From Halisarca cf. caerulea (Eukaryota; Porifera; Demospongiae; Chondrillida; Halisarcidae): a stretch of 64,000 nucleotides of DNA. The stretch lies in contig CAUJGJ010000185.1 in NCBI GenBank assembly GCA_963170055.1, positions 3,156,775 to 3,220,774 on the forward strand. The letters run 5' to 3'. Both the position numbers and the translations under genes were made by a program. Position 1 is the first letter of the stretch. Every line of letters begins with the position of its first letter. The notes under the pieces are model-generated. The model saw nothing but the letters and a program-made list of their open reading frames with translations. It was not told where the DNA came from and searched no databases. Below, piece after piece: positions 1 through 64,000 of this stretch.

Positions 1-213
1 CGAACGTGGCGGATTAACAATAATTCACTGTAATTTGTACATACATATATGTATACTGTGCGTACGTACATAATGATAAATGTACAAAAGTAAAATCCAA
101 CAATTTACATTATTTGAATTATTACACACTATGTACCATAATTACCGTAACAATAGCTATTTGTTTTAATTATGTTTATACTGTAATTGATGTTGTCCTT
201 GTTTCATGTCCAG

Positions 214-1469
214 AGCTGTGTGGGACATTGGTTTTGCGAGATCATTTCGTCACGAGAGGTGAGCCTACCCTTTTTGACATTGAGGAGGAGGACAGCATTA
301 GCCAGAAGAGCTTTGAGCGGGAACAAGTGTTGCACTATTGGATGAGTGAAATGCAACGTTTGGTGTTTGCCAGAAAACTTCTCAAGATTGGACACAAAGA
401 ACAGGAAGCTTTTGTTAGTGTGTATTTATTGAATGCATGTACATACGTATGTGCAGGATAGTGTACTGAGGTAATGCAGTTCCAGGCTCTAATTTGAAAT
501 TGCATATCACTTATAAACCCTACCAACCTCCCTTTACCCCCACTGATTGTATTTTTATGTATAACAAGGGAAACAGTAGACAGACAAGCTATAGGTGACA
601 CCTACTTATATTATCAGATTATACCTGATGGTCTATGTAGTCTACAGCACCTGGTATTCCGTGGTAATCAGGTTCCATTGTGCATGTCCATGTATGTACT
701 ACTGTACATACAGTGTGTGTGTACTAACAAGTGAACAATGGAATAACTGTGCTAATTGGTGCTGGTCTTTCTGTTCCTTCCTACAGAATTTCATGCATGC
801 AGAATTGATTGAACTGTCATCTTTCCCACGTAAAGTTCTGGACAGTGTCTACTCCTTGCCAGCCTTGGTAGACATCCGACACTTGAGAAGCTCTAATGTC
901 ATGCTCAAGGGCTCATGGTTGCAGTTTATTTGCTCCCTCTTTCAAGCATCCCCCGAGTTTTTCAAGTGGTCTTCTGACCTGATGTTGTTTTTATCTGCAA
1001 TCAGTGGCTCACTGCTGCTGCATGCTGAAGAGGCATCTGTGCTGAGGTTGTCGCTAGCTGCGTTTTTGTCAGTGATCAGTCGGTTCCCTGCTGTGATCAA
1101 GGATGAGGCTGCAGAACTCATAATTTCCACAACTATCCAGGTCTATGCTGTCCATGGGGACAATGAACTCATCTCCAATAGCCTCTGTCACCTCTGGAGT
1201 CAGCTTCACACACAGAGAGGACATGAATATGAATTTCTCCTAGAAGTTCCAAATGCTTCTCTTGCTCTCCTAAGAGAAGACACTTCATCGGTTCCCAATA
1301 CCATCTTGCAGCAGGGCCAGGGCTCATTCGTTGCAGCCCTTCTAATGCACAGAGCCCATTACCTCAACACCAGTAAGGAAAGCCTAACTGTAGCTGTGTT
1401 CAAGCTACTCAATGCACTGGGATCCCATTCTCCTCCACCTGATGTTCTTGGTATAGAGGTATGTGTGCA

Positions 1470-1544
<75 letters not shown>

Positions 1545-4500
1545 ATACTGACACACATGTGATACACATAATCAATCTTCAAAGTTTTTTAGACCTATCT
1601 GCATGCATTTTGCACAAATGTACCATATATATATACAATATCATTTCGGTAGCATATGTAGGCTGTATCATGTCAATACAGTCACAAAAGTAGGCAATTC
1701 TATCTGCAGTGATTTAGTATGTTTCATGTGTACTTGTTTGATGTTTCATTCTCATATTGAGTCCACTCATGTGATCTTTGTATGTACGTTTAGGAAGTAG
1801 CCGGTGTGAGCCAAATCGCCAGATGGCAACCAACCTCAATGTCAAAGATATTCAACTTGTACGTGACTGTCATTCATGCTGGGCCCGAGAAGTTAAGGGG
1901 AATGCAGACCATGCTCTTTCTGGAGTACATCACACCACTTATGATTAAGCAGCTCTCTGGTGACTCCCAGTCAATTGGACCCTTCATTGGAGGAGTGAAG
2001 AATCTTGCAAAAGCATGTGAACACCTTGGAATGTAAGTACTGTATGTTTTCACACCTATGTAGGTGTATTGCACCCACGCTTGCATACATGGTTATTCTG
2101 TATTTGTTTTTGTGCTATAATGCTATAAAATAGAAATATAATAGCCACCACAAAAATGCAAAATATATTTATCTGTTCTCATTTCCTCTTACAGCCATGC
2201 ATATCGCCTTCGCAATGAAGCTGCTGGGAATTATAGAGAAACACAGGGAAAGCTGATTTCACTGTTTGCAGCTAGAAAATCCCACAACAAAGAAAAGAAT
2301 GTATCTAGCTCATCTTCAGGGCATGCCAGAACATCTTTCATTCGAAGGCCATCTCTTTCGGTTGATGCTGCTGCAATGAAGTGAGTGAAGAAGTTGGCAT
2401 ACCCATACCTTCAATCATGCGATTTACAGTAACCTGTACCAGAGAGGTTGACTGGAGATATCATAGATACTAGATCCCCTGCAACTAGATGTGTCCATTT
2501 GTTGCATGTGTTTTGTATGCCACTACACATTTTGTGTTGATACAAACATACAGTACATACACACATACGTACCTCATATATCCCTTGTAAGTAACTTTGT
2601 GAACTAAGTTGTGCATGTGTGAATACGTGTGAATGTGTAGAGAGTTGTAATTATTGTTCTGTATGATCCATTTATGACTGTATCCAAATTGCTGCACAGC
2701 TGTATACAGTATGTGCTTACCACTAATTTCTTTATCCATTTTTTCAGAAGAATCAAACAAGACAACTTGTTGAGTAGTGTGAACAGTATGGCTGCGTCCC
2801 TTGTTGCTGTTCTCAATGTAGCAACAGAAGTTCTTGTGGCAAGCAAGAGACATGGCTGTAGTGCCTATCATCGGTTGTCGAGACGTGAATCTCATTATGA
2901 GCTTTCTGTGGGTGTAGACACTAAAACAGTCACATCGCTGTCAACCGTTGCCATTCAAGTAATGAAACAATTGTCTTACAGTGACTCTGACCTTCCTCCA
3001 CTTGATGGATTCATGAAGTGAGTGAATTGCTGGCTTCCTATGACTTTTGGGTAGGATTTTTATCCACTTTGGAACCTCTGTATATGTCCCCCCACCCAAA
3101 TGCATGACTGTTGTAGCAGGTGGCTGCTTTGTAGAGGTTAGAACCAATGTATTCTGCTACGGTATACATTTCTTTTATCAATATCCTGGCCAGCCCTATT
3201 TAACCCAGTTCTGCATGATGATAACCAAAGGGTGGCTGCCCTGTAAAGTAACCGTTGTAAACAGGTTGCACTGTGTATCTCCTTGTGATGGAGCAGTAGT
3301 ACTGAAGCATAACTTGTGTATTCAATATGTGTGGAAAGAGCGCCTCTGTACAAAATATGCTGTAGAAAGAAGAAAGTCAGGGTTTTATATGGGGTCAAAT
3401 TTTTGGGGGGGAACCTACACATCTGTTTATACGTATGTATGTACACACCAGTGCGGCGCAGCACGGCACATGTGTATTCAATTATTAGAAACCACACTTA
3501 TGCATGCAGCATACATATCAGGTTTTCTATCAGAATAAGGATGAAGACAGCCCAGGGCAGTGGCAAACAATAGTAATGTAATGGGGGGCAGATATGTATG
3601 TGGAATAATAGTGGTCTAAGCTAGGGGGGTCTGGGGGTATACACCCCCAGGAAAATTTTTAGTTTTTATGTCTTAGAAGGTGATAAATGAGGGTGTTTTA
3701 CACCACTCAAGCTGTTTCTGAATAATGCAGTCCACTGATCAGTCTGTTTTAACTGTGCATGTGTGTAATAGCTAGGATGAAATTTCAAGGGAGAGATACC
3801 CCCTGTGCCCCTCCCTCTAAAAGAAACCTTGCAAGTGTGCAAATATTCACAAGTACCTATACATGAATAAATCCAAGCATGAATGCTTATACCATGCTGT
3901 TGGAGCAAAGCTAAACTACGTGCAATTCACATTAGAACTCCTAAATTTTGACACATGTATTCAATGTAATTGCTAAATAAACATATTTACCAATGGACTC
4001 AAGATTGATTAATTCAAGCTATAAATGATATAAGCTTTTTTGGCAATTCTACCATTAAAGTTTGTAAATGGATTCATGATCAATTCATGACAGTGTTCCT
4101 TCACAAAAATGAAGCCTGCATAATTTATTTTTGGGGGGAAACTTTCTGCTTGGGGGGGACGGACCATATGGACCCAGAAAGTGCAATAAAATAATAAAGT
4201 TACTCTATCACACAGTGAATGAACTACAGGAGTAGCTTCTAGCTGGGTTATTTCATAACTTACAGATACATGTGCACTAGTACTGTTATTCTACATCATG
4301 GTAGTATGTTTCCCCACACATAGTCTACTATCATAGCTGTGTGTACGCTGTGTCAGACACAATGTACACAGCAGATGCTTGCACTTCTGCAGTGCTTTAT
4401 CACCATTCTCTCAGCCTTAGTTCAGTACCATCCGATAGTGCTCTGTAATACTCAAAGTTGTACTTGGTGAATTTTTACATATCTAAACTTGAATTGCTTT

Positions 4501-7474
4501 GAGCATCTAGTTCCTTGAGTTTGATGTGCAGCAGTCCCTTTGGGTACAAGTATTTATGTACGTGTGATGTACAGGGAATTCTCCATAGGAGATAGATTAC
4601 GGTACAATGTGCAACTGATGTGCAATTCCTAACTATAAAATCAACATACAGTATACTTTTGACATCAGTGTGTTATGACAGCAACACCTAATCTGGTTCA
4701 AAATGATTGTAATTTGTCTCCTGTCATGCGTGCAGCTTTACCACAAAGTTTCTGCCCAGTGTGGACTGGAATGATGAGGCCAACCACAGCTGTTTTGAGC
4801 ATTACCTGTACAAAGTTACCAGACTCATGCATCGGCTGACAGCTGACCCCAACAGAACAAAGAGACTCTGGCCCTCTCTTACTGCAATTCTGACAGGAAT
4901 TTCAACCTGTATTGAGAACCCTCAGCTAGCACAAGCGCATATGGATTCTATTACAGTGAGTGTGACTATGAGAATCTCACAAGGATTTGCAGTGCATACT
5001 GTACTGTACCGTACATAGGTCTACACAACGTGGAATGGTATTCCTCACAGTGTGTATGCATGCTCTAGCTTGTCAATACTGATTAAGATGGGTTACATGT
5101 TAAACAGGAGCTGGTTCTTGTCTTATTAATTTGTAATATTTTTCTTCAGAATCTCATTGACACCATCTTGCACATCGATATCATTGTTCATGCTGGCTCA
5201 TTGATATCATCTTCAGAAGATGACGAAATTGTAGCAAGTGCAAAGAATGCCATGGAATTTCTTAAAATGATATCCAGTGACTTCAGTCGCAGTTTTGTTG
5301 GTCTTTGCAAAAGACTTTTAGTTGTGTCCTGTGCCTCTGATAGGAGGTACTGTGTGAGAAATATTTTCCATGATAAAGCTCGCATGCAAAATGAAGTGGC
5401 AAAAGCACTGATGGTGCGAAAGGTGTTAATTCCACTGCTGATTGCCATTGGTGAGGAGCAGGACTATGAGCTGGATGTGTCTGATGTGAACTTTCTTATG
5501 GAAGCATTCAGTAATTATGCTCGAGACATCATGCAAGTCATGACTAGTGGCCACAACTACCCACTCCAAGATTCTTTCAAAGCCTTTTTCTTGGGTGAGT
5601 TTTGTTTTTGAAACACACTGCGTATGTAGATGGATCTTTGATATACGTAACATGTATCTTTAGCTGTATTTTTTATATATTGAACATTTGCAGTGAAAGT
5701 CTCTGCTATTCACAAGCTTCCCTTGGAAGTATGTACAGGATAGTAGCCATGTACAGTGAAATCTCTATAATCCAACACTCAATGGGGCTCGAATAAAGTG
5801 TCGGATTATGAGGTTGTCAGATTAGGAAGTGACCCTTAGCGTATCCTTTGGTATGATGACTGTACCTCATAAGATGGTTGGATTAGAGAGAATGTTGGAT
5901 TATAGAGGTGTTGGATTACTGAGGTTTCACTCTAGCACATTTTGGAGAACCATTAATGTATGTATATTTCCTTTTGTCCTCATGATTTAAACATCTCAAT
6001 CTTGTTTGTCTCAGGAATCAAAGTTATGTGTACAACACTTTATGGCACTTTGACTACACACCACTGGCTTGGATTGGCTCAAACAGTTATTCGAATTGGT
6101 TTGAGAGAAAAAGTGCTTAGAAAAAGAGATGGTATTTTGTTTGATGATCTTATTATATATTACAAAGAACTGCTCTATTTTATTGAAGACTTCGTTTTGA
6201 TCCATGCTTGTCCACTTCGTGTCTACATTTGGCCGGTATTGGACACTGTAGAGAGTGGACTGAAGGGTATACAATCAGACCTTATGCAACTCAGTGACTC
6301 CATGCAGCAGACCACTGGTATATCAGTCCGCACACCACTGGAAGAAACAGGCAAACAGTTAAGTACTGTGGAAGATCAGTTACTTACGGTGGACACAAGC
6401 TTACAAATCTGTCAAAGAATAAAAGATTCCTTCCTTGAAGATTATGAGCACAAAACAAATTCTGACCTTTTGGAAGGGTTTGACACAGAATTGCATGGTG
6501 GACTTTTCAAAATATCTGAAGCCCCAGAGCCCAGAAGCAGGAGGAACTACAGGCGTGCCCGTCACTCAATTTCTGACTATTTGAGCAGAACCAAGCAACA
6601 AATATTCAGTACACTTGGCTCATCTTCCTTTTCAAAATCAGAGGACATGTACAAGATTGAAGAAGAAAGTGAATTGGATGGAATCAGCGATGTCTCCAAA
6701 ACAATTGGAGGAGTAACCAACCCCACTACTGTTCTTGAATCTCAAGGTTCTGACGTGCAGTACAGACCATATCGTCCACACTCTAATCAATCAAAATCGC
6801 CTACAGCTGCAGTGTTGTCATCAGATTCAGATGATGAGACTTTGCATGTATCTGCTGAAAAGCTGCCAAGATTTAAATTTAGGAACAAAAGATTTGCAAG
6901 GCAACCAAAGGAAGTTTCTTATGAAGCAGATAATGAGCTTCAGAGTCCACTAAATCCTGAACCCTTGACGCTTTACAATTCAGGGAAAGTGAGTGTGGAA
7001 ATTCATGGTAGCATTTCGTCTGCGTCTTCAGAAGCTTTATCTTTACCTCACTCTCGAAGAACCTCCACAAGTGATTCAAAGGCTGTGAAAAAGCAATCTA
7101 TTTCATCTCTAGATTCATCAGCAGCTGTAATAGAAAAGCAAAATCAAGTTAGAAAGTTATCTGAAGGAGCTCAACCCATGCAAGGCCTGCTACAACCCTT
7201 GCCACCATCTCAGCGAGTACCTTCTCCAATACTTGTCAGTCATCGAGCATCACCCAATGCTAATCACAGAAGACGAAACCTTCAGAAATCCTATGCTATG
7301 GATGAAACGAACGGTCTCAGCGACATTAATTCCAGCACTGAAGCAATGATAGAACCATCTTCCAACCATCAACAGCAACCGCTGCTTCCAAACCATGAAG
7401 CAGATTCTGATGATATGGGCACATTTCACAATGCTTTGCTATTGGCCAATGTGATCAAGGAAGAAGCTGCATGA
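214..7474 (+). CDS. UNC80: UNC80 homologue, C-terminal part (5' end outside window)
   Basis: Eight exons were traced: 214-413, 787-1458, 1794-2032, 2195-2380, 2748-3017, 4736-4955, 5150-5594 and 6015-7474, ending in TGA. They encode about 1,229 residues, and phase is kept at every GT-AG junction. UNC80 is a giant helical-repeat scaffold that, with UNC79, supports the NALCN sodium-leak channel at the plasma membrane. Collinear matches to animal UNC80 include the SSFPRKVLDS segment, the WLQ..F...P.FF.W...LMLFL block, NLYVTVIHAGPEKLRGMQ, FLPSVDWNDEA and the last conserved helices ending FVLIHACPLRVYIWP. A Ser-rich, presumably disordered tail of about 300 residues follows, which is also usual for the family. 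The human protein is about 3,250 residues, so roughly the last third is present. The donor after exon 2 lies 11 bp from a long (GT)n tract. Intron 5 (1.7 kb) holds G/C-run-rich repeat sequence but no recognisable coding region. Confidence 0.88.
1470..1543. repeat. (GT)n microsatellite in UNC80 intron 2
   Basis: An almost pure GT dinucleotide tract begins shortly after the splice donor at 1459. It creates artificial Cys-Val and His-Thr open frames on both strands that are not genes. Confidence 0.97.
5754..5932. mobile_element. Tigger/pogo-like MITE in UNC80 intron 7
   Basis: A 179-bp element has terminal inverted repeats of the form CAGTGAAAYCTCTRTAATCC and is flanked by TA at 5752-5753 and 5933-5934. 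Inner copies of the 'ggattagagagaatgttgga' type are shared with the copy at 47964-48128, which lies in the opposite orientation. TA duplication and a CAGTG terminus are typical of the Tc1/mariner superfamily, pogo/Tigger branch. There is no transposase coding, so it is non-autonomous. Confidence 0.8.
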
Positions 7475-8039
7475 GTAGAATCAGATACATTGATACCATT
7501 TGTATATATTACTATTTTGTGCACACCGCTGTGCTGTGTCTCTTTGTTGTTACTGCTATTTGGCTGCAAATTTTGATTGCACAATTATTTGAAATTGTAT
7601 GTACTGTATGTACTGTATGTATTGTATCTGTGAAAGTATTGTGAAACTTTTTTTATTTTGATTGTATTTATATTATGTATACTATCATTGTATTGCAATT
7701 TCATTGGTACATTATGAATGTATAGTACACTGTATATACTGCCTCCATATCCTGCATGCATACATCATATATATGCATGTCCGCGCCATGCAATTCTGCA
7801 ATTGAAATAATAATAATATGCATATATATTATATAAATCATGCAATCAATCAATCAATCAGACAAACAGCTTTTCTCCTCGAGCAGAAGGAGGTCACCTT
7901 AATATTATAACAATACAGAGAAATGTCATAACAAATGGAGCAGTTAATATAAGCACATGCAGTTCTGCATGACATGAAATGTCATTCTATATCATCTATC
8001 CACTTCTTCCTTAATTGGCCTTCCTCGATCTCAGTCTCC
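7475..8039. other. UNC80 3' flank, no gene
   Basis: AT-rich sequence after the UNC80 stop, presumably including its 3' UTR. No canonical AATAAA was seen on the + strand. Short TGTATGTACTG repeats lie near 7590-7620 and a (CAAT)n run near 7845-7860. Confidence 0.6.
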
Positions 8040-11642
<3,603 letters not shown>

Positions 11643-11660
<18 letters not shown>

Positions 11661-11720
11661 TAGCAATTTAAATCATACAGTAACAACTAACAAGTCAACA
11701 GAAAACAAAGACATTGAGAG

Positions 11721-11772
<52 letters not shown>
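11643..11772. repeat. Two (AT)n tracts after copy 1
   Basis: AT runs at 11643-11660 and 11723-11772. The first directly follows the retrotransposon 3' end and may be its tail. Confidence 0.9.
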
Positions 11773-11774
<2 letters not shown>

Positions 11775-12866
11775 TATAATACATAATTATTTGATATATG
11801 CACTTCATGCAGGATGATCGAGCAAGAGGACACCCATATATACAGCATGTGCTGCATTAAAGGTGTATGTCCTCTTTTCAGGGCCTGGATGATGATATAT
11901 AATTATTGTAATATTGTACTAAATAAGTCATTTGGTTCCATGCATGGGTCTGTGTCCTTACATCCAAGGGATGTCCCCAATTCAAGCTAAATGTTCTAGC
12001 TGGATTATAGGGGGGTTCAACTACATGTGTTACTTGCAAATATCAATATAATCACATGCAACAGATCAGACAATCTGGAACCATGCAGACCCTGTATATG
12101 ATGTAATTGAATGCTATATTGCTCTCCCTGTCTGTAAAACAGTGACTTGATCATGCAGCCTTGGTAATGTTGCAAACTTTTTCCAACCATAGACTCTCTA
12201 TACATAGTTTATATAATATTATAGTGTCTGTGTTCTAACAATACATAGATGTCAAAATATTAACCCATGTATATATATATAATGGCCAGTATAGCACTGC
12301 AGAATGCTTTTTCACACTATACGTATATCCCCTGAATCAGTCACAATTGATCACACCCTTTACAGGTCCCAAATACATCTACAATTTTATGTCTCTAAAA
12401 CGTGGCATTAATTACATGTATATATATGCCTGTCTGTACACTACATGCATGGTTCCTTTTAGCTCGCTGTACTGCAAGTCCTATACAATGCCATGTAGAT
12501 TATATAACTAAAGTGACCATACAGTGAGGCAGCAAGTTAGGTACAGTATATGTATTTAGTAAAAGGTTTCAGGCTTTGTGACTGCTGAAGAAAGTACAGC
12601 ATTTGCACCAACAGAGCTCCATCACTGCATGGATTAGATTAATATTTGGAGACAGTATAATATTTATCATACTAAATAAATAGTACATGATTAGGGTGGT
12701 GGCAGATATGGAGTGCATGCGTGCACGCCTACGTGGCAGGGGATATAGTCTAGAATTCATTGATCATTGTACAAAGTAGTCCTTTGAGATTCTAGATCTG
12801 GGAAAAACTGTAAGTTTCTTCAAAGCAACTGTAGGTCTCTTCATATATAGCAATGTATAATGGTAA

Positions 12867-12946
<80 letters not shown>

Positions 12947-13277
12947 CCACACATATACTTGAACAGATCAAAATTCTATGCACACATGGAATGTATGCTC
13001 ATTTTTCAGTTTTGTCATGACTACTGTGCCAGGAAGATTGAATTGACATGATTGACTGAATCTTAGCACATGATCATGAGAGCAACTTGCAGAAAGTTAA
13101 TTCATAAAAGCCATAGGAGTTGTTGAGTTTTCACCCACTGTACACTTCCTTGAGTTTGTGTCACAGTTGAACTACTTCAGCACTGTACTTTAGCCACTGA
13201 ATCTGCATAAAAACCAGTTTAAGACCAAACCAACCAGTCAACAGTGGATAGAAGAGGGGAAAGAATAGGACGGCAGC
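11773..13277. other. Intergenic, no gene seen
   Basis: AT-rich DNA without coding sequence that I can support. It includes a 77-bp (AT)n tract at 12869-12945. The last 200 bp are the likely promoter and 5' UTR of the membrane-protein gene that begins at 13278; no distinct core promoter element stands out. Confidence 0.6.
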
Positions 13278-15643
13278 ATGATTTCAACTGTAGTATGGAC
13301 TTTCTTGATGGTGAATGTAATGGTAAGTTGTTCGCTAGCTAGCACTGATACTAGAAGGACAATTGTGTACAATGTAGAGCTCAACTCTAAAGCATTTAGC
13401 TCGTCACCACTGTTTCTTTTTTCCTGTGAGGACACTACTGTGCATGTTGGCAACGTTACACAGGGTATTTATAACCGTCCAGGAATAAAATGCAAAAATG
13501 TGGAACACAAACTATACACCCAGCCACATTTGCACTGGCTACTTACACAATTTTAAACTGTACAATGTATTCCAGTCGGCCACTCGGTATGTGTACTATA
13601 ATAGTAGTTCAATAACTTATAATATAGCATATTTTGTTCCCAGGTGTTGTGTGCCAGTGGCAGTGAAGAGTGGAGTGTAACCATCACTCTCGATTCAACA
13701 GGCGAATACAATCACTCTCTTGTATACACATCTAATGGTGAAGTCAATAAAGCTGAAGAGATATGCAATATTGATAAAGATGAACCAGAGGTCATTGAAT
13801 CTAGTGGTTCTGGTAGAATGCCCACTGATGACTCAGATCTAGAGAGGAGAGCAATTTTCCTGGAGCTTGTACCTGGATCCATAAAATACACTGCAAAACT
13901 TCCCATAATGGTTAGTATATCCTTTGTGCTTAATGGCGTGGAGCTGTGTGTACATATGTGGAGATGCAGCAAAGTAAAATACTGTACATTCAACTATGCA
14001 AATAGCAAATTTTTGGAGAGAGAACTTCAAAAATTAAATCTCATACCAAACTTTTAATCATATAATTTGTATGTATGTTCTGTGTACATGCTTGCATCTA
14101 TTCTCATGTAGGCGCATCCAGCTGCAGGGAGTCAAGGTATTATTGTGAGCTGTATTAAGGCAGTGAACGAGATATCAGCTAGGTGGACACCAGAAGTGAT
14201 CTGGAAGGTAGAGAAAGATGATGAACAAACATTTTGCTTCATAAAGACCCAACAAGCCAAGCAGTCAGAAGTACTCCAGGAAGCTTTGCTACTGTCACTA
14301 CCAGACAACTGTGCTGGTGCCTGTTCACTCATTGACGAGTGTTGTGAAGAAAGGAAGGATGAAATTTACTACAGTTGTCCTGACGGCCCTATAGTTTCAG
14401 GTAGGTAACCATCACAAGAAAGGTGTAGTGAAACAATACCTCATAGGTGACGGTATGTGAGGAACAAGTACACTCAAAATGCAGTGTCTTGGGTCACTTC
14501 CCACTTCCTAACATCACTTGCAGGTGAAAACACGAAGAACATTGTGTTTGTCGCTGTTACGTCAGTTCTCGCCACCTTTCTTCTACTTTTGATCATCATG
14601 GCAGTAATATGTTCAGTAGCTGTGGGACTCTTGACAAAGAGATACAGAGAGCTGTACCCATCCAAAAAACTCAAATCCCCAAAAGTAACAATGAACAGGG
14701 GTGAGTTTCTGTTGTAGGAATTATTGTGGTGAATTTTACAGAATGTGCTCATCAAAAATGTAGAATTTTGACACAACCAGTTTACCCTGTTGTGAACCAT
14801 ATCTAACTTTGAAATTTTAGCTAATGTAAAAGGGGTTTGTTGCCCCTTCGTTTTGAAAAAAGTGGTAACTGCTGCATATACTTCAGCGGCATGTGTGGCA
14901 ACATTGGTTACAGGAACAACATACCTCAAATGTTTCTATACCTGTCCATGAAGAACGCCTAGGGGCCAAGTGATTGTGATCTCTATAGACAGGGAGTCCT
15001 AATATAGAGGTACAATAGTATTGCCTGAATGGTTCACGGACTAACACACAATGGTCTCTATACTATAAATAGATGGTCTTTCTTTACAAGTGGTCTTTAA
15101 GACAGACTTCACTGTATATTGTATGAGGGCCAGGCCTAGCATGCATCAGTGTTATGTCACTGATCACACTAGGCCAACGACCATTGATAGAGATACAGTA
15201 AGAATCAACTGATTCTTGTTCATAAATTATCACATTATTTCCTGCATGTATGCAAGGCTTTGATGAATTCTTAACACTATACTACTCACCTGCTATGAAC
15301 GCTGTGGCATTATACCATAAGCACGTCCTGAAATGGTGGGGATTTTCTGGTCATGTTTGGACCATAATTAGAATATAGGCAAGACGATGGAGAAAATATA
15401 TACGCTTTCACATGTTGAAATCTAGTGGATCCTATCGATCTACTGAAGACATAGACATGCATGTAATTCGATCACTTTTAAGCTGCAATGATACAACTCT
15501 ATGTACTATGAGTGAATACTGTGCGCAACTGCATGTACATGTGCATGGTCAATATTCATTTTGACACACCTGCAGACTGGAATGATGAACGAGATCCAGA
15601 GGCTGCAGATGATGACAATGTACAAGTCTACATACAGGACTGA
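13278..15643 (+). CDS. Unrecognised type I membrane protein
   Basis: Five exons fit: exon 1 from the ATG at 13278 to about 13455, then 13644-13910, 14112-14400, 14524-14700 and 15576-15643 (TGA), giving about 325 residues. Phase closes for exons 2-5. The exon 1 donor is ambiguous: joining at AAC|gttaca (about 13455) keeps frame, whereas the later gtattt donor does not. The protein starts with a hydrophobic signal peptide (MISTVVWTFLMVNVMVSCSLA). It has an ectodomain of about 220 residues with eight or more cysteines (including DNCAGAC and DECCEE), then one membrane helix within NIVFVAVTSVLATFLLLLII. It ends in a short acidic tail, DWNDERDPEAADDDNVQVY. I do not recognise a family. The architecture suggests a cell-surface receptor or adhesion protein, which is inference only. 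Confidence 0.65.
14968..15113. repeat. Possible MITE downstream of exon 4
   Basis: The right end reads, on the minus strand, CAGTGAAGTCTGTCTTAAAG. The left part carries related 'ctctatagacagggagtcc' sequence. This resembles the CAGTG-terminal family seen elsewhere in the window, but the left end is poorly preserved. Confidence 0.4.
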
Positions 15644-16067
15644 TGGGAAACATTTCTCAAATTAACTTTCAATGATGTACCAATTTGCAGACTACATGCT
15701 TCACCAGCACTGGCAAAACCTTCCTTTCTGATACGCATATACACAACTTCTTGTAATATTGTAACAAACTGAGCACATGCCAATGTTTTCATGCAATGTA
15801 CATTGAAAGTGTATTTTCATTTAAAATATGCCAAAATTAGAGCACACTATTATATTTTTATTCAATGTGTGATGTCATTACATGTGAATGATTTATAATT
15901 GATATATACAGTAAGAATTAACTGATTCTTGTTCATTAATTATCACATTATTTCCTGCATGTATATGCAAGGCTTTGATGACTTCTTATACCACTCCGTA
16001 TGTACATACATGAGAATCGTCCTAGTAAAGACCATACCGTTGCTACATATAAAGAGGACTGGGAATA
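15644..16067. other. 3' flank of membrane-protein gene, no gene seen
   Basis: About 420 bp of AT-rich sequence. The stretch near 15905-15980 (cagtaagaat...ctgattcttgttca) repeats a segment at 15198-15260 almost exactly, a short dispersed direct repeat of unknown type. Confidence 0.5.
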
Positions 16068-16253
16068 CAGTGGAACCCCTCAAATCCGGACCCTGAATTA
16101 TGGACACCCCTCTATTGTGGACACATCCACTGGAACCAAATCTTTCACTAGTACATTGATAGAGAACATATCTTCAAGCCCTGAAATGAGAACAACTTGA
16201 TAATCAGGCCAGTCCCTACTGGTCTCAAGGTGTCCAGACTAGAGAGGTTCCTC
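16068..16253. mobile_element. Tigger/pogo-like MITE
   Basis: The left end, CAGTGGAACCCCTCAAATCC, is preceded by TA. The right end is 'ctagagaggttcctc' followed by TA. The inverted ends match the CAGTGGAACCTCT consensus with decay at the right terminus. Confidence 0.65.
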
Positions 16254-16851
16254 TATGTGTATTTGTTTTGAGCCTGCCTTTCAGTGTATAGTGGCAACTC
16301 TGCAGCTAATATTCCCATATGCTTGTGTAGCATTAAGAATCAAGGTATTGCATGATACATGCCAGAAATAGCACAACACTGAAATCAATCAAGCATTGAG
16401 CATGCAAAAGACACCACTCCACCTGTGCATGTGCCATTTGGAGTTTTTTTCTGCACACTGCTGCATGCCACCAACCTGGAAACAGCTGAGAAGCTTAAGA
16501 TGACCTACTGCAGCCACCAAACTGATTTCTTTAATTTGATTGTGTGTGTGAGCGAGTGTGTGGGATACTGGGGGCTTTAGTAATAGCCTCAGGCTAATGG
16601 CCACTCAGTTAAAATAAGAAATTATTATTATTATTATAACCATGTGATAATGAACAAGAATATTATTTTCTTTCTGATCATGAATATCATGCATGAGTGT
16701 GGAATTAGATTATTATTGTCTGTAGGTAATACAAGCACTATTGTGGACAAATATCCTATATTATGCTAGTACGTATGCATGGCATGGTGCTTCTTTAAAT
16801 ATACAATACATATGTACACATCCATGGTGTACCTGTTGAGATACATGCAAA

Positions 16852-16852
<1 letters not shown>

Positions 16853-16918
<66 letters not shown>

Positions 16919-16919
16919 A

Positions 16920-16992
<73 letters not shown>
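16853..16992. repeat. (CA)n compound microsatellite
   Basis: About 140 bp of CA repeats interrupted by two TACACA units. Cys-Val and His-Thr open frames here are repeat artefacts. Confidence 0.97.
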
Positions 16993-16998
<6 letters not shown>

Positions 16999-18887
16999 TA
17001 CCTTGTACCTTTTAATACCACAGCCTGCAGTGTGGACTATTGTGACCCCCTTGTTGGGCCCCAAAGGAGACCAACTGGAGGTGAGCCTCCAGACATCAGT
17101 GAGGGAGAGACCCACTGGATATGGGCCCAGCTACCCCCACCATCCCTGATGGCCCCCTTGTGCAATCAGGGGTTGCCCATCTGTGAGGTTGCAAGCCCCG
17201 TGAGATGGGGAGGGCTGGGCTGCAGCTGAAGATCGGTGACATAATCCACCTAACTCATAGTATATAGTGCTGATTCCCAACCCTAAACTCAGCCATATAC
17301 ATACAAGCTAATAGCATATACAGGGGGGCACCAGCCAATGACCAGCACCCTGCATGCATGCATGCATGCTAAGAGTCTGATGAAGAAATACCCAAATTAT
17401 ATTTAATGTTTCCAGTGGTTGAGGCTGTCAGATATGATTTTACCTTTAAGCTGCTGAGAGTCACAGCTTCATCCCTTTAAAAGCACCACCTGCTGGCAAC
17501 AGGCATAAGCTCTCATAAGAGATTACTAATCAGCCACTCACGTCAACTGGACACACACACCCACACCCACACACACACACACACACACACCTTCTCTGTA
17601 GTGTTTTTGCAGTAAAGAGATTGACAACTGCCTATTCAGGGATCATAAATTGACTAGAAGTGTGTTCTGTAGTATCGACATTTAAAACCTTTATTATTCC
17701 CCATTGCTATATATGCTGCTTGCTTATCATGCTTCAGCTATGAAGCAGCATAACTTGTTGTGCATGGTCAACAAAAAGTGGGAAATGGATAATGCTAACC
17801 TTACAAATCCCCAGCCAGCTGGCCTTGATGGTTTTCATTGGTTCAATGTATAGAGGTGCCAAGTTGAAAGAGGAATACCACAACATACAAGTGCAAACCA
17901 TTCATCCTTCACAGACCAACACACAAAGCCAACCAGCATATACATTTCATGGGTTTTGAACTCTGAGTCATGCATCTCATGGGCTTCATCTAAAGCTGTG
18001 ATGACATGTAGTTCACAAAACTGCTACCACAACAGCATGGGTGAGCGAGCAGGAATATGATGACACTCAGAACATGGGATTTCCTACTCAGCACACACAC
18101 ATACATACACATTTGTGGCCTCTCTGTCTACAGCACAAGTCATTCAGTCTGTGTCTGACTACACACTTCTGTACACATGATGGACTGCTATGAACGCTTA
18201 CGAGGGAAAGAATGCAACAAAGTACGGGACATGCGTAAGCATTCACTACTTCTACTACATGCTTGTCTTGTGTATGTGCAACTGACAACTAAAAAGACAC
18301 TAAAATTAATTTCCAATAATTATCTACTGTTTATCATTTTCTCATTTTGACCTGAACCGTAAAATATCTCCCTCCTTTTTATGCCTTATGTACCTTCTAG
18401 GACACTAGTGGGATAGCAGGACAGCTAGTTAGAGAAGCATTTTCAGGGACTGCCCCACAATATCCGGGGCATGTGCAGTTGTCAGCTTCATTGAAACCCT
18501 CCTACCCACTTGAGACCTATAGTGTTCAAAAAGTGCTCATTTTAGGGTTTCCAGATTTGCACAAATGTATACAGCAAATATATTTAACTGTAGGATCGAT
18601 ATACAAACATATGTATGTAGAATGTATAGAAATTTAGACTATATAGGGATTTACACAGTAATTCAATTTAACAAATTTTTTTTCATGTATGTTGCATAAA
18701 TTCATACCAATTTCTTGGGAACATCGATTAATTTTAGATAATATTGAGCTAATCATGATCATGCAATGTGTAGGTGCAGATCGAGGGATCGAATTTTGAA
18801 GTTTGCAATCTAGAACATAATCATGCATATACCCTGGCTCTCTTCATCCCCATGCATGGGACTTGCAATCCAGCCCATACTGTGTGA
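16993..18887. other. Intergenic, no gene seen
   Basis: No supportable coding region. A somewhat GC-richer block at 17030-17250 loosely resembles one at 41030-41240 (both end near 'cataatcYacct'), possibly a dispersed repeat. A (CA)n run lies at 17551-17590. Confidence 0.5.
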
Positions 18888-19230
18888 GCAACGTACCCCA
18901 TACTGCATGAGCAACGTACCCCATACTGCATGAGCAACGTACCCCATACTGCATGAGCAACGTACCCCATACTGTATGAGCAACGTACCCCATACTGCAT
19001 GAGCAACGTACCCCATACTGTATGAGCAACGTACCCCATACTGCATGAGCAACGTACCCCATACTGTATGAGCAACGTACCCCATACTGCATGAGCAACG
19101 TACCCCATACTGTATGAGCAACGTACCCCATACTGCATGAGCAACGTACCCCATACTGTATGAGCAACGTACCCCATACTGCATGAGCAACGTACCCCAT
19201 ACTGTATGAGCAACGTACCCCATACTGTAT
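18888..19230. repeat. 23-bp tandem array, 46-bp higher-order dimers
   Basis: About 15 copies of a 23-bp unit (gcaacgtaccccatactg followed by Yatga). The units are nearly identical and differ at one C/T position. From the fourth copy on, the variant alternates T, C, T, C without a break, so the true repeating unit is a 46-bp dimer. The minus strand is open in all three frames through the array and encodes the same 23-residue period in each, which is a property of the repeat and not evidence for a gene. Confidence 0.95.
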
Positions 19231-20096
19231 TTCTGCGTGGGGTCATGCCCTTTGCATGGCTACTGCATAGATGGCACAGTCATGCAGTATATAGATCGAC
19301 TGGAAGCAACAATTGCATGGTCTTGAATCCCTACAATATTGGCCGGGTCAATACTACTGTAAATGTAGTCTATATTGTATGTACATGCATACACTTCCAC
19401 CATGCAGTGGAACCTCTGCATGTATAATCCAACATTTTTGAACTGTATAATCCAACCATACATGGAAGAGCAGTCACCATGTATAGAAGACCACACTAAG
19501 AGCTACTTGATAATCCAGCAAATAATCTGACATATGCTTTTTGTTGCCCACACGCATGCAGTGTGTTAGATAATGGAGGCTTCAATGCAGCTGTAATAAC
19601 TATCCTACCATACATGCAAGACTGCTCATGCATGTGTTTAATTTCTGTTTTCCACCAAGCTCTCAATATCCTCCTGTCCCCCTCCCATTCACCACAATTC
19701 AAATCGATTCCCACACTCCCAATTGTTCCAGCTTGTCATTGCCATTATACCACGGGTCCAAAGGTACGTATATTTATCTCACAAAATTAGCAATGTTTAA
19801 AACAAGCAAAAATACCACACGCAGAATTCGTCTGGCGCAACTGACCCTTTTGCCAATGCTGGAAAGGGTCGGCTATGCTAGAGTAATGCAGAATACAGGC
19901 AAAACTATGCCCTTCCATAGTTGAATAGCTCCCTTTTCGTCAACACAATATCATTCATCTACTCAATGCTGTGCAAAAATATCGATATCAATGAGCAGAT
20001 TGAAACAATGAAGGACACATTATACAAGTAATGATTCCTATATTATTATCAAAATTCCTCATACACATTACAACACAGGTGGAAGTCACTGGAAGC
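19231..20096. other. Intergenic downstream of PCID2
   Basis: No gene seen. Sequence at 19400-19510 carries 'gtggaacctctgcatgtataatccaac', resembling a decayed end of the Tigger-like MITE family. The PCID2 3' UTR must lie in the last few hundred bases; no AATAAA was identified. Confidence 0.5.
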
Positions 20097-22919
20097 CTAT
20101 TTTAACGCTACATCCACAGTTACTTTAGGAAAAGGATTTTGCTTGCTGACAACTAGTTTCTGATGTTGATGAGATATGTATCCTCTAATGAATGACTGCA
20201 AGAAAGGACCATCATAGAACACACACATACAATCAGTTAAATACATACAGTGCACTGTATGTAGATATGTACCTTGTCAATGAGGTGTGCTACAATGCAC
20301 TGTGTTTCATCAGTATCAATATCCTCCACCTTTGTATGGAAGAAACGGTGAAAGTAGTTTAACATCCATTACTGGCACCATGCAGACACTTACCTCCATC
20401 ATTTTCAGAGCATCACAAAATATACCTAAAGGTATCTGATGAGTACCCAGCAATAGATATCTGCATGAACAAAGCAGACAGATATTTTCAACACAATGTT
20501 AAGGATGGACGTACTGTAAATAAGCAGTACATATGTACATAGAGTTAAACTTACACTCTCTTAAATAGGTTGCGGTAAGCCAGGACAGTCAACTTTTCCA
20601 GTATGAGGTAAGTTCCACATTGAATAAAGAATTTCTAAACAATATCAACCATTTCACATGTACCCCATGGAACTAAAGCATCCATAAAAGACTGCAGCCA
20701 CAAACCTCATTCCTATCAATAGCACCATTCAAAGCTAGCACATTGCCTTGTCTGCAGAAGAAAGGAATAATATATTCTTCAGTGAAAAGTCACAAAACAT
20801 CCCTCACAACAATCACAAAACATCCCTCACAAAGCAATACTGTGGTACTCACTGCAATGCTGTAGCGATGCCAGCAAACTCAAGTAGTGAATACTTCTGC
20901 AAAAGTCTATAGCTTGGAATTTGTCCCTATACATATAGGAAAGTTAGCAAATACTCAGTATATGTTTGTGTGAGAGCATGTATTGGTTAGGGAGAAACGT
21001 GTGCAAAAGTATGTATGCAAATGCCATGGCCACTTGTAGCCCCCACCAACATGTGTACTGTACATACGTTTGTAAGTGAACTGCTGCAGAACACTACCAC
21101 TATTGTTGTGTATGCACATGGCAAAAGAAGAGCAAGCCAACTCTTCAGCTCACCAATAACATTTTGACTGGTATCAAATATGTAAGAATTCTCCTAAGAA
21201 AATAGAAACAAGGTTCATTGGAAATGATAGTGAGAAGAACCAAACTGACAAAGATTCTCAGTAGCTGACAACATTTTGCACACCAAAATCACGGACATTT
21301 GGTAGCACAAAACTGACCTTTTGTTCCGTTTGGCAGCTCTATGGCATCGTTCAAAGGCAAAGGTTAAATTTTCATCAGCTAAAATAGAAAACATGCATAC
21401 AAGAAAGTTAATAGAAACATATCATGTAAGCAGCACAAAATATGGTGTGCAATACAATACGGTTATACCTGCTTTAAAGTCACTGTCAAAAATTGCTTTT
21501 CTTCCGACAAAATAACTGAAGGAAAACATATGCAATGTACCGCAACAAGCACAACATAGGATGTGACAACCTGTTACATACCTGTATGTGACCAGCTGTC
21601 CTATCTGGCACTCATTGCGAAGATTTGACTGCTCTACAGCTCTTATCAATGGCTTCATCAGATTTAATTTATTGATCTAAACAACATTATCTACTTGAGG
21701 TGAGATTGTTTGTGTGCCCATGATGGTAGTACTCTTTGATTACCTTAAAATACACTTTGAACAACTGATTAATAACTGGCAAGGTACCCCACTTCTTTGA
21801 CTGCTCCCGAGCAGCCCTCAAGTCCGTGACACACACACGGAAAGAAGACATCAGGATTTCAGCTGCTTTCTCTTGAATATCTCCCGGTCTTCCTTTCCCA
21901 CGGACAGTCATTTGTTTATCAGCCTGTTGAGTCACACCAGTAGGACAATAAAGTCCATCATATGTACACAATCACACTCACCTTGACAGCTAACTCTCTC
22001 AGATCTCTTATCAGAGTAATGAGTACAGGGATGCCCCTATGAAGGCAGAAATCAGGTACTCACACATAACATGGATGATACCATCCAGATATACACATGA
22101 AAGGGATCAAACATGCGATATTCACCAATTTTCATCCTTTTGAGTGAGGAGAATCTTATTGAATGATCTGTTGATACTAAGGAATAACATTTTACCATTC
22201 AAACAAAGGCAAAGTCAAAGTCAAAATACACAGCACTGGATTGGATACTGAACAACCACGGATTGTGCAGTATAAGATCCGATGTAGTCTCCATTATTAA
22301 CACACTCTACTGCCCTATGTACATGAAGATAGACATTCGCACATTATATACAATGATGAATTATACAGCATAAATGAGCAAATTCACAAGATACGGATTA
22401 CTTTACTTTAGATGTGCTGCAACAATTTCATCAAATGGAGATCCGACAACCTTTCGACACATAATCTCATAGCCTTGCACCTACATGGTGAGTATTGAGC
22501 TTGAGCACATATGCGATTTAAATTTCCCCTTCTACAGATTATTGCTTACCCTTAGTTTTGGGTTATGCACATGCGGATGACAGGAGGAAAGAAGTGGCTG
22601 CAGAATAAATCGCAAAGTAACGAATTTGTGGATGGTACAAGCACACACAATACATGTTCTACTTCATATAGGAACTGAGTCTAGAAAAGACAACGCGTGC
22701 AGACTTTTATCATTGACAAAATAAATTAAGGAAGTAAGCTTAAGGTACCCTATACTCTCCAACAACTTACAGCCAAGAACATGCCATCCTTTTCTAGGAT
22801 ACTCTGATATACCTAATAAACGTACAAACGATAAAAAGTGACATAAAACAAGTTTAGAGTTATATAAAGTACTTCCACACCTGATTCAAATATTGTTGCA
22901 ACGTTCCGCCAAACGCCAT
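20097..22919 (-). CDS. PCID2: PCI domain-containing protein 2 (TREX-2 subunit)
   Basis: Eighteen exons on the minus strand: 22881-22919, 22771-22812, 22550-22597, 22407-22480, 22249-22314, 22126-22167, 21982-22036, 21744-21923, 21582-21676, 21469-21515, 21318-21378, 21154-21193, 20853-20926, 20706-20751, 20555-20634, 20394-20460, 20273-20329 and 20097-20195. They total 1,212 nt, or 403 aa (human 399). PCID2 (yeast Thp1) is a TREX-2 subunit that couples transcription to mRNA export at the nuclear pore. It is recognised along its length: [12 protein letters not shown] at the N-terminus, [49 protein letters not shown], and the PCI/winged-helix end [19 protein letters not shown]. The start is fixed by homology just before LQQYLNQ. 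It is head to head with ELP3. Confidence 0.96.
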
Positions 22920-22958
22920 TTTTCAAGTGGGAATTCCCCTTTGGCCTGCCGTCAGAAG
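22920..22958. promoter_or_regulatory. 39-bp divergent PCID2/ELP3 promoter
   Basis: Only 39 bp separate the PCID2 ATG (minus, 22919) and the ELP3 ATG (plus, 22959). At its centre is the perfect palindrome GGGAATTCCC (22929-22938), which also fits the kappaB consensus GGGRNWYYCC. Either both 5' UTRs are extremely short, or each transcript starts inside the other gene's first exon or intron. Promoter function is inferred from gene layout. Confidence 0.7.
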
Positions 22959-32768
<9,810 letters not shown>

Positions 32769-33862
32769 GAATTTCTGTATACTGCATTTGTGCTATTATA
32801 ATTATTATTATTATTATTATTATGCAATAATATTTATATTGATACTTTTCAATTTATCATTAATTACTTTGTCATGTTTGTGTACCTTTAATGAGTTGTG
32901 GAGTGTGTATACATATACGTATCTGTAGATGTCATACATTTGTAGGTTTGAGTTGCAATTAAAACTATAAGGGGACCTTTTATCGACTAGTCCATGGCTA
33001 CTATTAATTACTCTGGGCACCCTGTAACAACACATGCAAGCATACGTATATACGGCAACAAAATGCATGCTACTTTCATCATGCATATATATACGTATAT
33101 CATGCAGACATGCTTGCATACAATTCAAGCTATTATAATGTATGTACATATATGTGTCATGCAGCATAAATATTCCATAATATTGCCTGCATGATATATA
33201 TGCAATGTTATATAGCACGTACATGCCCTTACATGGCCTTGATCTTCATACGTATACATACATGTGCATGTATATGCAGTCCACTTTCAAGACTATACAT
33301 TAATATGTTATATATATATGTATATGTGTATAATATATATACTGCATGCATGGATGCATGCATATAATATCTATAATTATATAATGTATTATGGGAATTA
33401 TTAATGCACGATTATCAATGTTATCGATAAGTATTGCTCTACAATATGGTAATGCTGAAAAAAACAATGTTCACATCTTTAAATTGTGGTTATAGGTCTG
33501 TACACATTTTCATTAATCCCATGCCATAGTTGTACCTTTGCCTAAGGCACACAATTAAGTCCTGGCCAGAGCCATGCATGCAGAAAGTCACTAAATCCAC
33601 ACGAGATGGTAATCTTGATGTTATATAATCAGATTATCTGATATCATTATCTTGATTGCAGTTAAAAATGATACACTCTACACCATAACAACAGGTCACC
33701 GTGGGATAAGGTTGATTAGTGCACACTAAACTTGGCATAAAATGGAGCAAACTATACTCTTCCATACATTACAATTGTCACATCAAAATTCTTAATTACC
33801 ATGTACAGTAGCAATGTCATTGAATGCAAGATATGTGTACAACTGACTCTCGAGTGCCTAGA
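32769..33862. other. Convergent ELP3/CWC15 3' region
   Basis: Both genes end into this AT-rich interval of about 1.1 kb. It contains many TATATA and TGCATG motifs and the candidate ELP3 poly(A) signal ATTAAA at 32958-32963. No gene seen. Confidence 0.6.
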
Positions 33863-35112
33863 TCATCGAATATACTTGTCCATGAACTTCTTGTGGAACT
33901 CAGAGCGAATAGTGTCATTGATGAAGCCTTTGTCCTATGAAACCAGCAGAAGCAATGTCAAAATATGCTGAAATACAGCAGTGTGTGGTGTGGTATTCTT
34001 CAGTCTATACAAACAAAAATGCACAAATAACAGACATCCAATATGATTATATTACAAACTGTAATATACGTATGTACATATTACATTATGTATTGATGAG
34101 ACAGTGTCATACAGAGGACAAATCACATATTATGCATACAGTGCATTGGGCATACAATGACATGGGTTGGTCATAGATCACACACTACCACAGTAGATGA
34201 ACTTTTGGAGTACTATCAGTGTGCCTCCTTACATACAGGCACTATAATACTAATAATATTGTGCAAATAAAAACAAGGTCCATGACTGAGTGGTACGCAA
34301 CATGGTGAAATCATGTACGCTTCAAGCAAAATCACAGGTAAAATCCTGAAATCTGAAATCCTTGTACATGTTTGGAATGAGAAATCTTCGTCAAAATCCC
34401 AAAATCATTAACAAAATCTTGAAATCTGGAAATCTTAGGGGAAATCTCTTGGGATGGCAAAATCTTGTATGTCATATTCCCTGGTTGTGGACCCCTCGTT
34501 CATGACAATAGACTATACAATGTGGATGTTCATACGTTACAACAATATAAGTACACACCTGTTTGCTTTCATCGTCATCTCTTGCACAGTTCTTAAAGAT
34601 AACATCGTCATCCCACCTGTGAAGCTAAATGCATTGAAATACAGAGTTCCAAGAACAGGTAACTTATTTTTTACTAACCGCCTTTTTACTTTAAAAGTAC
34701 TTTTCTGGTTAAGTAAAGGATTTCCTTTTAGGAGATTCTCTGTTCTTATTCTTTCAGCTTCTACCTTTTTCTCTTCTTCCTATATAAAATTATCAGACAT
34801 GAACAAATAATGTGTGTAGAATTTACAAGGCATACACTGCACATTACAAGCAGCATTGCTCAGTTGGCTCAACTTACCCGTTTCGCTTGTTCTTCAGCTC
34901 TCTCTTTCTTTATTCTCTGCAATTCTCTCAACAACTCAGCAGTATCATCTTCATCACTGACAATCACAAACACACATCAGACATATAAAATGTAAAAGCT
35001 CTTGCATGTGTACAAAAATTATGTATGATAGCTATGTATGTACATAGTTAAACATCATCAATTATGAGTAGATCCTTAACCAGTCTGGTTCACATACAGC
35101 ATGAACACCACT

Positions 35113-35178
<66 letters not shown>

Positions 35179-35197
35179 CGTACGTGTATGCATACAA

Positions 35198-35274
<77 letters not shown>

Positions 35275-35350
35275 TAGTTAAACCTCAACAAATTATGAGT
35301 AGATCCATTGGTTAACCAATATAGTTCACATACAACATGAACGCCACTAA

Positions 35351-35402
<52 letters not shown>

Positions 35403-38400
35403 GTCCTCTTCTTCATCTTCCTAAATACAAGAAAAGATATCTGTATACACTCTATCACAACAACATAGTTCACAAGTATTGCCACACTTACATCATCATC
35501 ATCATAAGGATCATCAGCATCTGGATTGGCTGAATAGACAAAACAAAAAAATCAATATCCCTCAACAGTTAGCACAGTCAGCCTACATTGCAGCCACACA
35601 ATAATACAAAGGTATTATACAGAACCTACAGACCCATATACATACACACAAGTGACAACAATTAATTCTACCAACTACTGTATGTATAGCTATACAGCAT
35701 GTGTTACCATGGTAACGACATTATATTTATTTCTATCCCAGTTTGAGAAAGAGCAAAGGAAAAAGTGGGCATGTATGGTAGTTGTGTCCCCCCCCCCCCC
35801 CCCCCCAGTAATAACTACCAGATGTTAATAGAGTCAATTTGGTGTTAATGAAATCAATTATTGCCAATCAAGTCTACTAATTGAAAATAAATTTGTATGG
35901 GATAGAAGTTAGTTATATCCTGGTTCACTTACATGATACCCAGGTCATCACCTGTGACCTTGGCTTCGCCTTGGTCTTGGGTGATAACCTGGATATCATG
36001 CTCGTACTGGGATATAACTATAACATTATATATATATATATATGCATATATGTACACAGTGATTTTATATTGCATAAAATATGGGCGTCTACCTTTCCGT
36101 GAGTTTATATTTCAAAATATGTGATTTCATGCAGATACCCCTCAGTAATGTTCCTTGAATATGTAGCTTTTCGAAGACATACTCTCTAAGTTGAACCCAA
36201 AAGAAACCAATTTTTGCCACTGCAAGAAGCAAACTTAGGGTCATAGCAGAGAAAGTCTCTTAGTGATTCTTACGACTGATTCCCTTCTTAAACTCAATTT
36301 TTAGCATTCAAATTGCTTCATCGAATTCTTAAAAGTCAAGAGCATTTACCCAAAGTCCACAGCACTTGGCACTTGGGCCTACGAATGTCTAAACCACTAC
36401 ATAATCTACTGTATTATACATAAAAACAAAGTTTGTGCATGTGTTGGAAAATACCCCCAAAAACATTAGAAGTTAATTTAACTATTCATGCATGAATATC
36501 TGATCATGAAGGTCCATCCATAGGGTGGTCACAGGCCAGTGCATTCGCTGATGGATCATGACAGAATGATCTGGGTTACCAAATCACTGTAATTATAATG
36601 TATTGTCTCAGCAGCCATACAAATTCCAATGGCAAACTACATACGTATAACAAGGGACGTTTCTCATGGTGAGCTTAGAGAACACACATAAAGACAACAT
36701 ATTATTATCATACATTCAATGCAATGGACCTTCCTACTTTCTTCGAATTATTGTGGTCTACAGTGACATTAATCACAACAGATACACAGATTACATATCA
36801 CATAGTTGACCACATACGTAAATGGTTGATAACAGTAACTAAGATGCATTGCTATGCACGGTATATACCGTAGTGCTCGGACTTTTGTGGGATAAAAGGG
36901 GGATCTGCAAAAGTTTCATCCCGCAAAAATTTAAGTGAATCCAGTACGTACACACATATAACAAGACATTTGGTGAGGTGCTATCGTACTGTTACAGTGG
37001 GATCTAGGGGACTATGCAAACCTGGCAAAGTTCTTTTACAGATCAGAATAAATACTCCTGTGCATTGTATACAATACACAGACAATGTTTCCTGGGAATA
37101 ACATATTGGGACCAAAAATGACTGTCCTAATTCCACAAGATGTCAATGATTTGCAGGTATCAAATATACACATTTCAGTTTCAGGCCCAGTTTTACAAGG
37201 GTTCAGGATAACATGTTTTGCTACACTAGACAACATTGCCCTATCGTCCCCAAATATAAATTTCATTTTGATTTGCATCCATACCAAATTTCCTACTATG
37301 TATATGGCAATGATTACCCATGCATATTATATATTTATATTACAACATAAAATTGATCTTGGTGTATCAAATAGCCACATAAACACGTGTACACACACAC
37401 ACACAAATGTGTGAACACCCACCAACACAACAATGCACACCCATCCAATCACCCACACTTTTACATATATGCATATCATACACATATTATATGTTTGGGA
37501 CACACATGTACTTTGGGTGTACGATGTCAAAGCCACTCAACGTACTCAATTGAACTTGCTCATTTTTCGGTTTCTTTGGTGGAACAAGGGGCACAGATTC
37601 TGGAAGAGAAGTTGACAATATCCATTAAGCAAAATACACATATAGTCAAACTTCTACAAAACAAAACCCCTTGGGGACCACAGAAAAAGTGCACAATACC
37701 AAGGTGTTTACTACCACAGTTTATGCAAAATAAAGTATGAAATAGACTAGTTAGTATCTGGCTAAGTTAAGCAACCTACAAACAAACTTCATGACAAATT
37801 AAGGTTTAAAGTTTCCTATCTAGAGCATCACATAATATCATACATATCAGCAATAAGAAAACATCAAATACTTGTCCAAAAGTAACCTGTGAAGGATCTT
37901 CCCTTATCTTTGAGTCTTCTACCTTCTCTCTCTTTCCTCTCAAGGTCCTGCTTGAAGTCTTTGGACTTCACTTCATCAGTAGTATCCTGTCCTGGTTGTC
38001 TGCAACAAAGAAGATTCAACTACAATACAAGTGGAGATACATACTTATCAAGAGACGAATACATCCAGTAAACTGTACATGTACGTATCTTTTGATTATT
38101 CTCATGGAGAAACAACAATGTATTGTAGTATAAAGCAAGTTATTACAGCAGTGGGGCAATTTGGAACGGTTAATCGAAAGCAGTATCAACAGCAATTTGC
38201 ACGCCTTATTGTTTGGCAGTGTTGTCTATGGGAATTGGGGATTCAGCAGTGATTAATATGGCTAGAGAGCGTTGCTGTAACAAGAGTAAAGACCCTGCTC
38301 CGTTTTACTCGTAGTGTTCCATTTCATTTTGTCGCGCTATGCACAAATCAAAGATCTGTCACTATATCTCTCTAGTGTTTAAATCTCAATATTTAGACAG

Positions 38401-38775
38401 GCTGCTCCTTCAGCCTTGGCTGGTCTTCCAGGGGGTCCTGTGAGCACAGACATGGCAAACTTATACACACACAACAAAACAATCAAATGTAAAAATTAAA
38501 GTGATCGCTCTAGTTGCTGCTACTTATGATTCACGGATACAATTGTCTTCATCACTGTCAAAATACTGTGAAAATACAGTGTCATCTATGATATGATCGT
38601 GAAATGATTGCAATAATCGTAATAGTAACATTGAACAAACACACCTGTATTTCAGCTTGGTATGAGAAGGTAGATCTCTACTAGAGTACTGTTTGGACAG
38701 AGCGGAAAGATCATTTTCCCCTTTACTTGTTCCACCCCTCGCTGTATCGAAAGTAGGACGGGCTGCTGTAGTCAT
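33863..38775 (-). CDS. CWC15: Spliceosome-associated protein CWC15
   Basis: Nine exons on the minus strand: 38645-38775, 37887-37999, 37546-37599, 35492-35529, 35401-35420, 34878-34956, 34679-34779, 34559-34616 and 33863-33934. They total 666 nt, or 221 aa (human 229). CWC15 (Cwf15) is a PRP19/NTC-associated protein of the catalytically active spliceosome. The N-terminus [15 protein letters not shown] ... [20 protein letters not shown] is almost identical to other animals. A middle acidic stretch ([10 protein letters not shown], then [16 protein letters not shown]) precedes a charged helix ([11 protein letters not shown]). The C-terminus [20 protein letters not shown] ... [17 protein letters not shown] is also conserved. 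Exon 5 is only 20 nt, and its splice donor is the first GT of a microsatellite. The gene is divergent from the glypican gene. Confidence 0.95.
35041..35400. repeat. Duplicated block with three dinucleotide tracts in CWC15 intron 5
   Basis: Two copies of a segment (tagttaaac...attatgagtagatcc...ttcacatac.catgaac.ccactaaa) start near 35046 and 35275. Each is followed by a (CA)n tract, at 35115-35178 and 35356-35400. Between them lies a (GT)n tract, 35201-35270, so the first CA and the GT tract face each other as an inverted repeat. The 35400 end of the last tract is the splice donor of exon 5. Confidence 0.9.
35788..35806. repeat. C19 homopolymer in CWC15 intron 3
   Basis: A run of about 19 cytosines on the + strand, so a G run in the CWC15 transcript. 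The 35530-37545 intron has no coding sequence that I can support. 36868-36950 carries inverted 'cggacttttgtggga / cccgcaaaaattt' sequence resembling the element at 40420-40745. Confidence 0.85.
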
Positions 38776-38959
38776 TGTGAAGGGCTCTCTTCTTTCATAT
38801 GATCGTCGAGCAAAAACTTAGTCAGCCATTTTTACACATCACATTAGCCACGCCTTCTCTGCGGGCGCTTTCGCGAGCTCACCAACGCTCATAAATAAAT
38901 AGGCACGGACAAACGATTTCTCCAGTGCTCGCTCTAGTGGTACTCTGCCGGCATTCGTT
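38776..38959. promoter_or_regulatory. 184-bp divergent CWC15/glypican promoter region
   Basis: The whole interval between the two start codons. It is GC-richer in the middle (gcgggcgctttcgcgagctc at 38856-38880) with an ATAAATAAAT element near 38892. Promoter role inferred from the head-to-head layout. Confidence 0.65.
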
Positions 38960-41900
38960 ATGACCTGGATGGTTTTATCCTTGCTTTTATACCTCGTTGT
39001 GTTCTCAACAGCACAAGTAGGGGAAAACTGTGACAGAGCGAGGTCTTATTTCGATGGTATACTAAAGACGTCTGTATTGAATGAACAACCAGCCGACAAT
39101 GGTATAAGTGAAATGGTTGAATCCATTCTGGAATATCTACTTTCACTTGTACAGTCTTTCAATACTGTAGATGGCGTGTGTGGTCTACCGTCTTCATGTT
39201 GTTCCGCCCGGGCTATGGCGCTACTCAAAGAGAAGGTCGCGTCTGATCTGAAAAGCGCTGTGGACGCAAGGATTGATTCGGCTGCTAAGTTGTGTTCTGT
39301 AGATAGGTTTCGAGGTATGCACAGTGTTATGCTATTGGGTAAAACATTAACAAAACCCTCCTCTACGCATTAGCCGTTTAATTGCTTACTTTGTAGCCCA
39401 TTAAAAAATAATCTACGACAGTTCATTTTGAGGCCATTGCCGGTCTCACCTCGATCTCTTCGTAGTTTGCTTGCTCCACTAGACAATGTAATGGGAGTGG
39501 AGATAAGGTGGGATATGCCCTCAGATGCAGTGAAAGCAGCGATCTGCATACAGTATAGAACCTCGTTAGTAAGAACACTGTTAATGAGTAATACCTGGTT
39601 AGGAAGTACAAGAATATGATACCCCAGCTTATAACCCATAATACTAATCTATATGGTTAGACCATAATACTAATCTATATGGTTAGAAAGTACTACTGAT
39701 AGTGAGTAGCAATTTGGAGGTGTACTCACAGGTGTACTCACTAACAAGGTTTGACTGTATGTGGTTATCTCACAATCATGGTGCAGATGTTGATTCTGGA
39801 GCAGTAGATTATACGTTCTGAACATTGACCAAGCAGGGGTTCTGAAATACCAGTCCAAAAGAATAGAAACTGGAAGGTTGTTCTTTTTTGGTGTTGAGTT
39901 TTAGGAAGTGTTACTGCACTCTGCAGCTGTGACATCCAATTAGCACTCATGAGTATCCCTTTGCCAGCCCCTTTTTCCTATTTTTTTCACTTCTGATCGA
40001 GGAAGCGAAGAGAACAGGAAAAGGGACTTATAACATAAGACTATATTTAACCCTTATTTCAATTACTATGCAATATACTGTAAATGTGCCTATTCAAATC
40101 AGAAAGAAACAGAAGATAATACATGAATGTAGTGATATACAGCTTGTAGCAGGCATTATGGGACAGCTAGTAAAAGAATGTTGTAATAACTAAAGACATC
40201 CAAGTTTATGTTCTGTGCCAAATAGGCTGTGTTGTGAATATACATTGTATGTGATGTGCATGTGTCCTTCAGAAATTGATTCTTATTGATTTAAAATCAG
40301 GTTGCCATAACGATATTGTATGAAGCCTGTTGAATCTTGTCACTGCTTTGAGCTGCTTTAGTTATATGTCACTATGGCATTTTCATAAGAGAATGGACTA
40401 TAACAGTCACAACTACTGTATGTGCTCAAATTTTCGCAGGATGAAACTTTCACAGATTGGAAGCCATGCACGAAAAGGTTAAGCCTGTGAAAATTTTGCA
40501 TCAAGCTCTTGTGCAAGGACCAAAATAGCCATCAAATAAACAGGAGTCATCAAGAAGCACTGTAGCACCTTCACATACTGTAATGACTCAATCTCATCTC
40601 CAAACAGGCAAAGTTTATATCAATAAAAGGCTAAGTGAATGTAGGATTAAAGGGGGATCCACAAAAATAAAACCCGCGAAAATTGTGAAAATCACCGATC
40701 TGTAAGATTTTCTTCTTGTGAAAATTTAAGTGCATGTGGTATTTTCCCTATAGAGTAGATTACACAGCTGTGTTCATTAACATGTTTCTAAGTCATAAAA
40801 TCTGGTGCTGACCCTTGAGCCGCAACCACACGTCATAACTCGATATTGTGTGAAATTGTAGTTCTGATAATGGAACTTTTACATAATATTATATGTATAT
40901 TATATGTATAAACATACATACATACGTATGTAGGAATAATTTTCTGATCCCAAGTGTGTATAATATGCATATATTTGCATGTGTATAGCACACAGTGACA
41001 TACAGTAATTTTAGCATTAATTCTCACCTCCTCCACTAACCAGTAGGGTACACAGAGACCATGAGACCCTCTCACTACAGTGTTCCGCTAACCACCATAG
41101 AAGACCTAGCTTAGCTGGCTCAGAAGGGTGATCATACAATGAATCTGGGCCCCTTCTTGCAATTGGAGTAAGGAGGTGTGGGTCCCACACCCCCATGTAC
41201 CACATGACCCTGCCCAATGATTTGTGGCTGCACCACATAATCTACCTGAGAAGTGCTGTTAGTTTCTGATGATGTAATAAAGCATTGCCCCTTATGGTAC
41301 ACCTGGGGCAAAGACCCACACTATTCCTTGTCATGCTTGAAAGGCAGAGACACCACACACCCACCCACACACACACACCCCTCCCCCCACACACACAAGG
41401 TAGCTAAGGGGAATGATGTAGCCATTGATACAGTACATTGTCCACTCCAGAAGGAGACTATAAAGAGGCAAACTATATGAATTCACTTGATCAGTAGGAA
41501 GGGCACATGTACAGATAAACACACTTAGACTGTTGAAGCTTCGGCTTTCCAGCTTGCTTGGTAGTTGCTGCGCACTCTTCTTTCTATGACCACTGCACAA
41601 TCACTCTGACAGTTACTAATATTCATCAATATTCGGCCAGGCCAGCTTAGTCTTTCTAGATGTGCAGATTAACTTCATTTATTTGCATTAATTTTCATTG
41701 AAACCATTATAGCCTAATATGCTTAATGTAATTTGGTATATAATATTATACACAATTTTTCATGCTAAGTCTTTCAACATATGCAGGTATGGTTATGCGT
41801 TTCCTTGATGCTAAAAAAGTCTTCCTGGAAGATTATGTGTCGACACACCTACTGCAATATTACTCCAGTGAAACAATGGGATTTTTTGATGACATGGTGG

Positions 41901-44900
41901 ATAAAGTTGGGGAATACATACTCAGTGAACGGGAGCTGTGTGGTCTTCAAAACTTGATAACAGATACAGCGTCTCAAATATTTAGGAAAGCGATGCCTGT
42001 CAGATATTCTAATGTTCCTGACAATAGCGCAGTGTTTGATGAATGTTCCAAAGATGTTTTTATATCTACATACAACGGCAGTCTTCAAAGGGCACGCCGT
42101 GAGATGGAACAGCCTATCATGAGATTAGCACATATAACACATTACAAGCAAGTTCTTTCTAACTACACAGACTCTATCCAAGCAGCAAGAGTGTCTACAC
42201 AGTGTACAGATGCTTTAATAAAATTGAAGTATTGTGATGGTTGTAGTGGCAACTACTCGGATCAGAGTGTGAAGAAACAATGTCGTAGTCAATGTCAAGC
42301 TACTATGGATGTCTGCCTTTATCCTTATAAAGTGATGGAAACAGCTGCTAATAACTGGATAAGCAATAAGATAAAACTTATCGAGTCTTTGAAGGTATTC
42401 CCTCTATCTGGCATGTTTATTGGTGCACGCCAAGCTATACTTCAATCAGTGCTATCAGCTGTCGAGGGAGCAACTATTCCAGCACTGGTGAGTATTTTTG
42501 TTACAGTATTGCTTGGAAGTACTGTGTATATATAAAACATGCATATTTTCTTGTTTGGTAATTTTCATCCGCTTTTGTGCTAGATGGGATCATTTTGCAT
42601 TTACAGTACTGGATTTATCCTATTACTTATACGTACGTATATTAGGTGCGGTTTAGATGTGGGGTAGCTCTTACAACACGTCCCCCCCCTGTAAGACGAA
42701 GGAGTGTTCATAGAGTAGATCACCGTCAGAACAATCAGGAGGTTGACTTGCTGGCAGCTGTACTTGAAGAAGTTGAATGTATCACCAATCAAACAGCTAG
42801 CTTATATTTTCCTTCGATGGTGTCTGAACTGTGTATAAATTCAACTGCTGTTGGATGCACAGATTCTAGGGAGAGGTTAGTTATGTATGTATGTATATAC
42901 CTTTAAATACAACTACTGTACATACATGTATGTATGTGGGTACATGTAGCACTCTTTCTACCGGTATACGTATGTTGTGTGGTACACTGATATTGGTATA
43001 CATACTTATTGTGGTTGGAGTACTCACTCATCAAAATAGCTCAGCATATATGTAATTTCAGGTTTGCATACCAGTGGCCACTGATCCTTTATTCCCTATA
43101 ATATTTCTGACATATATCCAGTTGTTACGCACAGCATGTTTCATTAAATCAGTGAAATTATTATAGACATCATAATCATGTTGTTCATAGTATATACATA
43201 CTTCCGTATACCATTTTGCTCCATTCCTGTAACCTTTGATTTTGTATTGTTAATGTGCTTTTATTATCATTAAATTACACTGTATTTAATTATTAATTTT
43301 ATTAATTTATTAATTAAATCATGAAGACTTACATTATATTGCAAATAGGGTGGTACCAAACCTTCTGTCACCAGTGCAAGGCGAAATAGTGGATGAGTTG
43401 ATTCTGCGTAGCAATTATATCCGGAAAATAGCTTTTGCTTGTTCAGATGTGAATGTCTGCCCGAACATTGAGGACTACTGCTGGGTAAACAACCTAATGG
43501 TCAATAAAACACCAACAGCAGAACCAAAGCCACCGGAAACAACTTCTAGCTCTTCTATTCAGTCAGTTACCACTTCTACTGTTCTGTCAGTTACCACTTC
43601 TACTGTTTGGCCAATTACCACTGCTTCTAGTCTGTCAGTTACCACTTCTTCTGGTCTACTATTTACTAGATCGAGCTCTGCTTCAGTATCTATGCCAGAA
43701 TCTGTGACACCTTCCTTGTCCACATCTTCAGCAGCAGTAACAGGTTAGCCATTAATTTTGTTGCCAGAAGCATCTCCAGTTTATATACACCTCATGCATA
43801 TTCACAAGATTGGTACAATGCATTTAATGTTTAGTTTCGCCACATAGCTGCTATAGTTCTAGGCATGTATAGTGTAGCCCTGGACAGTATATCAATGCTA
43901 GTAGTCAAAAAAAAAATGCAATCCATAACTGACAATGCAATAATTACAATTTTGAATAGTCAATATATCAAATATTCAATATATCTATTATCAGCTTTTT
44001 CTAGAGCAAGTGCAGTTTTACCTCAATTTACAGTATGCGATAACTGAGGGATCAAATTGGAATATCAATATTGATTGAGATATATCAGCTACTACTGACT
44101 ATCTGTCAGTGAGTTAGTAACTTGTGATAATTTTCAATACGTCTAGGACTAGTATATACCATAGGGGTATTTAATTTTGTGTGAGATAAATTTTCTCTAT
44201 ATTTGTGGTTCGTTCCTGATCCGCTACAATTTGTACTTACGAAATTTCTAAGTTATTTTTGGCTCCTTGTTTGTTATGTTCTTCTTGTTTTCGAGTTCCA
44301 AAAACTACCATGATGGCATTATTGTGCTACCTCAAACCGGTTGAAGCCATAGTTCCCGATCCTACTGGTCGTCTTTATGCTGATATCCCACCACCGGCAT
44401 TCAGTAAGCGAACACGGAAATCTTGTCGGTTGAGATACAAGATGCCAGCACAAAGACGCAGATCAGGCCTGTAGCCAGGGGGGGGGGGGGGGGGGTGTTG
44501 AGTGCATTAGCACCCCCCCCCTTTTTGCAGGAATGGTACCTTAAAAATATTCTTGCACTGAACGTACTCTCATATAGTTAGCCAGTAACTGTCAGACACA
44601 GTATAGTTGCTGGAAATTCAGCATACTTGTTTAGAAATTTTGAAGTGATTTACTCAGGTGCATCGATTCATTTGCTTTCTAAAGCATGTAAACTGATGGC
44701 AAAAAGGCATGGAGATTGAAACAAGAACATGACACCCAAATCCTGTCATCCATATTTTGTTGCATGATAGACCCATTGTCCATCTTACTTTGAAAAGCAC
44801 CCCCCCCACACCGCCAAACAAAAGCCTGCCTATGGGCCTGCAGATTCGGGAACATACGGTTGAATATCAATGGGCTTACTAATGAACAGTGAGTACAGGA

Positions 44901-47900
44901 TGGCAAGTCGTCTAGCATGTTCTTCCACGTGTCCGCTGACACCCTATAGGCGTGTAGCTAGAGTGTTGTTGTAGAGTATGTATAATAGTGCACAGTGGAT
45001 ATTGAACTGGCAGAAATTATGCAATCTAATTCCAACCCTAACCCTAAGTGTTATGCAACTTCACAAATGTTACGCAACATTCCAGCATCTTGTGTATGTA
45101 TTGATGATGAAATACTTCCGGATGAATAGCCACTCTAATAATAGTATTAGCCATAATAATTTTTATTTTTGCATGTACGCAGGTATGTTATGTCCGATTT
45201 GGACATAAACAAAAATGGCCGCCGTTATCGAAATAGTGAAATCAATCAGTCTGTTTTGCATGTGCACGTGTAGTGATGCCCAGAAAACGCTTTGCATTGT
45301 TTCTTAAGCATATCTACTTTGTATCTGAGTGTTTCAGATTCTTGTGGAGAGACACTAAACTTCGTATAACAAGTTTTTCTAACTGTACAAGAAAACATAA
45401 AAATGCAAAAATGCGGTGGTAGAAACTTAAGCTTTTGGACACAAAACTGGGCTCAAAAGAACACACAGATATCGAACTTCTTAAATCCGAATCAGGGTCT
45501 TCAGGCTCCACTGCATGGCTGTTATGTCCAACGATTTGTGCAAAATTCTAGGGTGACCCGTTACAATCCGTTGGACATAAAGCAAACGAAACAACGTACA
45601 AAGACCCTGATTCGGATTCTAGGGATTTGACCCTTTGGGGACAATACCTCAAAGTTTCATGCTGAGAATTGGAGATTTCTACCGCCGCATTTTTCGATGA
45701 AGTTTTCTTGTGGTGAAAGTTATCTTCCTTCGGTAAAGTCACGTGACATCACATGCAATCCTAGCTAGGGCATAGACTGAGGTCTATGGCTAGAGTTGTA
45801 TGTGCTTGTGTTGAAAAAAAGTTTTAGTGCAAAAGGCGGAGATCTGGATGATGGCTTTTAAACCTTGTAAAGTGGGTTTGAAATAATCGTAGGATCAATA
45901 TTTACATTTTCACCGCATATACTTTTCAATTCTACTCCTTGGCTGTTATGTGCAGCCTTTTGTGGCTTTCCAGCCAGGACAAGACAAGAAATAGTGCGGC
46001 ATATCTTGAACAAAACAATCAATCAAAAGTATACGCAGTGAAATATAGCTTACCTTTTAGAAATCCTCCTTACATTTTTGTAGTCATGGACCGGCCATTT
46101 GGATCTCAGCTTTCACAAAGAAATTTACCCCGAAAAAGGCTTCTCTCAAGGCCAAATCAATCATACGATCTTATGTAGCTCCGTGGTTCTAAACGATTGA
46201 AGAAGTTGGAAAAAGATTGTCAACTTCCCATGACGTCGAATCTTCCCTTCCAATATCTAGTTTGTACTTAAAATCGGCGTACATTCTATCCAACCTACCA
46301 AAGAAAGCGCTAACATCCAAAAACTAATGCTTACAACTTCGAGAACAGAATGTGCTGTGTAAAGTTGGGTAGGGTTTGGAGCTTCTACTTTCTTGTCGCT
46401 GAGCTTCCTAAGCTTATTCACGTTACTGGCACATGACCAACCCACGCAATTCAGTGGTAATGAAATTCATACTGTGAAAACCACAAAACACCCATGTTTT
46501 GGCTAGATTTGGACATAACTTACCTGGGTAAGGCAACCCGCGAATATTTTGATATAATGCTTTCTACAGGATTTTGCGAAAATAAAGTGTCACAAGAATA
46601 AATACCTCTATGGTACACTGTATTTTCCCCAAAAAATTGACACATGTTGAATTCGCCCAATTTTGTAAGATTGGTGAGTAAGAAGTGAAATGTGCGACGA
46701 AAATTAGAATAGAAAAAATTTAATGGTCTCTCATTCAGCACTGAAAGTAACTGCTTGATGTGTGGCATCGCATAATATGATGCTAAGAAATTCATGTAAT
46801 GTTTGGTAGAAAACAGCTGAATAGCTCCTCAGAGTTCCTGTAAACAATGTTTTTGTCAGCGGCGATGCTGAATGGCCGCAAGAGTCGTAAATGATGGAAA
46901 CTTTGTTTCTGGTACTCCAGGACAGCTGGGGTACAAATGACTTGGACACAATATGATAGCAAACGATGTAGTCATCTATTAGAGGCATTTTGGCACTTTC
47001 AAACACGGTGGCGAATCTTTAGGTGAACAATTTTTAAAGGAAATATGGTAGTGTATGTAGAACTTGTTCCTTTTACAGTAGGGATCAAAAAAAGTTTACA
47101 TTACGATCCGCAATACGTGCGTATTACTGTGCACAATCACTCTGCGTAATAGCAGAGAATACCGTAATTACGTAGTGCAAGTTCACTCTGTTATGCCTTT
47201 AGGAAGTCTTTCTGTGCTCTTCAAACATTGGTTAAACTTTGACTTTGTTTTTAGCATGCCTTTGAACAGGCGTTGGCCGACCTATACGTGGAAATCCCTT
47301 GGCCAATGTCGCAACTTACTAGTTTGGCAAGTCACACATCAAGATGGAAATGCTCTCTTTTTCTGACCAAAACACTAAACCATGTGTTCTCCTTAGCAAA
47401 ATGGGAACGATCTAGGAGATATAAGCTTATGGCTACATATGTAGGTAGACTACAAGCTGATAACGAACGAAATCACCCGTCTACTCCATGTGTTTCTTTA
47501 GTGTCTTCCGAAGAGTCATAATCAACATCGATTGCAATTTTCCTTGATTTTAAAGACTTTGAAACAAGTTAAAAGACTCAGTGAACAATATTTCCAAGGT
47601 CGCCGCTATGGCCATTTTGTCATTGGTCAACATAATAAAATATGCACGCATCTAATATTAGTGCGCTAGACTTGTTGGTAATATAAAATTACGCAGCCCT
47701 AAATGATCTGTAATACGCAACGTAATACAGAGAGTAATTTTTCCGCAATATGCTTGGTAATCACTGCGTAAAACAATGCCTATTACTATTTCGAAATGTA
47801 AACTTTTTTGATCCCTGCCGTAGTTAATGCAATCTCTCGTATGTGTGAGAGTGCAGATCTAGCTCTTACTTTTGTTCAGCAGCTCCACATTTGGATAGTC

Positions 47901-49213
47901 CTAGATGCACCTTATTTGGGGTCATTGAAGATTAGATTGATTGTTTCAGATGCTTATATAGTACAGTAAATTCTCTGTAATCCGACACCTCTTTAATCCG
48001 ACATTCTCTCTAATCTGACTGCATGTTTGATAAGGTAAAGAGGCACTTTGTAATCTGACGTCAACAACCTGCTAATCCAACATTTGTTTTCAAGCCCCAT
48101 TGAGTGTCGGACTAGAAAGGTTTCACTGTACACTATTTGGATTATTGTAATAGATATACGTACGTATCTGTTAGTTCTAGGCATAGGTGTTTTTATATAC
48201 CGGCTGGCCTACCGTGTTTAGTATAGCAAACCCATGCACTTATACCTCATTAACACTGGAGCGTTAAACGCATTTATTTTACAAAGAGAGGATAACAAGA
48301 CCACCAAAGTATAAATTGATGAGGCTTTTCCTTCTCTACTTAGGATAAAACGGTAAACGTCTCTTAAAGCGATTTATAGCGTTCACACTATTGAGTACAA
48401 ATCGCCTTGAAATTGGTTCAAGCTGCTGTGTGTAGACGCGTTAAAGCGATTTAGTTAAATCGCTTTCGAAAGCGGTTTAACTAAATCGCTTTAAATTTCT
48501 CTAGTGTAAATGGGGTATTATTCTCATAACTCATTCGACATCAAATCACCTGGCCATGGGCTGGAGGATATGGTCGTGTTGTGCATTTACCTCCATGTCT
48601 TGGTACATACATACATGTGTTCCAAGTGCTGTGGATCCATTCTCTCTTTTATGAGACTAGTTCTGTATATTAGAAAATTGTTCATAGTTCGAAAAATTCA
48701 CAACTTCAGCACATGCAAACAGAAATATTCATGATTGATATTTGCACAACAGTCGCCATCTTACTGTTGCAAAAGTACAAGAATGTAATTATTTTGTGTG
48801 CTAAATTCTTTGTAAAAGAAGTTCTCACAAAATTGCACATATTAGTCATGGGAATTTCCCAATATGATTATGCATGGGATCATTATTAGTACTTTACAAT
48901 GGATGCTTATATTTCTTAGCATGCAGAGTAGTTGCATGCATGTATGTTGTCTTTTCCTGCTAATTTGTGTATTTACTGACACTCTGTTATAGACTCCACG
49001 TCAATGCCACCCTCACCTAAACCAAGCGTCTTTCCTACAACAGGCCACATTGAACTGAAACCCAGGTACTGGACCGATATCCATATCCATGAGTGGGGTA
49101 CTGGTACTCAAAGTACCTTTAGACCACACAACAGTGCACTATCTTCTCAACTATCTGTTTCTCTGATAGTTGTTCTCTTGATCATAATCATCACTATTTA
49201 CAGCATTCAATGA
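38960..49213 (+). CDS. Glypican-family GPI-anchored proteoglycan core protein
   Basis: Five exons: 38960-39314, 41787-42487, 42646-42875, 43349-43743 and 48993-49213. They total 1,902 nt, or 633 aa, a typical glypican length. Glypicans are GPI-linked surface proteins that modulate Wnt, Hedgehog and BMP ligands. A signal peptide (MTWMVLSLLLYLVVFSTA) is followed by a Cys-rich N-lobe with the paired SCC, then the C..C.G signature (LKYCDGCSG ... CRSQCQATMDVCLYPY). A tribasic RRRS at residues 369-372 sits where furin cleaves vertebrate glypicans. A Ser/Thr-rich stalk (SVTTST-like repeats) follows, then a C-terminal hydrophobic tail (LSVSLIVVLLIIIITIYSIQ) fitting a GPI signal. Only isolated SG dipeptides are present, not the usual C-terminal acidic SG cluster. 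The subfamily (GPC1/2/4/6 or GPC3/5) is unresolved. Intron 4 is 5.2 kb and packed with transposons. Confidence 0.85.
39551..39757. mobile_element. Tc1/mariner-type MITE in glypican intron 1
   Basis: A 207-bp element with ends CAGTATAGAACCTCGTTAGT and, on the other strand, CAGTCAAACCTTGTTAGTGA. It is flanked by TA on both sides. Inside, a 26-bp segment (starting ccataatactaatct) is tandemly duplicated at 39633-39686. Confidence 0.75.
40420..40745. repeat. Inverted-repeat element in glypican intron 1
   Basis: The left end, 'tactgtatgtgctcaaattttc', and the inverted right end, 'aataccacatgcacttaaattttc', pair imperfectly, with internal 'gcgaaaattgtgaaaa' sequence. Probably a decayed MITE; no clear duplication. 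Confidence 0.5.
44462..44845. mobile_element. Inverted-repeat element with G/C homopolymer ends
   Basis: It begins tcaggcctgtagccag followed by an 18-G run (44478-44495). It ends with a C run and gcctatgggcctgcaga, the approximate inverse of the start, at about 384 bp. It resembles a non-autonomous inverted-repeat element inserted in glypican intron 4. Confidence 0.6.
45180..46526. mobile_element. 1.35-kb TIR element with TTATGTCC motifs
   Basis: The ends CAGGTATGTTATGTCC and CAGGTAAGTTATGTCC (inverted) match at 15 of 16 positions. The TTATGTCC motif recurs near 45188, 45200 (inverted), 45520, 45572 (inverted) and 46511 (inverted). A nested inverted repeat spans about 45404-45700 (for example aaaaatgcggtggtagaaa facing tttctaccgccgcattttt). 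No transposase recognised and no target duplication seen, so the superfamily is unassigned. Confidence 0.7.
47076..47820. mobile_element. Mariner-type MITE, 745 bp
   Basis: The ends CAGTAGGGATCAAAAAAAGT and CGGCAGGGATCAAAAAAGTT (inverted) extend to 'ttacatt', with TA at 47074-47075 and 47821-47822. Inner arms continue the inverted repeat with 'cgtattac / gtaatacg' motifs. Open frames inside are short and unlike a transposase. Confidence 0.82.
47964..48128. mobile_element. Tigger/pogo-like MITE, second copy
   Basis: A 165-bp relative of 5754-5932 in inverse orientation, with TA at 47962-47963 and 48129-48130. The right end on the minus strand reads CAGTGAAACCTTTCTAGTCC and the left end CAGTAAATTCTCTGTAATCC. 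The inner sequence (ccccattgagtgtcgga) is shared with the first copy. Confidence 0.8.
48245..48515. mobile_element. 271-bp MITE with internal 50-bp palindrome
   Basis: The ends cctcattaacactggag and ccccatttacactagag (inverted) match at 14 of 17 positions and are flanked by TA. A strong palindrome of 'aaagcgatttagttaaatcg' type lies at about 48444-48495. Confidence 0.7.
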
Positions 49214-50660
49214 CAGTATATCCATTGTATATTTATAATTTCTGTATATTACAATGTTATGGATACAGTATGGTATATATTACATACATACATCCCATTT
49301 TCCTTATACACTATATGCTTAGTTAATCTTAATAATAATATATCGTGATAATTTGCACTGTCAATTGTATCATGCATGTACCTGTGTACAAAAGAATGTA
49401 CCTACATAGTAGACAATATACATGGCATTACATGCATACATACATACATACATATATACGTATATAAACTGACGAACTGTTCTGGCGAGTTTGCATGCTT
49501 CAAACAGTAGCAGTGTGATCTGTATAGTTCTATGCTATGGCAGTGCTGGGAAATACAAATCTTTGAACATGGTTTGGTCTGTTAATTGACAAAAGGAAAT
49601 TAGTCAATCACCTAATTGGTGCCTGTCTTCTATGCAGGTGAATCGTAAGAGAGTCGCTAAACTCTCTCACATCAGTTTAGAAGTAGGTTATAACTCTGGC
49701 CGCCAAGAGCGTCATGATTATTAATGTCATACAATGAGGAGGCGGGTTTTAACCTATATATATATGAATATTATACAAAGCCAAAAGGTATATCAAACCA
49801 TTTATAAGTGGTAAAGAGATGTAGGATTGCCAAATTTAAATTCAGACTCTCAGAAAGCATCCTCCAAGAACACTTTGACCATGCAAGTTGTTAACAAGCA
49901 CAGGGCCCGGGGGGTGGGCTGGCAAAGAGCAAACTGGCAAAGCATGCATGAGGTTAAACATGTACAGAGAGCTATATAATATAGACAGAATTATACTTAG
50001 TATATTGCACATTGTCAACCAAATATAGCAGATTTACTATTAGAGCAGGTGGTCAATATTTTGCCACACCGACCAGGCAGTTAACAGATCATGTATTATT
50101 TTATGGTATAAAGTACCTGTTACTGTTATACAGTCGGTTGAACCTCACTATAATGAATCCTGGATAGAATGAACTCCCTGATATAACAAACATGGACCTT
50201 ACAATGTACACCTATATTTGAACACTGATGTAGTGAACCATTTCAATGGTCCTGAGACGGTTTGTTATAGAGCAGTTTGACTGTATTATATTAATTATAT
50301 ATAGCATGGGAAGTTGGTCGGTATCAGAAAATATATAGCCCCCAGTCGTGGTTATCCTTTATATATAAAAGACAATTAGACATTCATTTATTTACGTATT
50401 TATTTATTAAAAGACTATTATCACTGACATTCATAATGCATGCAGTATAGGTACAATATGTGTACTGCGTGTACTTAAAACGTTCTTACACAAATTAGTA
50501 TATATTACGTACATATACGTAGGTACCCATGACGAATCACATAACAAATGAATACTGTACACTGACAAGGAATTGCAAGAGTATTATACTGAATTACAAA
50601 CATCAACTCTGCACATATTGGAGCGTGTTAAGTGCAACACCAACTTCAGAAAGTGGAGGA
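49214..50660. other. Intergenic, convergent glypican/FBXO36 3' ends
   Basis: No gene seen. It contains AT-rich repeats, one MITE (50131-50283) and, on the minus strand, AATAAA poly(A) candidates for FBXO36 at 50403-50408 and 50387-50392. Confidence 0.6.
50131..50283. mobile_element. Tc1/mariner-type MITE, 153 bp
   Basis: The left end, CAGTCGGTTGAACCTCACTA, and the right end (inverted), CAGTCAAACTGCTCTATAAC, are flanked by TA on both sides. Confidence 0.65.
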
Positions 50661-51311
50661 TTAAGACTCTGTTTGAGTAAGGAAAGTACTAGATGATTGA
50701 GGCAAGACTTTGGCAGCACCCCTTTGCCTTCTAGAAGACTCCTTTCGTAAGTGAATTTTATCCATAAAGAACACCCTCTTCCAACCCAAGTCAGCAGCTA
50801 CAGCTACAATTTCCTCCGTTGGTGACCCATTGTGCACAATGTAAATAGTCCTCCAGACCTGATCTGAATTGCAAACACTGTAAAGATACTTATTCACTTT
50901 CGAAAGCTGATCGATGGAAGAGAGATCTAGATGAGATACGACCATAAGTAGCAGCTTTTCAGGAAGCCGACTAAGAAAGTCATCTTGGCCTCCAATTAGA
51001 CGAAATACTCGCTGAAGTGTTTCCCTACCTAGTACACGTTCGATTTCGTCTTGAAGAGACTTCTCACTGTTGAATTCTATAATATCCATAAAGGTCTCCG
51101 TCGGTGTCGGAGCAGAGCCTTTGCTCAAGTTGCGTACGCTGATTTTCCATCTCCGCCACACAATACCGCGCTCTGTTACAACAAGTTGACAAAAATCTTT
51201 TGATGGTGCTGGGTCTTGTCCAGAATCCTCAGTTAATTTACGGGCAGACAGTATTTCCTTCTTCCGAGCAAGTTCTTTCTTCACAAGTTCTCCCACATCT
51301 TTGTGCGCCAT
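50661..51311 (-). CDS. FBXO36: F-box protein, FBXO36-like
   Basis: An uninterrupted 216-aa frame from the ATG at 51311 (MAHKDVGELV). F-box proteins are substrate adaptors of SCF ubiquitin ligases and bind SKP1. The F-box is at about residues 120-165 (FLSRLPEKLLLMVVSHLDL ... LYSVCNSDQVWRTIY). The preceding region (ERGIVWRRWKISVRN ... SEKSLQDEIERVLG) matches FBXO36, where a similar IRKWKIS segment precedes the F-box. The frame is open upstream to 51446, but that extension lies antisense to a retrotransposon and is not part of the gene. The human protein is 188 aa and multi-exon; here the coding region has no intron, so a retrocopy is possible. Candidate AATAAA signals lie 250-275 bp downstream. 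Confidence 0.85.
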   Translation of the reverse strand: MAHKDVGELVKKELARKKEILSARKLTEDSGQDPAPSKDFCQLVVTERGIVWRRWKISVRNLSKGSAPTPTETFMDIIEFNSEKSLQDEIERVLGRETLQRVFRLIGGQDDFLSRLPEKLLLMVVSHLDLSSIDQLSKVNKYLYSVCNSDQVWRTIYIVHNGSPTEEIVAVAADLGWKRVFFMDKIHLRKESSRRQRGAAKVLPQSSSTFLTQTES

Positions 51312-51349
51312 TTTATCACTGTTACCATGACAACAAAACGAGTGCTTTG

Positions 51350-53476
51350 CATGTATGCTGCGTGCAGAAACACTCCCAAGACCTATGTGAAGCAATATCA
51401 TCAATGGCCCGCCGGCTATGTACGGAATATCTTGATCCTTCCGCACTTTCTGCCTTCACAGCTTGTAGGCTCATCGCACTTGACAAAAATCCAGGTGTTC
51501 GCCCAATTGGAATTGGCGAAGTTTTGAGACGAATCATCAACAAGGCCATAGTCAGAGTAACTAAAGATGATGTCATGAACATCACTGGAGGTCTTCAGGT
51601 TTGTACAGGTCAACAGGCGGGTTGTGAAGCCGCGATACACACAATGAATTCACTGTTCTCTGATTCGGATAATGACGCTGTGCTATTGATTGATGCATCA
51701 AATGCATTCAATCAATTGAACCGAAATGCTGCTCTGCTCAACATCACTCGTCTCTGCCCCTCTGTTGCACCTGCAATAGTAAACACTTATCGCTCCCCAG
51801 CAGAGCTTTTTGTAGATGGGGAAGTCATTCATTCGTCAGAAGGAACAGTACAGGGTGATCCCCTAGCCATGTGTATGTATGCTCTTGCTATGATGCCTCT
51901 GATATTCCGTCTAGATGAGCAAGCTCTCGTCACACAAGTTTGGTTCGCAGACGATGCCACGGCAAACGGCAAAATCAAAAAAATCAGAGAATGGTGGAAT
52001 CTCCTGAATGACATCGGTCCTGGCTATGGTTACTACGTCAATGCCCAAAAATCATGGCTGATAGTCAAAGACAAATCCTTTACAGAAGCTAAGGAAATTT
52101 TCGAAGGATCAAATGTTCAAATTACCACCCAAGGTCAACGACATTTGGGAGCAGCTCTAGGTTCTTCCACGTTTGTGGAATCGTATGTATCTGACAAAGT
52201 GAAGTCATGGGTTGACGAAATCATCATGCTAACTGAGATTGCGAAGAGTCAACCCCATGCAGCTTATGCAGCCCTCAGCCACAGTTTGATCCACAAGTGG
52301 ACATACATCGCAAGAACCATCCCAGATATTAGTGATTTGTTCACTCCTTTGGAGGATGCAATTCGATACCATCTATTGCCTGCAATCATGGGGCGGGATG
52401 CCTTTAGTGACTCTGAACGAGAGCTGTTTTCCTTTCCCACACGCCTTGGAGGATTAGGGATCATCAACCTGGTCAAGGAATCCAATGATTTCTACTTGGC
52501 CTCAAAAGAAATCACTGCTCCACTTTCACTGCTGATCTTACAGCAAAGCAAACAATGTCCCGACACAGTGTCCTCCCAGCAAAATCAAATCAAGCAGACT
52601 CTTAAAAAGAGGAAACGACAGAAACAAAATGACCAAGCAGACACTCTGAAAGAAGACCTGGCACCTCAACTTCAGCGTGCTATGGAATTGAATCAAGAAA
52701 AGGGTGCTTCGCAGTGGTTGAATGCCATCCCCCTGGCCTCACAAGGGTTTGCTCTCCACAAAGGAGCGTTTCGGGATGCGCTTTGTTTCAGGTATGGCTG
52801 GCATCCCAAGCATCTCCCCACCCATTGTCGTTGCGGGAAGATCTTTTCTGTTGAACATGCCTTTACCTGCTCCTATGGGGGCTACCCTACCCTCAGGCAC
52901 AATGCCATCCGAGACTTTACTGCAGAACTGATGCAAGAGGTGTGTCATGATGTCAAAATTGAACCACACCTCCAACCCCTCTCAGGAGAAGCCTTTCACT
53001 ACAGGTCATCAATCACTGACGAAAATGCCCGTCTTGACATCAAAGCTCGAGGTTTCTGGGGAGGTTCGTTTGAGAGTGCATTCTTTGACATAAGGGTGTT
53101 CAACCCCTTCGCACCCTCAAATTTGAAAACCTCTCTGGAAGCCACTTTCAGAAGACACGAAAAGGAGAAAAAGAGAGCTTACGAACAAAGAGTGTTGGAA
53201 GTGGAACATGGATCATTCACTCCCATAGTTCTATCAGCTTCTGGTGGGATTGGCAAGCTCGCAACCACCACGTACAGTAGACTGGCCGGTCTCCTAGCCG
53301 AGAAGAGAGACATCCCCTATTCTCAATGTATGGGCTGGATACGCTGCTGCCTATCATTCTGTCTACTCAAATCAGCCATCATGTGTCTGAGGGGTTCAAG
53401 GGGATCGGGAAGGACTATCAGATACTCTGATGAAGATGTGCCCCTGGTCACTTCAGAGGCCAAGATTGACTGTTGA
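51350..53476 (+). CDS. 5'-truncated retrotransposon RT with restriction-like endonuclease (second family)
   Basis: An open frame of about 708 codons to the TGA at 53476, starting in mid-protein (CVQKHSQDLCEAISSMARRL). RT motifs are present: FTACRLIALDKNPGVRPIGI, motif A (LLIDASNAFNQLNRN), motif B (SSEGTVQGDPLAMCMYA) and motif C (VWFADDATANG). After a basic linker (about 52600-52660) come a knuckle (HCRCGKIFSVEHAFTC) and YGGYPTLRHN. A PD-(D/E)XK-like block (RLDIKARGFW ... AFFDIRVFNPFA) and GSFTPIV follow. It differs strongly from the element at 8489, so it is a separate family. The N-terminus and any zinc fingers are missing, as in 5'-truncated insertions. The junction lies within about 40 bp of the FBXO36 start codon. 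Confidence 0.82.
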   Translation, partial: HVCCVQKHSQDLCEAISSMARRLCTEYLDPSALSAFTACRLIALDKNPGVRPIGIGEVLRRIINKAIVRVTKDDVMNITGGLQVCTGQQAGCEAAIHTMNSLFSDSDNDAVLLIDASNAFNQLNRNAALLNITRLCPSVAPAIVNTYRSPAELFVDGEVIHSSEGTVQGDPLAMCMYALAMMPLIFRLDEQALVTQVWFADDATANGKIKKIREWWNLLNDIGPGYGYYVNAQKSWLIVKDKSFTEAKEIFEGSNVQITTQGQRHLGAALGSSTFVESYVSDKVKSWVDEIIMLTEIAKSQPHAAYAALSHSLIHKWTYIARTIPDISDLFTPLEDAIRYHLLPAIMGRDAFSDSERELFSFPTRLGGLGIINLVKESNDFYLASKEITAPLSLLILQQSKQCPDTVSSQQNQIKQTLKKRKRQKQNDQADTLKEDLAPQLQRAMELNQEKGASQWLNAIPLASQGFALHKGAFRDALCFRYGWHPKHLPTHCRCGKIFSVEHAFTCSYGGYPTLRHNAIRDFTAELMQEVCHDVKIEPHLQPLSGEAFHYRSSITDENARLDIKARGFWGGSFESAFFDIRVFNPFAPSNLKTSLEATFRRHEKEKKRAYEQRVLEVEHGSFTPIVLSASGGIGKLATTTYSRLAGLLAEKRDIPYSQCMGWIRCCLSFCLLKSAIMCLRGSRGSGRTIRYSDEDVPLVTSEAKIDC

Positions 53477-53785
53477 TTTACTTCAGTAGCTCATTTACAT
53501 CTATTATACTATCCTACTGTGTATGTTTGAATATTCTGCATACGAAGACCAAACATGCATGCATGCGTATATGCACTTAATAACGTACGTGAATTTTGCA
53601 TGCATGTATATCTACAATGGTGGAGATATATCATTACAAAGTGCAACATGTCACAAGACACTAGGACAAGCAGTTTACACAAAATACTAAACACAAAATC
53701 TGCCTGTCCACATACACGATTGCCTTCATTATCGATGGGATCTTGCAGGCCAGCTAGGTCCAAGATCACTGCAGTCTTCTGATCA
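53477..53785. other. Spacer between two retroelements
   Basis: About 310 bp, probably the 3' UTR of the upstream element followed by unique AT-rich sequence. No feature seen. Confidence 0.5.
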
Positions 53786-54900
53786 TCATCGATCCAGACA
53801 TGTAAAATCATTCAGACTGAGATGAGCTTGCAGCTTTTCAAAAAGAATCACTCTGCTGGCTTGCCATGCATCACAGTGGAGTAGCCAGTGCTCGACATCT
53901 TCAATGTCACCAGAGGGACATTCTTTGCAAAAATACTCTTCCCTAGGAACCCCTCTCCATCTTCCAGTTTCAATGTGGAAGTGAGCTGTTCCCCCTCTCA
54001 ATTTCATAAGCACTGTTCTGTAAGCCTTGTTGGGAACATCGCAGCATCGATCTGTTACAACATCCGGATTTGCCAATGGTGTTCAAAACTGATAACTTTG
54101 GGTGGTTTTCCATATCTCTATCAACCAGGAATCTGTAATCCTCGAGCTCCTCCAAGCATGCAATAACTGTTGAGCAAGGCTTTCAATTCAGGCAGTGAGA
54201 CCTTCTTGATGGCGCGTCTGAATTATAGACCAGCCAAACTGAAATAGGAGATGCTTTCAGTTTTTCAACCATAAACCATTTCCCTGACAGATAGCATCTT
54301 CAGTAGCCTTTCGGACAATTCGGTTCTCAAATGTGGGAAATACCAAAACTTTATACCAAAATGCCACACACTTCAACTTAATTTGCCTCCCACAGTAGAG
54401 GTAGCTTGCCCATTTCTGTCAGCAGCGATACCCTGGGGTGGTATTTGTTTACACCAAAAAAAGATCCAGAGGGCCCTCATCTGCAACTGATCTAAGGAAC
54501 CCATCCTCCTGATACACCCCCAAGCCTCAGGACCATACAAAAGGACAGAGTGTATATAGACTCTATTAACTTCCTAAAAAGTTACCCACATGTATCTCAC
54601 CAACAGAGGATATCGGCATCTCTGAAGCAATCCATTCAGGGTAGCCTTCTCACTCTCAACTCTCTTCTCCAACATCAGCTGCAGGTTGAGTTCCAGGAAC
54701 TCATCAATTTCACATCCAAGATACTTATAAGAAGGAACAATGTGGATTAACTCGCCCTGAACTGGAAATTTACAATTAATCCGTTTAACACACCTCTCTT
54801 TCTAAAATGCATGATGCTGGATTTCTTGGTGTTGATTCTAACTCCCCACATGCACTGTACACCACTTCTCCAAGACCGAAAGGCCACATTTCAAGGGTAG
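53786..54900 (-). mobile_element. Decayed LINE, RT thumb to C-terminus
   Basis: Read on the minus strand from about 54900 down, the RT thumb segment IHIVPSYKYLGCEIDEFLEL comes first. Several frameshifts and stops follow. Last comes KLRGGTAHFHIETGRWRGVP ... FCKECPSGDIEDVEHWLLHC, the Cys-His C-terminal motif typical of many non-LTR elements. No intact frame longer than about 100 codons, so it is a pseudogene of an APE-type LINE. Confidence 0.75.
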
Positions 54901-56071
54901 ACAGAGGCTACAGGGCTACACAGAGTTTAGTTGGACTGAGTGCACAATGTACAAATTCCTACATCCCCTTGCATATACATATTTGCAGGATGTAGAAATT
55001 TGCAATGCATGTGCACTTAATTAGTCCATGCAACTAAACTCTGTCTAGCTAGCCCTGTACCCGTCTAGCCTCATGTATGTGTAGCCCTATGCTCGTCTAG
55101 CCCTATACCCGTCTTGCCATTTGCCCACCTAGCCCTGAACCTGTTTTACAACTTACCCTTGTTCCAAGTGTTTTTGGAGGATTGTTTTTGGTAAAACCTT
55201 TTTGTAAGATTCTGTGTCAATCCTACATCCTTTTACCATTTTAAATGGTTTTTATACACTCTTGTTCGTGTACTTTTTCATTTAAATTGCAGTTGCTCGA
55301 ATAGAGGCTGCCAAAGAAGGTTCTCGCAGTAGATAAGAAGGAACACAATCAAATCTTGTAAGAAAGAAAACAGAGAAAGTTGACTAAAATTAGCGTACCT
55401 ATAGCTGGAAGCATAGCAAAGGCTTGAACAAAAGAGCGCTGAAGTCGTTGATTATCCAATGCATGCGATCGCGTGGCCTTGTGTATATACGCATTCGCCT
55501 AGCCTTGAGTAGCCATTCCCCTAATCCAAAAATCCGGCTAATGTATGGGATTTGCCTATTATTTTTTCTCGCTTTAGAAATATAGGTGTTGCTTCAAAAC
55601 CTACAAAAGGCACTTTGTGCTAACAATTGAAGCTTAAGTTCAAAGGCTCCAGAGGAAACCTCTGCAGCCTTCCTGGTGACCTGTAGTATGCCAAAGTGTA
55701 CCAATATCACTTTGAAAGGCTAACTGTACTGTATTGCTAGTTTTCGGGGGGAAAATAAAATATTTGCTAATGTATGGCGGTCATGTTTTTTCGGTGTCAA
55801 TCCTACTATATATAATATGGAGTAATAGTAGTAGTTCAGTGTCATCCTACTATGGAGTAATAGTAGTAGTACTACTACTATTACTCCATAATATAATATA
55901 TTAAATTGGGCCTCAGTGCTTATGCGAAAGCTTACGAATCTCTTGAATGCACTATACTGAGTTACAATTAATTTTATTATTAATGGATAAAAAGTTACTA
56001 TGAGATGCAAATCAAATAATATTACATAGGTACAATAAGTCAATATAAGAAAACATACGTACGGTCCTTAA
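54901..56071. other. Intergenic, downstream of TOPBP1
   Basis: No gene seen. A cluster of 'ctagccctatgcccgtc' repeats lies at 54897-55145, and a small inverted repeat 'ggagtaatagtagta / tactactattactcc' at 55853-55888. A minus-strand AATAAA at 55973-55978, 94 bp after the TOPBP1 stop, is its likely poly(A) signal. Confidence 0.6.
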
Positions 56072-58205
56072 TCAACTTAATTCTTGCTGGGAAATCACAT
56101 GCAACTTTTCATCAACCTTATCCTCCTGTGTAAGAAAATATCAAAATTCAAAAAGCTAAAGTCACAGGTCAAATATCAGATTACATTCTCAGACAATTGA
56201 TCAGCAGGATTGATTCATGATAGGCTTGATGGCAAGTAAATGAGAATAACAAGGAATTTTGTACCCAACTATACGAACTATTTACCGACAAGCAACCATT
56301 GCAGTTAGTGTGAACAGCTAGACTGTCCCTGCAGGCGCCCTACGGGCGGAAAAGGCAGGGACAGTCTAGCACAGATAGCGATTAGTTCACACTGTGACTT
56401 TTGATGAATGAGTGCATCGCAACCCAGAAAAGAAGGTTGTGGAATTCTAGCCAACCTCGCTCGTGGCGAAAGGAGTGAACTTTACTATGATCAGCTCTAG
56501 CGAGCATGAGCAGTATGCGTTAACCAAGATTAAGTATCCCTCAACACATCGCGGGTAACATCTTGGTGCAAGACATGCAAAAGCAGAGTTCCTGCCATGG
56601 TGGGCTCACCAAATTTAAAAAGTCGGTACTTATGCTGATGTGTTGCTAACAAATTCTTACAAATTTGAGAAAAAAGCTTGGTGCATGTGGACAATCATGA
56701 TGTGTTAACTAATTGCTATCTGTGCTAGACTATCCCTGCCTTTTCTGCCCGTAGGGTGCCTGTGGGGATGGTCTAGCTGGTTAGACTACCATTGCAGTTT
56801 AAGCCTGCAAATGTGTGTGCAGAGTACAGTCCACTATGAGAATACAGCTGTTCACCTCACTCACATGCATTAAATATTCAGCAATGAAATCAGGTTTGTA
56901 GCAGTTAACTCCAACTTCTATCCATTTCCTTACGGTACCCTGTTACGAAGAAATAGCTTGTGATATAATGCTAGTCAATACCCACATTCAAATAGTATAC
57001 CAAACCTTATCAACGGTCAATTTGCTCAGCTTGCTTAAGTCCACAAAAGCATGAGTGGCTTCTGAGTATTGAGGAAATGGCGTCCTTACTCCAAGCACTT
57101 CCGCACTTCCTGCTTCCAGTAATCTTTTCATTCCCGACAACCGATTACCATCTACAGCCAAAAGGATCTACCACCCAAAACTTGAACTGAACTTGTAGTC
57201 TTCTAAATAATAACAACCCCAATCTTACCTTCCATCCATTAAAGGCACCAGCTTTTGGACCTAAAGTCTTAAAAAAACAACACTGTGAGGTCTGATGTTT
57301 TAGAAGGTAAGAAAAGGCACTACTAGTGATTTGTTTACAAGACCATTGATATAAAATCTTATAAAATATGCATTACATATTAGAAGAACAATATATGGAA
57401 TAGCAAAGGAGAGTAATAAAGGACAAGGATTTTACCAATATAGATTCTGGCATCACTTAGACACTCCAACAGATACAGTAAAAGCTAACATTATTCATCC
57501 ATACCGGCTTATAATTCAGTAAAATAAGCTTTCCTGATTACATAGACAAAAAGCATCAACATCACTATGTAACACCTCCACTAATCCATACTGTCTGGAA
57601 GCACACATTTACTGGTACATAAACACAGTGGTAAACTTCAGATATGAATTGAAGGACCCAACTATTCAGTGTACTCAGCTACTAAATCACTGCCATGCAT
57701 GTTATCCGAAGTACAGTAAGACAGCTGTACCTTTCGTTTCTCAGTCAATGCAAGCCGCCACTTCCTGGCAGCTTCTTCAAGAGCAGTAGGTTGTTTCCCC
57801 GACACCATTGTCCCCCACTCGTGAGGTTCTTCCTACATTTGGATTTAGAGACAATCGTCACACATATTGGGCATGTAAGCAACTACCAGCAGTGATTCTA
57901 ACATCGCAATCTTCCTTAGTACCATAAACAGAACATTACAGGAATAGTGACAGATATAATAGTAGAAAGAAATGTCACGGTATACTATGTCGGCACCTAA
58001 TAAGGTAACAGAGCAAGATGACATGTACTATAGAAAGCCATCCATAAACATTTGGGACAAGTCCATTTGCACCTAAAATGGCTTTGACATTTTACTGTTC
58101 CCAAAGCTCCATTATTTTGATTTGTCTTGAATTAGAATTCATGATATTGAGATAGTATGAACACATCTAAGCAACACGCCACACTACTGTATTGTTCAAA
58201 CAATA

Positions 58206-58240
<35 letters not shown>

Positions 58241-58940
58241 ATTTTGTGAATAACTGACAAATTACCACGTAGTTACAATCATCTGCCATTTAAACCCCTA
58301 AAAATTGTAACTTGGTCCTATAGACACAGCATAAGGGCAAAAAGTCGAAAGTATCTTCCGTATATATCCACTACATCATAATAAATTAACATTCACAACA
58401 TGGCCAAGGATTCATTCACAACTGTTTTAGAAAGGCTTAAATTATGATTAAAATATTTCAATTATCATGAGTGGCCATCATTTGTGATTGTGCAAGAGCA
58501 CAATTTTTCAAAACTTAAGTACTGTTGGGTGCATATTTATAATACTTTCTGACTTTAATCCTAAACGACAAACAATATAACCAGTAAATATCTCCAGTTT
58601 CACTTTAATGAAATAGTACACTTCACACTTGAATGAATACATGGAAGGTACTGTACATAGGATACAAACCAGAAAAAAAAATATTCCTTACATCAACAAA
58701 TTTCCCAGCTTCTCTGCAAGCTTCTAGGTAAGACATGTGCAGGACCCACTTTCCAGCTGCCACAGAGGACAAGTACTTCTCATTTCTACTTGCTTTTCCA
58801 ACTATCACATGAGTGCATGATGGGTTGAAGTACTGCGCATCCACATCATGCCCACCTAATTCTGACACTAGTGCCCCCAAACTGACACGTAACTACATAG
58901 GCAAAATAAAGATAAAGTTGACTCTAGTTGTACTCAAGGA

Positions 58941-59010
<70 letters not shown>

Positions 59011-59014
59011 ACAC

Positions 59015-59072
<58 letters not shown>

Positions 59073-59079
59073 CATACAC

Positions 59080-59135
<56 letters not shown>

Positions 59136-60941
59136 CTATCTCTTATTTAGGAAGAATTTGACTGGGTGAAGTAAAAACTAAGAATTTTCACTTGACTAAA
59201 ATATCACCACTATCCTAACAAGAAAACGTCTAATACATTATATTCCCTTTCACATGTTAGTCAAGCAGGAGAGATCTGTGTAAGACACTCAAGAAAAATA
59301 CAATACTGTGTATTCCCTCACAGTCATTCATCTCAGCTTCATAGCCCAGACTATCCTAACTTACAAATTTCCACTCAATGTACGTACATACAGGATTGAA
59401 CCCAAAATTTCATACTTTTTTAAACAAACAATTAGAGTATCCTAGTCTCATGAACTGTGCTCTTTTAAAGCAAATTTAATGGTAAAAACTACGTAGCTTT
59501 GAATGGTAGAGTATAAGTACTACATGTACATGTACACAAGTGTATGGATGTGTGCCACATGCATCATGCAAATCAATCATGAGACAGCATATACATTCAC
59601 TTACTTCAGTGGGAATAGATGAAAACATGAACTTCTTCTGAGGTGGTCTGGTTCTCATCTACAGTATGTGTATCACAAGGATAAGACTGTTAACTGAATA
59701 CAGTCTCAGCAATAAATACAATTCATGGTCTTACCCCAAGTATTTGGTCACGGTCCTCGTACATCACCTGGCCAGAGCGATTCGCAGAACTGTCTCCTTT
59801 AGTCACAATGGGAGCAACAAGACTAGGAGAACTTGGGTTGATCATATCATCTTGCACATTTTTGTCTGAAGGCTCATCAACACATGGAACTTCTGCATGA
59901 TCATTCTCTTCTTGAAACTCGGAGGTTCTGAAAGAAGACATGATTGAATTAAAGTAATCAATCATAAAGTAGACAATTCTAGTAGAGGATAGTGAATAGC
60001 TCACTCTGCATTCCTTATCAGTGCCAGTATTTCCTCCTGTCCAGTTCTGTAAAAGTAATTTGAAGTTAATACTACTACCTACCAACACTGCATACACACT
60101 ATGAAGATTAGTGCATGCAAAACATCAACGTGAAAGAAAATGCTAAACACACTTTGCCAGTGGATTTTCATATGTAACTGTCTGAGAGCTTGTATCCCAT
60201 CTCACACAATTGTCAAGAGAATTTGAATCTTCATCTGATCCACTTATCTTACGCCTCTTACTTGAGCTGCTGGCCAGTGAGGTCCGTGTGTGAGGTCTTC
60301 GGGACTGAAACAGACACAAATATCATTACTGTGCAAAACACTCAGAAAACGTCTACTCACTTCTCCTGTGAATCTTTCAGTAGGTCCTAGAAGTTCATTT
60401 AGATCATACACAAACACAAGGAAATACAAAACTACACAAAGTGCCCAGAACTCAAACCATGTTGCACAACAGACAAATTATCAATCCAAAGTATATACGT
60501 ACTGTGTGTAGCACCAATAAAAACAGAATGTCTTACAGCAAGTAGATGCAATAACATCTCCCCTGGGTGGAATAATTCACCAGACAATAGAGTGAGACTT
60601 AAAAATAAAATAGTGAAAACAATGGAATACAATGCACGCAAAGCTTTGACAACAAAGAAATCATACACACCTAGTATACGTCTTCTTTTCTTGGACGTTT
60701 GCCAGTTCTTATTCATTTCTTCCATCTGTTCTTTAAAGTCTTCCCTTGTCTGTAAAGTATTACTTTCATTTGTGCTGTCCACATGAACTATTTCCGCATT
60801 ACTCCCTTCATCAACAGCCATCTCAACAACATCTTCTACAATTTCATCACTGCCAATCTTTTTCAGATCTTGCTCTTGTTTTCCAAGCTGAACAGATCTG
60901 TCAACTTTTGACTGAGTTGAAGTACTTATGTTCAGTGTGCT
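56072..60941 (-). CDS. TOPBP1: TOPBP1 homologue, C-terminal part (5' exons outside window)
   Basis: Twelve exons on the minus strand: 60671-60941, 60361-60386, 60153-60304, 60005-60046, 59735-59927, 59605-59658, 58692-58892, 57731-57832, 57229-57267, 57006-57167, 56865-56939 and 56072-56125. They total 1,371 nt, or 456 residues plus stop, about the last third of the protein. TOPBP1 is a multi-BRCT scaffold that starts DNA replication and activates ATR. BRCT7 is clear: [62 protein letters not shown]8 follows ([35 protein letters not shown]). The exons before BRCT7 are acidic and Ser-rich and include CVRWDTSS, a candidate for the ATR-activating tryptophan region. Exon 9 uses the acceptor ttttttaag, which keeps frame. 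Upstream exons would lie beyond 64000. Confidence 0.92.
56307..56787. mobile_element. 481-bp foldback/TIR element in last TOPBP1 intron
   Basis: Arms of about 80 bp face each other, with ends AGTGTGAACAGCTAGAC and (inverted) AGTCTAACCAGCTAGAC. Each arm itself contains a hairpin (agactgtccctgc / ggcagggacagtct). A 12-bp direct repeat ACCATTGCAGTT flanks it at 56295-56306 and 56788-56799. No coding capacity. Confidence 0.82.
58942..59134. repeat. (CA)n compound microsatellite in TOPBP1 intron
   Basis: About 190 bp of CA repeats with a few interruptions (TACA, AACA, AAACA), in the intron just upstream of the BRCT7 exon. Long Cys-Val and His-Thr frames here are artefacts. Confidence 0.97.
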
Positions 60942-61664
60942 CTGAAAAGATGTACAACAGTACTCAACCCACATAAAAAATCTGCCAAGCAGAGTGTAGT
61001 ATGTACCAACAAGTAGATTAGCATTCATAAAAACATGAATCAATGAAATATAACTTTCCATTATGCACAACAGCAAATGTAGTTGTAAAAAGGATGCTCA
61101 TTACTTGACTGCAAACAAACAGATCAATGAACTGTCCAAAATATACTGTAGGATAGGGTATTCTTATTTAACCTGGGGAACCTTTAGCCAGAGGCTACTG
61201 TAAGTGACACTCAGAAAAGAAAAGTGACAAAAGGCAAAAACAAAAACAAAGGGGGTGTACAAAGATTCAACAAAAAGAGTTCAAAGTTTGTATTATGGTG
61301 AAATGACAATAGAATGAATAGATGAGCAAAATAATAAATTTAGTGAGAGAGACATTAGTGAATGGATAAGAGTTCAAAAGTTTGTATCATGGTGAAATGA
61401 CAACAGAATGAATAGATGAGCGAGACATTAGTAAATGGAATAAATTCAATCTGTAATGAGATATGATCATTGGTGCATGAGTATGAAAAAAGTGTCTGAT
61501 TGATGATATGTACAAAATCATATTGTCAATGAGTTATTCATGTAAAAAGTAATTTTCATATAGTTTTGTGAACACCCGAAAGTCCGCACAGCACCGGATG
61601 TTATTTTGGTAGCGATTGCCATAATGATGCGCCAACAAAACTAAATGCCTGTGCAGTGGAAGGT
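60942..61664. other. TOPBP1 intron sequence, no exon recognised
   Basis: AT-rich. A direct repeat of about 50 bp (agagttcaaag.ttgta...atggtgaaatgacaa.agaatgaatagatgag) occurs at 61276-61325 and 61370-61420. Confidence 0.5.
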
Positions 61665-62085
61665 TTAATTGTGAAGTAGAAGATGCTCGAGTATTATAAT
61701 GAGAGGCTGGTGTGGAAAAAGGTTGTTAAGATAAGTAGGTGATTGTACAGATAAGCACTTATAAACAGTTTGGGCCAAGTGTACTTTTTGTCTAGCACTA
61801 AGAGTTGAAATACCTACTTCTTTACGAGCAGAAGAGGCAGAATAATCTCTACATTTGCGAAGGACGGTTCTACAAGCAAAGATTAAAAGTGTTTCTAACC
61901 GATGACTATCCTGTTTGGTGCAAACAGACCACACATTATCACAGTAGTCAAACAGAGGAAGAACGTACGATTTGAGATAGAGAAGAAGAGGTCGGGGGGA
62001 AACCAAGAGAGGCGACGTAGAAGGCTAAGACTACGAGTAACCTTGTTACAAACAAATTCAATGTGATCACCCCAAGATAATGTTT
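61665..62085 (-). mobile_element. LINE fragment, RT thumb and C-terminal region
   Basis: The minus strand reads LSWGDHIEFVCNKVTRSLSL, then a shift, then LYLKSYVLPLFDYCDNVWSV ... LETLLIFACRTVLRKCR. That is the standard region after the RT palm in CR1/Jockey/L2-like LINEs ('LW.DHI..... ..LP.FDYC..VW'). RT motifs A-C are missing. Confidence 0.75.
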
Positions 62086-62685
62086 ATAACGTGAGGATCG
62101 GTAAGTTATGCAGCACGAAAGTTGTACGATTTGTGCTCTATATTCATTGCACGTTTTTTAGTTATACGTTTTAGCTGTCATCATGATTATGCACAGTGGG
62201 CGCTTAGAGCTATGCGATTTTTAATTATGCGATTTGGTGAACAGAAACATAAATGTATGATGCCTAATTTATGTATGCATACAAAACTTGGAGAGCTGGA
62301 TCAACCACCTTAACTGCCAAGCTCCTTCAAAAGGATCTGGAAGTAAGGTGTGCGTGACTATGAGAGACAGAGACAGTGCTCTTTGAGGATATCTTTCATC
62401 TATTTCTTATAAACTTCAATAAAAAGTGCCATATCATTGAAACATCTGCAATTCGTGTTTTAGGTTCTTGCTCTGTTATGCATCCCAAAAGTGTTGCGGT
62501 GGCACTATCTATATTAGCCCTTGCATGTGTACAAAGACAACAGATGCTACCGATGAACACATGTATTAGGGGATATAAAATGTACTTGCCCTCAAAACAT
62601 AGGATTTGGCATTTTATGTCATACAGCCATTGTGCTAACCACTGAAATTAATAAATATTTAGCTTTAGGCACCTACAGTATCTGT

Positions 62686-62766
<81 letters not shown>

Positions 62767-62901
62767 CTATCATTATTATTATTATTATTTACAACAGGTT
62801 AAATTAAAACAAAAACTACAACTTATAAATAATGGTGAAAAGAAAAAGAACTGTAATCATGCAAATACATACATACATAATGTTCTGAAACAGAAACACT
62901 A
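62086..62901. other. No gene; (CATA)n and (AT)n tract
   Basis: Unassigned sequence with a (CATA)n run from 62685 passing into (AT)n up to 62762, then an (ATT)n run. Part of the intron or intergenic DNA upstream of the last recognised TOPBP1 exon. Confidence 0.6.
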
Positions 62902-63396
62902 TTACACCTTACAACAACCTAAAATAGATGTGGCATTAGAATTTTGAATGCAGACACTGATGTGCTGACACAATTTTAGGTAGGCTAGAGGATCATTGGT
63001 GTGGCAACGGGTGTGTCTGCCCAGCTCTGTAATGAAATCCAGAGCATCCCTGCTAAAGGTACCAAATGATTCAAAGGTGATGGGTTGAAACCAATGGGAA
63101 TGGGAAAGCTCCTTGTAAGGATTACACTTTTTGGTGGCAGAGTAATCAGCAACCAATCCACATCCAGTTGAAGACCAATGGATGTAAGAGGGAGCTAAGG
63201 AGTCCCAACAAAGTAACATCCCAAACTAGTGCTCATCCCTTGGCCCAAGGTATAAATGTCATACCATCAGGGTGCTTGTCATCTGCTCGACATAGACCAT
63301 GAGGCTCGAGGATGGCAGCGACATCAATGGCAGTGAGGGCACGCTTTACTAACTCATTCAGTGCGGAATGACGAGGGATTCGGCCTTGGCTTTTAT
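62902..63396 (-). mobile_element. Solitary 3' end of RLE retrotransposon (relative of copy 1)
   Basis: The minus strand encodes GRIPRHSALNELVKRAL ... LEPHGLCRADDKHPDG, then a break near 63220-63240, then GCGLVADYSATKKCNPYKEL ... FESFGTFSRDALDFITELGR ... LAYLKLCQHISVCIQ. It aligns along its length with the C-terminal endonuclease region of the element at 8489-11562. RT and N-terminus are absent, so it is a short 5'-truncated and frameshifted copy. The exact endonuclease core (WDAT) falls in the broken stretch. Confidence 0.82.
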
Positions 63397-63423
63397 TTAC
63401 ATATATGTATGTATGTAATATGC

Positions 63424-63608
63424 TTATAAACCGTGGCTGCCAGGTGTATTGTGCATATATACGACCCAAACGTTGAGGTCAGAGGAAGTTTGTGGATAGA
63501 AATACCCCAAGCTGAGGGCGAGGGGTATATCTATCCACAAACTTCCGATGACTGAGACTGAGGGTCGTATGTGTGCACAATACACCTGGCAGCCATGGTT
63601 CATATAAT
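63424..63608. repeat. 185-bp near-perfect palindrome
   Basis: Arms such as gtggctgccaggtgtattgt facing acaatacacctggcagccat, and gaagtttgtggatag facing ctatccacaaacttc. The centre is near 63516 (ctgagggcgag). It lies just beyond the truncated retroelement end. Foldback element or hairpin MITE; no target duplication identified. Confidence 0.85.
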
Positions 63609-64000
63609 ATATACACTGACAGAGAACAAGACGCCGATTTTGTTAAGTTTCTTCTCCTTTACCACTGCAAGTTTGGCTGCTACATGTGATTCTAAGACTA
63701 AGTTGTTGCTGGATCATTCAAGAGTGAAATCTGACAAATGTGATCTCTTCGTGATCGAATCATCACCCGATATTGTCTCTGCGGCAAAATTCTAAGTTAC
63801 TGTTTACATTTGACAAGTGAAACAAAGTAGGATGAGTCAGATTTACACACCTAAAGCTTTTCTGAAGCTTTAACAAAACAAAACAAAAGTGGAGAGGGAG
63901 TGTATGTGTTCATATATTCCCTGTGACCCTGTGACCAGGGTGGTTATCCCATATATACTTCCTGCGCAAAGTATGGGATTGCATAATGGTCAGTGTGTAT
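63609..64000. other. Window end, nothing recognised
   Basis: An open plus-strand stretch to 63795 has no recognisable domain and no splice support. A 'ccctgtgaccctgtgaccagggtggttatccc' hairpin-like stretch lies near 63919. Confidence 0.4.

Follow-up and report, generated by a model that had tools for sequence, protein, structure and literature searches.

In Amphimedon queenslandica, 11,379 genes are arranged head to head with transcription start sites (TSSs) less than 1 kb apart (PMC4773876). The Sp1/GC box is the most abundant promoter element there, and a YY1/Kozak motif of low abundance is commonest ~10 bp after the TSS (PMC4773876). NF-kappaB has no occurrence in the main text of the same paper (PMC4773876). 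NF-kappaB/Rel proteins themselves are present in sponges (PMC13042239). Transcripts with very short leaders have been described as well; in TISU genes the median leader length is 12 nt (PMC2518114).

The locus described here comprises the genes PCID2 and ELP3 of Halisarca cf. caerulea, which are found head to head in a stretch of 64,000 nucleotides (the window). The spacer between them carries the palindrome GGGAATTCCC, a word of the kappaB class, and the PCID2 start codon lies within the YY1-like word AAAATGGC. The kappaB consensus is GGGRNWYYCC, the TISU consensus is SAASATGGCGGC.

PCID2 and ELP3 start 39 bp apart

The coordinates of all features are collected in Table 1. The coding regions span 2.8 kb (PCID2) and 9.8 kb (ELP3) of genomic DNA. 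The sequence-only reading had claimed start codons on opposite strands with a gap of 39 bp as well as tiny first exons, and the gene models agree on both counts: the PCID2 start codon corresponds to CAT at 22917-22919 (minus strand), that of ELP3 to ATG at 22959-22961 (plus strand), and the first exons contribute 39 nt and 19 nt of coding sequence, respectively. The usual setting of a bidirectional promoter is a head-to-head pair of transcribed protein genes whose starts are separated by less than 1 kb. Between the two ATGs this distance is 39 bp here, and transcription of both genes is indicated by the database contigs behind the proteins P0001 and P0122, which are presumably derived from RNA.

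Table 1. Features of the PCID2/ELP3 start region and of further loci that carry the palindrome. Positions refer to the window unless a locus is named.
Feature	Position	Strand	Remarks
PCID2 coding region	20097..22919	-	18 exons, 403 aa; gene model reads through
ELP3 coding region	22959..32768	+	21 exons, 549 aa; gene model reads through; P0122 100% match; TIGR01211 762.5 bits
PCID2 first coding exon	22881..22919	-	39 nt, 13 residues; donor CAG|gtgtgg; P0001 N-terminus identical
ELP3 first coding exon	22959..22977	+	19 nt, MGKKQK + 1 nt; donor AAG|gtttat; P0122 N-terminus identical
Spacer separating the start codons	22920..22958	.	39 bp, GC 0.51
Palindrome GGGAATTCCC, kappaB-class box	22929..22938	.	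sole exact copy in window; fits GGGRNWYYCC
YY1-like AAAATGGC containing PCID2 start codon	22915..22922	-	8/12 TISU positions
ELP3 start context GAAGATGG	22955..22962	+	first 8 of 12 TISU positions
TATA-like TATATAAAG, candidate rival ELP3 promoter element	22861..22869	+	in PCID2 intron 1, 98 bp upstream of ELP3 ATG
Acceptor-like AG before PCID2 ATG, candidate	22946..22947	-	PWM 5.06; 15/37 real acceptors score no higher; 9.2% of the 7583 AGs in window score no lower
Acceptor-like AG before ELP3 ATG (TCAG|AAG), candidate	22954..22955	+	PWM 3.14; 5/37 real acceptors score no higher; 20% of the 7583 AGs in window score no lower
Second acceptor-like AG before ELP3 ATG, candidate	ends 22958	+	PWM 3.95; 14.5% of window AGs at or above
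MED6 (PF04934) / CCDC97 (PF09747)	L014:2001-2010 and flanks (C2:341148)		ATGs 35 bp apart, closer than PCID2/ELP3; both domains in near frames
NAAA (PF15508, near frame) / EXOSC10-like frame (PMC2NT, PF08066, downstream)			59 bp
ARPIN (PF10574; first exon weak, E 0.038; downstream strong) / unnamed frame			59 bp
TIPIN-like frame (Swi3, PF07962, downstream) / frame MANVLAESKDQ	L008:2001-2010 and flanks (C1:3171933)		55 bp
SPCS3 (PF04573, near frame) / DHHC domain (PF01529)			DHHC domain >1 kb along the other side

PCID2 is 100% identical to the JGI protein P0001 over 88% of the query and shares its starting methionine. The other 119 proteins among the matches listed, which include named animal PCID2, reach 49-57%. 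A 68-aa piece of PCID2 used as query gave no match; the full protein did match. ELP3 is identical to the JGI protein P0122 over its full length of 549 aa, again with the same starting methionine. Its relatives are closely similar, with 89% identity in Halichondria panicea and 90% in Dysidea avara (both sponges), and near the top of the list a bird record (85%) and others (90%) are found as well. P0001 derives from a contig of 1704 nt and P0122 from one of 1710 nt, the latter with room for no more than 60 nt of untranslated sequence, both ends taken together, if it is not cut short. Both contigs are too short to hold the introns of coding regions of 2.8 and 9.8 kb and hence seem to be spliced and RNA-derived. 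PCID2 and ELP3 are thus probably both transcribed and spliced as modelled. P0001, a cluster of 15 member sequences, reads into the 64-nt intron that follows PCID2 exon 16 (window 20330-20393), owing to which its C-terminal end differs from our model. This read-through ends PCID2 at 377 aa and is possibly a case of intron retention. Downstream of PCID2, a minus-strand tandem repeat with GTATGGGGTACGTTGCTCAT units is visible by eye at 18850-19250 of the window.

The two ATGs are supported, without being proven, by the gene caller's choice of start. The N-terminus of zebrafish PCID2, MAHITLNQYLQQV, agrees with the PCID2 start, and an in-frame TGA is located 6 nt upstream of this ATG. Three of the seven other ELP3 proteins compared (P0127, P0129 and P0141) start with MGK-, and three others begin with MET or MES. 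The Halichondria isoform P0130 begins downstream, at an internal MMM, which counts against the modelled ELP3 start. No stop interrupts the ELP3 frame upstream as far as 22842, a stretch which crosses PCID2 exon 1 and contains no further methionine.

That little room is left for two promoters and two untranslated regions had also been pointed out. This holds insofar as the leaders have to be either very short or extended into the neighbouring gene. The lack of room itself is not puzzling, since transcripts with very short leaders are known from TISU genes. Compared with the TISU consensus, the contexts of the PCID2 start (AAAAATGGCGTT) and of the ELP3 start (GAAGATGGGAAA) each agree at 8 of 12 positions; among the 3229 window ATGs, 5.8% score at least as high. 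Hence neither start is a TISU by consensus. Across the genome the exact TISU word is found 166 times, in part within repeats (e.g. L045, L056, L060 and L061), and its reversed form 12 times.

Placement of the kappaB class behind start words

The palindrome is 9 bp away from the PCID2 ATG and 20 bp away from the ELP3 ATG. Its centre is shifted by 5.5 bp against the middle of the spacer, so that the exact central position ascribed to it earlier has to be given up. The proposed match to the kappaB consensus stands, and the class as a whole is enriched behind AAAATGGC (see below). Within the window, GGGAATTCCC with up to one mismatch occurs 3 times vs 0.84 expected, and 7 of 100 shuffles reach 3. 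One 10-mer in the spacer is by itself unremarkable against chance; the placement of such words across the genome is striking.

All genome-wide counts refer to an assembly of 194.5 Mb in 454 contigs. It holds 447 exact sites of GGGAATTCCC vs 97 of the reversed word (4.6-fold). An unselected sample was drawn from these 447, consisting of 40 of 50 listed sites with 2 kb on each side. Gene starts are recognised by eye at five of the 40 (L008, L014, L021, L024 and L032). L014 and L021 have Pfam matches in the near frame, and L008 and L014 resemble head-to-head pairs (2 of 40 sites). L022 looks like a coding exon (PF01189). Long mutual similarity between L005 and L028, L039 and L040, and L043 and L044 indicates repeats or duplicates. 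Given so few recognisable gene starts, the 4.6-fold excess is not accounted for by promoters in this sample. Starts of long ORFs are found nearby on 17 sides compared with 8-16 at eight shifted points, which is a weak effect. AAAATGGC or GCCATTTT within 50 bp of the sampled palindromes amounts to 1.0 per kb vs 0.06-0.25 per kb in bins farther away, the former value being based on just 4 matches.

The pattern GCCATTTTN{0,30}GGGAATTCCC describes a AAAATGGC which reads outward at a distance of 0-30 bp from the palindrome. It has 17 matches in the genome, including the PCID2/ELP3 site itself and the paralogues L077 and L080. If the outward-reading word is sought at 200-230 bp instead, a single match is obtained, and AAAATGGC reading towards GGGAATTCCC yields 4. 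Local density predicts 1.9 for the 0-30 bp placement (30 words in 431,400 strand bases). The frames opened by AAAATGGC stop within 15 aa at 6 of the 17 loci and are perhaps interrupted by splicing or no start codons.

The whole class was evaluated with GCCATTTTN{0,30}GGGRNWYYCC. This pattern gives 168 rows vs 26 at 200-230 bp, a 6.5-fold drop, with overlapping and repeated rows among both counts. Against the 168 observed, 76 rows are expected from a cruder local estimate based on 39 sites. Depending on the control, the excess of the kappaB class behind AAAATGGC is about 2- to 6-fold. Gaps were analysed for the first 100 rows listed, 86 of which were kept; 14 overlapping or repeat-like rows were dropped and one overlapping pair was retained. 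Sorted into 5-bp bins from 0 to 30 bp, the gaps number 7, 20, 32, 9, 9, 7 and 2. Gaps of 5-14 bp comprise 52 of the 86 rows (51 of 85 minus one overlapping row), with the bin picked after the data had been seen. Among these 86 rows the words GGGATTTCCC (8), GGGGAATTCC (6), GGGAATTTCC (6), GGGAATTCCC (5) and GGGACTTTCC (3) are found. The words are thus spread across the kappaB class, and the placement signal is not confined to the palindrome.

A loose divergent pattern, CCATN{5,35}GGGAATTCCCN{5,35}ATGG, shows no excess: it has 9 matches (8 sites) vs 8 (7 sites) for the convergent arrangement, in a comparison of low power. Hence the palindrome cannot count as a specifically bidirectional element. 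It is safer to claim that the box precedes starts of one class and, in a dense genome, is able to serve two genes. The concentration of the kappaB class behind AAAATGGC is more interesting than the earlier remark on a palindrome in the centre.

Unrelated gene pairs at the same word

At 6 of the 17 loci a likely coding start is located on the other side as well, at most 36 bp from the palindrome (for pairs see Table 1). Wherever a domain sits downstream of the start frame, first exon and domain are presumed to be joined. In the case of SPCS3, the AAAATGGC on the DHHC side opens just 3 aa, so the start of the DHHC gene should be elsewhere. The other 11 loci, viewed with short flanks except for L010 (4 kb) and L091, gave no named partner gene; the one side of L091 that was scanned contains leucine-rich repeats. 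A 19-bp block, AGTGGGAATTCCCCTTTGG, is common to the window and L008, beside GCCATTTTTC, the genes being unrelated.

The sequence-only reading had put forward, as an unproven consequence, a co-regulation of PCID2 and ELP3 that would couple mRNA export to tRNA modification. This is unsupported, as the same word is found at the starts of MED6/CCDC97, NAAA, SPCS3, ARPIN and the TIPIN-like frame. A link specific to PCID2 and ELP3 was rejected on these grounds, and if the placement of GGGAATTCCC holds up, no special story for this pair would be needed. Among titles retrieved for PCID2 and ELP3 together, none on the pair was found. In human, PCID2 presumably forms a head-to-head pair with CUL4A; no paper that joins PCID2, CUL4A and a bidirectional promoter was found, and the pair is not used as evidence here. 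When GGGAATTCCC was combined with core or bidirectional promoter motifs, the word was absent among the matches listed, which form a part of the total. The same scope applies to sponge promoter motif enrichment with NF-kappaB or YY1, where no title on sponge promoters was among the matches listed.

A probable compact promoter and its described relatives

The recurrence of kappaB-like boxes upstream of one start class suggests that promoters are built very compactly here, and not that PCID2 and ELP3 are linked in a special way. We consider it rather probable that the locus represents a housekeeping promoter of a known general kind, compact and bidirectional, which includes a kappaB-class box and, in the case of PCID2, a YY1/TISU-like start codon. 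Both genes would then share one core promoter, made up of the 39-bp spacer and of the first-exon ends on either side. The kappaB-class box (here the perfect palindrome), placed at the start sites or slightly upstream of them, would recruit a factor that works in both directions; with a symmetrical box, one dimer could set the polymerase either way. PCID2 may initiate so close to its ATG that the codon sits in the YY1/TISU-like AAAATGGCG, resulting in a leader of ~10 nt and a TSS within the palindrome or at its border. The PCID2 start codon itself would be the YY1-like element. The ELP3 start site is probably at most ~20 nt away from the ATG, between palindrome and ATG, where GAAGATGG resembles the left half of a TISU, and both mRNAs would be translated from short leaders. 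A generalisation of this model is tentative. Housekeeping genes of this genome might use the kappaB-class box as a core promoter element with a set position, ~9-18 bp ahead of start codons of the YY1/TISU-like type. Start site and start codon of mRNAs with almost no leader would then be specified jointly by YY1 and a single Rel-type (or Rel-mimicking) factor, and the palindromic form would serve two genes from less than 60 bp.

Two conventional promoters that overlap each other are an unlikely alternative to this shared promoter. At least one gene would start inside the first exon or intron of the other, with head-to-head overlap of the transcripts, and the 39 bp would be of no particular importance. 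A candidate element for ELP3 is the TATA-like TATATAAAG on the plus strand (22861-22869), which would suit a start ~30 bp further on, at about 22890 in PCID2 exon 1, and a leader of ~70 nt. The ELP3 frame, which stays open to 22842 via this exon, is in line with such a start. In Amphimedon, 549 head-to-head regions overlap and 26% of the surveyed promoters have a TATA box (PMC4773876). However, the genome-wide placement of the box relative to starts argues against overlapping promoters, and so does the ELP3 contig with its non-coding share of at most 60 nt, slightly below the leader needed, unless the contig is cut short. Less likely still is an upstream non-coding exon or spliced leader joined just before an ATG (at 22955 or 22958 for ELP3, at 22946 for PCID2), whereby the promoter of that gene would be located elsewhere. 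The scores of the candidate acceptors (3.14, 3.95 and 5.06) are inside the range of the 37 real ones, but 20%, 14.5% and 9.2% of the AGs in the window score as high or higher, and an upstream exon would have to sit in the neighbour gene on the opposite strand.

It is very improbable that the palindrome reflects chance or composition, in the sense that GC-richer start regions gather GC-flanked words and the two genes are merely close in a dense genome. The weak excess of GGGAATTCCC in the window would fit, as would the weak enrichment of starts in the unselected 40-site sample and the loose pattern without divergent excess (9 vs 8). The placement controls address distance, local density and, for the palindrome itself, orientation; general GC richness near starts could still contribute. 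Chance is opposed by the 6.5-fold drop from 0-30 to 200-230 bp, by the orientation (17 vs 4) and by the peak of gaps at 5-14 bp, a bin chosen post hoc.

If the placement holds, the compact bidirectional promoter has wider meaning. Sequences of the kappaB type, best known as inducible immune elements, would become part of how basal promoters are built in an early-branching animal, and a box of this type would neighbour a start-codon element known from mammals. In addition, a minimal bidirectional promoter of 35-59 bp and a list of gene pairs would be available to study how two polymerases share so little DNA.

With the bidirectional promoters of Amphimedon the locus has in common dense head-to-head genes and short intergenic space, and the YY1/Kozak motif is located ~10 bp after the TSS there (PMC4773876). 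In contrast, the Sp1/GC box is the most abundant element in Amphimedon, whereas a scan of 22781-23080 here gave no GC box word; a motif left unnamed in the available text of that survey could equal the kappaB-class box (PMC4773876). As in the TISU system, the PCID2 start codon lies within a YY1-type element and a very short leader is expected (PMC2518114). Unlike TISU, just 8 of 12 consensus positions are matched at either start, and the short leader is a prediction here. GGGAATTCCC resembles kappaB sites of NF-kappaB/Rel by fitting GGGRNWYYCC, and the whole class is concentrated behind AAAATGGC in this genome. It differs from kappaB sites as inducible immune elements in that the putative site seems core-promoter-like, at a narrow distance from housekeeping starts.
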